Assembly (NCBI GenBank): GCA_018399635.1
Contig: JAGYOH010000005.1
Span: 1 to 64,000, forward strand
Origin: Clostridia bacterium
GTDB taxonomy: Bacteria > Bacillota > Clostridia > Peptostreptococcales > Acidaminobacteraceae
DNA: 64,000 nucleotides
Direction of reading: 5' to 3'
Below are positions 1 through 64,000 of this stretch, piece after piece (positions within the stretch are counted from its first letter, which is position 1; every line of letters starts with the position of its first letter). Both the position numbers and the translations under genes were made by a program. The notes under the pieces are model-generated. The model searched no databases. It was not told the DNA's origin and was given only the letters and a program-made list of their open reading frames with translations.

Positions 1-468
1 ATCAGTTCCACCTTGATCCGGGAACTCCTCACCGAGGGAAGGATACTTGAAGCCAACCGTTATCTGGGCCGCCACCATTATTTCAGAAGTGTCGTGACCC
101 CGGGCAAACGCATCGGCATGGGTCTTGGCTTTCCCACCGCCAATCTCATCATCGATATCAGCATGCACACCTTGAAGCCTGGCGTCTATCTGACCCGGGT
201 CCTGGCCAGGAACAAGCGCTACGACGCCATCACCAACATCGGCTTCAACCCGACTTTCGAGAGAAGGGAACTCAGCTTTGAAACCTATATCATCGACTTT
301 GAAGGCAATCTTTACGGCAAGGAACTCCTGGTGGAATTCATCGACCGCATCCGGGATGAAGCGAAATTCGATTCCAAGGAGGCCCTGACCCGCAGGCTGA
401 AGGAGGACCTTCATATTGCGAGAAAATATTTTGCTGAAGAGGACCGGGCCAAAGGAATTTTTTTATAG
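1..468 (+). CDS. ribF: Bifunctional riboflavin kinase/FAD synthetase, C-terminal part (5' end outside window)
   Basis: This is the end of RibF, which phosphorylates riboflavin to FMN and adenylates FMN to FAD in the cytoplasm. Only the C-terminal riboflavin kinase domain is present. The frame is open from base 1 and reads ISSTLIRELL, the typical linker into the kinase domain, so the TTG at 13 is internal and not the start. The kinase signature GFPTAN (roughly residues 39-45 of the visible part) and NIGFNPTF follow, then the usual IDRIRDE and SKEALTRRLKEDL tail. The stop is at 466-468. In Bacillota ribF normally lies just upstream of rpsO and pnp; here two lipoprotein genes are inserted between them. 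The N-terminal FAD synthetase domain cannot be judged from this window. Confidence 0.95.
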   Translation: MSSTLIRELLTEGRILEANRYLGRHHYFRSVVTPGKRIGMGLGFPTANLIIDISMHTLKPGVYLTRVLARNKRYDAITNIGFNPTFERRELSFETYIIDFEGNLYGKELLVEFIDRIRDEAKFDSKEALTRRLKEDLHIARKYFAEEDRAKGIFL

Positions 469-827
469 ATTGTTAAGAAACATGCAACATTTCAGCGAAA
501 AATGCATAAGAGACACCAATTCTTTGGTAGAATAAGGTTATTGAAAACCAACCAGGGAAGGAGGTGTCTCTTTGAATTTGTACAGACGCGTCACAGATAT
601 GGCAAAAGACCCTTGAGGATGCCGACCGGGAACCATTGACAATCAAGGCTGATCAAACCTGTTGAGACCCTTCATGGTGGGGATCTCTTGAGGGACGCCC
701 CCAGGTGTTTCGATGAAAAACCCTGAACAGGCAAGATCAGCCTGCCGACTATCAGAGTCACTTTTGCAGCCCGTATGGCCGGGAATCGCCATCATCTTCC
801 GGTGCATTCGATTGGAGGTCTTCAAAA
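469..827. other. 359-bp gap with a short SD-led ORF inside an inverted repeat; no recognisable gene
   Basis: No real coding region is visible here. A 10-bp perfect inverted repeat, AAGAGACACC (508-517) and GGTGTCTCTT (563-572), surrounds a good Shine-Dalgarno (AAGGAGG, 559-565) that precedes a 14-codon TTG-started ORF (572-616, ending MAKDP then TGA). This looks either like a decayed mobile-element or gene start, or a small leader peptide whose SD can be sequestered. The rest, up to the lipoprotein SD (TGGAGG, about 811-816), shows nothing I recognise. A TTGACA at about 636 has no matching -10 box. Confidence 0.4.
508..572 (+). repeat. 10-bp inverted repeat covering a Shine-Dalgarno
   Basis: AAGAGACACC at 508-517 is the exact reverse complement of GGTGTCTCTT at 563-572. 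The right arm overlaps the AAGGAGG at 559-565, so the RNA hairpin would hide the ribosome binding site of the 14-codon ORF at 572-616. Confidence 0.6.
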
Positions 828-2018
828 ATGAAAAAAACCATCTTGTTGATACTGGTCTGTCTGACCTTCCTCATCTCAGGTTGTTCTCAGGGATCCCCTG
901 AGGTCAAAACTGAAGAGGACATCAGAGCTGAAGTACAGGCGGAGCTGGAAGCGGAGGAAAAACTCAAGGAAGAATTGAGAGCGGAAATCGAAGCGGAAAT
1001 GGCGGATGAGGCGGCTTTGGATGCTGAGGCTCCTGAGACGGCCGTTACTGATTCTGAAGCCGGGGATACTCCCGTCACGGCCCCAGATGCCGGTCCGGAC
1101 AACGAAAAAAATCCACATGATACAGCAGTCATTGATGCCTCTTCACTGACCGAAGGCATGGACATCGAAGGCCATGTCCTCAAAGATCTCAAATACATAG
1201 AAAACGCCGAATTGTCCTATGTGTTGGAGGGGGAGTTTGAACTCGAAGGGGTATTGTACAACGACATGCTCTGGGATGAACCGAGATTCGAAGCGGATGA
1301 GGGCGGTTACCTGGATACGAAAATCGCCTTCATGGGAGAAACCATGATCGACCTGCCCAGCAAATATGTCTACCTGGGTCAATACAGCGACCTGACCGCC
1401 TATATCAGCAGTGACCATATCGACAGAATCAAGAGCGGAGAGGTTCTTCCGGCAAGACTTGTCGCCCGCAACAACCTGCTGGTCCTTCGTGACGGCACTG
1501 AAGGCCATGCCGGGTATGAAACCATCGTTTCATTGGAAATACTTGAGGGTGACCAGGGCGATGAACCTTCAGACAGCGGGGCGGATGAACCGGGTGCAGG
1601 GTCGGATTCTCAAGAAGAATCGAGATTTGCACCGGAGGAGTTGTCGGGAACCTGGATTGACTATTCAAAGTATCATACGGTCATCATTCCTATGAGTGAG
1701 TCCGTCAATGCCCCCTTGTTGGCCAAAACAACCGCGAGCTTTTCAGACAATCCGGAAAACATCAGGGTCCGATTCACCGTCTTCGGCGATATGGACGATG
1801 TCAGACTGTCTTATTCTGAAAGCATGGGTGCAGAGGCTGAAATCATTGAACTGGGAACCCTGCATGACTGCATGGTGGAGGTCTACGCCCCCTTTGGAAC
1901 GGATTTTTCCACTGTCAAGGTGGAAGGTCTGGTCAATACAATGGAAGAAAACAGGATTGATTTCAATCTGGATGACCTGAGGGATCATTCCGAATATGAA
2001 ATCATCATGATCAAATAA
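828..2018 (+). CDS. Predicted lipoprotein with charged coiled-coil N-terminus (paralogue of the next gene)
   Basis: The 396-residue protein begins with a Lys-Lys signal peptide, a hydrophobic run and the lipobox LISGC, so it should be lipidated on Cys19 and anchored on the outer face of the membrane. Residues about 28-60 form an Ala/Glu/Lys-rich heptad-like segment (EAEEKLKEELRAEIEAEM) typical of a coiled coil, followed by a Pro/Asp/Ala-rich linker to about residue 100. The remaining part has a region of about 140 residues that repeats Glu and Tyr-rich strands, a second acidic linker near 240-265, and a C-terminal domain that I do not recognise. A TGGAGG at about 811-816 supports the ATG at 828. 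The next gene, 16 nt downstream, shares the signal peptide and coiled coil. Function unknown; an envelope sensor or binding protein is only a guess. Confidence 0.85.
   Translation: MKKTILLILVCLTFLISGCSQGSPEVKTEEDIRAEVQAELEAEEKLKEELRAEIEAEMADEAALDAEAPETAVTDSEAGDTPVTAPDAGPDNEKNPHDTAVIDASSLTEGMDIEGHVLKDLKYIENAELSYVLEGEFELEGVLYNDMLWDEPRFEADEGGYLDTKIAFMGETMIDLPSKYVYLGQYSDLTAYISSDHIDRIKSGEVLPARLVARNNLLVLRDGTEGHAGYETIVSLEILEGDQGDEPSDSGADEPGAGSDSQEESRFAPEELSGTWIDYSKYHTVIIPMSESVNAPLLAKTTASFSDNPENIRVRFTVFGDMDDVRLSYSESMGAEAEIIELGTLHDCMVEVYAPFGTDFSTVKVEGLVNTMEENRIDFNLDDLRDHSEYEIIMIK
939..1005 (+). repeat. Coiled-coil coding segment nearly identical to 2148-2214
   Basis: About 67 bases that code for the AELEAEEKLKEEL segment of the first lipoprotein recur almost base for base at 2148-2214 in the second; I see only a few mismatches. 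The rest of the two genes is far more diverged, which suggests recent duplication of this module or gene conversion. Confidence 0.75.
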
Positions 2019-2034
2019 TGTGAGGAGCGGACTA

Positions 2035-3558
2035 ATGAAAAAAACCTTAATGACCATCATGGCCCTGGCCCTGATCTTGATGATTGCGGGCTGTTCACAA
2101 GAGGAAGCCCCTGAAAAAACCGAGGAGGCATTGAGAGCTGAAATCAAGGCGGAACTGGAAGCGGAGGAAAAACTCAAGGAAGAATTGAAAGCGGAAATCG
2201 AAGCGGAAATGGCGGCTGAAGAAAACCCGCCGGAGGAGGCCGATGAGCCTGCCGGGGTCGAAGGCCCCTCCGAGGAGGAGCCTGCAGTGGTTGAAGGCCT
2301 GCCGGCGGATGATCCTGCTTTTGATTTTTTCAATCTGGATGTTGAAGAGATGGAAAGCCAATTCGGTCCCTGGAAAGAAAAATCCGGTTATCTGGGTTCG
2401 GACTGGTATATTTATGATGATTATTCATTTGCCTTTGGCCTGGTCGATGAAAACGATGAATACGTCTACAGGATGACCACCCTCAGCGTGAACGACGGCA
2501 CGGCTTTCATGGGGGTCATGATCGGGGAGGGCCTGTCCGAAATCAAGGCGGTGCTGGGAACTCCGGCAAACGAGTATCTGTACGTTGATGAAGAGGGGAT
2601 GTCTGAATGGCGTGAGGGCTATTACACCAGTTATGAATACCATTCCCCCGAAGAGGGCTTCCGGGTTGAATTCTATTCAAAGGACAGTGAATCCCCCACA
2701 CAATTCGCCTGGATCACAAGAATGAGTGCCTACAATCAAGAAGAGGGCGGTTCCTATGAAGAGGAGGGGGAGGCTGCGGCATCCTCCACCATAGCAAAGG
2801 GGCTGGCCTATTATGCCTTCAATGCCAATGAAAAGGTGGCCTTTGACCTCAACGGCGACGGGATGGACGAGATGATCGAGTACCTGCCGGCGGATGAATG
2901 GGGGTTTGATTTGACGGTGTCAGGCTACGGGACCCTGTCCGCGGAGACTGTGAATCTTGAAACCGATGGATTCAGCATCGTCCGATACGAAGACCCCTAC
3001 CAGGATGATTTCGACAGGTATGTCATCGGTATTCTGGAATACGGCCCGAGCGACGACCTGCTGACCAGACTCTATGCCGTCATCAATGCCCCCGACGGCT
3101 CCGAGTCCTTTGTTTCCATCGGCAGCCTTCAGGGGGAACTGGTCGCTGAAGCTGATTTTGACTTTGAAAAGGATTTTGACACCAAGGCCTTTGCCATGGC
3201 GGACAACGGGTTCAACGCCCCTGTCAGAATGACCCTGCTTCCCTTCACCTGCTTCGGCAGAACCCAGTTCATTTACAATACGACCGATGCCAGGCTGACG
3301 GATGCCGTCATTGAGAATAATCTGGATTATGTGACCAGGATCACCTCTCATATCAATGCTGACATCCTGGTTTATGACGAAAAGGACACAGGATCCAATA
3401 GTCGCACCATCACCGGGGGCCAGGAGGTCACCCTGGCGGCGACGGACAATGTCAACTGGGTCTACCTCATGTCCGAAAGCGGTGAGAGCGGCTGGGTTGA
3501 ATCGGATCAGATTCGTCTGGATATCTTCGAAGATCTGATGGACTACATGTACGACTAG
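2035..3558 (+). CDS. Predicted lipoprotein with coiled coil, BamE/DUF4309-like segment and C-terminal SH3b-like domain
   Basis: The start is the ATG at 2035, not the upstream GTG at 2020, because GAGGAG (2022-2027) sits at proper distance and the protein then starts MKKTLMTIMALALILMIAGC, a lipoprotein signal ending in the lipobox IAGC. The 507-residue protein has the same Ala/Glu/Lys coiled-coil segment as the preceding gene. Around residues 105-225 there is a strand-rich region with GVMIGEGLSEIKAVLGTP, reminiscent of BamE/SmpA or DUF4309-like folds. A calcium-loop-like DLNGDGMDE lies near residue 285. The last about 70 residues (VYDEK to GWVESD) resemble a bacterial SH3b domain, which usually binds peptidoglycan. 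Together with its neighbour it looks like a two-gene envelope unit. The assignments beyond lipoprotein and SH3b are tentative. Confidence 0.85.
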   Translation: MKKTLMTIMALALILMIAGCSQEEAPEKTEEALRAEIKAELEAEEKLKEELKAEIEAEMAAEENPPEEADEPAGVEGPSEEEPAVVEGLPADDPAFDFFNLDVEEMESQFGPWKEKSGYLGSDWYIYDDYSFAFGLVDENDEYVYRMTTLSVNDGTAFMGVMIGEGLSEIKAVLGTPANEYLYVDEEGMSEWREGYYTSYEYHSPEEGFRVEFYSKDSESPTQFAWITRMSAYNQEEGGSYEEEGEAAASSTIAKGLAYYAFNANEKVAFDLNGDGMDEMIEYLPADEWGFDLTVSGYGTLSAETVNLETDGFSIVRYEDPYQDDFDRYVIGILEYGPSDDLLTRLYAVINAPDGSESFVSIGSLQGELVAEADFDFEKDFDTKAFAMADNGFNAPVRMTLLPFTCFGRTQFIYNTTDARLTDAVIENNLDYVTRITSHINADILVYDEKDTGSNSRTITGGQEVTLAATDNVNWVYLMSESGESGWVESDQIRLDIFEDLMDYMYD

Positions 3559-3653
3559 GCGGCGGTTCCCGATCCCATCCTCCCCGGGGCGGCGTCGGCT
3601 TTTCAAATAAGTCTCCGTGAAAAAGTTGACAGCATCCTTTCGGGGCGAATCGG

Positions 3654-3682
3654 TTTACTTCACATATTTTATGTGGTAAAAT
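3654..3682 (+). promoter_or_regulatory. Sigma-A promoter of rpsO
   Basis: TTTACT (3654-3659), a 17-nt spacer and TAAAAT (3677-3682) form a good vegetative promoter. The start would fall at about 3689, just before the structured leader of rpsO. Confidence 0.65.
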
Positions 3683-3695
3683 AAATTGTTCAGAA

Positions 3696-3742
3696 CTTAG
3701 AACTATGTTCACCGAGACTCCGACGGTCTACTTGGTTCTAAG
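3696..3742 (+). promoter_or_regulatory. Candidate S15-binding mRNA leader
   Basis: CTTAGAAC (3696-3703) pairs with GTTCTAAG (3735-3742) and encloses a smaller hairpin (AGAC, TCCGACG, GTCT, about 3715-3729), giving a junction-like fold directly upstream of the rpsO SD. Autogenous S15 leaders are known in several bacterial lineages and mimic the 16S rRNA binding site. The location and fold fit; the exact class is inferred. Confidence 0.5.
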
Positions 3743-3767
3743 GGATAAAAAAAATTGGAGGTAGAAT

Positions 3768-4034
3768 ATGATTACCAAGGAAACCAAGACGCAGATCATC
3801 AGTGAGCACAAGGCCCACGACAAGGACACGGGTTCGAGCGAGGTGCAGATCGCCCTTTTGACGAACCGCATCAATTCCCTTAACGAACATCTGAAAATCC
3901 ACAAAAAAGACCATCACTCAAGACGAGGTCTGTTGAAAATGGTCGGTCAGCGTAGAAGACTGCTCAACTACGTCAAAAAGAACGACATCGAGCATTACCG
4001 TGACATCCTACAAAAGCTCAACCTGAGGAAGTAA
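3768..4034 (+). CDS. rpsO: 30S ribosomal protein S15
   Basis: The 88-residue protein is S15 over its full normal length. It carries the hallmark segments [29 protein letters not shown] and [11 protein letters not shown]-like (here [13 protein letters not shown]). S15 binds the three-way junction of 16S rRNA helices 20-22 and nucleates the platform of the small subunit. The ATG at 3768 is preceded by TTGGAGG (3755-3761). The gene has its own promoter and a structured leader, is followed by an intrinsic terminator, and precedes pnp as it does in most bacteria. Confidence 0.99.
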
Positions 4035-4036
4035 CT

Positions 4037-4066
4037 AAATAGCGGGGTTACCCCCGCTATTTGTTT
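4037..4066 (+). terminator. Intrinsic terminator after rpsO
   Basis: An 11-bp stem, AAATAGCGGGG (4037-4047) with CCCCGCTATTT (4052-4062), lies 3 nt after the rpsO stop and is followed by TGTTT. It should release part of the transcripts before pnp. Confidence 0.8.
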
Positions 4067-4074
4067 ACCATCTG

Positions 4075-4155
4075 GATTTTAGAGTTTATTTGATTTGTCC
4101 TACTTTTAGTGGGCAAAGCCATTTGTCCAGTAAAAGTAGGATAAATTCTAAAATC
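4075..4155 (+). promoter_or_regulatory. Very long leader hairpin of pnp (probable RNase III/PNPase autoregulation site)
   Basis: GATTTTAGA and TTTAT on the left pair with ATAAA and TCTAAAATC on the right. Above an 8-nt asymmetric bulge (about 4090-4097) comes TCCTACTTTTA (4098-4108) paired with TAAAAGTAGGA (4131-4141). Then, past one G-G mismatch, TGGGCAAA pairs with TTTGTCCA, closed by a GCCA loop. The total is over 30 pairs, ending 9 nt before the SD of pnp. E. coli pnp is autoregulated through a comparable RNase III-cleaved leader hairpin; the same role here is inferred. Confidence 0.7.
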
Positions 4156-4177
4156 CTCAAAAAAGAGGAGGAAAATC

Positions 4178-6313
4178 ATGGAACAAAAGACGTTCAAAAT
4201 GACCCTGGGCCATCGCGAGTTAGTGGCGGAAATCGGTCGCTACGCCCCCCTGGCCCACGGAGCGGTCATGCTCCGCTACGGCGATACCGCCGTATTGACC
4301 ACCGCCGTCAGAGGCAAGCCCCGGGAGGGTCTCGACTTTTTCCCGCTGAGCTGCGAGTACCAGGAAAAAATGTACGCCGTAGGGAAGATTCCCGGAGGCT
4401 ATATCAAGCGTGAGGGCAGACCCTCTGAAAACGCCGTGCTGACCTCGAGACTCATCGACAGACCCATCCGGCCGCTCTTTCCCGACTCCTACAAGGACGA
4501 GGTCCAGGTGGTGGCCCAGGTGATCGCAGTGGACCAGAACAACAGTCCTCAAATGACCGCCATGGTCGGTTCATCCATCGCCCTTTCCATTGCCAAGGAC
4601 ATCCCCTTCAACGGTCCTACGGGATCCGTCCAGGTGGGCCTGGTGGAGGGCAGGTATATCATCAATCCCAATGTGGAGGAGATGGAGAAATCCCTGATGG
4701 ATCTCGTGGTCTCCGGCACCAAGGATGCCATCATGATGGTGGAGGCCGGATCGAAGTTCGTTTCCGAAGGCCAGATGCTCGACGGCATCATGTTCGCCCA
4801 CGAAGCCATCAAGGAAATCGTCGCCTTCGTTGAAACCATTCAAAAGGAACTCGGCATCGTCAAGGAAGAATACATTCCCCCTGAAGTCAACGAAGAGCTG
4901 CGGGACTTCGTCAAGGGCATCGTGGATGATGAATTGTACCAGGCAGTGAGAATCCAGGACAAGACTGAACGGGGAGATTTTGAAGGGGCCTTGATGGACA
5001 AGCTTGTCGCGGCTCTGGAAGAGAAATATCCCGAAGATTTCGGCGGTCTCATCGGCGAAGCCAAGAGTTTCTTCAAATCCCTTGAGAAAAAGCAGATGCG
5101 CCGCATGATCACCCACGAGAATCTCCGACCCGATGGCCGCAGACCGGATCAGATCCGACAGATCACCACGGACGCGGGGCTTTTCAAACGCACCCACGGC
5201 AGCGGGTTTTTCATGAGGGGTGAGACCTCGGCTCTTTCCATCACCACCCTGGGCGCACTTGGAGAGGCCCAGCGGCTGGACGGCATCGATCTCGAAGAAA
5301 CCAGACGGTTCATGCACCATTACAATTTCCCTCCCTTCTCCGTGGGAGAGCCGGGCAGAATGATGGGTCCCAACAGACGGGCCATCGGTCACGGCGCCCT
5401 GGGGGAAAGAGCCCTTTATCAGGTTCTCCCCAAGGAAGAAGACTTTCCCTACGCCATCCGGGTGGTTTCAGAGGTGCTCAGCTCCAACGGCTCCACCTCC
5501 CAGGCCAGCATCTGTGCCTCCTCCCTGAGCATGATGGACGCCGGCGTTCCCATCCTGGCACCGGTTGCCGGCATTGCCATGGGTCTGATCAAGGAAGAAG
5601 AAAAAGTCACGGTTCTCAGTGATATCCAGGGGATGGAAGACTTCCTGGGCGACATGGACTTCAAGGTCGCCGGGACCACGGAGGGCATCACCGCCATCCA
5701 GATGGACATCAAAATCCAGGGAATCGATCGTGACATCATGACCACCGCCTTGGAGCAGGCCAGGGTGGGACGGCTCCACATCCTTTCCAAAATGAATGAA
5801 ACCCTTGAAGAACCGAGAAAGGAACTCTCGGAATACGCACCGCGGGTCTTCCATCTCAGGGTCCACCCCGACAAGATTCGGGAAATCATCGGACCGGGTG
5901 GTAAAGTGATCACCAAGATCACCTCCGAGTGCGACGTCAAGATCGACATCGACGATTCCGGTCTGGTCCTGATCACCGCCGTGGACGGCAAGGGGGGCAA
6001 GGAAGCCCTCAGACGCATCGAAGAGATCATCAAGGAAGTTGAAAAGGGTGAAATCTACAATGCGAAAATCGTCAAAATCGCAAAATTCGGGGCCTTCGTC
6101 GAGCTTCTGCCCGGCAAGGACGCCCTGTGCCATATTTCCCAGCTGACCATGAAGCGCCTCAACAACGTGGAGGATGAATTCAAGGTAGGGGATGAAATCG
6201 TGGTCAAGGTTCTGGACATCGACGCCCAGGGCAAGGTCAGCGTTTCCCGCAAGGTGCTTTTGGAAGAAACCGCGAAAAAAGAAACCGTAAAAACCGAAGG
6301 CACTCACAAGTAA
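4178..6313 (+). CDS. pnp: Polyribonucleotide nucleotidyltransferase (PNPase)
   Basis: The 711-residue protein is full-length PNPase, the phosphorolytic 3'-5' exoribonuclease of mRNA decay. It has two RNase PH-like domains (about 1-220 and 310-545) joined by a helical domain. The first contains FFPLSCEYQEK and RPSENAVLTSRLIDRPIRPLF. The second carries FSVGEPGRMMGPNRRAIGHG, SNGSTSQAS and the catalytic DIQGMEDFLGDMDFKVAGT region. A KH domain (IIGPGGKVI, about residue 565) and an S1 domain (KIVKIAKFGAFVELLPGKDALCHIS) follow. The ATG at 4178 has GAGGAGG (4165-4171) at ideal spacing. The long hairpin just upstream suggests feedback control. The gene is followed by a 15-bp hairpin and then the M16 protease, the order seen in Bacillus and Clostridia. 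Confidence 0.99.
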   Translation: MEQKTFKMTLGHRELVAEIGRYAPLAHGAVMLRYGDTAVLTTAVRGKPREGLDFFPLSCEYQEKMYAVGKIPGGYIKREGRPSENAVLTSRLIDRPIRPLFPDSYKDEVQVVAQVIAVDQNNSPQMTAMVGSSIALSIAKDIPFNGPTGSVQVGLVEGRYIINPNVEEMEKSLMDLVVSGTKDAIMMVEAGSKFVSEGQMLDGIMFAHEAIKEIVAFVETIQKELGIVKEEYIPPEVNEELRDFVKGIVDDELYQAVRIQDKTERGDFEGALMDKLVAALEEKYPEDFGGLIGEAKSFFKSLEKKQMRRMITHENLRPDGRRPDQIRQITTDAGLFKRTHGSGFFMRGETSALSITTLGALGEAQRLDGIDLEETRRFMHHYNFPPFSVGEPGRMMGPNRRAIGHGALGERALYQVLPKEEDFPYAIRVVSEVLSSNGSTSQASICASSLSMMDAGVPILAPVAGIAMGLIKEEEKVTVLSDIQGMEDFLGDMDFKVAGTTEGITAIQMDIKIQGIDRDIMTTALEQARVGRLHILSKMNETLEEPRKELSEYAPRVFHLRVHPDKIREIIGPGGKVITKITSECDVKIDIDDSGLVLITAVDGKGGKEALRRIEEIIKEVEKGEIYNAKIVKIAKFGAFVELLPGKDALCHISQLTMKRLNNVEDEFKVGDEIVVKVLDIDAQGKVSVSRKVLLEETAKKETVKTEGTHK

Positions 6314-6330
6314 ACACAAGCACAGGACAG

Positions 6331-6366
6331 AAGGTGCAAGTCGGGGAGTTGCCCGACTTGCACCTT
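6331..6366 (+). terminator. 15-bp hairpin between pnp and the M16 protease gene, without a clear U tract
   Basis: AAGGTGCAAGTCGGG (6331-6345) pairs perfectly with CCCGACTTGCACCTT (6352-6366) over a GAGTTG loop. The following bases are CTAAATA, not a U run, so it may protect the 3' end of pnp mRNA or act as a weak terminator rather than a classical one. Confidence 0.5.
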
Positions 6367-6394
6367 CTAAATATAAAGGTTCAGGAGAGATCAT

Positions 6395-7681
6395 TTGATA
6401 GAATTACATTATCTAGACAACCAGATGCCCGTGGCCCTCTATCCCATGATGGAAGCCAAAACCGTCTCCATCGGTTTTTTCATCCCGGTGGGTACCATCC
6501 ATGAGGATGGCTATCCTTCGGGGATTTCCCATGTGATCGAACACATGATTTTCAAGGGCACGGAGAATTACAGCGCTTATGATATCGCCCTTGCCATGGA
6601 CCACATCGGAGGGGAACTCAATGCCTACACCTCCAAGGAATGCACCGGCATCCTTGCGAGAATCCTGCCGGAGGACCTGGCGGTCCCCATCACTCTGGTG
6701 GCGGAAATGCTTTTCAAGAGTCTTTTCGACCCGGAAGACCTCAGCAAGGAAAAATCCGTGATCCAGGAGGAGATCCTGTCCTATGAGGATTCTCCGGAGG
6801 ATATCAGTTACGACGGTCTTTCCGGTGTGATCTACCGGGGATCCCCCCTGGTCCATCCCATACTGGGCACCCTGGAGAGCCTGGAAAGAATCGATGTCAG
6901 CGTCTTGAAGGCCTACTTTGACAAACATTATGATCCCGGCGCCATGGTCATCAGCGTCGCCGGAAAATTCGATTCAGCAAGGGTCATGGCCCTTCTCAAT
7001 GACCATTTCGGAAGGAATCCGGTGCATAAGCCCCATCATCCCATCCAGGTCCACCGCATTCCCTTCTTGGGAGGCCGCTTTTTCAAGGCCAAGGACTTTG
7101 AACAGACCCATATCGACATCGCCTTATGGGGACCCGAGGAGGAACACCCCCTCTACTACGCCATGAGCATCCTCAACAATATTCTGGGGGGCACCGTCTC
7201 TTCCCGGCTTTTTCAAAGAATCCGTGAAAAGGAGGGACTGGTCTACAGCATCCACTCCCAGATCAACGCCTATGAAAATGCCGGCAGCCTGCTGATCAGC
7301 TACTCCCTGAAGGAATCCCAGGTCAGCAGGGCCACGGACCTGATCCTAAAGGAACTGGTCCACTTGAGAGACCGGGGCATCACGTTGGAGGAATACCACC
7401 ATTCGAAAAAGCACCTCATCGGCAGCATCCTGCTTGAGACAGAAACCCCCGAGGACTACATGAGCCTCACCGCCAAGGATCTGCTGTATCGCCGCCGGCT
7501 TCTCAGCGTCGATGATCTGATCCAGAAGATCGAAGGCACCAGTTTTGAAGCCATCGGGGAGGTGCTCAAGCTGATCTTCGACCACCCCGTCGCCCTCAGT
7601 GCGGTGGGCCAGATGGAAGCCGATGAATTTGAAAGCATCTACACCAGAATAAGCAATGAGTTGGAGGGTAGACATGTCTAA
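6395..7681 (+). CDS. M16 family zinc metallopeptidase (YmxG-like)
   Basis: The 428-residue protein is a single-chain M16 (pitrilysin/insulinase type) peptidase of normal length. The inverted zinc motif HxxEH is present as HVIEHMIFKGT (about residue 47), with the distal Glu in the following EEILSYEDSPED region. The C-terminal M16 half carries LFQRIREKEGLVYSIHS, the usual Arg/Tyr substrate-binding element. The start is a TTG at 6395 with AGGAGA at 6383-6388. In Bacillus the equivalent gene (ymxG/mlpA) follows pnp and lies upstream of dapG, as here. Its substrate is unknown; a role in processing small peptides is inferred from the family. Confidence 0.95.
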   Translation: MIELHYLDNQMPVALYPMMEAKTVSIGFFIPVGTIHEDGYPSGISHVIEHMIFKGTENYSAYDIALAMDHIGGELNAYTSKECTGILARILPEDLAVPITLVAEMLFKSLFDPEDLSKEKSVIQEEILSYEDSPEDISYDGLSGVIYRGSPLVHPILGTLESLERIDVSVLKAYFDKHYDPGAMVISVAGKFDSARVMALLNDHFGRNPVHKPHHPIQVHRIPFLGGRFFKAKDFEQTHIDIALWGPEEEHPLYYAMSILNNILGGTVSSRLFQRIREKEGLVYSIHSQINAYENAGSLLISYSLKESQVSRATDLILKELVHLRDRGITLEEYHHSKKHLIGSILLETETPEDYMSLTAKDLLYRRRLLSVDDLIQKIEGTSFEAIGEVLKLIFDHPVALSAVGQMEADEFESIYTRISNELEGRHV

Positions 7682-8108
7682 GGTGAAAATCGTCAACAAG
7701 GGGAACAATCCCCTGCCTGAGTACAAAACCCCCGGTTCCGCCGGGATGGACCTCATGGCCTGGCTCGAGGAGCCTCTGACCCTGGCCTCCCTGGAGAGGG
7801 CCCTGGTTCCCACCGGACTTTACATCGAGCTGGAACCCGGTTATGAGGCCCAGATCCGCCCCAGAAGCGGCATGAGCATCAAGCACGGCCTATCCCTGAT
7901 CAATGCCGTCGGCACCATCGACAGCGATTACCGGGGGGAACTGAAGATTCCCGTGGTGAATCTGTCCAGGGAAACCTTTACCATCCATAGCGGTGACCGG
8001 ATCGCCCAGATGATCGTGGCGGCCTATGACAGGGTCACCCTGCAGCCGGTGGAGGAACTGCTTCAGACACAAAGAGGAGAGGGTGGCTTTGGATCGACAG
8101 GGCGATAA
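7674..8108 (+). CDS. dut: Deoxyuridine 5'-triphosphate nucleotidohydrolase (dUTPase)
   Basis: The 144-residue protein is a trimeric-type dUTPase, which hydrolyses dUTP to dUMP and pyrophosphate. It keeps uracil out of DNA and supplies dUMP for dTMP. All five motifs can be seen: GSAGMDL (1), RPRSGMSIKHG (2), GTIDSDYRGEL (3), RIAQMIV (4) and RGEGGFGSTGR (5). The start is the ATG at 7674 with GGAGGG (7662-7667); it overlaps the end of the protease gene by 8 nt, which implies translational coupling. The window also carries ung, the glycosylase that removes uracil from DNA. Confidence 0.97.
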   Translation: MSKVKIVNKGNNPLPEYKTPGSAGMDLMAWLEEPLTLASLERALVPTGLYIELEPGYEAQIRPRSGMSIKHGLSLINAVGTIDSDYRGELKIPVVNLSRETFTIHSGDRIAQMIVAAYDRVTLQPVEELLQTQRGEGGFGSTGR

Positions 8109-9309
8109 TCACCACATCATCATTAAAAAATTCGGCGGCACCTCCGTCATTTCAGACCAGGACCGGGAAAGAATCCGGGACCTGGTGGCCCATGACCTGG
8201 CTTCAGGCCTCACCCCGGTCCTGGTGGTTTCTGCCATGGGCAGACAGGAGGCCCCCTATGCCACGGATACCCTGATCCGGCTCTATCAAGGGATTCATCC
8301 AGTAGAAGCCCATCGCGACCTCGACCTCATCATGAGCTGTGGTGAGATCATTTCAGCGGCGATGATCTCCGCCACCCTGAATGCCTCCGGTCTTCGTGCC
8401 AAGGCTTTGACGGGCTTTCACGCCGGAATCGTCACCGATGACCACCACGGCAGGGCCAAGGTGATCTCTGTCAACCCCGAATACATCGAAAAAATGATCG
8501 AGGAGGGCTTCATCCCGGTAATCAGCGGTTTCCAGGGAATCTCTCTGGCGGGGGAGGTCACCACCCTGGGTCGGGGGGGTTCCGATACCACGGCCACCCT
8601 CATCGGAGAGGCCTTGAAGGCCTCTCGGGTGGAAATCTACACCGATGTGGCCGGGGTCATGACGGCGGACCCCAATATAGTTGAAAGCGCAACTGTTTTA
8701 ACCGGAATGACCTACGATGAAATGTACGAGATGGCGCGACACGGCGCCAGAGTCCTGGATTTCAATGCCGTGGACGTGGCCAAGCGGTCGGGACTGACAC
8801 TGGTGATCAAAAGTCCCCGGTCCCCATCCGAGGGGACCCTGATTGCCGACAAGGTCCTGGATGAGCGGATTCTCACCGCCATCACCTCGGACCAGCCCTG
8901 GACCCAGTACCGCCTTGAGCATCTGGCGGCCGGCTTTGAGGACCAGCGGTTCATGGACGAACTCAACGATCGAAGCATCAGCATCGATATGATCAACTTC
9001 TTTGAAAACTCGAAGTACTTCATCATCGACTCCAGAAGGGAGGACCACCTGGACGAGGCTCTTCGTGCCTTGGGAATCACCTGCCGCAAGCGGCCCTCCT
9101 GCGCCAAGGTGACGGTGATCGGTCACCGGATCCACGGGGTTCCGGGGGTCATGAGACGCATCGTGGCGGCCTTGGAGGACAGCGGTATCAAAATCCTGCA
9201 GACCTCTGACTCCAGCATGACCATCAGCTGCCTGGTGGAGGGACGCCATGCCCCTGCCGCGGTCAATTGTCTGCACAGGGCCTTTGGGTTGGAAAAAAAT
9301 GAGGGTTAG
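8089..9309 (+). CDS. dapG: Aspartate kinase
   Basis: Aspartokinase phosphorylates aspartate, the first step to lysine, diaminopimelate, threonine and methionine. The kinase domain starts with IKKFGGTSV and continues with VVSAMGR, SCGEIISAAM, and GRGGSDTTATLIGEAL, followed by TDVAGVMTADP. Two ACT domains (about 265-405) give allosteric control, including VTVIGHRIHGVPGVMRRIVAAL. The start is uncertain: AGGAG at 8075-8079 is 9 nt from the TTG at 8089 and only 3 nt from a GTG at 8083, so I prefer the TTG. It overlaps dut by 20 nt. The symbol follows the conserved dapG position near pnp and ftsK in Bacillus; which end product inhibits it cannot be told from sequence. Confidence 0.93.
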   Translation: MDRQGDNHHIIIKKFGGTSVISDQDRERIRDLVAHDLASGLTPVLVVSAMGRQEAPYATDTLIRLYQGIHPVEAHRDLDLIMSCGEIISAAMISATLNASGLRAKALTGFHAGIVTDDHHGRAKVISVNPEYIEKMIEEGFIPVISGFQGISLAGEVTTLGRGGSDTTATLIGEALKASRVEIYTDVAGVMTADPNIVESATVLTGMTYDEMYEMARHGARVLDFNAVDVAKRSGLTLVIKSPRSPSEGTLIADKVLDERILTAITSDQPWTQYRLEHLAAGFEDQRFMDELNDRSISIDMINFFENSKYFIIDSRREDHLDEALRALGITCRKRPSCAKVTVIGHRIHGVPGVMRRIVAALEDSGIKILQTSDSSMTISCLVEGRHAPAAVNCLHRAFGLEKNEG

Positions 9310-9331
9310 GGCCCATCATTTTTTTTGCTTG

Positions 9332-9340
9332 TGATATAAT
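9332..9340 (+). promoter_or_regulatory. Extended -10 promoter of the ftsK operon
   Basis: TGATATAAT is a perfect extended -10 element (TGnTATAAT). No good -35 is seen 17 nt upstream. Because it overlaps the ATG at 9339, that ATG is unlikely to be the ftsK start. Confidence 0.6.
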
Positions 9341-9365
9341 GAAACCTGTAGAAGGGGTGAGTTTG

Positions 9366-11585
9366 TTGGCTGGGAAAAAAAAGACTGAAAATCAAAAAAA
9401 ATCCGTGAAGAAGAAACCGGCGCCTTCCCCGAAGTCATCCAAAAGAAGGTATGAAATCAAACTGGTCCTCCTCTTGTCAGCCACGGTGATCTACATTCTC
9501 GCGCTCCATTCGGATTCCGTAGGTTTCATCGGCGAATTCATCCGGAGTGTGACCCTGGGCCTCTTCGGCAGGGGAGGCATCCTGGTCCCCTACCTTGTTT
9601 TTCTGATCACCTTCCTGGCCCTCAACAAGAATTTCAAAGCCATCAGAACCCGCTACATCACGGGGCTGAGCGCGCTTTTTCTGGCCCTGTCCTTTACCCT
9701 TGCCATGGATGATTTCAACCTCATCAGGGAAATCCACCTCACGGCTGATTCGAGTTTTTCAAGCCTGGCCTTTTTCAAGGCGTCCTATCAGGCCGGCGGT
9801 CTGCTGGCGGGCACGGGCATCCTGTTCAATCTCCTCACCCTGATGCTGTTTGCCACCATCGGCAAGTACGGTCTTTTGATCGTCACCCTGGCCCTGTATC
9901 TCATCGGGATCATTCTGCTGATCAATTACCGACTGGTCTTCAAGGGCTTCAAGCGGCCTCAAAAGCCGGTTGAAGCCAGGCCCGGAAGGGGGGTGGCCAG
10001 GGAGAAAGAGGCCGTACCCAGCGACCCTTCCCCCATAAGGACCCCACAGAATCAGGGGAAGCCGGGAAAGGACATCAAGATTTTCTCCTACAACGACTTC
10101 AATCCCAGGAACAAGGAGGAGGAGGAGGGGGGCAGCGACCAGGAAATCCTGACGGAACTCAACAAGAATGTCACCGCCAAGGTGACCAATTATATCCGAC
10201 CCCGGAGCACCATGCTCGTCAAGCCCAAGATCAGCAGCGAATCCCTGGACCGCTCCCAGATCCTGAAGAACGCCGAGATGCTGGAAATGACTCTGAAGAA
10301 TTTCGGCATCCGGGGCAAGGTCGTGGAAATCAGCCGGGGGCCCACCATCACCCGGTATGAGCTGCAGCCGGAGGCGGGGATCAAACTGTCAAAAATCATC
10401 TCCCTCTCCGATGACATCGCTCTCAACATGGCGGTTTCCCAGGTCAGGATCGCTCCGGTGCCCGGCAAGGTCGCCGTCGGCATTGAAATCCCCAACGAAG
10501 AGAATTCCATGGTCCAGATTCGCGAGATTCTGGAAAGCGAGGAATTCAAAAACTCCAAATCAAAGCTCACCATGGCCCTGGGCAAGAACATCAGCGGCAA
10601 ACCCGTGGTCTTCGATCTGGGCGACATGCCTCATCTGCTCATCGCCGGGGCCACCGGCTCGGGAAAAAGCGTCTGTGTGAACACCATTATCACCAGTCTT
10701 CTTTTCAATGCGACACCGGATGAAGTCAAGCTGCTCATGATCGACCCCAAGGTGGTGGAACTCAATGTCTACAACGGGATTCCCCATCTGATCCTGCCGG
10801 TGGTGACCAATCCCAAAAAAGCCTCCATCGCCCTGGGCTGGGCCGTGAATGAAATGAACCGCCGCTACGAACTCTTCGCCGAGCATCAGGTGAAGGACGT
10901 CGACGGCTACAACCGCAAGCATACAGAGTCCAGTCTGCCCAAAATCGTTGTGATCATCGATGAGCTTGCCGACCTGATGATGGTGGCGCCGAATCAGGTG
11001 GAGGACGCCATCGCCCGTCTGGCCCAGATGGCCCGGGCCGCCGGCATCCATCTCATCGTCGCTACCCAGAGACCCTCTGTCGATGTGATCACAGGTCTGA
11101 TCAAGGCCAATATCACCTCGAGAATCGCCTTTTCAGTTTCCTCCCAGGTGGACTCCCGCACCATTCTGGATGCCGCCGGCGCCGAGAAGCTCCTGGGCAA
11201 GGGAGACATGCTTTTCAGTCCCGTCGGGGCTCAAAAGCCCATCCGGCTCCAGGGGGCCTTCATCTCCGAGGATGAAATCGATAAAATCGTCACCCATATC
11301 AAAAAACAGTCCGGAGAAGTGGTCTACAACCACGAAATCCTCGAGGAAGCCCAGCAGATGCAGATGGCCATGGAATCCGACGATCTGATTCCGGAGATCA
11401 TCCGGTTCCTGGTGAACCAGAAGACCGTCAGCGTTTCCATGCTCCAGAGAAAATTCCGCATCGGCTACAATCGTGCGGCCCGGATCATGGACGAGCTTGA
11501 AGAAAAAAGCATCGTCGGCCCCAACCTCGGCTCCAAGCCCCGGGACGTGGTCATGACCATTGAAGAAATGGAAAAATACCTCTAA
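9366..11585 (+). CDS. ftsK: FtsK/SpoIIIE family DNA translocase
   Basis: The 739-residue protein pumps chromosomal DNA through the closing septum. The N-terminal about 190 residues hold several membrane spans (for example LVLLLSATVIYILAL and LLIVTLALYLIGIILLI). A charged linker of moderate length follows. The motor has Walker A GATGSGKS (about residue 428) and Walker B VVIIDELADLMM (about 530). The C-terminal winged-helix gamma domain (about 670-739) includes SVSMLQRKFRIGYNRAARIMDELEE, which reads KOPS/SRS-type DNA. The start is taken as TTG 9366 after AAGGGG (9352-9357), since the upstream ATG (9339) lies within the -10 box. The gene leads an operon with mnmH, rimO, pgsA and cinA. Confidence 0.96.
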   Translation: MAGKKKTENQKKSVKKKPAPSPKSSKRRYEIKLVLLLSATVIYILALHSDSVGFIGEFIRSVTLGLFGRGGILVPYLVFLITFLALNKNFKAIRTRYITGLSALFLALSFTLAMDDFNLIREIHLTADSSFSSLAFFKASYQAGGLLAGTGILFNLLTLMLFATIGKYGLLIVTLALYLIGIILLINYRLVFKGFKRPQKPVEARPGRGVAREKEAVPSDPSPIRTPQNQGKPGKDIKIFSYNDFNPRNKEEEEGGSDQEILTELNKNVTAKVTNYIRPRSTMLVKPKISSESLDRSQILKNAEMLEMTLKNFGIRGKVVEISRGPTITRYELQPEAGIKLSKIISLSDDIALNMAVSQVRIAPVPGKVAVGIEIPNEENSMVQIREILESEEFKNSKSKLTMALGKNISGKPVVFDLGDMPHLLIAGATGSGKSVCVNTIITSLLFNATPDEVKLLMIDPKVVELNVYNGIPHLILPVVTNPKKASIALGWAVNEMNRRYELFAEHQVKDVDGYNRKHTESSLPKIVVIIDELADLMMVAPNQVEDAIARLAQMARAAGIHLIVATQRPSVDVITGLIKANITSRIAFSVSSQVDSRTILDAAGAEKLLGKGDMLFSPVGAQKPIRLQGAFISEDEIDKIVTHIKKQSGEVVYNHEILEEAQQMQMAMESDDLIPEIIRFLVNQKTVSVSMLQRKFRIGYNRAARIMDELEEKSIVGPNLGSKPRDVVMTIEEMEKYL

Positions 11586-11596
11586 GGAGACCCCCT

Positions 11597-12634
11597 ATGC
11601 CCCATTTGACCATTGAAGCCGCTTTGAATCACGAAGATCTTGTCTTCGTGGATGTCAGAAGTCCTCAGGAATACCAGCATTCCCACATACCCGGAGCCCT
11701 CAACTGGCCGATTCTGGACAATGAAGCGCGACACGAAGTCGGAATCATCTACAAGACCATGGGCAAGGAAAAAGCCATTGAAACCGGGATTGACCATGTC
11801 AAGGAAAAACTGCCCAATTTCTATCAGGAAATCACCGCCCTGAGCCAGCGTCACCGCCAGGTGCTGCTCTATTGTTCCAGGGGCGGGATGCGCTCGGGAA
11901 CCCTCTATGCCTTCGGAGAGAGTCTCGGGCTCAAAAATCTTTTTCTGCTCGAGGGGGGATACAAGGCCTACCGGGAATACCTGATCAAGGATGTCGAAAA
12001 ACTGCTGTCAGAAAAGACCTTTGTGGTGGTCCACGGCAAGACCGGGGTGGGAAAAACCAACATCCTGGTGGCCCTGAAGGACCTGGGACTGCCGGTGATG
12101 GACCTGGAGGATCTCGCCAAGAATGCCGGGAGTGTCTTCGGACAGATTCCCTATCAGGAGGCGCCCCCCTCCCAGAAAATGTTTGAGAACCTGGTTTATC
12201 ATGAGCTGGCCAGCCTGGGAAAGGTGATTTTCATGGAAAGCGAGAGCAAGCGCATCGGCCAGGTGAGCCTGAGCGAGGACTTCATGGCCGCCATGGTCCG
12301 GGGCAGGCATATCCTCATCGAAACCTCCCTGGAAAACCGGGTGGCGGTGATCCAGGGCCTGTACCTGGAGAAAATCAAAAGCGAACCGTTGAAGACGGCG
12401 CTGAACCATCTCAGAAAGCGCCTCGGGCACAAGAAGGTGGATGCCATGATTGAATGGATTGACGAGGGGAACTTCGTCAAGGTCATAGAAACCCTCATCG
12501 TGGACTACTACGATGCCCTCTACGAGCATTCCATCAAAAAGTACCCCGACTATGACTTGACCATCCATTACGAGGACATGGCGAAGGCGGTCCTGGCCAT
12601 CAAAAAATATTATGACGAGGTTTTAAGTGGATAA
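11597..12634 (+). CDS. mnmH: tRNA 2-selenouridine synthase
   Basis: MnmH (SelU/YbbB) replaces sulfur by selenium in 2-thiouridine at the wobble position of certain tRNAs, using selenophosphate and a geranylated intermediate. The 345-residue protein has an N-terminal rhodanese domain (VFVDVRSPQEYQHSHIPGALN) with the catalytic cysteine at about residue 93 in LLYCSRGGMRSG. The C-terminal part is a P-loop domain with HGKTGVGKT (about 146-154). AAGGAGA at the ftsK stop gives a good SD for the ATG at 11597, and the 3' end overlaps rimO by 8 nt. This gene is not a usual member of the ftsK-rimO-pgsA operon. It implies that selenophosphate synthetase (selD) exists elsewhere in the genome. Confidence 0.95.
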   Translation: MPHLTIEAALNHEDLVFVDVRSPQEYQHSHIPGALNWPILDNEARHEVGIIYKTMGKEKAIETGIDHVKEKLPNFYQEITALSQRHRQVLLYCSRGGMRSGTLYAFGESLGLKNLFLLEGGYKAYREYLIKDVEKLLSEKTFVVVHGKTGVGKTNILVALKDLGLPVMDLEDLAKNAGSVFGQIPYQEAPPSQKMFENLVYHELASLGKVIFMESESKRIGQVSLSEDFMAAMVRGRHILIETSLENRVAVIQGLYLEKIKSEPLKTALNHLRKRLGHKKVDAMIEWIDEGNFVKVIETLIVDYYDALYEHSIKKYPDYDLTIHYEDMAKAVLAIKKYYDEVLSG

Positions 12635-13964
12635 AAAAAAGATTTATATGGAAACCCTCGGTTGTTCAAAAAACCTGGTGGATTCGGAGCAGATGATGGG
12701 ACTTCTTTCACCCGATTACACCTTCACTTTTTTGGAAGATGAAGCCGATTATATCATTATCAACACCTGTGCCTTCATCGGCGACGCCAAGGTGGAAAGT
12801 ATCGATACCATTATCGCGGCGGTACAGCGTCCCGAAGTCAAAGTCATCGTCACCGGTTGTCTGGCCCAGCGCTATGCCGAGGAACTGCTGGTTTCAATCC
12901 CCGAGGTCAAGGCCTTTGTGGGAACCACCCAGTTTCTGAAAATCCCCCGGATCATCGACCGGATCGAAGGAGGGGAGGAGCACATCGTGGCCGTCGGAGA
13001 CGTCGACGCGGTTTTCCCACCGGATATTCCGAGAAAGCTTCTGACCCCCGCTTATTACGCCTTTGTGAAAATCGCCGAGGGATGTGACAATCGGTGCACC
13101 TATTGCATCATCCCCAAGCTCAGAGGACGTTACCGCTCCCGGTCTCGCGAGGAGATCCTCCGTGAAGTGGAAGGCCTTGTGGCCTCCGGAGTCAGGGAAA
13201 TCATTCTCATCGCCCAGGATACGTCCAGGTACGGCCTCGATCTTGACGGGGGCTACGGTCTCCTCGAGCTCCTTGAGACCTTGAACGCCGTAGAGGGATT
13301 GAAATGGATCAGGATCCAGTACCTGTACCCGGATATCCTGGACCAACGGCTCATTCAAGGCATCCAGGGACTTGACAAGGTGGTGAAATACTTCGATATC
13401 CCCATCCAGCACAGCAGCGATGCGGTATTGAAAAGAATGAACCGCCACACCACCCGGGATCAAATCAGGAATATCCACCAACTCATCAAAAGGCTCATGC
13501 CCCGGGCGGTGCTCAGAACCACGGTGATGGTGGGCTTCCCCGGTGAAACCGAGGAGGATTTTTCAGACCTCATGTCCTTCATTCAAGACTATCCCTTCGA
13601 CAAGCTGGGGGCCTTCGAGTATTCCGACGAAGAAGATACCCCCGCGGAAAAACTTGACGGCAAGGTGGCTGCCGAGGTGGCCCGGGAACGTCACGGGCTG
13701 CTCATGTCCCGCCAGAGTGAGATCTCTGAAAAGCTCCTGGATCAATGGGTCGGCCAAGTCGTCGAATGCGTCGTGGAGGAAATCGCCCAGGGGGACGCCG
13801 AGGTGACCTACATCGGCAGAACCCCCTACGACACCCCCGAAGTGGACGGGGTGGTCTACTTCAGCAGCGAAATCCCCTTGAAGCCGGGAGATTTTGTCAC
13901 TGTGAAAATCACCGATCATATGGAATATGATCTGTTAGGAGAGAGAATCCATGAACGTCCCTAA
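12627..13964 (+). CDS. rimO: Ribosomal protein S12 methylthiotransferase
   Basis: RimO adds a methylthio group to an aspartate of ribosomal protein S12 by radical-SAM chemistry with an auxiliary iron-sulfur cluster. The 445-residue protein has the N-terminal UPF0004 domain with cysteines at about 13, 48 and 78 (ETLGCSKNLVDSE is diagnostic of RimO rather than MiaB). The radical-SAM motif is CDNRCTYC (about 153-160), and a C-terminal TRAM domain follows. The start is a GTG at 12627 inside the last codons of mnmH, with an 8-nt overlap. The end overlaps pgsA by 14 nt, so the genes are translationally coupled. Confidence 0.98.
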   Translation: MDKKKIYMETLGCSKNLVDSEQMMGLLSPDYTFTFLEDEADYIIINTCAFIGDAKVESIDTIIAAVQRPEVKVIVTGCLAQRYAEELLVSIPEVKAFVGTTQFLKIPRIIDRIEGGEEHIVAVGDVDAVFPPDIPRKLLTPAYYAFVKIAEGCDNRCTYCIIPKLRGRYRSRSREEILREVEGLVASGVREIILIAQDTSRYGLDLDGGYGLLELLETLNAVEGLKWIRIQYLYPDILDQRLIQGIQGLDKVVKYFDIPIQHSSDAVLKRMNRHTTRDQIRNIHQLIKRLMPRAVLRTTVMVGFPGETEEDFSDLMSFIQDYPFDKLGAFEYSDEEDTPAEKLDGKVAAEVARERHGLLMSRQSEISEKLLDQWVGQVVECVVEEIAQGDAEVTYIGRTPYDTPEVDGVVYFSSEIPLKPGDFVTVKITDHMEYDLLGERIHERP

Positions 13965-14493
13965 TATGCTCAGCACCCTGAGAGTCCTGATGGTTCCCCT
14001 GATGCTGGTGTTTCTCCTGGTAGAGTCCCTGGAAAACCCCTTGATGGCCCTGATTGTCTTTTCCCTGGCCTCCATCACGGATTTTCTGGACGGCTACATC
14101 GCCAGGAAATATCATCTGATCACGAAAATCGGCAAGCTCATCGACCCCCTGGCGGACAAGATCCTGACGGCCGCCGCCTTTATCGCCCTGACGTATCTTG
14201 GAAGGATCAATCCCTGGATAGTGATCGCCATCGTCTCGAGGGAATTCGTCGTCAGCATTTTCCGCGCCATCGCCGCCTCCGACGGCAAGGTGATCGCCGC
14301 CAGCATCTGGGGGAAATTCAAGACCGTCACCCAGATGGCCACCATCATGGTCATTCTCCTGATCATGAGTTTTCCCCGGACTCTGGGAGGCTACGAGGTC
14401 ATCGGGCAGATTCTGGCCTGGTTCACCCTCGGACTGACACTCTTGAGTGCCGTTGACTATGTCGTCAAAAATATTGAGGTGTTGAAGGAGTAG
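13951..14493 (+). CDS. pgsA: CDP-diacylglycerol-glycerol-3-phosphate 3-phosphatidyltransferase
   Basis: PgsA makes phosphatidylglycerol phosphate, the committed step to phosphatidylglycerol and cardiolipin, in the inner membrane. The 180-residue protein shows the CDP-alcohol phosphotransferase motif as DFLDGYIARKYHLITKIGKL followed by IDPLADK, with all the metal- and CDP-binding aspartates. There are about five hydrophobic helices, and the N-terminus (NVPNMLSTLRVLMVPLML) is typical. TAGGAGAGA at about 13936-13944 serves the ATG at 13951. It lies between rimO and cinA as in many Bacillota. Confidence 0.97.
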   Translation: MNVPNMLSTLRVLMVPLMLVFLLVESLENPLMALIVFSLASITDFLDGYIARKYHLITKIGKLIDPLADKILTAAAFIALTYLGRINPWIVIAIVSREFVVSIFRAIAASDGKVIAASIWGKFKTVTQMATIMVILLIMSFPRTLGGYEVIGQILAWFTLGLTLLSAVDYVVKNIEVLKE

Positions 14494-14499
14494 ATCGGC

Positions 14500-15726
14500 A
14501 TGAAGGCAGCATTACTCACCATCGGCAACGAAGTTCTTTCTGGAAAGACCCTGAACACCAACAGTCAGTTTTTATCGAAATCCCTCAACGGCCTTGGCTT
14601 TGATGTGATTGAACAGATCACCATCCCGGATGATGAAACCATGATCATCACAGCCCTCAACCGCCTGTTGAAGGATGTGACCCTGGTGGTCACCACGGGG
14701 GGGCTGGGTCCCACCTACGATGACATCACCATTCCCACCATCGCCAAGGCGCTGGGTTGTGACCTGGTGCTTCACGAAGAAGTGATCCGTGACATCGAGG
14801 AGAAATTCAAGCGATTCGGACGGAAGATGGGGGACAACAACCGGTCTCAGGCGTATTTTCCATCTAAGGCGGTGGTTCTAGGCAACCCGGTCGGAACCGC
14901 CCCAGGCATGTATCTGGCCCACGAGGGGAAAATCGTCGTCGCTCTGCCCGGACCTCCGAGGGAGAACATCCCCATGTTCAATCATGAGACCAAGCCTCTG
15001 TTGACGGCGATTCAGAACCAGCCCATCCACCTGATGGACCTGGTCCTTTTCGGGATCGGGGAATCCGACGTGGAAAACATGATCCAGGAAAACCTCACCG
15101 TGCCGGGGGCGGTCAGACTGGCCACCTATGTGAAGCCCCTTTATGTGACGGTTCGCCTCACCGCCACGGTTCAATCCCTGATGCTGGAGACGATGAAGGC
15201 CCTGGAGGCACTCTTCGGACACCATGTGGTGGGCAAGGATGATTGTCTTCTCGAGGAAAAGGTGTATCACCTCCTCAAGGAAAGGGGCCGGACCCTTTCC
15301 CTGGCGGAGAGCTGTACCGGAGGACTTGTCTCATCCCTGCTGGTTTCGGTTCCCGGTTCCTCTGAAATACTTGACGGAGCGTTCATCACCTACTCCAATG
15401 CCTACAAGACCCGGGAACTCGGCGTCGATCCCGCTTTGATCGAAGCGGAGGGGGCGGTGAGTGAAGCCGTGGCCAGAGCCATGGTCCTCGGCCTGAAGGA
15501 ACGTTCCGGCAGTGATTATTGTCTGGCCATCACCGGCATCGCCGGTCCCGGTGGCGAAACCCCCCAGAAGAAAGTGGGTCTCACCTACATAGCCTTGAAA
15601 ACCCCTGAAAACCTCCTTGTCAGGAAATTTCAATTCTTCGGAGACCGCAACACCATCCGGCTCAGAGGCGCCTTGAACGCCCTGAATCTGATCCGATTGG
15701 AAATCTTGAAAGAATCTATTGAATAA
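14500..15726 (+). CDS. cinA: CinA: competence/damage-inducible protein, NMN deamidase family
   Basis: The 408-residue protein joins an N-terminal MoaB/MogA-like molybdopterin-binding domain (GNEVLSGKTLNTNSQFL, VVTTGGLGPTYDD) with a C-terminal CinA domain (SLAESCTGGLVSSLL, ITGIAGPGG). Characterised homologues hydrolyse ADP-ribose and deamidate NMN in pyridine-nucleotide recycling. The ATG at 14500 has GAAGGAG upstream and follows pgsA by 6 nt. Its stop overlaps the -35 box of the recA promoter, so some recA transcription may read through from this operon, as in other bacteria with a cinA-recA unit. Confidence 0.97.
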   Translation: MKAALLTIGNEVLSGKTLNTNSQFLSKSLNGLGFDVIEQITIPDDETMIITALNRLLKDVTLVVTTGGLGPTYDDITIPTIAKALGCDLVLHEEVIRDIEEKFKRFGRKMGDNNRSQAYFPSKAVVLGNPVGTAPGMYLAHEGKIVVALPGPPRENIPMFNHETKPLLTAIQNQPIHLMDLVLFGIGESDVENMIQENLTVPGAVRLATYVKPLYVTVRLTATVQSLMLETMKALEALFGHHVVGKDDCLLEEKVYHLLKERGRTLSLAESCTGGLVSSLLVSVPGSSEILDGAFITYSNAYKTRELGVDPALIEAEGAVSEAVARAMVLGLKERSGSDYCLAITGIAGPGGETPQKKVGLTYIALKTPENLLVRKFQFFGDRNTIRLRGALNALNLIRLEILKESIE

Positions 15727-15747
15727 TGGCACCGCATTAGGTATAAT
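15719..15747 (+). promoter_or_regulatory. Sigma-A promoter of recA
   Basis: TTGAAT (15719-15724), a 17-nt spacer and TATAAT (15742-15747). The -35 box overlaps the end of cinA. Confidence 0.85.
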
Positions 15748-15752
15748 AATAT

Positions 15753-15766
15753 GGAACAAGCGTTCG
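15753..15766 (+). promoter_or_regulatory. LexA (SOS) box of recA
   Basis: GGAACAAGCGTTCG holds the perfect GAAC-N4-GTTC palindrome of Bacillota SOS boxes (consensus CGAACrnryGTTyC). It lies 5 bp after the -10 box, so LexA bound here would cover the transcription start. Confidence 0.9.
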
Positions 15767-15785
15767 TATGAAGGGTGGTCTTGAC

Positions 15786-16799
15786 ATGAAGGATAAAGCG
15801 AAAGCATTGGATAGCGTCATTGGACAAATTGAAAGACAGTTCGGCAAGGGTTCCATCATGCGCCTGGGTGATGAAGGACCGGTGGCCAAGATTCAAACCA
15901 TTCCCACGGGCTGTCTGGAACTCGACATCGCCCTGGGCACGGGAGGCATTCCGAGGGGTCGTGTCATAGAAATCTACGGACCGGAGTCTTCGGGAAAAAC
16001 CACCGTGACCCTGCATATCATCGCCGAGGCACAAAAGAAGGGGGGGATCGCGGCCTTCATTGATGCGGAGCACGCCCTGGATCCCAACTATGCCGCCAAG
16101 ATCGGCGTCGACACCGACAATCTGATCCTGTCCCAGCCTGACACCGGAGAGCAGGCCCTGGAAATCGTGGATGCCCTGGTGCGGTCCAACGCCCTTGATG
16201 TCATCGTCATCGACTCGGTGGCCGCCCTGGTCCCCAAGGCGGAAATCACCGGTGAAATGGGGGACTCCCATATGGGCCTGCAGGCGAGACTGATGTCCCA
16301 GGCTTTACGGAAGCTGACGGCCATCATCAACCGTTCCCACACCACCGTGATTTTCATCAACCAGCTGAGGATGAAAATCGGTGTGATGTTCGGCAATCCG
16401 GAAACCACCACGGGGGGGAACGCCCTCAAATTCTACGCTTCCTTGAGACTCGATGTCAGACGCATCGACTCCATCAAGAAGGACAACGACATGATCGGCA
16501 ACCGGACCCGGATCAAGGTGGTCAAGAACAAACTGGCACCTCCCTTCAAAACCGCTGAATTCGACATCATGTACGGCCAGGGGATTTCAAAATCCGGCAG
16601 TATCCTGGACGCGGCGGTCACCTCGGAAATCATCAAGAAAGCCGGTTCCTGGTTCAGTTACAATGATGAGAAGCTGGGTCAGGGCAGAGAGAATTCAAAG
16701 GAATTTTTAGAACAGAATCCAGCAATCATGGATGAAATCGAGAAAAAGGTAAGGGAATTGAACGGATTGTTTGATGACACCGAAGATGACAGCGAATAA
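15786..16799 (+). CDS. recA: Recombinase A
   Basis: RecA forms filaments on single-stranded DNA, carries out strand exchange, and stimulates LexA self-cleavage. The 337-residue protein has Walker [10 protein letters not shown] (about 65-73), the [10 protein letters not shown] segment, Walker [13 protein letters not shown], and the L2 loop near [17 protein letters not shown]. The acidic tail (DDTEDDSE) is normal. The start is the ATG at 15786 (MKDKAKALD), with AGGGTGG about 9 nt upstream; the ATG at 15768 lacks an SD. Transcription is from a strong promoter with a LexA box, and an intrinsic terminator follows directly. Confidence 0.99.
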
Positions 16800-16826
16800 A
16801 AAGAAGTAGTTTACTACTTCTTTTTT
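16798..16826 (+). terminator. Intrinsic terminator of recA
   Basis: AAAAAGAAGTAG (16798-16809), loop TTTA, CTACTTCTTTTTT (16814-16826): a 12-bp stem with a T run, beginning at the recA stop codon. Confidence 0.9.
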
Positions 16827-16827
16827 A

Positions 16828-16836
16828 TGTTATAAT
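16828..16836 (+). promoter_or_regulatory. Extended -10 promoter of rny
   Basis: TGTTATAAT is a perfect extended -10 element directly after the recA terminator. A weak TTTACT lies 15 nt upstream inside the terminator. Confidence 0.55.
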
Positions 16837-16881
16837 AAAATGAACCGCATAGCGTTACGGTAATTTAAGGGAGGTGGCACT

Positions 16882-18423
16882 ATTACTAGTTTATATGTAG
16901 TAATTGGCATAGGCATATCCTTTCCCCTTGGATTGTTTGTTGGATATTTAATGCGACGCCTTGTCGCGGAGAAGAGAATAAAAAGTGCTGAAGAACAAGC
17001 GGATCTCATTACTTTGGAAGCCAAAAAACAAGCTGAGACAACGAAAAAGGAAATGCTTATAGAAGCAAAGGAAGAAGTTCATCAAATGCGGATCGATCTC
17101 GAAAAGGAAACCCGGGAAAGACGCGCAGAGCTTCAGAAAATCGAACGAAGAAACATGCAGAAAGAGGAGAACCTCGACAGAAAGATCCAATCCATGGAGG
17201 CAAGGGAAAAATCCTTCACCCAGAAGGAAACCGCCGTGGCGGAAAAAGAGGAACGCATCGGTATTCTCCATGACCAGCAGTTGATTGAGCTGGAGAAGAT
17301 TGCATCCCTCACCATGGAGGAAGCCAGGGAAAAACTGCTTTCGGACATCGATCGCAACCTGACCCACGAAAAAGCAGTGAAAATCAAGGAAATGGAATAT
17401 GAAGCCAAACTGGAAGTCGACAAACGGTCCAAGGAAATCCTGGCTTACGCAATCCAGAAGTGTTCAGCGGATTACGTCGCGGAATCCACGGTTTCAGTGG
17501 TGCCCTTGCCGAATGAAGAAATGAAGGGGAGAATAATCGGGCGTGAAGGTCGCAACATTCGTGCACTAGAGACCATCACAGGTGTCGATCTCATCATTGA
17601 CGACACGCCTGAAGCGGTCATATTGTCATCCTTTGATCCAGTCAGACGGGAAATCGCTAGAATGGCCTTGGAAAAACTGATCGTCGACGGACGGATTCAT
17701 CCGGCCCGCATCGAGGAAATGGTTGAAAAAGCCAAGAAGGAAATGGATACCAAACTCAGAGAAGAGGGTGAAAACGCCACCTTCGACCTGGGCATCCACA
17801 ATGTCCATCCCGAATTGATCAAACTCCTGGGCAGGCTCAAATACCGAACCAGCTACGGCCAGAACGTCCTCAAGCATTCCATCGAGGTGGCCCAGTTGTC
17901 CGGACTGATCGCCCAGGAACTCGGTGCCGACGTCAAAATCGCCAAGCGTGCCGGTCTCTTCCATGATATCGGCAAGGCAGTGGACCATGAAATGGAAGGC
18001 ACCCACATTGAAATCGGTATGAACCTTCTGAAAAAGTACAAGGAATCAGGGGCCGTGATTCATGCCATGAGCACCCATCATGGGGACTATGAGCCACAGA
18101 CCATCGAAGCCATCCTGGTCACCGCGGCGGATGCCATATCAGCGGCACGACCCGGTGCCCGACGGGAAACCCTCGACAATTACATCAAACGGCTGCAGAC
18201 CCTTGAGGAAATTTCCAACAGTTATGACGGCGTTGAAAGTTCCTTTGCCATCCAGGCCGGTCGGGAAATCCGCATCATGGTGATTCCTGAAAAAATCACC
18301 GACGATGAGATGGTCCTCCTCGCTAGAGACATCTCCAAGCGGATAGAAAGCGAACTGGATTATCCAGGCCAGATCAAGGTTCACATGGTCAGGGAGACAA
18401 GAGCGATAGAATTTGCAAAATAG
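16882..18423 (+). CDS. rny: Ribonuclease Y, apparently initiated at an ATT codon
   Basis: RNase Y is the membrane-anchored endoribonuclease that starts mRNA decay in Bacillota. Reading from ATT 16882 gives 513 residues, the usual length. The parts are an N-terminal membrane helix ([20 protein letters not shown]), a long charged coiled coil (about 25-190), a KH domain ([15 protein letters not shown]), and an HD domain ([16 protein letters not shown], then GLFHDIGKA with the HD pair). The start is striking. The frame runs from a TAA at 16861 with no ATG, GTG or TTG before the TTG at 16933, which would cut off the membrane helix. AAGGGAGGTGG (16868-16878) lies 7 nt before the ATT. A sequencing error is the main alternative explanation. 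Confidence 0.95.
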
Positions 18424-18443
18424 TCCCTTCGGGGGCTATTTTC
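18417..18443 (+). terminator. Intrinsic terminator of rny
   Basis: AAAATAGTCCC (18417-18427), loop TTCG, GGGGCTATTTT (18432-18442), with one G-T wobble, overlapping the stop codon. Confidence 0.85.
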
Positions 18444-18450
18444 TTTGATT

Positions 18451-18478
18451 GAAGGATATAGTACAATAAGAATAGAAT
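18451..18478 (+). promoter_or_regulatory. Sigma-H-like promoter of the spoVS pair
   Basis: GAAGGATAT (18451-18459), a 12-nt spacer and ATAGAAT (18472-18478) match the Bacillus sigma-H consensus RnAGGAwww-N11/12-RnnGAAT at every fixed position. No well-spaced sigma-A promoter is seen. B. subtilis spoVS is known to depend on sigma-H. Confidence 0.7.
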
Positions 18479-18527
18479 ACCTGGTGTACAGGTATGAATA
18501 GATAGATAGACATTAGGGGGAATATTT

Positions 18528-18788
18528 GTGGAAATACTAAAAGTATCAGGAAAATCAAACCCGAATTCAGTGGCGGGGGCATTGGCTGGTGTGATCCGAG
18601 AGAGCGGCACGGCTGAAATGCAGGCCATAGGAGCCGGCGCGATCAACCAGGCCGTCAAGGCCATTGCCATTGCCAGAGGGTTTGTGGCTCCCACGGGAAT
18701 CGATCTGGTCTGTATTCCTGCCTTTACCGACATCGAAATCGACGGTGAAGAAAGAACCGCCATCAAATTACTGGTTCAACCGCGTTAA
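18528..18788 (+). CDS. spoVS: Stage V sporulation protein S, copy 1
   Basis: The 86-residue protein is full-length SpoVS, an Alba-like fold protein that promotes sporulation and affects septation in B. subtilis; it may bind nucleic acid. The family core is clear: LKVSGKSNPNSVAGALAGVIRE, AIGAGAINQAVKAIAIARG and a final IKLLV. The start is a GTG at 18528 behind a TAGGGGGA SD. It lies downstream of rny as in Bacillus, though ymdB, which normally separates them, is missing. A second spoVS follows 11 nt later, so the two form one unit. Confidence 0.96.
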   Translation: MEILKVSGKSNPNSVAGALAGVIRESGTAEMQAIGAGAINQAVKAIAIARGFVAPTGIDLVCIPAFTDIEIDGEERTAIKLLVQPR

Positions 18789-18799
18789 GGAGGTGCGTC

Positions 18800-19060
18800 A
18801 TGGAAATTCTGAAGGTTTCTTCAAAGTCCAACCCGAATTCCGTGGCCGGCGCCCTGGCCGGTGTCATTCGTGAACACGGCGCTGCCGAAATCGATGCCAT
18901 CGGGGCCGGGGCCGTCAACCAGTCCGTCAAGGCCATTGCCATTGCCAGGGGATTTCTTTCCCCGGCGGGAATCGACCTGGTCTTCGTCCCTTCCTTTTCT
19001 GACATTGAAATCAACGGTGAAGAAAAAACCACCATCAAAATGATCGTCGAACCCCGATAA
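18800..19060 (+). CDS. spoVS: Stage V sporulation protein S, copy 2
   Basis: This 86-residue paralogue has the same length and core (KVSSKSNPNSVAGALAGVIRE, AIGAGAVNQSVKAIAIARG) as copy 1, roughly four fifths identical by eye. It has its own strong SD (AAGGAGGTG) in the 11-nt gap and an ATG start. Differences cluster in the middle (HGAAEIDAI against SGTAEMQAI) and near the C-terminus. Tandem copies may have separate roles or give dosage; nothing in the sequence decides. An intrinsic terminator closes the unit. SpoVS homologues also occur in bacteria that do not sporulate, so this does not prove sporulation. Confidence 0.96.
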   Translation: MEILKVSSKSNPNSVAGALAGVIREHGAAEIDAIGAGAVNQSVKAIAIARGFLSPAGIDLVFVPSFSDIEINGEEKTTIKMIVEPR

Positions 19061-19082
19061 GGCCAGTGAACTGGCCTTTTTC
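19059..19082 (+). terminator. Intrinsic terminator of the spoVS unit
   Basis: AAGGCCAG (19059-19066), loop TGAA, CTGGCCTT (19071-19078), then a T run; the stem includes the stop codon. Confidence 0.9.
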
Positions 19083-19143
19083 AATGATCATATCCCGGAG
19101 TCAAGAATCATTGCTCTTGAGTTGTGGCCTTTTCAACGGTTTT

Positions 19144-19179
19144 TTGATAAACTGATTGAAGTAAAAACGACTTTATCAA
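19144..19179 (+). repeat. Inverted repeat upstream of purB
   Basis: TTGATAAA (19144-19151) and TTTATCAA (19172-19179) form an 8-bp perfect inverted repeat 10-20 nt before the purB SD. It may be an operator or leader hairpin; it does not resemble a PurR box or the purine riboswitch. Confidence 0.4.
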
Positions 19180-19198
19180 TAGAAAAAAGGGAGGCCCC

Positions 19199-20632
19199 AT
19201 GAAAGCAACCTATGAAAACCCCCTCGAGTCCCGATACAGCTCGAAGGAAATGCTGTATGTATTTTCCCCGGACTTCAAATTCACCACCTGGAGAAGACTC
19301 TGGATCGCCCTGGCTGAAGCCCAGCAGGAACTGGGTCTCCCCATCGAGGATGAACAGATTGAAGCCATGAAGGCCCATATCAGCCCCATTGATTACACCC
19401 TGGCCGCCGCCTATGAAAAAAAATTCCGACATGATGTCATGGCTCATGTCCACACCTTCGGTGAAGCGGCCCCAAAGGCGAAGCCGATCATTCACCTGGG
19501 TGCCACAAGCGCCTTTGTAGGGGACAACACGGATATCATTCAAATGCGGGAAGGCCTGCTCCTGGTCCGGAGGGGCCTGGTCAATCTCCTGGATCAGCTG
19601 AAGGCCTTCGCCCTTGAACACCAGGATCTGCCCACCCTGGGCTTCACCCATTTCCAACCTGCCCAGTTGACCACGGTGGGAAAAAGGGCCACCCTCTGGA
19701 TGATGGACCTGCTCATGGACTATGAGCATCTGCAGTTCGTCCTGGAGGGATTGAAACTCAGGGGCATCAAAGGAACCACCGGAACCCAGGCGAGTTTTCT
19801 GAATCTTTTCAACGGCGACCATGAAAAGGTCAGGACCCTCGACCGCCGCATCGCGGAAATGTTTGATTTTGCCGCCACCATGCCGGTGACGGGTCAGACC
19901 TATTCTAGAAAAGTGGATGCCCAGGTTCTCGCCGTGCTTTCCGGCATTGCCCAGTCACTCCACAAGATGAGCAACGATATCCGTCTGCTGCAGCATCTCA
20001 AGGAAGTGGAGGAGCCCTTTGAAAAGAATCAGATCGGGTCCTCCGCCATGGCCTACAAGCGAAATCCCATGAGAAGCGAGCGGATAGCCGCCCTGAGCCG
20101 ATTCATCATCAACACCGGCATGAATCCGCAGTGGACCCAGTCCGCCCAGTGGTTCGAACGGACCCTGGACGACAGTGCCAACAAGAGACTGGCCGTGCCG
20201 GAATCCTTCCTGGCCACCGATGCCATCCTGAGCATCGCCATCAACATCAGCCAGGGCCTGGTGGTCTATCCCAAGGTGATCCACAAGCACATCGAAGCGG
20301 AGCTCCCCTTCATGGCGACGGAGAACATCATCATGGAGGCCGTAAAAAGGGGAGGGGACCGGCAGGATCTACACGAGGCGATTCGCATCCATTCCATGGC
20401 CGCCGGCAAAAATGTCAAGGAAAATGGGGGAGAGAACGACCTGCTTGAGAGAATCCTCACCGATCCCATTTTCGGCATCAAAGCCGAGGACCTGGGACAA
20501 CTCCTTGACCCCAGGGATTATATCGGTCGTTCCAGGGAGCAGGTTCTGGAATTCATCACCCAGGAGATCGACCCCGTGCTTGAAAAGCATCAGGACCTCC
20601 TTGACGGTGACAACCATGAACTGAAGGTGTGA
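19199..20632 (+). CDS. purB: Adenylosuccinate lyase
   Basis: PurB splits SAICAR and adenylosuccinate, releasing fumarate, in IMP and AMP synthesis. The 477-residue protein shows fumarase/aspartase superfamily signatures: LGATSAFVGDNTD, the catalytic-histidine region GFTHFQPAQLTTVGKRA, and the flexible signature GSSAMAYKRNPMRSERI with the active serine. The length fits the animal- and Clostridia-type PurB rather than the shorter B. subtilis form. The ATG at 19199 has GGGAGG just upstream. The gene stands alone, not in a pur operon, with an inverted repeat in its leader. It belongs to the purine salvage and interconversion set that also includes punA and deoB in this window. Confidence 0.97.
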   Translation: MKATYENPLESRYSSKEMLYVFSPDFKFTTWRRLWIALAEAQQELGLPIEDEQIEAMKAHISPIDYTLAAAYEKKFRHDVMAHVHTFGEAAPKAKPIIHLGATSAFVGDNTDIIQMREGLLLVRRGLVNLLDQLKAFALEHQDLPTLGFTHFQPAQLTTVGKRATLWMMDLLMDYEHLQFVLEGLKLRGIKGTTGTQASFLNLFNGDHEKVRTLDRRIAEMFDFAATMPVTGQTYSRKVDAQVLAVLSGIAQSLHKMSNDIRLLQHLKEVEEPFEKNQIGSSAMAYKRNPMRSERIAALSRFIINTGMNPQWTQSAQWFERTLDDSANKRLAVPESFLATDAILSIAINISQGLVVYPKVIHKHIEAELPFMATENIIMEAVKRGGDRQDLHEAIRIHSMAAGKNVKENGGENDLLERILTDPIFGIKAEDLGQLLDPRDYIGRSREQVLEFITQEIDPVLEKHQDLLDGDNHELKV

Positions 20633-20640
20633 TTCGTTTT

Positions 20641-20656
20641 AGTTGAATTTTCAACT
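20641..20656 (+). promoter_or_regulatory. Putative MarR-type operator
   Basis: AGTTGAATTTTCAACT is a palindrome with 7-bp arms and a 2-nt centre. AGTTGnnnnnnCAACT is typical of MarR-family operators. It covers the -35 box of the next gene, so the encoded regulator probably represses itself. Confidence 0.7.
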
Positions 20657-20671
20657 TTAATTCGATATACT
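20643..20671 (+). promoter_or_regulatory. Sigma-A promoter of the MarR-GNAT gene
   Basis: TTGAAT (20643-20648), 17-nt spacer, TATACT (20666-20671). The -35 element lies within the palindromic operator. Confidence 0.75.
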
Positions 20672-20697
20672 GTGGGTAGGTTTCACTGGAGGTACCC

Positions 20698-21501
20698 ATG
20701 GATCAATCCCTGAGAAATATCGAAAAAATCGCACGCAGTCTGCAGACCATCATGGCCTCGAAATTCAGCGCCCTGGGGCTCAAACGCGGCCAGCACCCCT
20801 ATCTGATCTTCATCAATGAAAATCCCGGCCTCAGTCAACTGGAGCTGGTCCAGCGACTGAATATCGACAAGACCACGGTGACCAAGGCCCTGGTGCAGCT
20901 GGAAAAACAAAGACTCATCATCCGACAGAAGAACAAAGAGGACCAGCGGTTCATGGAAACCTATCCCACCTCGAAGGGGAGAGAAGTCTATGAAGCGGTT
21001 CTGAGAGTGGAAAAGGACCTGCTCGACACCGCCTTCACCGCCTTTTCCGAAATGGACCGGATGAACCTGAAGACTCTGCTTGGAAAAATCGACAAGAACA
21101 TCGAAAAGGACTGGGTGAAATCCAGGACCTATTTCAAAACAGGGCTCGTGGAGGGTGTTTCCCTGGCACAGATTCTCAAGATCAATCCCGACCATGCCCG
21201 GAAGGACCAGGAAATCTACTGGGGCTATTTTTTGAAAGAGAACCTTGCGGGTTACATCGCCATGACCGACAAAGAAGAAGCCCTCATCATCGAGGGGCTC
21301 TTCATCGAAGAAAAGCATCAAGGCCACGGCTATGATTACGAACTCATGCAGCAAGTCTGTCTCGGTTTCGATAAACCCAAAAAAATCACCCTTTTCGAGG
21401 GTGACATCCCCATGCTGAAAATCGTCAATCTCCTGGAATTTCGATTCAGCGCCGTCATTCCGGGGGAAAGCACCTATTATACCTTTGAAAGAAAAAACTA
21501 G
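20698..21501 (+). CDS. MarR family regulator fused to a GNAT-like acetyltransferase domain
   Basis: Residues 1 to about 145 are a MarR winged-helix domain: LSQLELVQRLNIDKTTVTKALVQLEKQ is the recognition helix region and IIRQKNKEDQRFMETYPTSKGREV is the wing. MarR proteins of this length end near 150. Here about 110 more residues follow with the pattern of a GNAT fold (LAGYIAM, then IIEGLFIEEKHQGHGYDYELMQQV, which matches the GNAT core and acetyl-CoA loop). The hybrid may sense or acetylate a small molecule and control its own gene through the palindrome over the promoter. The ATG at 20698 has TGGAGG upstream. No other gene shares its transcript before the terminator. The ligand is unknown. Confidence 0.85.
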   Translation: MDQSLRNIEKIARSLQTIMASKFSALGLKRGQHPYLIFINENPGLSQLELVQRLNIDKTTVTKALVQLEKQRLIIRQKNKEDQRFMETYPTSKGREVYEAVLRVEKDLLDTAFTAFSEMDRMNLKTLLGKIDKNIEKDWVKSRTYFKTGLVEGVSLAQILKINPDHARKDQEIYWGYFLKENLAGYIAMTDKEEALIIEGLFIEEKHQGHGYDYELMQQVCLGFDKPKKITLFEGDIPMLKIVNLLEFRFSAVIPGESTYYTFERKN

Positions 21502-21524
21502 ACTGCTTTTTTAGTCTAGTTTTT
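21493..21524. terminator. Bidirectional terminator between the MarR-GNAT gene and ung
   Basis: AAAAACTAGACT pairs with AGTCTAGTTTTT across an 8-nt loop; T runs on both strands serve both converging genes. Confidence 0.85.
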
Positions 21525-22190
21525 GAGTATCCAGTCAATGGGTGCCAGACCCCGGGACTCGAGGAATTCATTGGCCCTTGAAAAGGGTCTCGAGCCGAAA
21601 AATCCGCGGTAGGAGGAGAGGGGACTCGGGTGAGGCGCTTCAATGACCAGATGGGCATGACCCGTGATCATGGATTTTTTTCTACGGGCATTGGCCCCCC
21701 ACAGGATGAAGACCAGGGGATCCTCCCTCCGGCTCAAGGCCTTGATAATGGCGTCGGTGAAGGTTTCCCATCCCTGGTTCTTGTGGGAATCGGCTTCATT
21801 CTCCCTGACGGTGAGGACGGTGTTGAGAAGCAGGACTCCCTGGGCCGCCCAGGGGCTCAAATCCCCCGTGACGGGAATGTCACCCCCCAGATCGTCTCTG
21901 AGTTCCTTGTAGATGTTTCTCAAGGAGGGAGGCGGTTTCACCCCTGACGAAACGGAAAAGGCCAGACCGTTGGCCTGATCTTTCTGATGATAAGGGTCCT
22001 GCCCAAGAATCAGCACCTTGACCCCCTGATAGGGCGTCATCTCAAGGGCCCTGAAACGCTGCTCCTTGGGCGGGAAAAGGGTATGGGACCTTGATTCTTC
22101 TTCCAGGTAGGCTTCAAGGTTCTTGAAATAGGGTTTTTCGAATTCCTCGGACAGTATTTCCTGCCAGCCGCCGCTTAAAAAATCTTTCAT
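21516..22190 (-). CDS. ung: Uracil-DNA glycosylase
   Basis: Family-1 UNG removes uracil from DNA to start base excision repair. The 224-residue protein has the water-activating motif GQDPYH (about residue 63-68), the GLAFSVSSGVKPPPSLRNI segment, and the minor-groove loop HPSPLS near residue 187 with its histidine. Length and motifs are complete. The ATG at 22190 is led by a weak purine-rich SD. An extended -10 element (TGTTATACT on the minus strand, about 22205-22213) lies upstream. The gene is transcribed opposite to its neighbours and is paired functionally with dut. Confidence 0.98.
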   Translation of the reverse strand: MKDFLSGGWQEILSEEFEKPYFKNLEAYLEEESRSHTLFPPKEQRFRALEMTPYQGVKVLILGQDPYHQKDQANGLAFSVSSGVKPPPSLRNIYKELRDDLGGDIPVTGDLSPWAAQGVLLLNTVLTVRENEADSHKNQGWETFTDAIIKALSRREDPLVFILWGANARRKKSMITGHAHLVIEAPHPSPLSSYRGFFGSRPFSRANEFLESRGLAPIDWILKN

Positions 22191-22247
22191 AAAATCACCC
22201 CCCCATAGTATAACACAGGAGCAAACCCCACAAGGAGGTCAACCGAC

Positions 22248-23384
22248 ATGCAAAAGAGAAAATTCGGCAACACCAAGGAAATCGTATCCATTCTGGGTTT
22301 CGGTGCGATGCGCTTCCCCTTGACCGAGGAGGGAAGCATCCATGAAGAAAAGTCCCTTGAAATGGTCCGTTACGCCATCGATCACGGGGTCAACTATGTG
22401 GACACCGCCTGGCCCTATCACAACGGGGAATCGGAGCCCTTCATCGGCAGAGCGCTGGGAGAGGGTTACCGGGAGAAGGTCTACCTGGCCACCAAACTCC
22501 CCAGCTGGGCCATCCATCAACCGGAGGATTTTGATGATTTTCTTGACCGGCAGCTTGAGCGGTTGAAGACCGATGTCATCGATTTCTACCTGGTCCATGC
22601 CATCAACCAGAAAACCTGGACCAACAATCTCCTCAAGAATGACCTTTTCTCCTTTTTGGACCGCGCCCTCGCCGCAGGCAAGGTGAGATACGTCGGATTC
22701 TCCTTTCACGACCAGCTTGCTCTTTTCAAGGAAATCGTGGATGCCTATCCCTGGACCTTCACCCAGATCCAGTTCAATTTCCTCGATCATGAATACCAGG
22801 CCGGTCTGGAGGGACTTCGTTACGCCCGGAACAAGGGCCTGGGAATCATCGTCATGGAACCCCTGCGCGGCGGCGCCCTGGCCGGTGATATTCCAAAGGA
22901 TGTCGCCGGACTGTGGGAGTCGGCACCCGTGAAAAGATCCCCTGTGGAATGGGCCCTGAAATACGTCTGGAACTATCCCGAAGTGGATCTTATCCTCAGC
23001 GGCATGAGCACCCTCGAGCAGGTGAAGGAGAATATCCGCTACGCCGCCAGGGCCCTGCCGGGGGATCTGACGGCAGAGGAAACAGGGCGGATCTACCAGG
23101 TCAAGGACCGCTACCTGTCCCGGCTGGTGAATTCCTGCACCACCTGCGGCTATTGCATGCCCTGTCCCTACGGCGTGGACATCCCCGGCGCCTTCAAGGC
23201 CTTCAATGACGCCCATCTCTTTGAACAGCCGGATCTCTTCAGGGAAAAATACCTGCGGGAGACCAGATCTGAAAACAGGGCCTCAAGCTGCGTGGCCTGC
23301 GGCGCCTGTGAACCCCGGTGTCCCCAGGGAATCGCCATCATCGCCGATCTCAAGAGGGTGGCTGAGGGTTTTGAGGGTAGATGA
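22248..23384 (+). CDS. Aldo/keto reductase with C-terminal 4Fe-4S ferredoxin-type domain
   Basis: The 378-residue protein has an N-terminal aldo/keto reductase barrel: ILGFGAMRFP at the start, VNYVDTAWPYHNG with the catalytic Asp and Tyr, ATKLPSW with the Lys, and FYLVHAIN with the His. After about residue 285 comes a cysteine-rich tail, CTTCGYCMPCPYGVDIP, then CVACGACEPRCPQGI near the end. This suggests one or two iron-sulfur clusters. Such fused reductases are common in strict anaerobes, and their substrates are mostly unknown. AAGGAGG (about 22232-22238) serves the ATG at 22248. It appears to be a single-gene unit. Confidence 0.95.
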   Translation: MQKRKFGNTKEIVSILGFGAMRFPLTEEGSIHEEKSLEMVRYAIDHGVNYVDTAWPYHNGESEPFIGRALGEGYREKVYLATKLPSWAIHQPEDFDDFLDRQLERLKTDVIDFYLVHAINQKTWTNNLLKNDLFSFLDRALAAGKVRYVGFSFHDQLALFKEIVDAYPWTFTQIQFNFLDHEYQAGLEGLRYARNKGLGIIVMEPLRGGALAGDIPKDVAGLWESAPVKRSPVEWALKYVWNYPEVDLILSGMSTLEQVKENIRYAARALPGDLTAEETGRIYQVKDRYLSRLVNSCTTCGYCMPCPYGVDIPGAFKAFNDAHLFEQPDLFREKYLRETRSENRASSCVACGACEPRCPQGIAIIADLKRVAEGFEGR

Positions 23385-23739
23385 GAACAGGTGATAAATT
23401 GTAAGACGACCATTGAAGGCCCGTCAATCGATGTTTTGCGTCGTGCTGCCGGAGAAACTTCCCGGGCGGCAAAGGGGATCCTCAACGGTTTTTTACTTAT
23501 TGTGATTATTGATAATTGAGAATTGTTTCATCAAGATGTCTGATGATGAATCGGCTTAAATGTCGAGAATCCGGCTTGATTGGAAGGTGTGTCGGCAGCC
23601 GTTGCATCCGCCGGTTATACTATTCCCAAAATATACATTTAAGGAATAGTATAGCGAGGGAGAAATCGGCCCCTTTGATTGAACCCCTTCTCCACTGGGT
23701 AGTAATGAATCGAAATCCAATATTTAAGGAGTGAATCCA
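23385..23739. other. 355-bp gap with an 11-bp inverted repeat; no gene recognised
   Basis: Short frames here have no SD or family resemblance. An AT-rich stretch at about 23500-23530 and a long inverted repeat at 23616-23653 are the only structures I see. The SD of the ferritin-like gene lies at its end. Confidence 0.5.
23616..23653. repeat. 11-bp perfect inverted repeat upstream of a ferritin-like gene
   Basis: TATACTATTCC (23616-23626) and GGAATAGTATA (23643-23653) are exact reverse complements separated by 16 AT-rich bases. It could be an operator or an RNA hairpin; there is no T run. Confidence 0.6.
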
Positions 23740-24216
23740 ATGAAGCAGTTCAACGGTATGGAGATTCTTAATCTCTTGGTGGAATCAGAGGGCAAAGTGG
23801 CTGCCCTTTACACGGACCTTTCAGAAAAAATTACCAACGAAAAAGCAAGGAATCTTTTTCTGAAACTTGCCGGGGATGAATTGAACCATCAAAAGATGTA
23901 TGAGGCCCTCATGGCCGACCTCGACCAGGACCTGACCATCGATCTCGAGGATGAAGATTACGACTACATCGATTCCATGATCCGGTACAACTATTTCAGA
24001 ACCGAGTCCCTCAGAGACAAGGATGTGAAGGAAAACGCCCTGCTGGTGGCTGAAAAAGTCGAGCGGGACGCCGTCATGCTGGTACAGGAAGTCATGGAAC
24101 TCTTCCCTGAGGTCGCCCCCAAGGAAATGAAGAAAATTCTCAAGGAAGAGAAAAAGCATCTCAAGTACGTGCTTCAGTCCCAACAGGACGCCATGGTTAA
24201 AAATTTAATGCTATAA
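23740..24216 (+). CDS. Ferritin-like/rubrerythrin-fold protein
   Basis: The 158-residue protein is a four-helix-bundle ferritin-like domain. Paired carboxylate/histidine motifs are spaced as in rubrerythrins: LLVESEGKVAALYTDL, then LAGDELNHQKMYEAL in the first half, and VAEKVERDAVMLVQEV, then ILKEEKKHLKYV in the second. No rubredoxin cysteines are present. These proteins usually detoxify peroxide or bind iron in anaerobes. The start is the ATG at 23740 with TAAGGAG at 23726-23731; the GTG at 23731 overlaps that SD. An intrinsic terminator follows. Which metal site is active cannot be told from sequence alone. Confidence 0.85.
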   Translation: MKQFNGMEILNLLVESEGKVAALYTDLSEKITNEKARNLFLKLAGDELNHQKMYEALMADLDQDLTIDLEDEDYDYIDSMIRYNYFRTESLRDKDVKENALLVAEKVERDAVMLVQEVMELFPEVAPKEMKKILKEEKKHLKYVLQSQQDAMVKNLML

Positions 24217-24218
24217 AC

Positions 24219-24250
24219 AAAACGACTCCCTATTGAGGGAGTTTTTTTTT
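24219..24250 (+). terminator. Intrinsic terminator of the ferritin-like gene
   Basis: ACTCCCT (24225-24231), loop ATTG, AGGGAGT (24236-24242) and a run of nine T. Confidence 0.9.
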
Positions 24251-24258
24251 GATATAAT
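24250..24258 (+). promoter_or_regulatory. Extended -10 promoter of the tyrosine recombinase gene
   Basis: TGATATAAT is a perfect extended -10 directly after the preceding terminator. Confidence 0.55.
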
Positions 24259-24271
24259 GGGATTGGTGATA

Positions 24272-25378
24272 ATGATGATCAAAATACACAACAAATCCTC
24301 AAAACCCGACAATATCGTCCTGAAGGAACATCAGCTGGTGGAAAAGATTCTCAGTATCGAATCCGCCCTCCCCTCCTTCATGGCGGATTATCTGCTCTAT
24401 CTCAAGGGGGCCGTGGCCCTTTCCACCCGTTATGCCTATCTCATCGATATCCGCTTTTTCTTCGATTATCTGGTGACGATGAGCCCCTTGACCGGAGCTT
24501 CGCAGATCAAGGATATCTCCCTGGAGGAAATCGATGCCGTCAAGGCCAGGGACCTCAATTATTTCATCGGTGACTACTGTGCCCGCTACTACAAGGAAAA
24601 CCGGGACCAGTTGACGGTCTACGAAAACAGCAACCGCGCCCTTTCACGAAAAAAATCCTCCCTCACCTCATTGTTCAAATTTCTGTATCGCAATGAAATG
24701 ATCCATCACAACATCGTGGAAGGCCTCAATCCCATCAAATTGCCCAAGCCCCAGCCGGATGCCATCAAAAGACTCTACGTCGAGGAGATGTACCGGTTGA
24801 TCGAGGTGGTTTCCAAGGGCATCGGCCTTACTCAGACCGAAATGAAATACTGGGAAAAGACCAAAAGAAGAGACAAGGCCGTCATCATGCTTTTCATCAC
24901 CTACGGCCTCAGGCTCAAGGAACTCCAGGAGTTGAACCTCTCCTCCTTCAATTTCAAACGGCACGAATTCACCATCTATCGAAAAAGGGGCAAGGAATCC
25001 ACCATGCCCCTCAATGATTCGGTCATCAAGGTCCTTCGGGAATACCTCGAACTCGAGCGCCCCAAGGACGCTTCAGAGGAAGACGCCCTCTTTTTATCCC
25101 TGCAAAAGAAACGGATGACTGAACGCGCCATCCGGATTCTGGTCAAAAAATACACCGCCATCGCCATGGACCAGCCCCGCAAGGACGGCTACAGTCCCCA
25201 CAAGCTCCGGGCGACGGCTGCCAGCACCCTGATCGAATTCGGCTTCTCCATTTACGATGTTCAAAACCTGCTTGACCACGAAAATGTCACCACGACACAG
25301 CTTTACGCCGCCCACAGGAAAAATTCAAAGCAGGACATCATCGCCAATTTCGAACTCGACAAGCACGAGGAGGATTAG
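24272..25378 (+). CDS. Tyrosine recombinase (XerC/D-like) with intact catalytic residues
   Basis: The 368-residue protein has a SAM-like N-terminal DNA-binding domain (about 35-165) and a C-terminal catalytic domain. Visible catalytic residues are Arg in YGLRLKELQEL, Lys in YRKRGKESTMPL, His and Arg in HKLRATAAS, His in LLDHENVTTTQLY, and the Tyr nucleophile in that last motif. It has a short insert (TQTEMKYWEKTKRR) before the catalytic Arg, longer than in XerC. The start is uncertain: ATGs at 24272 and 24275 follow GGTGAT, whereas the ATG at 24257 lies in the -10 box. It stands next to yneA/lexA, with no phage genes around, so a housekeeping or SOS-linked role is more likely than a prophage integrase. 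Confidence 0.9.
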   Translation: MMIKIHNKSSKPDNIVLKEHQLVEKILSIESALPSFMADYLLYLKGAVALSTRYAYLIDIRFFFDYLVTMSPLTGASQIKDISLEEIDAVKARDLNYFIGDYCARYYKENRDQLTVYENSNRALSRKKSSLTSLFKFLYRNEMIHHNIVEGLNPIKLPKPQPDAIKRLYVEEMYRLIEVVSKGIGLTQTEMKYWEKTKRRDKAVIMLFITYGLRLKELQELNLSSFNFKRHEFTIYRKRGKESTMPLNDSVIKVLREYLELERPKDASEEDALFLSLQKKRMTERAIRILVKKYTAIAMDQPRKDGYSPHKLRATAASTLIEFGFSIYDVQNLLDHENVTTTQLYAAHRKNSKQDIIANFELDKHEED

Positions 25379-25659
25379 AAATTGTCCGGTATCCTCAGGA
25401 CGTCTCCGGGCCGGATGACAAAGTTTTTCAGCCCGTTGACCACACCGATTTCATAGACCAGATCACGAACATCTTTTTGCGTAAATTTTCTGGCAATGTC
25501 CCAGACCGTGTCCCCTGTCTCCACTTCGTAATGGGTGAAGCTGGTGATTTCGTCACCGTGACTGGGGAACATGCTGATGGCCATGTTGATGGAACCCATT
25601 GACAACAACATTAGCAAAGCAATACTGAAGATAAAGCGTTTGACGTTGACAATTTTCAT
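25375..25659 (-). CDS. yneA: YneA-like LysM protein, probable SOS-induced cell-division inhibitor
   Basis: The 94-residue protein has an N-terminal membrane anchor (RFIFSIALLMLLSMGSINMAI) and a LysM domain (HYEVETGDTVWDIARKFTQ ... NFVIRPGDVLRIP) for peptidoglycan binding. Size, layout and divergent placement next to lexA match B. subtilis YneA, which halts division during the SOS response. Sequence similarity outside LysM is not judged here. The start is the ATG at 25659, with GGAGGT 7 nt upstream on the minus strand; the in-frame GTG at 25668 overlaps that SD. Its promoter holds an SOS box between -35 and -10. The stop overlaps that of the recombinase gene by a few bases. Confidence 0.85.
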   Translation of the reverse strand: MKIVNVKRFIFSIALLMLLSMGSINMAISMFPSHGDEITSFTHYEVETGDTVWDIARKFTQKDVRDLVYEIGVVNGLKNFVIRPGDVLRIPDNF

Positions 25660-25671
25660 GACAGCCACCTC

Positions 25672-25685
25672 CGAACAAGTGTTCT
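25672..25685. promoter_or_regulatory. LexA box 1, in the yneA leader
   Basis: CGAACAAGTGTTCT fits the SOS consensus exactly in the GAAC-N4-GTTC core. It lies downstream of the yneA -10 box, near its transcription start. Confidence 0.85.
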
Positions 25686-25691
25686 GACTCC

Positions 25692-25720
25692 AGTATACTA
25701 GAACAAGTGTTCTTTGTAAA
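25692..25720 (-). promoter_or_regulatory. Sigma-A promoter of yneA
   Basis: On the minus strand TTTACA (25720-25715), a 17-nt spacer and TATACT (25697-25692). LexA box 2 fills the spacer. Confidence 0.8.
25700..25713. promoter_or_regulatory. LexA box 2, inside the yneA promoter
   Basis: AGAACAAGTGTTCT, a perfect 14-bp palindrome apart from the central bases, sits between the -35 and -10 boxes of yneA. Confidence 0.9.
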
Positions 25721-25726
25721 GAAAAA

Positions 25727-25740
25727 AGAACGAATGTTTG
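25727..25740. promoter_or_regulatory. LexA box 3, overlapping the lexA -35
   Basis: AGAACGAATGTTTG is a slightly weaker SOS box (GAAC-N4-GTTT) that overlaps the first bases of the lexA -35 element and should autoregulate lexA. Confidence 0.8.
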
Positions 25741-25766
25741 ATTTTTTTTTTCGACTGGTGTATAAT
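25738..25766 (+). promoter_or_regulatory. Sigma-A promoter of lexA
   Basis: TTGATT (25738-25743), a 17-nt spacer and TATAAT (25761-25766). Confidence 0.8.
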
Positions 25767-25793
25767 ATTGCCATGAGATGAGGAGGGTTCGAA

Positions 25794-26417
25794 ATGACCA
25801 AAGAAGTTACCTTGAAACAGCAGAAGATTTTGGATTATATCAGAGATTTCACCCATGACAATGGTTATCCTCCTAGTGTGAGGGATATTTGCAAGGGAGT
25901 CGGTCTGAAATCCACCTCGACGGTCCACGGCTATCTCAAGCGGCTCAAAGACAAGGGAGTCATCACGAAGGACGACTCAAAGACCCGTTCCATCGTGCTG
26001 ATCGATGAGGCCAAGGATGACATGGCCTTCAGTTATTCCCAGGAATTCACCAAAATCCCCGTCCTAGGAAGAATTGCCGCCGGCGAGCCGATACTGGCCG
26101 ATGACAATATCCAGGACTATTACCCCATCCCCTCCGGTTTTCTCAAATCCAATGATTATTTCATGCTGACGGTCTCCGGTGAAAGCATGATCAATGCCGG
26201 AATATTCGACGGCGATTACGTTCTGGTACAGCCCCAGAGCAATGCCGACAACGGTGATATCGTGGTGGCCATGCTGGACGATTCCGCCACTGTCAAGACC
26301 TTTTACAAGGAAGACCAGATGATCCGGCTGCAGCCTCAAAACGATGCCATGAGCCCCATATACACCCAGAATGTCCAGGTGGTGGGCATCGTCAAGGGTG
26401 TTTTCCGTTTCATGTAA
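25794..26417 (+). CDS. lexA: LexA repressor
   Basis: LexA represses the SOS regulon and cleaves itself when RecA filaments form. The 207-residue protein has an N-terminal winged helix (QQKILDYIRDFTHDNGYPPSVRDI with the recognition helix near KSTSTVHGYL). The cleavage site is Ala96-Gly97 in RIAAGEP. The S24 protease dyad is the Ser of VSGESM (about 131) and the Lys of ATVKTF (about 168). AGGAGGG precedes the ATG at 25794. The three SOS boxes upstream and the one before recA make a complete SOS circuit in this window. A 17-bp terminator follows. Confidence 0.99.
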   Translation: MTKEVTLKQQKILDYIRDFTHDNGYPPSVRDICKGVGLKSTSTVHGYLKRLKDKGVITKDDSKTRSIVLIDEAKDDMAFSYSQEFTKIPVLGRIAAGEPILADDNIQDYYPIPSGFLKSNDYFMLTVSGESMINAGIFDGDYVLVQPQSNADNGDIVVAMLDDSATVKTFYKEDQMIRLQPQNDAMSPIYTQNVQVVGIVKGVFRFM

Positions 26418-26443
26418 ATCGGCTGAAAACTTTCAGACATCGC

Positions 26444-26483
26444 AAAGGAAGTGTCATCTTGAAAAGATGACACTTCCTTTTTT
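26444..26483. terminator. 17-bp bidirectional terminator between lexA and the ynbB-like gene
   Basis: AAAGGAAGTGTCATCTT (26444-26460) pairs perfectly with AAGATGACACTTCCTTT (26464-26480) over a 3-nt loop; T runs on both strands. Confidence 0.95.
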
Positions 26484-26494
26484 CTACCCTTCTT

Positions 26495-27751
26495 TCAATC
26501 CTTGTATATTCGGGCCAGGCCCATGAGGGCGCCGAGCTTGGAATGCTCATAGGTGAGTCCCCCCTGGAAATAGACGGTATAGGGCTCCCGCATGGGGGCG
26601 TCGGCGCTGAGCTCGATGGAGGATCCCTGGACGAAGGCCCCTGCCGCCATGATCACCGGAGACTGATAACCCGGCATGGCCCAGGGTTCCAGGCGGACAT
26701 GGGCGTCCACCGGCGCCGCGTTTTGAACCCCCTGGCAGAAGTCCACCACCTTGCCGGGTTCCTTCAGGACGATGCCCTGGATGATGTCACTGCGTTCGTC
26801 AGTGATTCCCGGCACGATTTCATAACCCAGGGTCAGGGCCATGCGGCCCAGCAGCAGGGCTCCCCTGAGAGCCGCATTCACCACCCCCGGGGCTAGAAAC
26901 AGTCCCTGAAGAACGATTCGTGTCTGACCGTAGCTGGTGCCCACCTCCTTGGCGATGCCGGGAGCCGTCAGTCGTTCAGCCACCCGGTTGATCCACTTCG
27001 CCCTGCCGGCGATGTAACCGCCGCTGAGGGCCAGGCCCCCTCCCGGATTCTTGATCAGGGATCCCGCCATGAGATCGGCTCCCACGTGGGTGGGTTCCCT
27101 GGTTTCGATGAACTCTCCGTAGCAGTTGTCCACCATCACCATGACGTCGGGGTGGCCCCTTTTGATGGTTTCAATGATGGCGGCCATCCGGTCCACGGTG
27201 ACGGCCCCCCGGGAACCGTACCCCCCCGATCGCTGGATATAGACCATCTTCACCCGGTGGCCCTCGAGATAGTCAAGGATGGCCCTTTCATCAAAGCCCC
27301 CACCCTCCATCAGGTCCACGGCGCTGAAGGTGATGCCGAAATCCATCAAGGTGGACTCTGACTCCCCGGCGATGCCGATGACTTCCTTGAGGGTGTCGTA
27401 GGGTTCCCCGGTAATGGAAAGCATATGGTCCTCAGGACGCAGCACCCCCCACAGGGCCAGACTGAGGGCGTGGGTGCCCGACACGATCTGAGGTCTCACC
27501 AGAGCGTCCTCCGTACCGAAAAGGGTGGCGTAGATCCTTTCCAGCTTGTCCCGGCCGATATCGTGGTAGCCGTAGCCCGTGGTCCAGTTGAAATCGTGAT
27601 CCGCCAGCTGATGGGTCTGCATGGCCTTGATCACCCGCAGCTGATTGTTTTCCTTGATGCTGTCCAATCTCTGAAAATCCTCCCGCAGCGCTTTTTCGGC
27701 CTCATCCTTGAGACGAACCAGGGCTTCGGGGATTCCAAAGCTTTCATACAT
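26495..27751 (-). CDS. PLP-dependent YnbB-like lyase (methionine gamma-lyase/aluminium resistance family)
   Basis: The 418-residue protein belongs to the fold-type I PLP family known as YnbB, often annotated as methionine gamma-lyase or aluminium resistance protein; its true substrate is uncertain. Visible features are RPQIVSGTHALSLALWGVL near the cofactor site, MVMVDNCYGEFIE with the PLP-contacting Asp, and SLIKNPGGGLALSGGYI with the Schiff-base Lys. AGGAGG precedes the ATG at 27751. In B. subtilis ynbB lies beside hfq and glnR, and the placement just downstream of hfq is the same here. The hfq terminator separates the two, but the SD-only gap suggests partial readthrough. Confidence 0.9.
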   Translation of the reverse strand: MYESFGIPEALVRLKDEAEKALREDFQRLDSIKENNQLRVIKAMQTHQLADHDFNWTTGYGYHDIGRDKLERIYATLFGTEDALVRPQIVSGTHALSLALWGVLRPEDHMLSITGEPYDTLKEVIGIAGESESTLMDFGITFSAVDLMEGGGFDERAILDYLEGHRVKMVYIQRSGGYGSRGAVTVDRMAAIIETIKRGHPDVMVMVDNCYGEFIETREPTHVGADLMAGSLIKNPGGGLALSGGYIAGRAKWINRVAERLTAPGIAKEVGTSYGQTRIVLQGLFLAPGVVNAALRGALLLGRMALTLGYEIVPGITDERSDIIQGIVLKEPGKVVDFCQGVQNAAPVDAHVRLEPWAMPGYQSPVIMAAGAFVQGSSIELSADAPMREPYTVYFQGGLTYEHSKLGALMGLARIYKD

Positions 27752-27765
27752 CTTCTCGTCCTCCT

Positions 27766-27797
27766 AAAAATAACTAAGGCTTTTCACCTTAGTTATC
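27766..27797 (-). terminator. Terminator of hfq
   Basis: On the minus strand TAACTAAGG, loop TGAAAAG, CCTTAGTTA, then TTTTTA; it includes the last bases of hfq. Confidence 0.75.
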
Positions 27798-28037
27798 TTC
27801 ATCGTAATCCGATTCTTTACTCATGAAATTGACTTCTTTGGCCGGAATCATGGTGGATATCGCGTGCTTGTAGATCATCTGCTGCTTGCCGTCGCTGTCA
27901 AGAATGATGGTGTAATTGTCGAAACCCTTGACCTGACCCCGGATCTGATAGCCGCTGATCAAAAATACCGTAATCATGGTGCGGTCTTTGCGCACCTGAT
28001 TCAAAAAAACATCCTGCAGGTTGATGGAACCTTTCAT
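27789..28037 (-). CDS. hfq: RNA chaperone Hfq
   Basis: The 82-residue protein is an Sm-like Hfq that assembles as a hexamer and binds small RNAs and mRNAs. Sm1 is seen in [40 protein letters not shown], and Sm2 contains the diagnostic YKHAIS motif (the usual family form is Y/FKHAIST). The tail ([10 protein letters not shown]) is short and acidic. AGGAGGGG lies before the ATG at 28037. miaA-hfq is the conserved order, and the genes continue mutS-mutL-miaA-hfq on one strand. Confidence 0.98.
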
Positions 28038-28064
28038 ACTACCCCTCCTTATGAGACCGTCCTC

Positions 28065-28979
28065 TCACAGGCGATCTTCTATATCTTTTAGCAACCGTCC
28101 TCGATCAGCATAGGTGTCTACTGAAAACCAGACCATTGCCTCATACTGCTTGAACCAGGTCAGCTGCCGTTTGGCATACCGCCTTGAATGCTGCTTCATG
28201 GCGGCGACGGTGGTTTCATAGGACATTTCTCCCCTGAGATAGGAAAGAATCTCTTTATATCCTATACCCTTCATACTGTTAAAAGTATCATCTAATCCTA
28301 AAGATTTCAAGTATTTCACTTCATCGACAAGCCCCTTTTCAAGCATGACCCCGACTCTTTCGTTGATTCTTTCGTAGAGTCTTTTGCGGTCCATGGTCAG
28401 GCCGATGAGAGCCATCCGGTAACGCGGATTTATTTGGAGGTTTTCTCCGTAGGATTTAGGCGAATGCATTTGAGACTTGAGTATTTCTATCCTCCGAATC
28501 ACCCGTTTGAGGTTGTTGGGATGGATGTTGGCGGCACCTTCCGGGTCCATGGCCTCGAGGATGCCGTGTACCCGCCCCTTCCCCCTGGCTTCAGCCAGAT
28601 CATAGAGGGTTTTTCTAAGAGTCGGATCCTGGCGGGTCTCGTTGAAATCCATCTGATAATAAAGGGCGCTCAGATAGAGTCCCGTCCCCCCGCTTAAAAC
28701 CGGCACCCTTCCCCTGGAATGGATCTCCTCCATGAGGGCTGACGCCCGCACCTGGTAGTCCCTGACGGTAAACTCGTCGAAGGGATTGACGGCGCCGAAG
28801 AGATGGTGGGGAACCCCCCCGAATTCCTCTTCAGCGGGCTTGGCCGAGCCGATATCCAGCAGGTCGTAGACCTGAACGGAATCCATATTGATGATTTCCC
28901 CCTTGACCCTCCTGGCCAGTTCGATGGTCAGATCGGTCTTGCCGACGGCGGTGGGTCCGGCCACGACGATCACTCTCAT
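28065..28979 (-). CDS. miaA: tRNA dimethylallyltransferase
   Basis: MiaA transfers dimethylallyl from DMAPP to A37 of tRNAs that read UNN codons. The 304-residue protein has the P-loop GPTAVGKT (about 7-14), the MDSVQVYDLLDIGSAKP segment with the catalytic Asp, and SGGTGLYLSAL. The C-terminal region includes RYAKRQLTWFK. The ATG at 28979 follows AGAGGTG and lies 4 nt after mutL. Its product i6A is the substrate of MiaB, encoded upstream in the same direction. The isoprenoid genes dxs, ispA and ispH in the window supply the precursor pathway. Confidence 0.98.
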   Translation of the reverse strand: MRVIVVAGPTAVGKTDLTIELARRVKGEIINMDSVQVYDLLDIGSAKPAEEEFGGVPHHLFGAVNPFDEFTVRDYQVRASALMEEIHSRGRVPVLSGGTGLYLSALYYQMDFNETRQDPTLRKTLYDLAEARGKGRVHGILEAMDPEGAANIHPNNLKRVIRRIEILKSQMHSPKSYGENLQINPRYRMALIGLTMDRKRLYERINERVGVMLEKGLVDEVKYLKSLGLDDTFNSMKGIGYKEILSYLRGEMSYETTVAAMKQHSRRYAKRQLTWFKQYEAMVWFSVDTYADRGRLLKDIEDRL

Positions 28980-28983
28980 GGCG

Positions 28984-30753
28984 TCACCTCTGGATCCTGA
29001 AGAAGATTTTTTCCAGTTCCCGGCCGGAGACCTCCACGATCAGGGGTCTGCCGTGGGGACAGGTCAGAGGATCCTCGAGGGTGGTGAGATCCTTGAGCAA
29101 GACCTCCACCTCAGGGGTTTCAATGCTGAAATTTCCCTTGATGGCCATTTTGCAGGCGTGCTGGATGATCGCCTCCTCGGTGAGCTGGTCGTAGCGGTAG
29201 GCCTTGTGGCGATAGTTGTCCAGAATTTCCAGGATCATGGTCCGGGCCTGGTCCAGGGTGAAGAGGGAGGGAATGCCCCGGATCAAGAGGTCCTTTTCAC
29301 CGAAGATTTCGAGATGGTAGCCGAAACGGGTGAAATCATCGAGTCTTTCCTCAATGAAGGCGATTTCTTCCGCCGACAGCCCCATGACTTCAGGGGTGAT
29401 GAGCCCCTGGGAATCCAGCGCCTCCCTGGCATACTGCTTCATGAAGCGTTCATAGAGGATTTTTTCATGGGCGGCGTGCTGGTCGATGAGGAACATGGAG
29501 GTCTCCTTTTCAAAAATCAGATAGGTTCCCAGGACCTGTCCGATGTAGTTGAGATTTCGAAAGACCCTGTACTTGTCCTCATCCTCCGGCTTGTTTCTGG
29601 CCGCCACGGTTTCTGCGGCGTACCGTTCAGCTTCCTGTCCCCTGGTCTCCTTCAGGCTCAACTGGTCATAGTCGGGCAAGCCGGGGGGCTGGGGAGATGG
29701 GACCTTATCGGTGGTCAGGGTCATCGGAGCCTTTGCCGGCGTCACCGTCGCCCGGCTGTGGCTCTCCTTCTTGTAGAGCTCTTCTCTGAAGGTCCTCGAA
29801 AGCTCTTCGGCGACGGCCTCCTCTTCATCGATCTTGACCATGAGCTTGGCGGGGTGAATGTTGACATCCAGCCTCCCCGGCTCCAGGGTCAGATACAAAA
29901 AGAAGACCGGAAATTTATGTCCGGGTATCAGAGCCCTGTAGGCCTCATTGAGAGCCATCAAGAGGATGTCATTCTCCACGTATCTCCGATTGACGAAGAG
30001 ATACTGCAAAGAGCGATTGCCTCTGTAATAGCCCAGATCCGTGGCATAGCCCCTGACTTCGACCCCTGAGATGACCGTTTCGAAGGCCAGCAGATGCTCA
30101 GTCAGTTCTCTGCCGTACAGGGTGTAGAGAATTCCTGGTATATCCCCCTTGCCCTGGGTATTGAAAACCAGTCTGCCCTCGTTCACATAGACGAACTGGA
30201 TGTCTGGATGAGACAGGGCGAAATGATGCATCACCCCATGGAGTTCCTGGTTGAGGCTTTTGTCACTTTTGAGAAACTTCTTTCTTCCCGGGAGATTGTA
30301 AAACAAGTCTTCAATGATCAGGGTGGTCCCTGGATTGGCCGCCACGATTTCCTGGTGATACATTTCACCCCTGAGCAGCTGGATCTTGAAGCCGGTTTTC
30401 TCCGCCGGCACCCTGGAAATCAACTGCACCTTTGAAACCGCCGCAATGGAGGCCAGGGCCTCACCCCTGAAACCCAGGGAATCGATTTGAGCGAGATCCT
30501 CGTCCCTGGCAATCTTGGAAGTGGCATGCCGCTCGAAAATCAAGGGGATGTCCTCGGGATGGATGCCCGTGCCGTCATCGGAGATTTTAATCAATCCCCT
30601 GCCTCCGGTTTCGACTTCCACTTGAATTTTTTTACTTCCGGCATCAATTGAATTTTCAACTAATTCCTTGATGACCGATGCCGGGGATTCTATGACCTCC
30701 CCTGCGGCGATTTTGTTGCTCAGATGGGGGGACATCTTTTGTATTCTCTTCAT
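28984..30753 (-). CDS. mutL: DNA mismatch repair protein MutL
   Basis: MutL couples MutS mismatch recognition to strand incision. The 589-residue protein has the GHKL ATPase motifs in order: ELVENSIDAGSKKI, DDGTGIHPEDI, RHATSKI and GFRGEALASIAAVS. The C-terminal domain contains the latent endonuclease motif DQHAAHEKILYE (about 415-426), with ACKMAIKG and CPHGRPL later. This marks it as a nicking MutL, as expected for bacteria without MutH. The start codon overlaps the mutS stop (ATGA), with AAAGGAG upstream, so the two are coupled. Confidence 0.98.
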   Translation of the reverse strand: MKRIQKMSPHLSNKIAAGEVIESPASVIKELVENSIDAGSKKIQVEVETGGRGLIKISDDGTGIHPEDIPLIFERHATSKIARDEDLAQIDSLGFRGEALASIAAVSKVQLISRVPAEKTGFKIQLLRGEMYHQEIVAANPGTTLIIEDLFYNLPGRKKFLKSDKSLNQELHGVMHHFALSHPDIQFVYVNEGRLVFNTQGKGDIPGILYTLYGRELTEHLLAFETVISGVEVRGYATDLGYYRGNRSLQYLFVNRRYVENDILLMALNEAYRALIPGHKFPVFFLYLTLEPGRLDVNIHPAKLMVKIDEEEAVAEELSRTFREELYKKESHSRATVTPAKAPMTLTTDKVPSPQPPGLPDYDQLSLKETRGQEAERYAAETVAARNKPEDEDKYRVFRNLNYIGQVLGTYLIFEKETSMFLIDQHAAHEKILYERFMKQYAREALDSQGLITPEVMGLSAEEIAFIEERLDDFTRFGYHLEIFGEKDLLIRGIPSLFTLDQARTMILEILDNYRHKAYRYDQLTEEAIIQHACKMAIKGNFSIETPEVEVLLKDLTTLEDPLTCPHGRPLIVEVSGRELEKIFFRIQR

Positions 30754-33356
30754 CGGGTCTCCTTTTTCGTCAAGGCGATGAGTTCATCGAGGATGCGCAG
30801 GGCCTCCAGGGGGGTGGTCTCGTTGAGATTGATTCCCCGGAGGCTTTTGATCACTTCATCGGTGTAATCCCTGAAAAAACTCACCTGATAGTCCGGTATT
30901 TCAGCCTTGGGCAGTTTGGCGATATCGTTCTTCTCCAGCTTGTTGAGGATGCCCCGGGCATTCAGCACCACCTCCTGGGGGATGCCGGCCAGCCTGGCCA
31001 CTTGAATGCCGTAGCTTCTCGCGGCAAAGCCCGGCAGGATTTTTCTCAGGAAGATGATATCCTCGTCGAGTTCCTCCACGGTGATGTGGTAATTCTTGAC
31101 CCCTTCGATGACGCCTTCAAGCTCTGTGAGTTCATGGTAATGGGTGGCGAAGAGGGTCATGGGATTGAGATTGGCCTTTTTCGTCAGGTATTCCACCACG
31201 GCCCAGGCGATGGCCAGACCGTCATAGGTGCTGGTGCCCCGGCCGATTTCATCCAGGAGAACCAGGGATTTTGAATTGGCGTACTTGAGAATATTGGCGA
31301 GTTCACTCATCTCCACCATGAAGGTGCTCTGGCCCTGGCTCAGGTCGTCGGAGGCGCCTACCCGGGTGAAAATCCTGTCAAGGACCGGGGTCACCACTTT
31401 TTTCGCCGGCACGAAGGATCCCATCTGAGCCATCAGGGTGATGAGGGCCACCTGCCTCAGATAGGTGGATTTTCCCGCCATGTTGGGGCCGGTGATGATG
31501 CTGAGTTGGTGGTCTGCATTGTCCAGCAGGGTGTCATTGGGAATGAAATCCCCCTTGAGCAGCATTTTTTCAATGACCGGATGTCGACCCTCTTGAATCT
31601 CGATCGGCCCCTCCTGGTCAAAATACGGTCGGCAGTAATCGTGGTTTTGAGCCGCAAGGGCGAGGCTGATCAGGGCATCGACTTCAGACACGATCCGGCT
31701 GGCCTGTAGAAAACGATCCGCATGCCGGGTCAATTCTTCAATGAGTCCGGCGTAGATCTGATTTTCCAGATTGAGGACTTTTTCATGGGCCGAAAGGATT
31801 TCATTTTCCACATGCTTGAGTTCCTCGGTGATATATCGCTCGGCTCCGGCCAGGGTCTGCTTGCGGATATAGTTTTCAGGCACCATCTCCAGGTTGGATC
31901 TGGTCACTTCGATGTAATAACCGAAGACCCGGTTGTATTTGATTTTCAGATTCTTGATTCCGCTGGCTTCCCGTTCCCTGGTCTCGATCCCCAGTATCAC
32001 CTGCTTCGAATCCCTGATCAGGTTTCTGAGATAGCCGAGTTCTTCGTGGTAGGTCCCCTTGATGAAACCGCCGTCCTTCATCAGGGCCGGAGGTTCTTCC
32101 TCGATGGCGTCATGAATCAGGGCCGCCACCTCCTCCAGGGGATCCAGGGCAGCCTCGAGGGTCCTGAAGCTTTCCCCGGGGATGAGACCGAGGTTTTTCT
32201 TGATACGGGGCAATTCCAAGAGGGAGGACTTGAGAGCCATGAGATCCCGGGGCATCATGCTGGAATAGATCAGCTTGGAGACCAGCCGCTCGATGTCGTA
32301 GACGGCCTTGAGACTGGCCACAAGGTCATCGCGAAGCATGGCCTCCCTTATCAGGGCCTCCACCCGGTCCAGCCGCTCCTCGATGAGGACCCTATCCTTC
32401 AAGGGACGCATCATCCAGCTTTTCAAGGTCCTCTGTCCCATGGCCGTTTTCGTATGATCCAGGACCCAGAGGAGGGTTCCCTTCTTCTCCTGGGTCCGCA
32501 TGGTCTTGAAAAGCTCGAGATTGGTCAGGGTATTCTGATCCAGTATCAGATACTCGTCTTCCAGATTGATCTTAAGAGACCCGAAATGGGCCTTGACGAC
32601 CTTCTGGGTCTCCTTGATGTATTCGATCAGGGCCCCCAGGGCCTCCACCAGGCCGGAATCCTCGGGAATCCCCAGACCCAGCAGGCTGTTGACCTCGAAG
32701 GTTTCCAGAATTCGAGGCACATTGGCCTTCATTGAAAAATACTTCCGATTCAGGGGGGTGATCATGAAACCCTCTGTCTCAAAGGCCTTCAAAAGCCCTT
32801 TGGGAAGGCCTTCTTCCTGGATGAGCACTTCCTTGGGACTCAGTTTCAAAACCTCTCCAAGGACCTCCTCCACCGCCCTGGGGCCACTGAAGGTCATGCC
32901 TCGGATCTCGAAGGTCGAAATGTCGGCATAGACCACCGCCCCCTTGTCCGCCATCAGATGGCAGGCGAGAATGTAGCTGTGTCCCTGGTCAGTGAGCATT
33001 TCAGGATCCGTCAGGGTCCCCGGGGTGATCAACTTCACCACTTCCCGCTTCACCAGGCCCTTGGCGGTTTTGGGATCCTCTCTCTGCTCACAGATGGCCA
33101 CGCGATAACCCTTGCCCACGAGTTTGGCGATATAACCCTGAACGGAATGATATGGCACCCCGCACAGCGGCGCCCTTTCTTCCAGACCCGCATTGCGTCC
33201 CGTCAGGGTCAGTTCGAGTTCTCTGGCGGCGGTGACGGCGTCCTCAAAAAACATCTCATAGAAATCTCCAAGCCGATACATCAGGATATAGTCCTGATAT
33301 TGGTTTTTGATTTCAAAATACTGCTGCATCATGGGAGTCAGCTGACTTTTATCCAA
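30750..33356 (-). CDS. mutS: DNA mismatch repair protein MutS
   Basis: MutS recognises mismatches and small loops. The 868-residue protein is full length. The mismatch-binding motif is LGDFYEMFFEDA (about 30-41, the FxE element as FYE). The ATPase has Walker A GPNMAGKST (about 620), SDDLSQGQSTFMVEM (signature), and Walker B LVLLDEIGRGTSTYDG. The start is a TTG at 33356 behind GAGGTGG on the minus strand; the next ATG is eight codons in. A TATAAT lies just upstream, after the miaB terminator, so mutS probably has its own promoter. It forms an operon with mutL, miaA and hfq. Confidence 0.98.
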   Translation of the reverse strand: MDKSQLTPMMQQYFEIKNQYQDYILMYRLGDFYEMFFEDAVTAARELELTLTGRNAGLEERAPLCGVPYHSVQGYIAKLVGKGYRVAICEQREDPKTAKGLVKREVVKLITPGTLTDPEMLTDQGHSYILACHLMADKGAVVYADISTFEIRGMTFSGPRAVEEVLGEVLKLSPKEVLIQEEGLPKGLLKAFETEGFMITPLNRKYFSMKANVPRILETFEVNSLLGLGIPEDSGLVEALGALIEYIKETQKVVKAHFGSLKINLEDEYLILDQNTLTNLELFKTMRTQEKKGTLLWVLDHTKTAMGQRTLKSWMMRPLKDRVLIEERLDRVEALIREAMLRDDLVASLKAVYDIERLVSKLIYSSMMPRDLMALKSSLLELPRIKKNLGLIPGESFRTLEAALDPLEEVAALIHDAIEEEPPALMKDGGFIKGTYHEELGYLRNLIRDSKQVILGIETREREASGIKNLKIKYNRVFGYYIEVTRSNLEMVPENYIRKQTLAGAERYITEELKHVENEILSAHEKVLNLENQIYAGLIEELTRHADRFLQASRIVSEVDALISLALAAQNHDYCRPYFDQEGPIEIQEGRHPVIEKMLLKGDFIPNDTLLDNADHQLSIITGPNMAGKSTYLRQVALITLMAQMGSFVPAKKVVTPVLDRIFTRVGASDDLSQGQSTFMVEMSELANILKYANSKSLVLLDEIGRGTSTYDGLAIAWAVVEYLTKKANLNPMTLFATHYHELTELEGVIEGVKNYHITVEELDEDIIFLRKILPGFAARSYGIQVARLAGIPQEVVLNARGILNKLEKNDIAKLPKAEIPDYQVSFFRDYTDEVIKSLRGINLNETTPLEALRILDELIALTKKETR

Positions 33357-33390
33357 TCCTTACCACCTCTTTTGTCTAGAAAAATTATAA

Positions 33391-33417
33391 CAAAAAAACC
33401 CTGTAGACAACAGGGTC
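33391..33417 (-). terminator. Intrinsic terminator of miaB
   Basis: On the minus strand ACCCTGT, loop TGTCT, ACAGGGT followed by TTTTTTT; it separates miaB from mutS. Confidence 0.85.
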
Positions 33418-34846
33418 AAATCATGCGGCCTTCCAGGGAGAATTTCCTGGCCCTGGTGGCTTCCAGGGTGACGGTTCCGCCAATCAGAGTCTTGTCCCCC
33501 TTGAAGGTCATGATATGGTTTTCCCGGGTCCTTCCGGTGAGAAGGCCCTGGTCTTCATCCTTGAACCCTTCCACCAGGACCTCGTAGGTCCTGCCGGTGC
33601 GGCGGCTGTTTTTACGGATGACCTCCTCGTTGAGGACCGCGAGCATTCTTTCAAATCGCTGGTGCTTGAGTTTTTCAGGGATCTGGTCCGGGTAGTCCGC
33701 CGCCGGGGTCCCGGTCCTGGGGGAATAGAGATAGGTGAAGGCCGAGTCGAACTGCACCCGCTTGATCAGGTCGATGAGGGCATCGACGTCCGCTTCGGTC
33801 TCTCCGGGAAATCCCACGATGATGTCGGTGGTCAGTCCGATTCCCGGAATCCTCTGTCTGAGCTTGTCCACGATGCCGAGGTATTTTTCAACGGTATAGC
33901 CGCGATTCATCCGTTTGAGCAGGTCGTTCGACCCGGCTTGTATGGGGAGGTGGAGGGATTCCACCACCTTGGGATTGCGTTGAATCTCATCGATGAGCTC
34001 ATCGCCGAGATCCCTGGGATTGGAGGTCATGAAGCGCAGCCTCTCGATTCCCGGCACCTGGCTGACATCGTGGAGCAGGTCCTTGAATCGGTAGTCCGAG
34101 GCGAAGTTTTTGCCGTAGGAGTTGACGTTCTGACCTAACAGGGTGATTTCCTTGACCCCGTCCCGGGCCAGCCGGGTCACCTCCTCGATGATGTGTTCCC
34201 TGAGTCTCGACCGTTCCCGGCCCCGGGTGTAGGGGACGATGCAGTAGGTGCAGAAATTGTTGCAGCCGTACATGATATTGACATAGGCCTTGAGGTCGAG
34301 CTTCCGCTCGTAGGGAAGGCCCTCAATCACCAGACCCTCGATATCCCATACCTCGTAGTGCCTGCTGCGGGTCCTGAGGATCTCGTGAAGGTATCGGGGC
34401 AGCATGTGAAGGTTGTGGGTGCCGAAGACAAGATCCACATGGGGATATTTTTTTGTGAGGGTCTCCACCACCTGGGGCTGCTGCATCATGCACCCGCTGA
34501 CGGCGAGAATCATGTCCGGTCGGCTCTTCTTCAAGTGCTTCATATGGCCGAGATTGCCGTAGACCCTGAGCTCCGCATTTTCTCTGACGGCACAGGTGTT
34601 GAACAGAATGAAATCGGCCTTGACGGCCTCCTCCACCCTCTTGTAGCCCATGAAACGCATCAAGGCGTTGATCTTCTCTGAATCATGCTCGTTCATCTGG
34701 CAGCCGTAGGTGACGGTCATATGGGTCCTTCTTGAACCGGTGGCTTCAAAATGGGCGTCGTTCATGGCCTTGACCGCCTGAATCACCTCGTCGTTTTCAG
34801 TAAAGGCCTCCTTGAGCTGAATGATGTGATGCCTGTTTTTTTCCAT
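33416..34846 (-). CDS. miaB: tRNA-2-methylthio-N6-dimethylallyladenosine synthase
   Basis: MiaB adds the methylthio group to i6A37 of tRNA by radical-SAM chemistry. The 476-residue protein has the UPF0004 domain with TYGCQMNEHDSEK (diagnostic of MiaB), NTCAVRENAE and VSGCMMQQ. The radical-SAM motif is CNNFCTYCIVPYTRG, and a TRAM domain closes the protein. The N-terminal extension of about 40 residues before TYGCQMN is usual in Clostridia. GAGGAG serves the ATG at 34846. It has its own promoter and a terminator. A second family member, RimO, is encoded at 12627. Confidence 0.98.
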   Translation of the reverse strand: MEKNRHHIIQLKEAFTENDEVIQAVKAMNDAHFEATGSRRTHMTVTYGCQMNEHDSEKINALMRFMGYKRVEEAVKADFILFNTCAVRENAELRVYGNLGHMKHLKKSRPDMILAVSGCMMQQPQVVETLTKKYPHVDLVFGTHNLHMLPRYLHEILRTRSRHYEVWDIEGLVIEGLPYERKLDLKAYVNIMYGCNNFCTYCIVPYTRGRERSRLREHIIEEVTRLARDGVKEITLLGQNVNSYGKNFASDYRFKDLLHDVSQVPGIERLRFMTSNPRDLGDELIDEIQRNPKVVESLHLPIQAGSNDLLKRMNRGYTVEKYLGIVDKLRQRIPGIGLTTDIIVGFPGETEADVDALIDLIKRVQFDSAFTYLYSPRTGTPAADYPDQIPEKLKHQRFERMLAVLNEEVIRKNSRRTGRTYEVLVEGFKDEDQGLLTGRTRENHIMTFKGDKTLIGGTVTLEATRARKFSLEGRMI

Positions 34847-34882
34847 GAATCTTTTCTCCTCACTTTGTATTGCATGGCCTTA

Positions 34883-34910
34883 ATTATACCAAGTCGGCAA
34901 AAAAAGTCAA
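34883..34910 (-). promoter_or_regulatory. Sigma-A promoter of miaB
   Basis: Minus strand TTGACT (34910-34905), a 16-nt spacer and TATAAT (34888-34883). Confidence 0.8.
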
Positions 34911-34935
34911 AGTTCTTGAAAACCGCCTGCCGGCT

Positions 34936-34951
34936 GGATTGAATTCAATCC
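34936..34951. promoter_or_regulatory. 16-bp perfect palindrome over the antiporter -35 box
   Basis: GGATTGAATTCAATCC is self-complementary over all 16 bases and covers the -35 box. It may be a repressor site in addition to the riboswitch, or chance. Confidence 0.4.
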
Positions 34952-34967
34952 CCGCCTGTGATATGAT
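34939..34967 (+). promoter_or_regulatory. Sigma-A promoter of the riboswitch-antiporter unit
   Basis: TTGAAT (34939-34944), a 17-nt spacer, TATGAT (34962-34967) with the extended TG at 34959-34960. The transcript would start at about 34974, immediately before the riboswitch aptamer. Confidence 0.8.
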
Positions 34968-34977
34968 TTTCCTGACC

Positions 34978-35071
34978 GGGAATGAAGTACTCCCCTAGCC
35001 GAGGCTAAAACCGCTCACCAAAGAGCTGATGACTTCTGTGAGGACATTCGCAGACCCGTTGGCTCTATTTT
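34978..35071 (+). promoter_or_regulatory. Fluoride riboswitch (crcB motif) with overlapping terminator
   Basis: The aptamer starts with hairpin GGGA/TCCC (34978-34994) whose loop holds GAAGT (34984-34988). A variable hairpin (TAGC, CGAG, GCTA, 34996-35007) follows. Then comes AAAACCGCTC, a loop, and GAGCTGATGACTTCTG, which is the conserved core of the crcB class. GCTC (35013-35016) pairs with GAGC (35023-35026), and ACTTC (35032-35036) pairs with the GAAGT loop as the pseudoknot that builds the fluoride site. AGAGC (35022-35026) can instead pair with GCTCT (35062-35066) around TCTGTG/CGCAGA, ahead of ATTTT. This alternative would be a terminator that fluoride binding prevents. Confidence 0.88.
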
Positions 35072-35091
35072 AATTATAAAGGATGATTTGC

Positions 35092-36288
35092 ATGCTCCTG
35101 AGTCTGGCCCTGATCCTGATGACCGGCTTTTCCCTCAGTGGAATTTTCAACCGCTTGAGAATCCCGGGTCTTCTGGGAATGATTCTCACCGGCATGGTCC
35201 TGGGTCCCTATGCCCTGGATCTGATTTCAACGGATATTCTGAATATTTCCATCGAACTGCGACAGATCTCCCTCATTGTCATCCTGACCCGGGCCGGTCT
35301 CTCCATCGATCTGGAGGATCTTCGCCGGGTGGGACGTCCCGCAGTCCTCATGAGTTTCGTCCCGGCGACTTTGGAGATTCTGGCCATCACCCTCATCGCC
35401 CCCCTCTTCTTTCCCGTGACCCGGATTGAAGCCGCCCTCATGGGCACCGTCGTCGCCGCCGTCTCTCCGGCGGTGGTGGTCCCCCGGATGCTGCATCTCA
35501 TGGACACCGGCTACGGCAGGGCCAGGCGGATCCCCCACCTGATCATGGCCAGTGCTTCACTGGATGACATCTACGTGATCATCCTCTTCGCCGCCTTCAT
35601 GGAAATGGCCCTGGGCCATGGCTTCTCCCCGGCCAGTCTCCTTCAGGTGCCCCTGGCCATCATTCTGGGCCTGATCCTGGGAATTCTGGCCGGACTGGTC
35701 CTGGTCCAGCTCTTCAAAAGGCTCCATATGCGGGACACCATCAAGGTCTTCATCACCCTGAGCTTCGCCTTCATCCTGGTGACCCTCGAGGGCACCCTCA
35801 AACCCTATGTCCCGGTTTCCGGCCTTCTGGCGGTCATGACCCTGGGCGCCACGATCCTGCGCTTCTACCGCAATCTGGCCATGCGTCTCCTCGGCAAGTT
35901 TTCTAAAGTCTGGGTGGGGGCGGAAATCATGCTCTTCGTCCTGGTGGGCGCCGCCGTCAATATCACCTATCTGAAGGGAAGCAGTTTGAGCGCCCTGGCC
36001 CTGATCCTTCTCGCCCTGGCCTTCAGAATCCTCGGCGTCTATCTCAGTCTTGTGAAAACCCCCTTGAAGGGCAGGGAGCGGCTCTTCTGTGCCCTGGCCT
36101 ATCTCCCCAAGGCCACGGTGCAGGCCGCCATCGGGGGAATCCCCCTGGCCGCCGGTATTCCGGGGGGTGAAATCATTCTCACTGTAGCGGTTCTTTCCAT
36201 TCTGGTCACCGCTCCCATAGGGGCCTTCGGCATTGACCGGGGACATGAAAAACTGCTGGTCCAGGAGAAAATCCCTCTCCCTGAATGA
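35092..36288 (+). CDS. Cation/proton antiporter of the CPA superfamily under fluoride riboswitch control
   Basis: The 398-residue protein has about 11-13 hydrophobic helices and the pattern of CPA-type Na+/H+ or K+/H+ exchangers: SGIFNRLRIPGLLGMILTG at the first helices, LIVILTRAGLSIDLEDLRR, and MASASLDDIYVIILF with the paired aspartates expected in the ion path. No CrcB or CLC-F signature is present. The start is taken as the ATG at 35092, 9 nt after AAAGGA; the ATG at 35083 is too close to that SD. Fluoride riboswitches are known to control some Na+/H+ antiporter genes as well as the channel genes crcB and eriC. The protein is therefore likely to help survive fluoride, directly or by correcting pH or ion balance. 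Confidence 0.9.
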   Translation: MLLSLALILMTGFSLSGIFNRLRIPGLLGMILTGMVLGPYALDLISTDILNISIELRQISLIVILTRAGLSIDLEDLRRVGRPAVLMSFVPATLEILAITLIAPLFFPVTRIEAALMGTVVAAVSPAVVVPRMLHLMDTGYGRARRIPHLIMASASLDDIYVIILFAAFMEMALGHGFSPASLLQVPLAIILGLILGILAGLVLVQLFKRLHMRDTIKVFITLSFAFILVTLEGTLKPYVPVSGLLAVMTLGATILRFYRNLAMRLLGKFSKVWVGAEIMLFVLVGAAVNITYLKGSSLSALALILLALAFRILGVYLSLVKTPLKGRERLFCALAYLPKATVQAAIGGIPLAAGIPGGEIILTVAVLSILVTAPIGAFGIDRGHEKLLVQEKIPLPE

Positions 36289-36409
36289 TCAGAATACGGG
36301 CAGGTTTTGCATCAAAAAGTTCAAATTCTGTATACAATGTGATATGATTACCCTGTAGCAAGCCTGAGTTGAAAGACGGGTCATCACCACTATTAAAGGA
36401 GGTCACAAC

Positions 36410-37603
36410 ATGCAACTGTCAAATCGAATTGTTTCGATGCAAGCGTCTCCCATCAGAAAACTGGTTCCTATTGCCGACAAGGCCAAAAAATCAGGTAAAA
36501 AGGTGTATCATTTGAATATCGGACAACCCGATATTGAAACGCCGAAGGTCTTCTTTGACGCCCTGAAGCATTTTGATGAAAAGGTACTGGCCTACTCATC
36601 TTCCCATGGGGATCAGGAATTGATCCAGGCCATGGTGGACTACTATAAGAAGTACGATATCGAGTATGAAAAAAGCGACATCATCATCACCAACGGCGGG
36701 AGCGAGGCCCTGCTCTTCGCCATCATCGCCGTTGCCGATCCCGAGGATGAAATCCTCGTGCCCGAGCCCTTCTACACCAACTACAATGGTTTCAGTGTTC
36801 CCGTGGGCGTCACCGTCAAGCCCATCACCACCTCTCCCCTGGACGGATTCCGGCTGCCCTCCAAGGAAGCCCTCGAAAAGGTGATCACCCCCAGAACCCG
36901 GGCGATTCTACTCTCCAATCCCGGCAATCCCACCGGTGTGGTCTACACCAGGGAAGAAATCCAGCTCATTGCGGATATCGCGAAGGCCCATGATCTCTTC
37001 GTCATCGCCGATGAGGTCTACCGCGAATTCATCTATGGGGATTTTGAATACACCAGTTTCGGTACCGTGAAGGAAATCCAGGACCACGTGATCATCATCG
37101 ATTCCATCTCCAAGCGATACAGTGCCTGTGGCGCCCGCATCGGTTCCATCGCCTCAAAAAACAAGGCACTCATGGCCAATGTCATGAAGCTTGCCCAGAG
37201 CCGTCTGTGTGTCCCCACCATCGAACAGGTGGGTGCCAAGGAGCTTTACAAGGTTGATCCCAGCTATTTCAAGGGTGTCAATGACGAATACCGCAAGCGG
37301 AGAGATCTGGTCTTCAAACTGCTCAGAGAAATCCCCGGCGTCATCGTCGAGGAGCCCAAGGGTGCCTTCTACATGGTGGTGAAGCTGCCCGTGGATGATG
37401 CAGAGAAATTCGTCATCTGGATGCTGGAGGAATTCAGCTACAAGGAAGCCACTGTGATGATGGCCCCCGCTGAAGGCTTCTATGCCACCCCGGGTCTCGG
37501 CGTGGATGAAGTCCGGATCGCCTATGTCCTCAATGAAGATGATCTGACCGCCGCCATGGAAATCCTCAAGCTCGGCCTCGAGGCCTATCCCGGCAAAAAA
37601 TAG
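36410..37603 (+). CDS. Pyridoxal phosphate-dependent aminotransferase (class I/II, aspartate aminotransferase-like)
   Basis: The 397-residue protein is a fold-type I aminotransferase. It has the substrate-side NIGQPDIETP, the cofactor segments TNGGSEALLF, LSNPGNPTGVVYT and VIADEVYREFIY, and the PLP-binding Lys in DSISKRYSACGARIG (about residue 236). Near the C-terminus the carboxylate-binding Arg appears in DEVRIAYVL. An aspartate or similar amino donor is likely, but specificity cannot be fixed. AAAGGAGGTCAC precedes the ATG at 36410. A promoter is likely at TTCAAA-N17-TATGAT (about 36318-36346), with an extended TG. It appears to be a single-gene unit ending at a bidirectional terminator. 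Confidence 0.93.
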   Translation: MQLSNRIVSMQASPIRKLVPIADKAKKSGKKVYHLNIGQPDIETPKVFFDALKHFDEKVLAYSSSHGDQELIQAMVDYYKKYDIEYEKSDIIITNGGSEALLFAIIAVADPEDEILVPEPFYTNYNGFSVPVGVTVKPITTSPLDGFRLPSKEALEKVITPRTRAILLSNPGNPTGVVYTREEIQLIADIAKAHDLFVIADEVYREFIYGDFEYTSFGTVKEIQDHVIIIDSISKRYSACGARIGSIASKNKALMANVMKLAQSRLCVPTIEQVGAKELYKVDPSYFKGVNDEYRKRRDLVFKLLREIPGVIVEEPKGAFYMVVKLPVDDAEKFVIWMLEEFSYKEATVMMAPAEGFYATPGLGVDEVRIAYVLNEDDLTAAMEILKLGLEAYPGKK

Positions 37604-37627
37604 TTTTCCCCGTTCAATCAACCCATC

Positions 37628-37657
37628 AAAAAGGGCCACTCATCAGAGTGGCCCTTT
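37628..37657. terminator. Bidirectional terminator between the aminotransferase and ispH/rpsA genes
   Basis: AAAGGGCCACTC pairs with GAGTGGCCCTTT over ATCA; the minus strand carries the better T run (TTTTT). Confidence 0.9.
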
Positions 37658-37674
37658 GTATTGGTCGGTGATGC

Positions 37675-39966
37675 TTATTTGGTTTCTTCTTCCTCAGCGG
37701 CTTCTTCCACTGCCGCTTCAGGAGCGGCTTCTGCCTCTTCTACTTCAGGAGCGGCCTCTGCCACTGCCGCTTCAGGAGCGGCTTCTTCCACTGCTGCTTC
37801 AGGCGCGGCTTCTACCTCTGCCTCTTTGGCGGCTTTTTCTTCCTTGGCCGCTTTCTTGGCGGCCTTCTTGGCTTCCTTGGCTTCCTCGGCTTCTGCTTCA
37901 GCCAGGGCGGCATCAAAGGCGTCAAAGGCTTCGTCTGCAAAGGCGCTCATAGGCTCTTTTTCTTCCTTGAGTTCCTCAAGAACTTTTTCAACAGGATCTT
38001 TTTCAGGTTTTTTCCTGGGTTTTTCCACGCGAGCCTCTGGCTTTTTCGGTGCTTCCTTGGGCTTCATGGTCAGTTTGATGCGGTTGTCCTCGGTGTTGAT
38101 TTCGAGAATCCTCACCTTGACGGTTTCTCCGACCTTCAGCAGATCAGAGGGTTTTTCAACCCGCTCCACCGCAATCTGGGAAACGTGGACCAGGCCTTCG
38201 AGACCCGGTTCGAGTTCGACAAAGGCTCCAAAATCCGTCAGACCCGTGATGGTGCCGTCGTATTCATTCTCAAGGGTGTACTTTTCAGCCACCACTTTCC
38301 AAGGATTTTCCATCATCTGTTTGATGCTCAGGGAAACCTTGTTGTCCTCCCGATTCAGATCCAGAATCTTGACGTCGATTTCCTGGTTCTTCTTGAGGAC
38401 ATCCTGGGGTTTGTTGACCTTGCCCCATGAAATCTCTGAAACATGCAGCAGGCCGTCCACACCACCGAGGTCCACGAAGGCCCCGAAATCCGTAAATCGT
38501 CGGACGATTCCCTTGACCACGGCGCCCACCTCGAGATTTTCCCAGGCTTTCTCCACCGTCGCCTTGATCTCTCTTTGCAGCACGTTCTTTCTGGAAAAAA
38601 CGGCCTTGTTTTTTCTGCGGTTGAGTTCAATGACCTCTACTTGAAGTTCCTGACCCGCGAAGGCGGCCAGGTTTTCGATATAGCGGACGTCGACGTGGGA
38701 AGCCGGGATGAATCCCTTGATCTGCTCGTAGTAAGCCGTCAGACCACCCTTCACTTCCTTGTTGACCTTGACTGTAACGGTTTCCTTGTCGTTGAATTTT
38801 TCTTCAAGTTCATCCCACTTCTGCTTCTGTGCGATGCGCTTGATGGAAAGCAGGACGTTGCCCTCCCCGTTGTCCTTCTTGATGACCACGGCTTCGATGG
38901 TTTGATTCACCTCATATTCCGTATTTAAGTCGAGATCTTCCGCGTCACTGATTTCTTCTCTTGGGATAATGCCGTCGGCCTTGTAGCCGATGTTGACGAT
39001 CAGCTCGTCCTTTGAAATCAAGACAATCTTTCCCTCGACGCTTTTGCCGGTCCTCGGAACATTGTAATTCTCATCAAACTGTTCCATTAATTCATTCATT
39101 TCAGAATTATCATTCATTAGTATTCCCTCACCTTCAATTTCCAATTTTCTCACGACGGCATCGATGATCCAATCCGGAGTCGATGCACCAGCCGTTATTC
39201 CTATCTTATCATATTTTTTTAAATCTTTCATTAAAAATTCATCCTGGGTTTCAATGTGTAGGGCATTTTTGCCGTTTTTGCGGGCGATTTCGAATAATTT
39301 TTTCGTATTCGAGGAATGCTTGCCCCCGATGACGATCATGAGATCGACGGTTTTTGCCAGGGCCAGGGCGGCCTCTTGTCTTGAAGCGGTGGCCCTGCAG
39401 ATGGTATTGTAGACCTCCACCTCGACGCCCCTCTCTGTCAGGGCCTGGATGATCCGGTCCAGACGGTCCTTGATGAGGGTGGTCTGGGCCACCACCACCA
39501 CCCGGGATTCAAGTGAAAGTCCTTGCAGATCACCGGCTTCCTCCACCACGGTCCCCCTTCCCCCGGACCAGCCCTTGACGGCGATGATCTCCGGGTGGGA
39601 GGGGTCGCCCACGATGAGGATCTGATGGTTTTCCCGGGCGTGTCTCTGGACGATTTCATGCACCTTTTTCACATAGGGGCAGGTGGCGTCGGTGTAAAAA
39701 ATAAGCTTCTCTTCAAAAGCCGCGTAGATTTCCGGTGGAACCCCGTGGGAGCGGATCAGGACATGGTCCTTTTCCCTCAATTCCTCAAGGGTCGTCACCG
39801 AGCGGATATCCTCCTTCTCCAGTCCTTCGATGACCTGGGGATTGTGGATCAGGGGGCCGAAGGTGAAAAGGGGTTTGTCAATGGAGGCCTTGGTCTTTCG
39901 GGCCATTTCCATGGCCAGTTTGACGCCGAAACAGAAGCCGGCCTCCCTGGCCAGATAGATTTTCAT
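37675..39966 (-). CDS. ispH: Fusion of 4-hydroxy-3-methylbut-2-enyl diphosphate reductase (IspH) and ribosomal protein S1
   Basis: The 763-residue protein has IspH at residues 1 to about 280, the last step of the MEP pathway giving IPP and DMAPP. The three cluster cysteines are in [18 protein letters not shown] and [11 protein letters not shown]. Four S1 RNA-binding domains follow (about 300-660; the last two are marked by [24 protein letters not shown] and [24 protein letters not shown]). A long Ala/Glu/Lys tail ends in four to five 9-residue units of the APEAAVEEA type. This fusion is known in Clostridia. The true start is the ATG at 39966, with AGAGGGTGG upstream. The longer open frame to 40107 overlaps plsC and lacks an SD. 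It is the last gene of the cmk-plsC-ispH unit. Confidence 0.97.
37697..37831 (-). repeat. 27-bp coding minisatellite in the tail of IspH-S1, about five units
   Basis: Units start at 37697, 37724, 37751, 37778 and 37805, each opening with GCGGC and differing by a few bases. The 27-nt length keeps the frame and codes for 9-residue Ala/Pro/Glu/Val repeats, so copy number may vary between strains without breaking the gene. Confidence 0.85.
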
Positions 39967-39995
39967 CGGTTCAGAACCACCCTCTCTTGAACTTC

Positions 39996-40598
39996 TCACG
40001 ACTGAAGTCGCGAGTGTTCTGGCAACAAAGCATAGATCCGGTCCAGGAGTTCGTCGGCGATCGCCTCGTAGGCCCCGGTGGTGAGCTTGTCGGGATAGTC
40101 TTCCCACAGGGCGACGGGGGGATGGTACAGGATCCTGACCTTACTGAAGGGCCTGTAATCGGAATCGATGGTCACCGGAATGATTTTGACTCCGGCTCTC
40201 AGGGCGATGAGGGGGACCCCGGCCTTGCCCGGCAGATGCACCCTGCCCTTGTTGGGATTCCTGGTCCCTTCGGGGAAAATCAGCAGGGGATGATGAGCCT
40301 TCAGAAGCTTCAGGGACTGCTTGATGGCTTTGATGTCGTTGCCGTCCCGGTCAACGCTGAAGGCCCCCATGGTGGTCAGCACATAGGTGAAGAGCCGGTT
40401 CTTGAAGATCTCCTTTTTGGCCATGACATACATCTTCTCAGGGAAAAAGGTGCCGATGATCAGGGGATCGTGAAGGTGGTTGTGATTGGCGGCGATCAGA
40501 TAGCCTTCATCCTTGGGAAGATGCTCCTCCCCTTCGATGTGAATTCTGAAAAGGAGGCGATAATAGACTTTGAGCAGCCCTTTGATCAGTCTGAACAT
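39996..40598 (-). CDS. plsC: 1-acyl-sn-glycerol-3-phosphate acyltransferase
   Basis: PlsC acylates lysophosphatidic acid to phosphatidic acid on the inner membrane. The 200-residue protein has the catalytic motif NHNHLHD (NHx4D, about 38-44), the GAFSVDRDG segment, the substrate motif [11 protein letters not shown] and a hydrophobic N-terminus. The length is typical. The ATG at 40598 has GGGGAG upstream and lies 13 nt inside the end of cmk. cmk-plsC-ispH(rpsA) is a conserved Clostridial run. Confidence 0.97.
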
Positions 40599-41245
40599 GG
40601 TTCAACTCCCCCGATGATTGAAATGATTTCAGCCACCACCTCGGCGATGCTCATCCGGGTGGTATCGATGCCGTGGGCCTCCGGTGCCTTTTTCAAGGGG
40701 GAATGGGCCCTCGAAGAATCGATGGCATCCCGCTGCTTCAAATTATCAAGAATCTCTTCAAAGGACGCTTCATAACCCCTTTCGAGCAGGTCCCGCTGGC
40801 GCCGCCTGGCACGCTCTTCATCGCTGGCACTCAGAAAAACCTTGACCTCCGCTTGAGGAAGCACATAGGTGCCGATGTCCCTGCCGTCCATCACCACGGA
40901 TTTTTTTCTTGCAATCTCCCGCTGCTGCTTCTGGAGAGCCAGGCGGATTTCCGGAATCCGGGCATAGTCCGACACCCGCCGGTTGATTTCAGGGGATCGG
41001 ATATCCTTGGAAATATCCCTTTCTCCCAGGTGCATTCTTCCCTCCTTGAAATCGAGGCGGATCCGTCCCAGACGAGCCTTGATCTCTGGCAGGTCGCCAG
41101 GTTCCACATGATGTTCCAGGAAGTAGAGGGTGACCCCCCGGTACATGGCGCCGGTGTCGATATAGGTGAAACCCATCTTCTGGGCCACGATTTTTGCAAT
41201 GGTGCTTTTGCCGGATCCCGCAGGACCATCAATGGCGATTTGCAT
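40586..41245 (-). CDS. cmk: Cytidylate kinase
   Basis: Cmk phosphorylates CMP and dCMP. The 219-residue protein has the P-loop GPAGSGKST (about 7-15), YIDTGAMYRGVTLY in the NMP-binding part, and VVMDGRDIGTYVLPQAEVKVFLSA. The region near DSSRAHSPLKKA is also typical of the family. AAAGGAG serves the ATG at 41245. The gene opens an operon with plsC and ispH/rpsA and has its own promoter right after the terminator of the kor operon. Confidence 0.98.
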   Translation of the reverse strand: MQIAIDGPAGSGKSTIAKIVAQKMGFTYIDTGAMYRGVTLYFLEHHVEPGDLPEIKARLGRIRLDFKEGRMHLGERDISKDIRSPEINRRVSDYARIPEIRLALQKQQREIARKKSVVMDGRDIGTYVLPQAEVKVFLSASDEERARRRQRDLLERGYEASFEEILDNLKQRDAIDSSRAHSPLKKAPEAHGIDTTRMSIAEVVAEIISIIGGVEPCSD

Positions 41246-41271
41246 GGGTTTTCAACTCCTTTTTCTGCTTA

Positions 41272-41300
41272 ATCATACCTAATTCACCCATTCTCGTCAA
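41272..41300 (-). promoter_or_regulatory. Sigma-A promoter of the cmk operon
   Basis: Minus strand TTGACG (41300-41295), a 17-nt spacer and TATGAT (41277-41272). Confidence 0.8.
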
Positions 41301-41301
41301 T

Positions 41302-41330
41302 AAAAAAGGGCTGACTGCTGTCAGCCCTTT
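41302..41330 (-). terminator. Terminator of the korDABC-rpiR operon
   Basis: Minus strand AAAGGGCTGAC, loop AGCA, GTCAGCCCTTT followed by TTTATT. Confidence 0.9.
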
Positions 41331-41337
41331 CCCGGGT

Positions 41338-42189
41338 CTATAAATAGGTGCCCTGGTTCTTCCACAACTCTTCGAGTTCGTTGAAGCGCTTGCCCATGTT
41401 CTCCTTGCACCCCAGACTCATGGCGATGATCAAGGCATTGATCAGACTTATGGGGGCTGTCAGGGAATCCACAAAGGTGTCTACATTGAAATTGGCGAGA
41501 AGAAACTTGTCCGCGATTCTGGCAATGGGCGATTGATAGGAATCGGTAATCCCGATCACCTCCACCTTCTTGCTTTTCAAATGCTCGATGGCAGTGATGG
41601 TGTGGGTGGAGTATCGTGGGAAACTGATGGCGATCATGACGTCCCTGGACTGGATGTTGATGAGCTCGTCATAGGTATCATTGACCCCCTGGGGGAGGAC
41701 CGTGACGCTGGAGTGCATGAACTTCAGGTAAAAGGCCAGATAATCCGCCAGGATTCTGGAACTTCTCAGGCCGTAGATATACACATGCTCCGCATGCTGG
41801 ATGGTATTGGCGATATCCGTCATCCGGTCCAGGCTCAGATTGGTGATGGTGTCCTGGATATTCCGGATATCGGAATGCATGATCTTGGTGATTACATTCC
41901 CCTCCTGCTGTCCCGTGTGCATGTGTTCAAGACGCTGCAGGGTGGTCAGACGGTTCTTGATGGACTCCTGAAGACTTTTCTGAAAGGAGGGATAGCCGTC
42001 GTAACCCAGGGAATGGGCGAAACGAACGACGGTGGACTCGCTGATGCCCACGGTTTCGGACAATTCATGCACCGTCATGAAGATGACTTTGTCGTAATTG
42101 CCCATGACATAATCGGCGATGCGTTTATGCCCCTTGCTGAGCCGTGAGTACTTGCCGCTCAAATCCTTCAAGGTGTCTTCCTGGGTCAT
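41338..42189 (-). CDS. RpiR/MurR family transcriptional regulator (HTH + SIS)
   Basis: The 283-residue protein has an N-terminal helix-turn-helix (MTVHELSETVGISESTVVRFAHSLGYDGYPSFQKSL) and a C-terminal SIS sugar-phosphate-binding domain (VYIYGLRSSRILADYLAFYL, VMIAISFPRYSTHT). Members of this family sense phosphosugars or related metabolites. It lies 11 nt after korC, at the end of the 2-oxoacid oxidoreductase operon, so it probably belongs to that operon and may control it. An inverted repeat near the kor promoter is a possible target. The ligand is not predictable from sequence. Confidence 0.92.
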   Translation of the reverse strand: MTQEDTLKDLSGKYSRLSKGHKRIADYVMGNYDKVIFMTVHELSETVGISESTVVRFAHSLGYDGYPSFQKSLQESIKNRLTTLQRLEHMHTGQQEGNVITKIMHSDIRNIQDTITNLSLDRMTDIANTIQHAEHVYIYGLRSSRILADYLAFYLKFMHSSVTVLPQGVNDTYDELINIQSRDVMIAISFPRYSTHTITAIEHLKSKKVEVIGITDSYQSPIARIADKFLLANFNVDTFVDSLTAPISLINALIIAMSLGCKENMGKRFNELEELWKNQGTYL

Positions 42190-42200
42190 GGCAGGGTCTC

Positions 42201-42743
42201 CTATTTTACGGACTGTGCCAAGGCATAGCCCTCGCTCAGCGCTTTTTTGTTCATGGGTTCGGTTCCCTTGGGTACGCGACCCAGTACCGCTTTTTCAACG
42301 CTCTCCCGACTCACCAGCTGGGTGAATTCCGCGATGAATCCCACGGCGACGATATTGGCCACGATGGCGCGCCCCACGTTTTCCTTGGCGGTTCTCAAAA
42401 TCGGCACCTTGATCACCCGTGACTGATTGAAGCCCTCGGGCAGCACGATGTCCTCATCGATGATCAAAAGGCCCTCCGCCTTCACGGAGCCGCCGTACTT
42501 CTCGGTGGCCTCCTGGGTGAGGGACAGGACGAGATCCGGTTCGATGACCTTGGGAAAATCGATCTCCTCGCTGGAAATGATGACCTCGGCCTTGGAGGCG
42601 CCCCCTCTGGCTTCTGGACCATAGCTTTGGGACTGGATGGCGATTTTGTCATCAAGAATGGCCGCTTCAGCCAGAATGACTCCCGCCATGATCATTCCCT
42701 GCCCGCCGGAACCGGCCAGCCTGATCTGGGTCTGCTTACTCAT
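42201..42743 (-). CDS. korC: 2-oxoacid:ferredoxin oxidoreductase, gamma subunit
   Basis: The 180-residue gamma subunit of a four-subunit 2-oxoacid:ferredoxin oxidoreductase starts IRLAGSGGQGMIMAGVILAEAA, the family signature. It continues with QSYGPEARGGASKAEVIIS and NIVAVGFI. The complex converts a 2-oxoacid and CoA to acyl-CoA, CO2 and reduced ferredoxin. The start is the ATG at 42743, with AAGGAGGGG upstream; the longer frame to 42767 lacks an SD. It overlaps korB by 8 nt. Confidence 0.95.
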   Translation of the reverse strand: MSKQTQIRLAGSGGQGMIMAGVILAEAAILDDKIAIQSQSYGPEARGGASKAEVIISSEEIDFPKVIEPDLVLSLTQEATEKYGGSVKAEGLLIIDEDIVLPEGFNQSRVIKVPILRTAKENVGRAIVANIVAVGFIAEFTQLVSRESVEKAVLGRVPKGTEPMNKKALSEGYALAQSVK

Positions 42744-43566
42744 TGTTTTCCCCTCCTTGCAAGGCATCGATGACTCTCTGGTATTCCGCCGTGTACTCGG
42801 GCAGGGTGATGTTCTTGAAGACCCCCATCAGATGCTTGCCCTCCTTTTTCTCCTCAGGCAGCTTCTCATAAGCCATTTTATCGATGAAATCATTCTTGAG
42901 AGCCTGCATCATCTGGACGCCGGACCCCGACTTGTTCTTCCTGCCGTAATAAGTGGGACAGATGCTGGCCACCTCCACCATGGAGAAGCCCTTGTTGCTG
43001 ATGGCATCTTTGAAATACTTGACCATCTGGTTCACATGGTAGGCCGTGGTGCGGGATGAATAGGTGGCTCCGGCAGCCGCCGCCAGCTGGGCGATGTCGA
43101 AGGGTTTGTCGATGTTGCCGTGGGGGGCGGTGGTTCCCTTGGCCGCCGTCGGCGTCGTCGGTGAGTACTGTCCGCCGGTCATGCCGTAGATGTTGTTGTT
43201 GAAGACGATGGTGGTGATATCGATGTTTCTTCTGGCCGCATGGATCAGATGGTTGCCTCCGATGGCGGATACATCGCCGTCCCCGGCGATGAGAATGACG
43301 TCAAGCTTGGGATTGGCCAGCTTGATGCCCGTTGCAAAGGCAAGTCCCCTGCCGTGGGTGGTGTGGAGGGTGTTGAAATCGAGATATCCCGGAGCCCTGG
43401 AAGAGCAGCCGATTCCGGAAACCACCACGACATTGTCCTGGTCGAGTCCGAGTTCATCGATGGCCATGGTCAGGGCACGGGTCACGACGCCGTTGGAACA
43501 GCCCGGACACCAGATATGGGGCAGATTTTCAATGCGAAAATACTTTTGAACGATTTCTGAAGTCAT
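42736..43566 (-). CDS. korB: 2-oxoacid:ferredoxin oxidoreductase, beta subunit (TPP-binding)
   Basis: The 276-residue beta subunit binds thiamine diphosphate. It begins with the cluster-linked IWCPGCSNG, then GIGCSSRAPGY and THGRGLAFATGIKLANP. The TPP/Mg motif runs from GDGDVSAIGGNH to FNNNIYGMTGGQ. Its end contains CPTYYGRKN. The pattern matches 2-oxoglutarate (KorB) type enzymes better than pyruvate enzymes, but the exact substrate (2-oxoglutarate or branched 2-oxoacid) is inferred. The ATG at 43566 overlaps the korA stop by one base. Confidence 0.95.
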   Translation of the reverse strand: MTSEIVQKYFRIENLPHIWCPGCSNGVVTRALTMAIDELGLDQDNVVVVSGIGCSSRAPGYLDFNTLHTTHGRGLAFATGIKLANPKLDVILIAGDGDVSAIGGNHLIHAARRNIDITTIVFNNNIYGMTGGQYSPTTPTAAKGTTAPHGNIDKPFDIAQLAAAAGATYSSRTTAYHVNQMVKYFKDAISNKGFSMVEVASICPTYYGRKNKSGSGVQMMQALKNDFIDKMAYEKLPEEKKEGKHLMGVFKNITLPEYTAEYQRVIDALQGGENNE

Positions 43567-44702
43567 TAGAAGACCTCCTTTGCTTTTTGAACCACTTCGA
43601 TCGGCATGAGCACTTCACCGTTGGCCCGTCCCAGATGGAAGACCTCGGCGTCGGACTTGACGATGCGCTCGATTTCCTGGACGTACTGACCCATGTTCAT
43701 TTCAGCCACGATGATTTTTTTGACCTGTCTGCCGACGGCCTTGATTTCCTTCTCGGCGGAGGGCCAGATGGTGATGGGACGGAAAAGACCCACCTTCATC
43801 CCCTGTTCTCTCAGGGTCTTCACGGCATTCCTCACCGTACGGGCGGTGGAACCGTAGGAAATGATGGCATATTCCGCATCCTCCATCATGAATTCATCGT
43901 ACATCACGATATCTTCCCGGTTGTCCTCGATTTTTGAAATCATGCGTTTGAGCATGATGTCGGCATTGTCGGTGGAATTGCTGGGAAAGCCGGTTTCATC
44001 ATGGAAAAGTCCGGTGATGTGGTAGCGGTAGCCCGCACCAAAGGGGGCCATTTTGGGAACGATATCCCCCTCCTCCAATCGATAAGGCAGATAGTCTTCG
44101 CCGGGGCCCGGCACCTTGCGGTCGAATATTTCGATGTCGCCGGGTTCGGGGATTTCAATTTTTTCCCGCATGTGGCCCACCACTTCATCGGTGAGGACGA
44201 TGACGGGGGTCCTGTATTTTTCAGCCAGATTGAAGGCCTTGATGGTGATGTCGAAGGTTTCCATCACGGACTGGGGCGACAGGGCGATAATGGCATGGTC
44301 GCCGTGGGTCCCCCATTTGGCCTGCATGACATCTCCCTGTGCCGGAGAAGTCGGCAGTCCCGTAGAGGGGCCACCCCTCATGACATTCACGATGACCAGG
44401 GGGATTTCCGCGATGGCGGCATAGCCGATATTTTCCTGTTTCAGACTGAATCCGGGGCCGCTGGTGGCGGTCATGGATTTCAAGCCGGCAATGGAACCGC
44501 CGATGGCAGCGGCAATGCCTGCGATTTCGTCCTCCATCTGAATGAACTTGCCGCCGATTCTAGGCAGCTTTTCAGCGGACAACTCCGCCAGCTCCGTGGA
44601 GGGAGTGATGGGATAACCGGCGAAAAATTTCATGCCGGCCATCAAGGCGGCCTCTACACAGGCCTCGTTGCCCTGCATCAGTTTGATGTTTTTCTTACTC
44701 AT
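43566..44702 (-). CDS. korA: 2-oxoacid:ferredoxin oxidoreductase, alpha subunit
   Basis: The 378-residue alpha subunit holds the pyrimidine-binding domain and domain II. It shows GNEACVEAALMAGMKFFAGYPITPSTELAE at the start, MEDEIAGIAAAIGGSIAGLKSMTATSGPGFSL with the catalytic Glu, and VMRGGPSTGLPTSPAQGD. The presence of a separate gamma subunit and a small ferredoxin gene gives the DABC order common for Kor in anaerobes. GGAGG lies 8 nt upstream of the ATG at 44702, inside korD, with an 8-nt overlap. Confidence 0.96.
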   Translation of the reverse strand: MSKKNIKLMQGNEACVEAALMAGMKFFAGYPITPSTELAELSAEKLPRIGGKFIQMEDEIAGIAAAIGGSIAGLKSMTATSGPGFSLKQENIGYAAIAEIPLVIVNVMRGGPSTGLPTSPAQGDVMQAKWGTHGDHAIIALSPQSVMETFDITIKAFNLAEKYRTPVIVLTDEVVGHMREKIEIPEPGDIEIFDRKVPGPGEDYLPYRLEEGDIVPKMAPFGAGYRYHITGLFHDETGFPSNSTDNADIMLKRMISKIEDNREDIVMYDEFMMEDAEYAIISYGSTARTVRNAVKTLREQGMKVGLFRPITIWPSAEKEIKAVGRQVKKIIVAEMNMGQYVQEIERIVKSDAEVFHLGRANGEVLMPIEVVQKAKEVF

Positions 44703-44907
44703 CCTCCTTACCTCCTATCCAAATGGCAAAATCGGGACACAGTTTTTCACACATGCCGCACAAAATACAGCCTTCACGATTCACCATGGTTGACTTTCCG
44801 TGATGATCCAAGGCCAAGACGTTGGTGGGACAGAATGAGACGCAGTTGCCACACCCTTTGCACCAGTCGGGATTGATTTTGACTTCTAATTGATCTTTAG
44901 ACTTCAC
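44695..44907 (-). CDS. korD: 2-oxoacid:ferredoxin oxidoreductase, delta (ferredoxin-like) subunit
   Basis: The 70-residue protein carries two complete [4Fe-4S] motifs, CKGCGNCVSFCP (about 16-27) and CILCGMCEKLCP (about 47-58). It passes electrons from the TPP site to external ferredoxin. The start is a GTG at 44907 with AAAGGAGG 7 nt upstream. It opens the korDABC-rpiR operon. A promoter and an inverted repeat lie within 90 bp upstream. Confidence 0.95.
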   Translation of the reverse strand: MKSKDQLEVKINPDWCKGCGNCVSFCPTNVLALDHHGKSTMVNREGCILCGMCEKLCPDFAIWIGGKEDE

Positions 44908-44937
44908 CTTTTTACCTCCTTTGAACTCTCTGATAAC

Positions 44938-44966
44938 AGTTTATCAATCCAGGTCCACAAATGCAA
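44938..44966 (-). promoter_or_regulatory. Promoter of the kor operon
   Basis: Minus strand TTGCAT (44966-44961), a 17-nt spacer and TAAACT (44943-44938), with an extended TG before the -10. Confidence 0.6.
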
Positions 44967-44973
44967 TAAATAT

Positions 44974-44992
44974 TTCAATAATGGATATTGAA
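44974..44992. promoter_or_regulatory. Inverted repeat upstream of the kor promoter
   Basis: TTCAATA (44974-44980) and TATTGAA (44986-44992) with a 5-nt centre, ending 8 bp upstream of the -35 box. It is a candidate site for the operon's RpiR-type regulator or an activator. Confidence 0.45.
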
Positions 44993-45002
44993 TTTTATAT
45001 GA

Positions 45003-45035
45003 AAAAAGTATTGCATTTTGAATGCAATACTTTTT
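45003..45035 (-). terminator. Terminator after the YtqB-like methyltransferase gene
   Basis: AAAAAGTATTGCATT (45003-45017) and AATGCAATACTTTTT (45021-45035): a 15-bp perfect stem, 18 nt after the stop codon on the minus strand, with a T run. It ends the scpA-scpB-rluB unit. Confidence 0.9.
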
Positions 45036-45053
45036 ATATGATTGTATACAATT

Positions 45054-45632
45054 TCAGCCGCTGTTTTTCCTGAGGAGAATCAGGTAGGGCGGGTCGTTTT
45101 TCTGGTTGAGAGGCTGGATCCGCATCACCGTCACCGCCTTCTGGTCCAGGCCCTTGAAGTGGTCCTCCAGCAGGATGGTTTCAATCCGGCCCCTAAGGGA
45201 CCCGGGATACAGGGTCAGGAGAATCAGCCCCCGGGGGCTGAGTTCTGCCAGGGCCCCGGTCACGGCCTTGACGGTGGTGTCGTAAGCGGTGTGCCGGCCC
45301 TTGTCCCCTCCAGGCAGATAGCCCAGGTTGAACAGACACAGATCAATGGGCCTCCTGACCACTTCACCGATATTTTCATGGGACTGGAGAAAGAATTCAA
45401 AGCCGGTGGTGATGCCCTGCCGGTTCAACCGCCTGGTGGAAGCCTCCAGGGCGGCCTTCTGGACATCAAAGCCGTAGAGCATGGCCTCCGGAAATCTCTT
45501 TTTCAGCTTGAGGGCGTCATGACCGTTGCCCAGGGTGGCGTCCACCATCACCCTGACTTCATCGAGGTCTCCCAGAAGCAGATCCAGATAGGAGGAAACA
45601 TGATGACTAATGGCCACCACAACCCTCGGCAA
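45054..45632 (-). CDS. Class I SAM-dependent methyltransferase (YtqB-like, putative rRNA methylase)
   Basis: The 192-residue protein matches the YtqB-type family: an N-terminal SHHVSSYL element, the SAM motif VDATLGNGHDALKL (about 29-42), GFDVQ as the acidic motif II, and FNLGYLPGGDKG as the NPPY-like motif. The family is annotated as putative rRNA methylase; no target is known for certain. The start is not sure: TTG 45632 gives about the normal N-terminus, and a GTG at 45617 is an alternative. It overlaps the preceding small gene by 26 nt, and a terminator follows. Confidence 0.85.
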   Translation of the reverse strand: MPRVVVAISHHVSSYLDLLLGDLDEVRVMVDATLGNGHDALKLKKRFPEAMLYGFDVQKAALEASTRRLNRQGITTGFEFFLQSHENIGEVVRRPIDLCLFNLGYLPGGDKGRHTAYDTTVKAVTGALAELSPRGLILLTLYPGSLRGRIETILLEDHFKGLDQKAVTVMRIQPLNQKNDPPYLILLRKNSG

Positions 45633-45963
45633 AAAATGCTTCGATATCCACCACGTGGTCCTTGATCACGCCCCGGTCGCCGTAGTGCTCCAGAAAAAAC
45701 GCCAGGACCTCTCCCTCGAGTTTACAGGTTTCAATCCCCTTTTGAGCCATGTGATTGAGGGCCCCCCTGAGCAGGGCGTCCTTATGGAAAAAATCATCCT
45801 TGGCCCTGCGAAGGGAGACCTTGTCGATCAGATTCGGAAAAACCTCAAAGTGCACAAAACCCTGCACCCGCTCATTTTCCAGCATGATATAGTATTCATA
45901 ATAACGAGGAAATTCCTCCCCCAGAAAACGGAAGGTTTCCTTGGGCACCGTCATCTCAATCAT
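45607..45963 (-). CDS. Small conserved-looking protein of unknown function
   Basis: The 118-residue product reads MIEMTVPKETFRFLGEEF at the start and is rich in Glu, Phe and Tyr, with no signal peptide or membrane helix. The strand-helix pattern and size are loosely like a degenerate GNAT or a small alpha/beta domain, but I do not recognise a family. The ATG at 45963 has AAGGAGG upstream and overlaps rluB by 8 nt. The 3' end overlaps the methyltransferase gene by 26 nt. This tight coupling supports a real gene. A link to rRNA modification is suggested only by its two neighbours. Confidence 0.75.
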   Translation of the reverse strand: MIEMTVPKETFRFLGEEFPRYYEYYIMLENERVQGFVHFEVFPNLIDKVSLRRAKDDFFHKDALLRGALNHMAQKGIETCKLEGEVLAFFLEHYGDRGVIKDHVVDIEAFFAEGCGGH

Positions 45964-46660
45964 CCCCGGCCTCCTTTTTGAGTTTTTCAATTTCTTCCGG
46001 GCTCAGCAGCCGGTGCTCCCCGGGGGCCAGACCCTCCAGGGAGATTTCCCCCATGGCGGTCCGCTCAAGGGATATCACCTCAAACCCCAGGACGGCCATC
46101 ATCCTGCGGAGCTGCCGGTTCCGGCCTTCATACAAAATGACCTCATAGGTCTCTTCAGCGATTTCAGTGATTTCACAGGGCCTGGTCCGGTAGTCATCGA
46201 GGGCAAGTCCCTGGGCGAAACGGTTCAAATCCTCACGATTCAGCCTTCCTGAAACCCTGACCCGGTAGGTTTTGGGGATATGGTGCCTGGGATGGGTCAG
46301 TCGGTAGGTCAGATCCCCGTCATTGGTGAGGAGGATCAGGCCGCTGGAATGGTAATCAAGCCGGCCGACGGGATAGAGCCTCACCTCAAGGGTGGGCAGC
46401 AGGTCCAGGACCGTGGTCCTGCCGAACTGGTCCATGGCGGTGGATACCACCTCCACGGGCTTGTTGAGAAGGACCACCATGGGGGCTTCTTCGAGGCGAA
46501 GGCGCCGGTTCCGGTAGGTCACCTCATCCGAGGCCGCCACCTGATAGCCCATTTCCGTGATGACCTGGCGGTTGACCTGGATCTCCCCCTGTCGGATCAG
46601 ATCCTCGGCCCGCCGTCGGGAGGCCACCCCCGCATGGGCGAGAAATTTCTGCAGTCTCAT
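45956..46660 (-). CDS. rluB: Ribosomal large subunit pseudouridine synthase (RluB/RsuA family)
   Basis: The 234-residue protein has an N-terminal S4 RNA-binding domain (RLQKFLAHAGVASRRRAEDLIRQG) and a RsuA/RluB catalytic domain with the key Asp in GRLDYHSSGLILLTNDG (about residue 102). KTYRVRVSG and EGRNRQLRRMM follow, as in the family. It converts a uridine of 23S rRNA to pseudouridine; the choice of RluB over RsuA rests on the scpA-scpB-rluB order that is usual in Bacillota. It starts 3 nt after scpB. Confidence 0.95.
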   Translation of the reverse strand: MRLQKFLAHAGVASRRRAEDLIRQGEIQVNRQVITEMGYQVAASDEVTYRNRRLRLEEAPMVVLLNKPVEVVSTAMDQFGRTTVLDLLPTLEVRLYPVGRLDYHSSGLILLTNDGDLTYRLTHPRHHIPKTYRVRVSGRLNREDLNRFAQGLALDDYRTRPCEITEIAEETYEVILYEGRNRQLRRMMAVLGFEVISLERTAMGEISLEGLAPGEHRLLSPEEIEKLKKEAGDD

Positions 46661-46663
46661 CGG

Positions 46664-47188
46664 TCAGGCCTCGATTTCATCGTAAAGAATCTGGGGCAGG
46701 TCCTTCAAGGATTTCAGATTGAAGTTTCTCAGGAAAATGTCCGTGGTCCCATAGGTCTTGGGTCTCCCGACTTTTTCCAGTCGGCCCTTTTCCTCCACCA
46801 GGAGCCGGTCCATCAGCTGATAGATCAACCGATCCGAGTTGATGCCCCGGATGTATTCAATTTCGCTTTTGGTGATGGGCTGCTTGTAGGCGATGATGGA
46901 GAGGACCTCCAGGGCGGATTCGGACAAGCCCCTGCTCTTCGAGGCATTGAGGAGTTTTTTGACGTAGTCGACATACTTGGGATTGGTGCCGATCTGCACC
47001 TTGTCCTTGAAGTCGTAGATCATCACCCCGCTCTCCTCCCTGGTATAGAAATCCTTGAGCTCCGCGACCAGGTTCTTGGCATCACTGAGGGTGATGTCCA
47101 TGATCTGGGCGATCTTCTTGTAGCTGAGGGGCTCCGACGAGGAGAACAACAGGGCTTCAAGTATTTTCGTGTACTGGGTCACCTTCAC
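46664..47188 (-). CDS. scpB: Segregation and condensation protein B
   Basis: ScpB is a winged-helix partner of ScpA and SMC in the bacterial condensin that organises and segregates chromosomes. The 174-residue protein shows ILEALLFSSSEPLSYKKIAQIM, LEVLSIIAYKQPITKSEIEYIRG and GRPKTYGTTDIFLRNF, all typical. It begins 1 nt after the scpA stop, with a purine-rich SD inside scpA. Confidence 0.98.
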   Translation of the reverse strand: MKVTQYTKILEALLFSSSEPLSYKKIAQIMDITLSDAKNLVAELKDFYTREESGVMIYDFKDKVQIGTNPKYVDYVKKLLNASKSRGLSESALEVLSIIAYKQPITKSEIEYIRGINSDRLIYQLMDRLLVEEKGRLEKVGRPKTYGTTDIFLRNFNLKSLKDLPQILYDEIEA

Positions 47189-47189
47189 G

Positions 47190-47930
47190 CTATCCCTCCT
47201 TGATTAAATGGATCTCGGCAAAAGGCCTGTCCTGGACCACCCTGATGCCGTCGGTCCTCACCACCTCCAGAACCGCCAGAAACACCGTGATGAATTCCTC
47301 CAGAATCAGGGTCCCCTCAAAGAGACTTTGAAAGACCACCCGGTGGTGTTCCTTGAAGAGGTCCCGGATCATTCTCACCTTGTTCTCCGTGGTGAAACGC
47401 TCCCGTCGGATGTTCTTGAAGAAATCCAGCTTGTCGGCGTCAAACCGCTTCAGATTCTGGATGATGCGGTTGAAGGCCCTGGTCAGGACGTCGATGTCAT
47501 AGGACATGGTTTCGTAGTCCTTTCTGAAGAGGGCCGGATCCAGAAAGACCTGTCCCCGGTCGGTGAAAACCAGGTCCTCCGAGATCTGCCTTCTGGCCAC
47601 CTCCTGGGAAACGGCCTTGAATCTCTTGTATTCCACGAGCTTCGTGATCAGTTCATATCGGGGATCCTCGGAGTCCTCGAAGGCGATGGCCTCATACTGG
47701 TGGTCCGGCAGCAGCATCTTGGACTTGATTTCAAGCAGTATGGACGCCATGACCAGGAACTCGCCGGCCAGGTTCATGTCGAAGAGCTGCATGGCATTGA
47801 TGGTGGCGATGTAATCCCGGGTGATCTGGTGGATCTGGATATTGTAAATATCCATTTCCTCGCCTTCGATCAACTTGAGGAGAAGATCGAAGGGTCCCTC
47901 GAATTCAGCAATCTTGATGGTCATGGCCAT
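47190..47930 (-). CDS. scpA: Segregation and condensation protein A
   Basis: ScpA is the kleisin that bridges SMC heads. The 246-residue protein starts with IAEFEGPFDLLLKLIEGEEMDIYNI and continues with ATINAMQLFDMNLAGEFLVMASILLEIKSKMLLP, both hallmarks. The C-terminal winged helix includes VVFQSLFEGTLILEEFITVFLAVLEV. The ATG at 47930 has GGGGGAG 7 nt upstream; a second ATG two codons later is possible. It is the first gene of the unit scpA-scpB-rluB-small gene-methyltransferase. Confidence 0.98.
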   Translation of the reverse strand: MAMTIKIAEFEGPFDLLLKLIEGEEMDIYNIQIHQITRDYIATINAMQLFDMNLAGEFLVMASILLEIKSKMLLPDHQYEAIAFEDSEDPRYELITKLVEYKRFKAVSQEVARRQISEDLVFTDRGQVFLDPALFRKDYETMSYDIDVLTRAFNRIIQNLKRFDADKLDFFKNIRRERFTTENKVRMIRDLFKEHHRVVFQSLFEGTLILEEFITVFLAVLEVVRTDGIRVVQDRPFAEIHLIKEG

Positions 47931-47967
47931 GGTCCTTCTCCCCCTTTTTTTCCTCTACCAGTTTACA

Positions 47968-48759
47968 CTAATTTCCCCGATCTTTGAAGTATTCCTTTGC
48001 CTCGGGGTTGGCCTGCACCAGGGCCAGGATCATTCCCCTCCTGGATTCCGCCCCACTGAGGGAGGGCATTTTCCGCAAGCCGATGCCCTCGAAAATCCCC
48101 CGGTCGAGGACTTCCTGCAACAACTGCAGGTTTTTTTCTTCAAGGACCTTGTTCAAATATTTGATCAGCAGACCGGAACCGAGTTTTTCATAGGTAGCCT
48201 CCATGGCCCCTTTCAGGGTCCGGGCTTCGATCTCGAGGCCGTAGCGGTAACGGTAGATGTAAAGGCGAATCACCCGGCTGGGATCCTCATCGAAGGCCTC
48301 CGCCCTGATGCTTCTGAGAACCCCCTGCTTGAGATCCGCTATTCCCCCCAGGGGATCGATCCATCGGGGACTCGCTCCCCTGCGGATTTCGAGATAGATG
48401 GCATTGATGGTGAAATCCCGTCGCAGGACGTCCTCCTCGAAGGTCCCCTCGGCGATGAGGGGATAGGGCGAATCCTCCTGGTAGGTCTCCTTCCTCAAGG
48501 GGACCAGGTCCAGATGGCGGCCTTCAAGCTCGAAGGCGATATTGTAAAAATCCTCGATGAATCTGAGCCCCTTGACGGATTTGGTTTTCAAGTCTTCGTA
48601 GAGGGCCCTCATCTGAGCGAAAGAAAGCGGCAGAACCACGTCGACATCCCGGGTGAAGCGCCCGAGGAGATGATCTCTCGTGAGTCCGCCTACATAATAG
48701 AAGCGGGTGACATGGGGTTCAAGCAGCGCCAGAAGGGCTGCGTCCATTCGATCCTTCAT
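47968..48759 (-). CDS. Short CCA-adding enzyme/poly(A) polymerase-like nucleotidyltransferase (head and neck only)
   Basis: The 263-residue protein carries the class II nucleotidyltransferase core: YYVGGLTRDHLLGRFTRDVDVVLPL with the two metal-binding aspartates, then LRRDFTINAIYLEI and IDPLGGIADL, and AFDEDPSRVIRLYIYRYRYGLEI for the neck. Family enzymes are usually 400 residues or more, with body and tail or HD domains; here only about 70 residues follow the neck. It could be a reduced CCA-adding enzyme, an A-adding enzyme or a decayed copy. The ATG at 48759 follows AAGGA; the longer frame to 48774 lacks an SD. It is preceded by a strong terminator. Confidence 0.85.
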   Translation of the reverse strand: MKDRMDAALLALLEPHVTRFYYVGGLTRDHLLGRFTRDVDVVLPLSFAQMRALYEDLKTKSVKGLRFIEDFYNIAFELEGRHLDLVPLRKETYQEDSPYPLIAEGTFEEDVLRRDFTINAIYLEIRRGASPRWIDPLGGIADLKQGVLRSIRAEAFDEDPSRVIRLYIYRYRYGLEIEARTLKGAMEATYEKLGSGLLIKYLNKVLEEKNLQLLQEVLDRGIFEGIGLRKMPSLSGAESRRGMILALVQANPEAKEYFKDRGN

Positions 48760-48770
48760 GCTTGTCCTTT

Positions 48771-48800
48771 CCAAAAAGAGATGGGGTATAGTACCCCATC
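48771..48800 (-). terminator. Terminator of the long nusB-to-ferritin gene run
   Basis: GATGGGGTA (48780-48788) and TACCCCATC (48792-48800) with a 3-nt loop; the minus strand continues TCTTTTT. Confidence 0.9.
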
Positions 48801-48813
48801 CGTGACCCCTTCT

Positions 48814-49305
48814 CTAGAAGGGTGCATAGCTTTGTGCGGCCCACCATTCGTCCTGCAGCTGCTGGTACTCCTCGGTGAACTGGTGCATGTGGACCTCTTC
48901 CCATTTGATCAGAATATCGTAGAGCTCCCTGGCCTTTGGTATCCGGGTGGTTTTTTTGGCTTCGGTGTAGAATTCAACCGAAGCCTTCTCCATTTGTATG
49001 CCGATGCTGAAGACCGACATGGCCATGCTCAGGTCCGCCTTGTCCAGGGAGGCCACCTTGAAAATCTGGCCGGAGGCCGGAGGAACCAGGGTCGCCAGCT
49101 GGTAATCATCCCCCTTGTCATCCTTGACCTTGTTGAACAAGTCCTGGAGATACTCGATATGGATCATTTCTTCCTTGGCCAGATTGCTCAGAGTTTCCCT
49201 GGCCTCTTTTGAAACGGCCTTTTCAGCCGCGAGCTGATAGAATTCGTAGCCCTCGACTTCATTGATGATGGCTTGTTTGATCAGTTTGATTTCCTGTTCC
49301 TTCAC
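48814..49305 (-). CDS. Ferritin-like (rubrerythrin-fold) protein
   Basis: The 163-residue protein is a four-helix di-iron ferritin-like domain. It has IINEVEGYEFYQLAAEKA, then LAKEEMIHIEYLQDL (ExxH) in the first half, and IQMEKASVEFYTEAKK, then LIKWEEVHMHQFTEEY (ExxH) in the second. No rubredoxin domain is attached. These proteins often protect anaerobes from peroxide. The start is a GTG at 49305 behind AAAGGAGG. It is the last gene of the long run before a terminator and has no obvious link to the nucleoside genes upstream. It differs clearly from the ferritin-like gene at 23740. Confidence 0.9.
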   Translation of the reverse strand: MKEQEIKLIKQAIINEVEGYEFYQLAAEKAVSKEARETLSNLAKEEMIHIEYLQDLFNKVKDDKGDDYQLATLVPPASGQIFKVASLDKADLSMAMSVFSIGIQMEKASVEFYTEAKKTTRIPKARELYDILIKWEEVHMHQFTEEYQQLQDEWWAAQSYAPF

Positions 49306-49341
49306 AGGGCATTCCTCCTTTAGGTTACATGTACCCTCTTC

Positions 49342-50667
49342 CTAAAGCTTCTTAACACCCTCTTTTGAAACCACGGCTTTGACCAGCACCGGACGGGGGG
49401 TCGCCTCATCACTGATTTCAAAGGCACCGAGGAACCGTTCCCGGGCCTCCTCGATCTTGTCCTCCTGATTGGTGTAGAAGACCGCCATGGGCTCCTCTTT
49501 GTCAACCCGGTCGCCGATTTTTTTCTTGAGGCGGATCCCGGCGGCGAAATCGATCTTGTCCTCGAGGGTCTCCCGCCCCGCTCCCAGGATGAGGGAGGCG
49601 ATGCCCACCTCATTGGAGGCGATGGCCTTGATGTAACCCGCCTTGGGGGGATAGACCGCCACCACGTGGGCCGCCTGGGGCAGCAGGGTATAATCCTCGA
49701 TGAAGTCGGGACTGCCTCCCTGGATTTCAACGAAGGTCCTGAATTTTTCCAGGGCCTGGCCGCTAGTCAACTGTTCTTCCAGAAGGGCGTAGGCGGCTTC
49801 ATAGGAATCCGCCCTCCCCGCCATCAGGGTCAGGTTGGCCCCCAGGGTCAGGGTGAGTTCTCTCAGGTCTTCGGGCCCCCGGTTTTTGAGCACCTCCACG
49901 GCCTCCACCACCTCGATGCCGTTGCCGATGGCTTCACCCAGGGGCTGGGCCATTTCCGAAATCACCGCCATGGTCCTGCGCCCCATCCCCTCGCCGATGT
50001 TGACCATCATCCTGGAAAGGGCCAGGGCATCTTCGTAGGTTTTCAGGAAGGCCCCGGAGCCCACCTTGACATCAAGGACGATGGCATCGGAGCCCGCCGC
50101 AAGTTTCTTGCTCATGATGGAGCTCGCGATCAAACTGATATTGTCCACCGTGGCCGTCACGTCCCTCAGGCCGTAAAGCACCTTGTCCGCCGGGGCGATA
50201 TTCCTGGTCTGTCCCATGAGGGCGATGGCGTGCCGGTTGACGTGGTCGATGAACTCCTCCACGCTCAGGGAGGTCTTGAAGCCCTCGATGGCTTCAAGTT
50301 TGTCGATGGTGCCGCCGGTATGTCCCAGGCCTCTGCCGGACATCTTGGCGAACTTGATGCCCAGGGAGGCCACCAGGGGAGCCAGCACCAGGGAGGTGGT
50401 GTCTCCGACACCGCCGGTGGAGTGCTTGTCCACCTTGATTCCCTGGATTCTCGAGAGGTCCACAATCTGACCCGAATGCATCATGGCCTTGGTCAGAAAA
50501 AGGGTCTCGTCCTCGTCCATCCCCCTCAGGTAGATGGCCATGAGCAGGGCCGCCGCCTGGTAGTCCTCGATGGTGCCCCGGGTGATCCCGTCGATGAAAA
50601 ACTGGATTTCTTCATGGGACAGGACCTTGCCGTCCCGTTTTTTCAGGATGATATCGTAAATCCTCAT
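49342..50667 (-). CDS. pdp: Pyrimidine-nucleoside phosphorylase
   Basis: Pdp splits uridine, deoxyuridine and thymidine with phosphate. The 441-residue protein has the signature KVDKHSTGGVGDTTSLVLAP (about 79-98), SGRGLGHTGGTIDKLEAI, and DVKVGSGAFLK. The C-terminal part ends with the usual PYNP_C domain (GDRVDKEEPMAVFYT). It is the 3' partner of deoB and two purine nucleoside phosphorylases in one unit. Together these turn nucleosides into free bases and ribose/deoxyribose 1-phosphate, which DeoB moves to the 5-phosphate. The ATG at 50667 lies 3 nt after the preceding stop. Confidence 0.97.
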   Translation of the reverse strand: MRIYDIILKKRDGKVLSHEEIQFFIDGITRGTIEDYQAAALLMAIYLRGMDEDETLFLTKAMMHSGQIVDLSRIQGIKVDKHSTGGVGDTTSLVLAPLVASLGIKFAKMSGRGLGHTGGTIDKLEAIEGFKTSLSVEEFIDHVNRHAIALMGQTRNIAPADKVLYGLRDVTATVDNISLIASSIMSKKLAAGSDAIVLDVKVGSGAFLKTYEDALALSRMMVNIGEGMGRRTMAVISEMAQPLGEAIGNGIEVVEAVEVLKNRGPEDLRELTLTLGANLTLMAGRADSYEAAYALLEEQLTSGQALEKFRTFVEIQGGSPDFIEDYTLLPQAAHVVAVYPPKAGYIKAIASNEVGIASLILGAGRETLEDKIDFAAGIRLKKKIGDRVDKEEPMAVFYTNQEDKIEEARERFLGAFEISDEATPRPVLVKAVVSKEGVKKL

Positions 50668-50670
50668 GGC

Positions 50671-51483
50671 CTATATCGCCTCCAGGATGCCCTTGACAAA
50701 GCGGATGAACCTGGGCTTCGATGCCTCGGCCTGGGCCATGACGATGGCGTGGTCGATGGGCTCGAGGGTGTCCGGTATGGCCATGTCGGTGACCAGGGAG
50801 ATTCCCAGGACCCGCATGCCGGAATGAGCGGCCACGATGGTTTCGGGAACGGTGCTCATGCCAAGGGCGTCACCGCCGAGAATCCTGAGCATTTTGAGCT
50901 CCGCCCGTGAATAATAGTAGGGGCCGCTGATGCCCACGTAGACCCCTTTTTTGACATCGACGTCGATTTCCCTGGCCACCCCCTCGGCGAGCTCGATGAG
51001 CTCGGGATCATAGGCCCGGGACATGTCGGGAAAACGGGGACCGTACTTGTCGAGGTTTTCCCCGATCAGGGGATTGCTGCCGATCATGTTGATGTGGTCC
51101 TTGATGAGCATCAGTACCCCGGGGTAGAGCTTGGGGTTCATCCCGCCGCAGGCGTTGGTCACCAGGAGGATTTCCACACCGAGTTCCTTCATCACCCGGA
51201 CCGGGAAGGTCACGGTCTTGAGGTCATAGCCCTCGTAGTAATGGAACCGGCCCTGCATGGCCACGACTTCCTTCCCCATGAGACGGCCCAGGACCAGCTG
51301 TCCCTTGTGGCCCTCCACCGTGGAGACCGGAAAGGCGGGAATGCGGTCATAGGGAATTACCGTGGGATTTTCAATCTCCTCGGCGAGGTCCCCGAGGCCG
51401 GAGCCCAGAATCAGTCCGATCCGGGGGGCCTGGGGGTGTTTTTCCTGAATGTAGCTGGCTGCCGCCATTATCTTTTCAATCAT
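50671..51483 (-). CDS. punA: Purine-nucleoside phosphorylase paralogue with MTAP-like base-site residues
   Basis: The 270-residue protein is a trimeric-type purine nucleoside phosphorylase: [14 protein letters not shown] for phosphate, [24 protein letters not shown], and MSTVPETIVAAHSGM. Its base-recognition residues differ from PunA. The segment that reads GPTYETPAE in the next gene is GPYYYSRAE here, and SLITNMA is SLVTDMA, putting Asp in the place of the Asn that selects 6-oxopurines. Human MTA phosphorylase has the same kind of changes (SSRAE and an Asp). I infer a preference for adenosine or methylthioadenosine. The start is the ATG at 51483, overlapping the other copy by 8 nt. Confidence 0.93.
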   Translation of the reverse strand: MIEKIMAAASYIQEKHPQAPRIGLILGSGLGDLAEEIENPTVIPYDRIPAFPVSTVEGHKGQLVLGRLMGKEVVAMQGRFHYYEGYDLKTVTFPVRVMKELGVEILLVTNACGGMNPKLYPGVLMLIKDHINMIGSNPLIGENLDKYGPRFPDMSRAYDPELIELAEGVAREIDVDVKKGVYVGISGPYYYSRAELKMLRILGGDALGMSTVPETIVAAHSGMRVLGISLVTDMAIPDTLEPIDHAIVMAQAEASKPRFIRFVKGILEAI

Positions 51484-52306
51484 TGCCTTCCATCCTCTCA
51501 ACAATCAATTTCACCAATTGGATGAATGCCTGCTTCACCCGGTCAGCGGTTTCAACCACCTCGGCATGGGAGAGGGGCTGGTCCAGGATACCCGCCGCCA
51601 TATTGGTGATCAGTGAAATGCCCATGACCTTCATGCCGCTGTGGGCCGCCGCAATGGCCTCGGGGACGGTGCTCATGCCGACGGCGTCGGCGCCGAGTAT
51701 CCTCGCCATTCGGATCTCCGCCGGGGTTTCATAGGTGGGCCCGGTATTGAAGAGATACACCCCTTCCTTGAGGGCCATGCCCAGATGCTTCCCGCTGCTT
51801 CTGGCGATTTTGATCAGGGACTTGGAGTAGGTTCTCGAGGTGTCGGGAAACCTGGGTCCCAGGGTCTCCTCGTTGGGACCCATCAAGGGATTGTCAAAGG
51901 CGAAATTGATGTGGTCCTTGATGATCATCAGGTCCCCCGGCAGGTAGTCCACGTTGACCCCCCCTGCCGCATTGGTCAGAAACAGGGTCTTGATTCCCAG
52001 GGCCTGGAAGATCCGCACCGGAAAGGTGACCTGCGCCATGGGGTAGCCTTCATAAAAATGCACCCTTCCCTGCATGGCCATGACTCTTTTGCCCTGAAGC
52101 TCTCCGATGACGAACTGACCCTTGTGACCCTCTACGGTGGACTGGGGAAAGTGGGGAATTTCATCATAGGGAATCACCACGGGATTTTCAATCTCCTCAG
52201 CCATGATTCCCAGGCCGGAACCCAGAATCAGAGCGACATCGATGGGACCGCCCTGGCCGAGGCGGGCTTTGATATAATTAGTTGCATTTTCAACTTTATT
52301 TGCCAT
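51476..52306 (-). CDS. punA: Purine-nucleoside phosphorylase (inosine/guanosine type)
   Basis: The 276-residue protein has all features of the low-molecular-mass trimeric [63 protein letters not shown] with the base-binding Glu, and [10 protein letters not shown] with the Asn that recognises 6-oxopurines. It should cleave inosine, guanosine and their deoxy forms. The ATG at 52306 overlaps the end of deoB by 11 nt. The pair with the next gene looks like an old duplication with specialised substrate use. Confidence 0.96.
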
Positions 52307-53480
52307 GGCAGTCCTCCCAGATCAGATCCAGGAAGGATTCCCCGTTTGCCGGGGCCTCCACTTGGAAAAATTCCGCCAGGGTCGCCGCGATGTCGGAAAA
52401 GGATTCCCTCACCCCGAGGTTGACCCCCTTTTTCACCCGGTTGCCCGCGATGAGCAGGGGCACCATCTCCCGGGTATGGTCCGTTCCCGTGAAGGCCGGA
52501 TCATTCCCATGGTCGGCGGTGATCATGAGCAGATCCTCATCCCCCAGGGCCTGCAGGATTTCTATCAGTCTGGCATCAAAGGCTTCCAGGGCGGTCTTGT
52601 AGCCCGCCACATCCCTTCGATGGCCGAATTTCGCATCAAAATCCACAAGATTGGTGAAAATCAGCCCCCGGTCATGCCGGGCCATCATGTTCAGGGTCTG
52701 GTCCATGCCATCTTCGTTGCTCTTGGTATGGACTTCATCGGTGATGCCCTGGCCGTTGTAGATATCGGCGATTTTCCCCACCGCCGCCACGGGCCAGCCG
52801 GCCTCCTTCAAATGATCCAGAATCGTCGGAGCAAAGGGACTGATGGAAAAATCCCTGCGGTGGTGGGTGCGTTCGAACCGGCCCGCCTCGCCGATGAAGG
52901 GTCTTGCGATGACCCGGGCCACCAGGTGGTCTCCCATGAGGATTTCCCTGGCCTTGAGACAGATTTCATACAGTTCCTCCAGGGGCACCACGGATTCATG
53001 GGCGGCGATTTGAAAGACGCTGTCGCCGGAGGTGTAGACGATGAGCTTGCCGGTGGCCATATGGGTCTGACCCAGCTCCTTGATGACCTCGGTGCCTGAG
53101 GCCGGCTTGTTGCAGAGGGTCCCCCGGCCCGTCGCCTTTTCAAAGGCCTCGATCACTTCTTCGGGAAAGCCCTCGGGGTAGGTCTTGAAGGGTTTTTCCA
53201 GGACCAGTCCGGCGATTTCCCAGTGACCGGTGGTGGTGTCCTTGCCGTTGGAGAGCTCCTTGAGCTTGCCGTAGGATCCCTTGACCTTGGACAAGGGGCC
53301 CAGGTAGTCCAGACCGTCGATATTGCCCAGGCCCAGGGATTTCAGGTGCTCCAGTTTCATTTTCGGATCCGATTGAAAAATGTGTCCAAGAGTGTCGGCT
53401 CCGGTATCTCCAAAGGCGTCGGCGTCGGGCATTTCGCCGATTCCCACACTGTCGATCACGATCAATATCGCTCTTTTCAT
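52296..53480 (-). CDS. deoB: Phosphopentomutase
   Basis: DeoB interconverts ribose (or deoxyribose) 1- and 5-phosphate. The 394-residue protein belongs to the alkaline phosphatase superfamily with metal ligands in [23 protein letters not shown] (phospho-threonine site), [15 protein letters not shown], and [10 protein letters not shown]. The start is the ATG at 53480, after AAGGAGG; it overlaps the xerD-like stop by 4 nt. xerD-deoB-punA is a conserved order in Bacillota. Confidence 0.98.
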
Positions 53481-54322
53481 CCCTCTGATTCCTCCTTCAT
53501 AAGACATCGCTGGTAGTAGGTGGTGTCAAGATTCCCTTGAATCCCCAGCCGTGTCATGATTTCACCGACGGGAACCCCCTTGAGGATCTCCCCCACCACA
53601 TGGGCGTTGCGGAAGCTGTGGGGATTGATCTCCGGATTGAGACCGGCCTTTGCGGCATATTTCTTGATGACCTTCCAGATGCTCTGTCTGGAGATCTTGT
53701 CTCCCTTGGCGTTGGTGAACATCCCCCTGGTCGCGTCTTGACCCGCCTGGCTGTCGAGGTAGTTTACCAGCAACCTGTCAAGGACCCCGCCGGTGTCCAG
53801 AACCCTGGGATTGACTTCCCCCCGGATGGTGAGGCGTCCCCGCTCCTGGTCGTAATCCCTGATTTCCAGGGCGATCAGCTCAGACACCTTGATCCCCGTG
53901 GTGTAGAGGACCTCGATGACCACCCGGTCCCTGAGTCCCAGGGGGTGGTTTTCATCAATGGCGGCGATCATGGCATCCACATCTTTTCTCAAAAGGCAGT
54001 GGGAGATTTTCCGCTCGACCCTGGGTCGTTCCACCGCATCGGAGGGATCATTGTCAATGAGCTCCTTGACCAAAAGGAAGTGAAAGAATTTTTTCACCGT
54101 GGTGGATTTTCTGTAGAGGGTGGATTTTTTCATGCCCCGATTCGTGAGTTCTTTGGTGAAGGCGTCAAGATGGATCTTCTCCACCTGGGGGCACAGGACC
54201 ACCCCCCGGTCCTTCAAAAAAGACAAAAAATCCCTGATATCCCCGATATAGGAGTTGATGGTGTTGGGAGACAGGTTTTCTTGTATCAACTGGTTTTCAA
54301 AGCTTTCAATGCGACTTTCCAT
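53477..54322 (-). CDS. xerD: XerD-like tyrosine recombinase with altered catalytic residues
   Basis: The 281-residue protein has the XerD N-terminal SAM-like domain ([21 protein letters not shown]) and catalytic-domain fold, and the position upstream of deoB is that of xerD in Bacillus. The active site looks degenerate. The first Arg is Lys in [14 protein letters not shown] (normally TGLRVSEL). The beta-hairpin Lys region reads [10 protein letters not shown] instead of GKGnK. The His of LGH reads [12 protein letters not shown]. His and Arg of HSFRN and a Tyr remain. It may be inactive or act as a structural partner. The ATG at 54322 lies 14 nt after recN. Confidence 0.9.
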
Positions 54323-54336
54323 GAGGCTCCTTCTTT

Positions 54337-55998
54337 CTAACCCTGCATTTGTGTGATCAGATGCCTGGCGTTGTCGAGGGCCACCTGGGTCAGGCGGTCT
54401 CCCGAGAGCATCCTGGCCACCTCCTGCTGGGCGGCCTCGGGATCGAGGGGAATCAGCTGGGACAACCCCTCCAGTTTTTCTATTTTGAAGTGGCGGTTGG
54501 CCGCCGCCGCGATTTGAGGCAGGTGGGTGATGACGACCAGCTGCTTGTGATGACTCAAGGTCCCCATTTTCAAGGCCACCTGGTGGGCCGTATGACCGCT
54601 GATTCCCGTGTCGATTTCATCGAAGATCATGGTATCGATGGGATCCACCCTGGACAAGGCGATTTTGATGCCCAGCATGATCCGGGAGATTTCTCCTCCG
54701 GAGGCCACGGTTTTCAGGGGCAGGGGCGCCACCCCGGGATTGGCGCTGAGCAGGAACCGGATATCATCGAAACCCCCGGGACCTACCCGGGGCCGGTCCC
54801 CGTCGGTTTTGAGGCGGAAATCGGCATCAAAGCGGATCCCCGTCAGATTGAGACTCTGGGTCTCCTTCATCACCTGGGCCTTGAAGTCGTCGAAAATCGC
54901 TTTTCGTCCGGCACTCAGAGCGGTGGCTGCAAGGTGATAGGCGTCGTAGAGGACCGCCTCCCTTTCCCTGAGTTCCACGAGCTTGCGGTCCCTGTCCTCC
55001 AGGGCTTCAATCTTGTCGAGGAGGTCTTTCTCATAGGCCGCCACGGCCTCGAGGTCCATCCCGTATTTTTTCATCAGAAGACTCAGCGTGTTGTACCGGT
55101 CCTCGATCTCCCGGAAGGTGTCGGGATCGAACTCATAATCCGACTGCTTGCTCCTGAGCTCGTCACGGATGTCCGAGAGCTCGATCATGGCGCTGTCGAC
55201 CCGCTGCATCAAGGGGGTGAAATCAGCATCATGGGATTCGGCCCCCATGAGGTGGCGTTTGAGATCGTGAAGGGTCCGAAGGGTCCCCTGGTCATCATCG
55301 ATGAGGGAGAGGGCCGCCTCAAGATGGGTCATCAGTTCTTCCTGATGACTCAACCGCTCGTAAATCAAAAGCATCTCCTGGTCCTTTTCCAGATCGATCT
55401 TGACCCGGGAAAGCTCCCTGGCCTCGAATTTCAGGGCCTTGAGAACCGCCTCGTCACCGGAATCCTCGAGTTTTCTCATCCGGGCCACGACAGCCTCGTG
55501 GGCGCGGGCCGCCTCCCGGACCGCCGTGAAATCCGCCTCCAGGGCGGCGGCCCCGTACCGGTCGATGGTCTCGATATGGGTGGACTCGTCGAGGAGGGCC
55601 TGGTGCATGTACTGGCCGTGGACATCGATGAGCTCCTCCGTGAGGACTCTGAGGTCCGACTGGGTGATCATCTCCCCGTTGAGCTTGGAAATGCTTTTCC
55701 CCGAGGGATAAATCTCCCGGGTGATGACCAGGAGTCCCTCGTTGAGAGACCCGGTATAATTCCCGGCGAATCTGAGCCTGGAAAGATCCACGTCAAAAAC
55801 AAGCTCGATCACCGCCTTGTTGTGCTTGATGACATTGCGGCCGTTCTTGAGCTTTTTGCCGAGGGCGAGATTGATGGCTTCAATGATGATGGATTTGCCT
55901 GCACCGGTTTCTCCCGTGATGATATTGAGTCCCTCATCAAACTGGACGCTGATCCGGTCAATGATGATGAAGTTTTGAATCGTGAGTTCACGCAGCAT
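54337..55998 (-). CDS. recN: DNA repair protein RecN
   Basis: RecN is an SMC-like ATPase that gathers broken DNA ends early in repair. The 553-residue protein has an N-terminal Walker A GETGAGKSIIIEAI (about 28-41), an ELIDVHGQYMHQALL segment, a coiled-coil middle part (about 150-370), and a C-terminal ATPase lobe with LSANPGVAPLPLKTVASGGEISRIMLGIK (split here as signature) and MIFDEIDTGISG. It lies 15 nt after argR. The argR-recN order is universal in Bacillota, but spoIVB and spo0A, which usually follow, are absent. Confidence 0.98.
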   Translation of the reverse strand: MLRELTIQNFIIIDRISVQFDEGLNIITGETGAGKSIIIEAINLALGKKLKNGRNVIKHNKAVIELVFDVDLSRLRFAGNYTGSLNEGLLVITREIYPSGKSISKLNGEMITQSDLRVLTEELIDVHGQYMHQALLDESTHIETIDRYGAAALEADFTAVREAARAHEAVVARMRKLEDSGDEAVLKALKFEARELSRVKIDLEKDQEMLLIYERLSHQEELMTHLEAALSLIDDDQGTLRTLHDLKRHLMGAESHDADFTPLMQRVDSAMIELSDIRDELRSKQSDYEFDPDTFREIEDRYNTLSLLMKKYGMDLEAVAAYEKDLLDKIEALEDRDRKLVELREREAVLYDAYHLAATALSAGRKAIFDDFKAQVMKETQSLNLTGIRFDADFRLKTDGDRPRVGPGGFDDIRFLLSANPGVAPLPLKTVASGGEISRIMLGIKIALSRVDPIDTMIFDEIDTGISGHTAHQVALKMGTLSHHKQLVVITHLPQIAAAANRHFKIEKLEGLSQLIPLDPEAAQQEVARMLSGDRLTQVALDNARHLITQMQG

Positions 55999-56013
55999 GG
56001 TTTCACCCTTTAT

Positions 56014-56463
56014 CTATTGAATGGTTTCTCTGAAAATCTCCAGGACCTTCTGGCAGTCCGTCTCGTTGCGGACCAGAATGAAAATCGTGTCATCCCCGGC
56101 GATGGAGCCGACGATTTCTTCAATCTTCAGGGCATCAATGGCCGCCGCAGCCACCTGGGCCGCTCCGATCATGGTGGTGACCACGATGATGTTCCCCGCA
56201 TGATCGATATTGAGGACGGAATCCTTGAAAAGGGTGATGAACCGCTTGAGGATCGGTGCATCGGTGTGCTGTATCGAGGAGTATTTGTACCGGCCCTCCT
56301 TGGTCAGGACCTTGATGAGTCTGAGCTCCTTGATATCCCTTGAGACCGTTGCCTGGGTGACGTTGAAACCCTGGCGCTTCAGTTCCTCCGCCAGATCCTC
56401 CTGGGTTTCGATTTCGTGGGTGCCGATGATTTCAAGTATCTTCGAATGCCGGTTATACTTCAT
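56014..56463 (-). CDS. argR: Arginine repressor
   Basis: ArgR/AhrC is a hexameric repressor of arginine synthesis and activator of catabolism. The 149-residue protein has an N-terminal winged helix (ILEIIGTHEIETQEDLAEELKRQGF then VTQATVSRDIKELRLIKV) and a C-terminal arginine-binding domain. In the latter GSIAGDDTIFILVRN contains the GTIAGDDT-like motif with the paired aspartates. It overlaps tlyA by 11 nt and is followed by recN. Confidence 0.98.
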   Translation of the reverse strand: MKYNRHSKILEIIGTHEIETQEDLAEELKRQGFNVTQATVSRDIKELRLIKVLTKEGRYKYSSIQHTDAPILKRFITLFKDSVLNIDHAGNIIVVTTMIGAAQVAAAAIDALKIEEIVGSIAGDDTIFILVRNETDCQKVLEIFRETIQ

Positions 56464-57277
56464 GGGGTCCCCCTTTTTTCAAAAGATTTTTATGAGCTTC
56501 GACGACAAGCCCTCCTAGATCGATGGGTTGGAGCACTGGTGCTTCGGCGCCGCGGGCGCCGTAGACCAGGAATTCAATGTTGCCCTTGGGCCCGGTGATG
56601 GGTGAATAGGTCACGGCCCTGATCTGGATTCCGCTGGCGGCCAGAAAACCGACCAGGTCCTCGAGGACCGCCCTGTGGACTCCGGGGTCCTTGACGACCC
56701 CCTTTTTTTTGACGATGTCCCGACCGGCCTCGAACTGGGGCTTGATCAGGACCACCAGCTCCGTGGTCTCCTTCATGAAGACCTCGAGGGCCCCCACCAC
56801 CTTTTTCACTGAAATGAAGGAGACGTCGATGGAGATGAAATCCACCCTCTCTCCAATGGTCTCGAAGGCCAGATACCGGGCATTGGTCTTTTCAAGATTC
56901 ACCACCCGGGGGTCCGTCCTCAGGGAGTAATCGAGCTGGCCGTAACCGACATCGACGCTGAAAACCTTCCGGGCCCCCTTGTTGAGCATCACCTGGGTGA
57001 AGCCTCCGGTCGAGGCGCCGATGTCCATGCAGACCTTGTCCGTCAAATCGATGCCGTAGCCTTCGATGGCCTTTTGAAGCTTGTGGCCGCCCCGGGAGAC
57101 GAAGGCCGGTTTATGGTCGCGGCAGGTCACCGCCAGGTCACTGTCCACCTTCGTGCCCGGTTTGTTGACCATCATCCCATCCACGTAAATCTGCCCCGCC
57201 ATGATCATTCTCTTGGCCTTTTCCCTGGAATCGGCATAGCCGAGTTCATGCACCCTCTGATCGATCCTGATTTTCAT
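56453..57277 (-). CDS. tlyA: TlyA family rRNA 2'-O-methyltransferase
   Basis: The 274-residue protein (YqxC/TlyA) has an N-terminal S4 domain (RIDQRVHELGYADSREKAKRMIMAG) and an FtsJ-like methyltransferase domain. SAM-binding residues are in CMDIGASTGGFTQVML, and VFSVDVGYGQLDYSLR and FISIDVSFISVKKV follow. The Lys-Asp-Lys-Glu-type residues fit 2'-O-methylation of rRNA, as shown for TlyA in mycobacteria. It begins right after the dxs stop and overlaps argR by 11 nt. The order dxs-tlyA-argR-recN is conserved. Confidence 0.97.
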   Translation of the reverse strand: MKIRIDQRVHELGYADSREKAKRMIMAGQIYVDGMMVNKPGTKVDSDLAVTCRDHKPAFVSRGGHKLQKAIEGYGIDLTDKVCMDIGASTGGFTQVMLNKGARKVFSVDVGYGQLDYSLRTDPRVVNLEKTNARYLAFETIGERVDFISIDVSFISVKKVVGALEVFMKETTELVVLIKPQFEAGRDIVKKKGVVKDPGVHRAVLEDLVGFLAASGIQIRAVTYSPITGPKGNIEFLVYGARGAEAPVLQPIDLGGLVVEAHKNLLKKGGPHEV

Positions 57278-59113
57278 CTAAGGGCGTCTCTCCCGGGCAA
57301 TCCGCTTCAGGATCCCCTCCGGGTCCAGCCCGTGCCGCTTGAGCAGGGAATCGGTTTCTCCGTGGGGGATGAAGGCCTGGGGCAGGTTGATGGGGGTGAC
57401 CCTGTGGTGACCCTGTCTCAGAAAGAGGGTTTCCAGGCTCTGGTTGACCCCCCCCTGGTAGGGCGCCTCCTCCAGGAGGACGATGTGGTCATAGGCCTCG
57501 GCCCGGCTCAGAATCGCCGCCAGGTCGAGGGGCTTGATCTGTCTGAGGTTGAGAATGCCTAAGGATTCCTCCGTGAGGGCCTGGACCTCCAGAGCGGTCT
57601 TGACCATTCTCGAATAAGCGATGATCAGGGTCTCATCGCCGCTTTTGACCAGTTCGGGTTCACTCAGGGGGGTCTGGTCTTCATTCAGGGTGTAGGCCCT
57701 GCCCCGGGGATATTTGATGGCCACGGGTCCCTCCATGGCATAACTCTCCTTCAGGACCCTTCTGAGTTCGGCCGCATCCTTGGGGGCGAAAACCGTGAAA
57801 TTGGGGATGAGATTCAAATAGCCCGTATCGAAAATGCCGTGGTGGGTCTCCCCGTCCTCGCCGACGATTCCGGAGCGGTCGATGCACAGGACCACATGAA
57901 GGTTTTGAAGAGCGACATCGTGGATCAACTGGTCGAAGGCCCGCTGCAAAAAGGTGGAATAGATGGCGACATAGGGCTTGAGGCCCTCGGTGGCCATGCC
58001 GGCGGCGAGGGTGACGGCGTTCTGCTCGGCGATGCCGACATCCACGAACCGGTCCTTGAAGGACTCGGCGAAGGACTTGAGTCCGGTGCCGGCGCACATG
58101 GCGGCGGTAATGGCGAAAATATCCTCATGGTCCCGGGCCATTTCGGTCAGGGTCCCGCCGAAGACCGCTGAAAAGTCCACGGTCTCCCTGGGCTTCACCC
58201 CGTACTTGATGTCGAAGGGCCCCACCCCGTGGTAGAGATTGGGATTGAGCCGGGCATAGGGATAGCCCTTGCCTTTGATGGTCCTGACGTGGAGCAGGAC
58301 CGGCTTGTCCATCTTCTTGGCGATTTCCAGGGCGCTGACCAGGTCCTTGATGTCATGGCCGTCCACGGGACCGATATAGGAAAGGCCGAAATGCTCGAAG
58401 AACATGCCGGGTATCATCAGTTCCTTCAGGCCGCTCTTGGCCCTGGACAGGGTGCGGTAGGCCACTCCGCCGAGTCTGGACTTGCCCAAGGATGCCACAG
58501 TGGCGTGCTTGAGCCGGTTGTAGCTCTTGAAACTCCTCACCCGGCTCAGGGTATTGGAAACACTTCCTACATTGGGGGAAATGGACATTTCATTGTCATT
58601 GAGGACGATGATCAGAGGACTTTTGGCTTCGCCGGCGAAATTCAGGGCTTCAAAGGCCATCCCCGCCGTCAGGGCGCCGTCTCCGATCACCGGAACCACG
58701 TAGTGCCTGCCGTTTTTATAGTGGTCGCCGTAGGCGATGCCCAGGGCGGCGGATATGGAGGTGGAGGAATGTCCGGCCTCGAAAATGTCATGAGGGCTCT
58801 CTGAGCGCTTCAAGAATCCGCTGAGGCCGTCGATCTGCCTGAGGGTCTTGAAGCGGTCCCTGCGACCGGTGAGGATCTTGTGGCCGTAGGCCTGGTGGCC
58901 CACATCCCAGATGATTTTGTCCTCGGGGGACTTGAAAACGTAATGCAGGGCCACGGTGAGCTCCACGGTCCCGAGGTTGGGCGCCAGATGGCCCCCGGTC
59001 CTGGAAACTTCCTGAAGAATGAATTCCCTCAGCTCCGAGGCGATCAAGGGCAGCTCCGAGACCTGGAATCTTCTCAAATCCCCCGGTTCATTGATGCGGT
59101 CCAAATATCCCAT
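57278..59113 (-). CDS. dxs: 1-deoxy-D-xylulose-5-phosphate synthase
   Basis: Dxs makes DXP from pyruvate and glyceraldehyde 3-phosphate, the first step of the MEP isoprenoid pathway and a source for thiamine and pyridoxal. The 611-residue protein has DVGHQAYGHKILTGR, the TPP motif GDGALTAGMAFEALNFAG followed by LNDNEMSIS, and in the pyrimidine domain GIAEQNAVTLAAGMA with the catalytic Glu, then CIDRSGIVGEDGETHHG. It lies 12 nt after oapA. ispA (60721) and ispH (37675) in this window belong to the same pathway. Confidence 0.98.
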   Translation of the reverse strand: MGYLDRINEPGDLRRFQVSELPLIASELREFILQEVSRTGGHLAPNLGTVELTVALHYVFKSPEDKIIWDVGHQAYGHKILTGRRDRFKTLRQIDGLSGFLKRSESPHDIFEAGHSSTSISAALGIAYGDHYKNGRHYVVPVIGDGALTAGMAFEALNFAGEAKSPLIIVLNDNEMSISPNVGSVSNTLSRVRSFKSYNRLKHATVASLGKSRLGGVAYRTLSRAKSGLKELMIPGMFFEHFGLSYIGPVDGHDIKDLVSALEIAKKMDKPVLLHVRTIKGKGYPYARLNPNLYHGVGPFDIKYGVKPRETVDFSAVFGGTLTEMARDHEDIFAITAAMCAGTGLKSFAESFKDRFVDVGIAEQNAVTLAAGMATEGLKPYVAIYSTFLQRAFDQLIHDVALQNLHVVLCIDRSGIVGEDGETHHGIFDTGYLNLIPNFTVFAPKDAAELRRVLKESYAMEGPVAIKYPRGRAYTLNEDQTPLSEPELVKSGDETLIIAYSRMVKTALEVQALTEESLGILNLRQIKPLDLAAILSRAEAYDHIVLLEEAPYQGGVNQSLETLFLRQGHHRVTPINLPQAFIPHGETDSLLKRHGLDPEGILKRIARERRP

Positions 59114-59125
59114 TCATAAGTCTCC

Positions 59126-59701
59126 TTAATTGTCATTTTTCATCATTGGCAGCCAGTTCTCCACGGTCCACAGGACCAGGGCGAAATAGTAGACGATGGT
59201 TTTCCAGTGGGTGAGAGCGATCTTTTTGCCCAGAGCCTTGCCCCCGATGGTGAGGGCCGCCGTCAGACCGCTGAGGAGGACCGCCACCAGGGACATGTTG
59301 TAGAGGGAATAATCCCAGAGCACCATCTTGATGGCAATGGCCGCAATGGCCGCCCCGCTGATGATGCCGGCGATGTCCCCGATCACGTCGTTGCAGAAAT
59401 TGGAAACCCTGTCGGCATTGAGACTCAGCTCCACCGCCTTCCTGGCCCCCTTGACCTTCTTGGCGGCCATGGCGTTGAAGGGTCTCGGGTTGGATGCCGC
59501 CACGGCGATGCCGATGCCGTCGAAGAAGACCCCGAGGAAGACGATGAAAAGCAACACCACGAAGGCGCCGTAAATGTTGAGATTTTTGATGGAAATCTCA
59601 GAGAGAATCCCCACGCCGATGGCGAGGAAGAAACTGATCATGGAAATCCTGAGAACCCATTTTTTCTTGGCTTTTTTGTTGGTGCCCCTGTTTTTTTTCA
59701 T
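59126..59701 (-). CDS. oapA: OapA: OLE RNA-associated membrane protein (DUF21-like)
   Basis: The 191-residue protein has a basic N-terminus (KKNRGTNKKAKKK) and four hydrophobic segments: MISFFLAIGVGILSEI, GAFVVLLFIVFLGVFFDGIGIAVAA, IAGIISGAAIAAIAIKM, and MSLVAVLLSGLTAALTIGG. The segment FFDGIGIAVAASNPRPFNAMAAKKVKGARKA resembles the DUF21 membrane domain of CNNM-type transporters, without CBS domains. Size, topology and position between a DUF212 gene/OLE RNA and dxs match OapA of Bacillus halodurans, which recruits OLE RNA to the membrane. GGAGAG lies 5 nt before the ATG at 59701. The name rests on context and topology; I cannot run an alignment. Confidence 0.85.
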   Translation of the reverse strand: MKKNRGTNKKAKKKWVLRISMISFFLAIGVGILSEISIKNLNIYGAFVVLLFIVFLGVFFDGIGIAVAASNPRPFNAMAAKKVKGARKAVELSLNADRVSNFCNDVIGDIAGIISGAAIAAIAIKMVLWDYSLYNMSLVAVLLSGLTAALTIGGKALGKKIALTHWKTIVYYFALVLWTVENWLPMMKNDN

Positions 59702-59732
59702 ACACTCTCCAATGTTGTTAAAATCATATCAA

Positions 59733-60265
59733 GTGGTGGCGATAAAGTGAGTAAACTCTGTGCCTTAGGTCCAGTAGGATTTCCCAACCGCGAACTGATT
59801 CGTCGCCGAATCAGCAGTTTCCTATTATCCGCGGCTTCGCCCTGTCACCAGCGACGAGACTGAACTACCACTCAGTGCACACTTCAATCCCCACTCTACC
59901 TCTATCAAATAGAACAGTCTAGGAGATTTCCTCAGCAACGTCAAGACATCCTTAGCCTCTTTTGCAGTGTTGGTTTAGATTAGCAAGGTGCGTACCGTCC
60001 ACCAAACGCCACTCAAGGCAGGCTACACTGCAGGCAGTATCACTACCTACAGGTTTAATCCTGTTTGAAAAATCAAGCAGGTCTCCACGGAATAAGGGTC
60101 GTTGACCGCATGCCATTGCGGTTCGCCCCTAGTTCCTTACTCCCAGCCAGGACCCATTACTGGGCGTAACAAGCCCGCAACCAGGAACTTCATCGATGTG
60201 CCCTTCGACGGATTTTTAGCCCCGCCTTCAGAATGCTCTTGTTGACTAGAATACTGCGCCACCAC
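59733..60265 (-). ncRNA. ole: OLE RNA (ornate, large, extremophilic RNA)
   Basis: This 533-nt stretch on the minus strand has no coding potential yet is rich in structure. Its ends pair: GTGGTGGCG (60265-60257) with CGCCACCAC (59741-59733). Inside are CTGATTCG, GCGA, CGAATCAG (59795-59814), an 8-bp hairpin with a GNRA loop; AGGAACT/AGTTCCT (60183-60189 with 60131-60137); GGGC/GCCC (60162-60176); and CCCA/TGGG (60153-60164) as an alternative. OLE RNA is about 600 nt, occurs in anaerobic or extremophilic Bacillota, and lies in just this neighbourhood (xseA-xseB-ispA ... OLE-oapA-dxs-tlyA-argR-recN). It forms a membrane ribonucleoprotein linked to magnesium, alcohol and energy stress in B. halodurans. 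A consensus-model search would settle it. Confidence 0.88.
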
Positions 60266-60271
60266 TTAATA

Positions 60272-60718
60272 TCATTTTAACATAATATTGGCCATCAGGA
60301 TGCCCAGAAGGGCTCCCACAAAAACTTCATAGGGGGTATGCCCCACCAGTTCCTTCATTTTCTGCTGGCCGATATGCCGGTGCTTGTAGAGATCCTCGAT
60401 CATGGTATTGAGGATGATCGCCTGTTTACCCACGGCTCTCCTGACCCCTGAGGCATCGTACATCACCACCAGGGAAAAGACCAGTGAGATGGCGAAGAGG
60501 GCGCTGTCAAAGCCGAAATCCAGGCCGACGGCGGTGGTCACCGCCATCACGATGGCGGAATGGGAACTGGGCATCCCCCCGGAACCCACCATCCGGTACA
60601 GGTTGAGCCGCTTGTCGATGATCAGGGTCAGGACCACCTTGAGGACCTGGGCGATGAACCAGGATAAAAAGGCCACTGAAAAATAGGGGTTGGAAAAAAT
60701 ATCTCGCATCACCATCAT
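60272..60718 (-). CDS. Divergent PAP2 family (DUF212) membrane protein
   Basis: The 148-residue protein has about four membrane spans and the DUF212 features: FLSWFIAQVLKV at the start, GSGGMPSSHSAIVMAVTTAVG with the PAP2-like SHS motif, VMYDASGVRRAVGKQA, and GHTPYEVFVGALLGI with the second His. The family is related to acid phosphatases, but the substrate is unknown; an isoprenoid or lipid phosphate is a natural guess beside ispA. It starts at ATG 60718, right after the ispA stop, and ends 7 nt before OLE RNA, so OLE is probably transcribed through from this gene. Confidence 0.93.
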   Translation of the reverse strand: MMVMRDIFSNPYFSVAFLSWFIAQVLKVVLTLIIDKRLNLYRMVGSGGMPSSHSAIVMAVTTAVGLDFGFDSALFAISLVFSLVVMYDASGVRRAVGKQAIILNTMIEDLYKHRHIGQQKMKELVGHTPYEVFVGALLGILMANIMLK

Positions 60719-60720
60719 AT

Positions 60721-61608
60721 CTACTTCTCTCTTTTTCTGAGTTCTTGTATCAATTCTATCATAAATGACCAGTCATATTCATCCATATTCCTTAAGATCG
60801 TCGTCGCTTCCTCTAAAAACCCGTCGATGTCCCCCCTGGTTTTTTCTAATCCGTAGTGGGAGGGATAGGTGTTTTTGCCCAGAACCTCATCCCGGTTCGA
60901 GGCCTTTCCCGTCACCGCCTGGTCTCCCGTGAGGTCCAGCAGGTCGTCCCGCAGCTGGAAGCTGTAACCCATCAGAAAGGCCACCCTTTCAAGGTCCTTG
61001 AGCTTTTCCAAGTCCAGGCCTGACAGGATGCCGGCCCCCAGGACCGGAGCCATGATCAGACGGGCGGTCTTGTTGGTGATGAGGTAGTCCAGCATCTCCT
61101 CTTCAAGGGGGCTGCCCTGGGAGAGGATGTCCACCACCTGCCCCCCGATCATGCCCTTTTCCCCGGCGGCATGGGCGATGGTCGCCACGCAAAGGGCGGT
61201 GTCGGAGGGATTCCTGGCGGTGAGGATGGCCTCCACCATGATTTCATAGGCCTTGTTCAGCAGTCCGTCCCCGGAGAGAATCGCCAGGGCTTCGGAATAC
61301 TGCCTGTGGGCGGTGGGCCGTCCCCGACGGAGCTCATCGTCATCCATGGCCGGCAGATCATCATGAATGAGGGAATAGGTGTGGATCATTTCGATCGCCA
61401 GGGCGATTTTCAGGGCGCTGTCCATGGGCCCCCCCAGAATCTCGGTGGTCTTGACCATGAGCACAGGCCTCAACCGCTTGCCCCCGGACAGGAGGGAATA
61501 GTTCATCACCTCGTTGAAAAGTTTCTCATAGGCGTTGTCGGACTCGGTGAAGACCCTCTTGAGGCCTTCTTCGACCAGGGCCCTGGCTTCTAGATAGGCC
61601 TTATTCAT
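60721..61608 (-). CDS. ispA: Polyprenyl synthetase, geranyl/farnesyl diphosphate synthase type
   Basis: The 295-residue protein condenses DMAPP and IPP to C10-C20 prenyl diphosphates. It has YSLLSGGKRLRPVL, the first aspartate-rich motif in HDDLPAMDDDELRRGRPT, GDGLLNKAYEI, the second motif FQLRDDLLDLTGD and GKNTYPS. The DDLPAMDD form is usual for bacterial short-chain (IspA) enzymes. The start is the ATG at 61608, with GAGGAAGAG upstream, 8 nt inside xseB; the longer open frame to 61722 overlaps xseB and has no SD. Confidence 0.97.
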   Translation of the reverse strand: MNKAYLEARALVEEGLKRVFTESDNAYEKLFNEVMNYSLLSGGKRLRPVLMVKTTEILGGPMDSALKIALAIEMIHTYSLIHDDLPAMDDDELRRGRPTAHRQYSEALAILSGDGLLNKAYEIMVEAILTARNPSDTALCVATIAHAAGEKGMIGGQVVDILSQGSPLEEEMLDYLITNKTARLIMAPVLGAGILSGLDLEKLKDLERVAFLMGYSFQLRDDLLDLTGDQAVTGKASNRDEVLGKNTYPSHYGLEKTRGDIDGFLEEATTILRNMDEYDWSFMIELIQELRKREK

Positions 61609-61822
61609 GGAGCTCTTCCTCGTCCACTTCGAGGAGCTCCCCATCGACGAGTCTGGAAATCCTCCCCTTGACGGCTTCGATTTCCTCGAGACTTTCCCGA
61701 TAGGTCTTGATGCCCTTTTCAAAAAGTGCCAGAGACTCTGACAGAGAGGTTTCCTCCTGCTCCAGGGTCGAAAGAATGGCCTTCAGGGATTCAAGTCGTT
61801 CCTCAATACTGATCTTTTTCAT
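61601..61822 (-). CDS. xseB: Exodeoxyribonuclease VII small subunit
   Basis: The 73-residue protein is XseB: SIEERLESLKAILSTLEQEE then SLSESLALFEKGIKTYRES, the family core. With XseA it forms the single-strand-specific exonuclease VII. It overlaps xseA by 20 nt and ispA by 8 nt. Confidence 0.97.
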   Translation of the reverse strand: MKKISIEERLESLKAILSTLEQEETSLSESLALFEKGIKTYRESLEEIEAVKGRISRLVDGELLEVDEEELHE

Positions 61823-63026
61823 GTGTCACCTCGATTTTTTTTACCGTGGACAGGACCCGGCCCTCCTTGAGTTCGTTGAGGATGTCCTCTCCCACTTGCA
61901 GTTCCTTCAGTGAAGTGATTCTCCCGCCTCCGGGGGTCATGATCCGGCTATAGCCCTTGTCAAGAAGGTTCAAGGGGTTGGCCCCGTTGATTTTCTCCAT
62001 GACCAGGTCCAGTTCATAGGCCATCCTATCCAGGCGTTTTTCCATGATCCGGCTGCTGCCTTGTACCCAGTCTTCCCCGATCCGGGTGAGGTCGACGATT
62101 CTTTTATCCAGATAGAATCGCAGCTGGTCCGGTCGGACCCGGGAGAGGACTTCTTCACGGCGGCGTATCTTCTCATGAATCCCCTGTTTGAGACGGGCCA
62201 GGAGGGCCTTTTCCTCCCGGATCAGAGAAAGCACATCCACTGACACCATCTCTCCCGCCGCCGAGGGGGTCGGCGCCCTCAGGTCGGCGACGAAGTCCGG
62301 AATGGTGAAATCGATTTCATGACCGATGGCGCTGATCACCGGCAGGGTCATGGCGTGTATCCTCCGGGCCAGGGCCTCGTCGTTGAAGACGCTGAGTTCA
62401 TCATAGGAACCCCCGCCCCGGGTGAGGATCACCAGATCGATGCCCGGCAGGCCTTCCGCCTGGTCCAGGGCCCTGAGAACCTCCTCCACCGCCCTCTCCC
62501 CCTGGACCGTTGCCGGAATCAAAACCAGGTCCAGAAGAGGATTCCTTCTGCGGATCACCGAGATCACGTCCCTGAGGGCGGCCCCCGTCTCCGAGGTGAT
62601 CACCCCGACCCCTTTGATGGGTCTGGGCAGAGGGACCTTGTGCCCTTCATCGAAGAGGCCTTCCTTCTTGAGGGCCTCCTTGAGCTTGAGGAATCTTTCG
62701 AAGAGCCTGCCCACCCCCGTCGGGGTCATTTTCAGAGCGTACAATTGATAGGTCCCGTTCTTGTCGTAGACTCCGACCCTGCCGAAGATTTCAACAAAGT
62801 CGCCCTCCTTGGGAGTGAAATCCAGGGCCTCGAACTGATTGGCGAACATGACGCAGTTGAGGCGGCTGTTTTCGTCCTTGAGGGTGAAATAGGCGTGACC
62901 GGAGGAGTGGGCCTTGAATCCCGAGATCTCCCCCTCCACCTTCAGGGCGTTGAGGATGGGATCCGCCGTGAAGAGTCCTTTGATATACTGGTTGGTCTCC
63001 GTGACCGACAGGGTCCTATAACGCAT
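61803..63026 (-). CDS. xseA: Exodeoxyribonuclease VII large subunit
   Basis: XseA degrades single-stranded DNA from both ends. The 407-residue protein has an N-terminal OB fold (VEGEISGFKAHSSGHAYFTLKDENSRL), the catalytic region PLPRPIKGVGVITSETGAALRDVISVIRRR (start PIKGVGVITS), LILTRGGGSYDELSVFNDEALAR-like (here VILTRGGGSYDEL), and GHEIDFTIPDFVADLRAPTPSAAGE. A long helical stretch follows (about 265-375). The ATG at 63026 overlaps the TsaD-like gene by 11 nt. Confidence 0.97.
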   Translation of the reverse strand: MRYRTLSVTETNQYIKGLFTADPILNALKVEGEISGFKAHSSGHAYFTLKDENSRLNCVMFANQFEALDFTPKEGDFVEIFGRVGVYDKNGTYQLYALKMTPTGVGRLFERFLKLKEALKKEGLFDEGHKVPLPRPIKGVGVITSETGAALRDVISVIRRRNPLLDLVLIPATVQGERAVEEVLRALDQAEGLPGIDLVILTRGGGSYDELSVFNDEALARRIHAMTLPVISAIGHEIDFTIPDFVADLRAPTPSAAGEMVSVDVLSLIREEKALLARLKQGIHEKIRRREEVLSRVRPDQLRFYLDKRIVDLTRIGEDWVQGSSRIMEKRLDRMAYELDLVMEKINGANPLNLLDKGYSRIMTPGGGRITSLKELQVGEDILNELKEGRVLSTVKKIEVTHEKDQY

Positions 63027-63927
63027 GATCCACCTCCAGAATCAGGGGGTAGCGGCTGAGGCCCACGGCGTTGTCCGAGGAAAGGCCCCGGGGGGCGAAG
63101 TAGACGCCTTCGGCTTCAAGGTGACGTCGAAGAAAACGGCTTTCCCCCACCCCGCCGATGATCAGCACCGGCCCCGGCTTCCGGCAGCTTGTGATCATGG
63201 CCCTGATCAGCTCGAGAAGGTAACTGAAAAGCACCCCGGCAACCCGGTCGCTGCCGGCCCCCCCGGCCATGAGGGTCTTGAGGTGGTTTTCGATGCCGGA
63301 AAGATTGAAGCCCTTTTCCTTGAAGGACTGCTTCAGACCCGTTTTTTCATAGGTCCCGGTCTCCCGGTCCAGGGCCTCTCCGGCAGGAAAGGGCAGACCC
63401 AGGGCCACGCCGGTTCTGTCGATCAGCTGACCGAAACTGATATCCAGGGTTTCGTAGAGGATTGCCACGGCCAGCCGGTGGCGATGCCTGGTGACATAGA
63501 GGAATTCCGTCGTTCCGCCAGACAGGTGGAGCACGTTGAAATGCGCCAGCCGGTCAAAATCCTCATGCCATCCAGACAGCAGGTGGCCTTCCTGGTGGGA
63601 AAGGGTCAGCACCCGGACGCCGAGGGCCGTCCCCAGGGTGTCGGCGAAAATCTCGCCGGCCTTGAAAACCGGCATGTAGGAGCCTTCAAGAGGCCTCGGC
63701 CGGCTGGAGACCACGATGACCTCCACTTGAGGCAGCAGGCCCTCGAGGTCCTTGAGACAGGCTGCCAGGTGGTGCATGTGCTGAAAAAAAGCATCGGACT
63801 GTCGGATTCCAACAGCCCCGGATTTGACGCGTATGGGGATTCTTTTCTCGTACAGGATCCCGTTATCACCCTGGCTGACGGCCACGGAGGTGGTGTAATT
63901 GGACGTGTCGATGCCGAGACTAACCAT
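63016..63927 (-). CDS. TsaD/Kae1-like paralogue (ASKHA fold)
   Basis: The 303-residue protein has the start LGIDTSNYTTSVAV, the HQEGH motif (HxxxH, about residue 115) that binds metal in TsaD, LHLSGGTTEFLYV, IDRTGVALGLPFPAGEALDRE, and IIGGVGESRFLRRHL. These are the landmarks of the Kae1/TsaD family (t6A37 tRNA synthesis), but it is shorter and more diverged than the usual TsaD, and true tsaD is often elsewhere in Clostridia. Such paralogues beside nusB and xseA are common in Clostridia and have no proven role. The start is the ATG at 63927, with GAGAAG upstream; it overlaps nusB by 8 nt. Confidence 0.88.
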   Translation of the reverse strand: MVSLGIDTSNYTTSVAVSQGDNGILYEKRIPIRVKSGAVGIRQSDAFFQHMHHLAACLKDLEGLLPQVEVIVVSSRPRPLEGSYMPVFKAGEIFADTLGTALGVRVLTLSHQEGHLLSGWHEDFDRLAHFNVLHLSGGTTEFLYVTRHRHRLAVAILYETLDISFGQLIDRTGVALGLPFPAGEALDRETGTYEKTGLKQSFKEKGFNLSGIENHLKTLMAGGAGSDRVAGVLFSYLLELIRAMITSCRKPGPVLIIGGVGESRFLRRHLEAEGVYFAPRGLSSDNAVGLSRYPLILEVDHAL

Positions 63928-64000
63928 CCGACTCACTTCTCAATATCTTGCCCAGCAGTCCGTTGATGAATTTGTAGCCGTCCTCATCGCTGTAGGTCTT
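63920..64000 (-). CDS. nusB: Transcription antitermination protein NusB, C-terminal end (gene continues beyond the window)
   Basis: The last 26 codons on the minus strand read KTYSDEDGYKFINGLLGKIL and six more residues before TAG at 63922-63920. The segment (A)KxYSDEDxxKFINGVLdki is the conserved end of NusB, which binds boxA RNA with S10 in rRNA antitermination. It lies directly upstream of the TsaD-like gene and xseA, as in Clostridia. Only the C-terminus is visible. Confidence 0.9.
   Translation of the reverse strand, partial: KTYSDEDGYKFINGLLGKILRSESDG

Follow-up and report, generated by a model that had tools for sequence, protein, structure and literature searches.

An OLE RNA gene lies between a DUF212 gene and oapA

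OLE RNAs are among the largest structured bacterial RNAs. We analyzed a 64,000-nt stretch of DNA (the window) from a little-studied Clostridia bacterium whose genome is 95.6% complete and whose family includes Fusibacter. Genes in this region run in the order (nusB)-tsaD paralogue-xseA-xseB-ispA-DUF212-OLE-oapA-dxs-tlyA-argR-recN, with nusB falling almost entirely outside the window edge (Table 1). We named nusB, argR, and recN from the translations of their open reading frames (ORFs), and the tsaD paralogue, xseA, xseB, ispA, DUF212, dxs, and tlyA by family matches. The original prediction had placed an OLE RNA between a DUF212 gene and oapA, in a neighborhood of nusB, xseA, xseB, ispA, oapA, dxs, tlyA, argR, and recN; both the position and the neighborhood proved correct, with the tsaD paralogue and DUF212 also in this order.

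Between the oapA start at 59701 and the DUF212 stop at 60272 lies a noncoding gap without a convincing gene. When the window was searched against Rfam with cmscan, the OLE family (RF01071) matched the minus strand from end to end (model positions 1 to 616 of 616) with a score nine times the gathering cut-off of 50 bits (E 1.9e-130), and oapA begins about 18 nt downstream of the match. The original prediction had thus correctly described a complete OLE RNA on the minus strand, and the covariance-model search on which it was staked returned a hit of 455 bits rather than none. It was also right that the largest gene-free gap holds no convincing gene, but not about a length of 533 nt; since RF01071 matches 59720-60278 end to end, the RNA is 559 nt by the model. 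We found no second OLE copy in the 2.36-Mb window genome, and scans for promoters and terminators gave nothing above chance worth using.

There is next to no chance that the gap merely resembles OLE and is in fact an unusually long untranslated region or conceals a coding gene. Although a 54-codon ORF does lie inside it (59952-60116), this ORF spans just a fraction of the element, and both the E value of 2e-130 to the OLE family and the strong covariation described below contradict such a reading. We conclude with high confidence that the gap is a genuine, full-length OLE RNA gene, a new representative of an already known family. OLE RNA and its short variants have already been published (PMC11332333).

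Elsewhere in the window, a fluoride riboswitch (34969-35045; RF01734, 42.4 bits) lies directly upstream of a plus-strand gene of the Na+/H+ exchanger family (35083-36288; PF00999), which is a known kind of association. Two plus-strand ORFs, 46280-47203 (307 aa) and 47875-49212 (445 aa), had no Pfam match.

Table 1. Genes and RNA features at the OLE locus (window coordinates)
Feature	Coordinates	Strand	Remarks
dxs	57278..59113	-	TIGR00204, 728.2 bits
oapA, OLE-associated membrane protein	59126..59701	-	191 aa; 39% identity to the protein of the H. halodurans OLE locus
P1, 3' strand of terminal closing helix	59716..59741	-	oapA ribosome-binding site ~5 nt further downstream
OLE RNA, full RF01071 model	59720..60278	-	cmscan, 455.4 bits; single copy in genome
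P13, loop GGCGAC	59795..59814	-	part of predicted OapB site (site from PMC9723947); intact
P12.2, loop GGUGAC	59837..59857	-	part of predicted OapB site (site from PMC9723947); intact
P9, without P9.3 arm and palindromic kissing loop	59966..60011	-	46 nt; base motif GGUGGA...UAAACC kept
P9 tip remnant GGUACGCACC	59987..59996	-	at most a 3-bp mini-hairpin
P8, mildly short	60028..60053	-	
P7, shortened	60060..60081	-	~23 nt vs 48 in H. halodurans
P6.1 hairpin, loop CAAUGGCAU	60106..60121	-	predicted dimer contact, intact; GGCAU in 98/98 OLEs
L5.1 (GCCCA)	60159..60167	-	predicted contact with L6.1, intact; in 98/98 OLEs
P4, A-rich loop CUAAAAAU	60207..60226	-	predicted contact B1, intact; loop in 97/98 OLEs
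P1, 5' strand of terminal closing helix	60257..60282	-	25/26 positions pair with 59716-59741
DUF212 gene (divergent PAP2), preceding OLE	60272..60718	-	Pfam PF02681, 170.3 bits
ispA, farnesyl diphosphate synthase	60721..61605	-	NF045485, 284.3 bits

Pairing is conserved and a long helix closes the RNA

Projecting the Rfam structure onto the window OLE gave standard pairs at 39 of 40 positions in P3-P6 and at all 47 in the 3' domain (47/47). Among relatives, 93.3% of pair cells in P3-P6 (97 aligned rows) and 94.0% in the 3' domain (86 aligned rows) were standard, with double-sided changes in 26/40 and 39/47 pairs, respectively. As a control, sliding the partner by 2-3 columns left a paired fraction of 36-49%. 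The Rfam OLE stems are backed by covariation in 86-97 relatives, and the compensatory changes on which the original prediction had also been staked are present. A crude duplex test of P3 gave 11 bp in the window OLE; values of 2-3 bp for two other loci (L065 and L083) were discarded as a probable strand-cutting artefact.

Two structural details of the original prediction can be located in this fold. It described a GNRA-capped hairpin, and GNRA-type loops are present in both P12.2 and P13. Its 9-bp closing stem was correct in that the two ends do pair, but the helix, P1, is longer, with 25 pairs over 26 nt, one G-G mismatch, and one G-U. At -37.5 kcal/mol, P1 of the window OLE is the most stable among the 98 OLE loci compared (median, -19.0). 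Ends paired within species averaged -19.9 compared to -13.6 when swapped between species, and the window 5' end paired with the 3' ends of other species averaged -15.7. The 5' strand of P1 overlaps the final DUF212 codons and stop codon, and this overlap, together with the nearness of the helix to the oapA ribosome-binding site, suggests a possible role in processing or translation coupling.

The P9 kissing-loop arm is missing from the window OLE

Cryo-EM structures of OLE dimers were described just recently for Clostridium acetobutylicum and C. botulinum (PMC12286853, PMC12265935). As set out in these reports, there are four dimer contacts, of which the palindromic kissing loop L9.3 is the fourth (B3), while the P4 loop forms contact B1 (PMC12286853) and L5.1 contacts L6.1 (PMC12265935). 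Compared to these dimers, the L4-L4 and L5.1-L6.1 contact loops are conserved in the window OLE, whereas the L9.3 kissing loop on a long P9 arm is lacking, and we found no GGCC-type loop in the window P9. The window OLE owes its shortness to reductions in P7 and, most of all, in P9, in line with the claim that this copy is shorter than the published average. The accessible text of the cryo-EM commentary (PMC12265935) accounts for natural losses of P7 and P8 by noting that neither stem makes a dimer contact, and we found no discussion there of the loss of the P9 contact.

Across 100 distinct OLE-oapA loci, P9 measured 73-87 nt in 88, 65-68 nt in 2, and 29-48 nt in 10. It is 46 nt in the window and 47 nt in the sister species, both of which have lost the P9.3 arm, and since the short P9 recurs in two assemblies made independently, it does not reflect an assembly slip. 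In an OapA tree, the window and sister sequences form a fully supported pair beside the two nearest outgroup species, which retain a long P9 of 77 nt with a GGCC loop. Parsimony on this tree (100 sequences) places six changes to a short P9, at least three of them on strongly supported branches. The nearest relative of the window genome was assembled from a metagenome and bears the label 'delta proteobacterium ML8_F1' (L043, LQBE01000019.1; 76% OapA identity). It carries OLE RNA and oapA and belongs to the same genus, in the family that includes Fusibacter; judged by these sequences, its 'delta proteobacterium' label looks wrong.

Long P9 arms end in self-complementary loops, with GGCC in 80/88, AGCT in 4, GATC in 2, GCGC in 1, and probably CTAG in 1; after shuffling of the loop centre, GGCC was found in a mean of 8 and a maximum of 17. 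The L9.3 palindrome has been reported to switch among GGCC, GAUC, and AGCU (PMC12286853). The palindromes of the long P9 loops agree with this published kissing loop, and GCGC and, probably, CTAG lengthen the known list.

The short arms are more varied. Folded alone, P9 does no better than shuffled sequence in the window OLE (z, 0.52), the sister species, or L032; in two Syntrophomonadaceae-labelled genomes (L083 and L099), it clearly beats shuffled sequence and forms a plain hairpin. Palindromes occur at short-P9 tips (GUAC in the window, UGCA in the sister species, UUCGAA in L024, and none in L032), and a weak replacement contact through the GUAC of GGUACGCACC is possible, with four-base palindromes being common by chance. 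Because such short loops yield palindromes by chance, we make no claim of a replacement contact.

Two loci of the Bacillus/Evansella type (L101 and L107) carry a P9 of 65-68 nt without a GGCC loop, and their clade-mates carry GGCC; they appear to represent a further independent change of the P9 arm. Another locus (L032; G008:C62:11341-11858) has a 518-nt OLE scoring 350 bits, with a P9 of 29 nt and P12.2 deleted, and its genome (G008) still encodes OapB and OapC. The original prediction had valued the window copy for finding the minimal core of OLE, but its shortness is uneven and lies mainly in P9; the still shorter G008 OLE is the better minimal-core candidate.

Partners of the H. halodurans OLE RNP are encoded alongside the shortened RNA

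OapA of the window retains the motif NFCNDVIGDI. Its two Asp residues, spaced four positions apart, are the probable counterparts of D100 and D104 in H. halodurans OapA, the residues mutated in PM1 (PMC9723947). The window OapA also matches CNNM below threshold (23.2 bits), as has been described for OapA (PMC11332333). The search for oapB and oapC homologues proposed in the original prediction found both; a candidate OapB between map and infA matches the solved OapB 7k9b (E 9.5e-12), and a candidate OapC between rpoC and rpsL matches YbxF (E 2e-12). The letters of the P4-P5 junction are conserved in the window OLE of this YbxF-encoding genome, and bS21 is encoded as well. Among 41 family genomes, 38 encode OapB and 26 encode OapC, with or without OLE, which is present in 21. 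Three family members with a short P9 (G001, G014, and G008) encode both OapB and OapC, and a fourth (G013) encodes OapB but gave no OapC match.

The window OLE shares with the H. halodurans OLE (RF01071; OapA, OapB, OapC, and bS21; PMC9723947, PMC12054373) a full-length model match, the ole-oapA adjacency, the P4, P5.1, P6.1, P12.2, and P13 loops, and the four partner genes. On the other hand, its P9 is 46 nt compared to 85 and its P7 is 23 nt compared to 48, and it lacks the P9.3 kissing loop and has a 25-bp terminal helix.

Variant 1 OLE RNAs are described as having short P7, P8, and P9, occurring mostly in TANB77 bacteria, and often lacking the OapB site, with the TANB77 clade largely lacking OapB and OapC (PMC11332333). 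It is conceivable, though in our view rather doubtful, that the window OLE is simply this variant, including its loss of the OapB contact. P7 and P9 are indeed short as in variant 1, but, set against the published description of that variant, the window OLE has a P8 that is just mildly short, keeps P12.2 and P13 of the OapB site intact, is accompanied by OapB and OapC genes, and belongs to a different clade. A long P9 is common in the OLE family yet not defining, as P9 is short in 10 of the 100 distinct loci and in published variants (PMC11332333).

CNNM proteins co-occur with an intact OLE RNA in the window genome

The window genome (G000) carries two adjacent CNNM (MpfA-type) genes (G000:C2:63899-65474; also L124:1370-3677, on G000:C2). 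The same pair of CNNM matches is found in G001 and G003. Among family genomes at least 90% complete, CNNM was present in 7/19 that bear OLE and 12/13 that do not (Fisher p 0.003, uncorrected for kinship). OLE and CNNM tend to exclude each other in the family, in agreement with the published anticorrelation, and the window genome belongs to the minority holding both.

This pattern, along with the absence of OLE from about half of the family, could mean that the OLE gene is decaying and that the P9 arm was lost because the RNA is dispensable where MpfA-type Mg2+ exporters could substitute for it. We consider this improbable, since decay is contradicted by the model pairs that hold in the window OLE (39/40 and 47/47), the unchanged conserved loops, and the intact OapA. 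It is also contradicted by the sister species, which at 76% OapA identity has the same short yet intact form.

A model for an OLE particle without the P9 arm

To our knowledge, no OLE RNA has an established biochemical action, so the functional half of our explanation rests on one model species. Taken as a whole, the locus is very likely an OLE RNA gene for an RNP of the H. halodurans type whose P9.3 arm was deleted in this lineage, a reading that draws together the identity and locus of the RNA, its conserved pairing, its partner genes, the loss of P9.3, and the retention of the other contact loops. The RNA would be transcribed within the operon and trimmed to about 560 nt, with the long P1 helix holding its ends together. 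If it behaves like its H. halodurans homologue, OapA would hold OLE at the membrane and the RNA would fold as a dimer, with OapB bound at P12.2/P13, bS21 at P6, and OapC at the P5 kink turn; the resulting particle would serve as a scaffold or an enzyme that responds to stress and ions. With the P9.3 arm deleted, a dimer, if formed, would therefore have only L4-L4 and L5.1-L6.1 to depend on. Most likely the membrane RNP would match that of H. halodurans, except that its dimer would be supported at three contact points rather than four.

We propose that the arm, being deleted in the window lineage, is therefore not essential to OLE function. More broadly, we lean toward the view that several lineages independently removed the P9 kissing-loop arm while keeping the other dimer loops, and OapB and OapC in most genomes checked. 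The fourth contact and the role of the conserved arch would then be a separable module that is dispensable for the core OLE particle.

The locus itself is ordinary, and the natural deletion is modestly useful. It indicates that P9 reduction need not accompany the loss of OapB and OapC. As a natural OLE minus one of four dimer contacts, with all known partners encoded, the window OLE amounts to a ready-made deletion mutant that could probe the role of the P9 arch and what portion of the dimer is required, and may thereby serve as a natural test of the dimer model.
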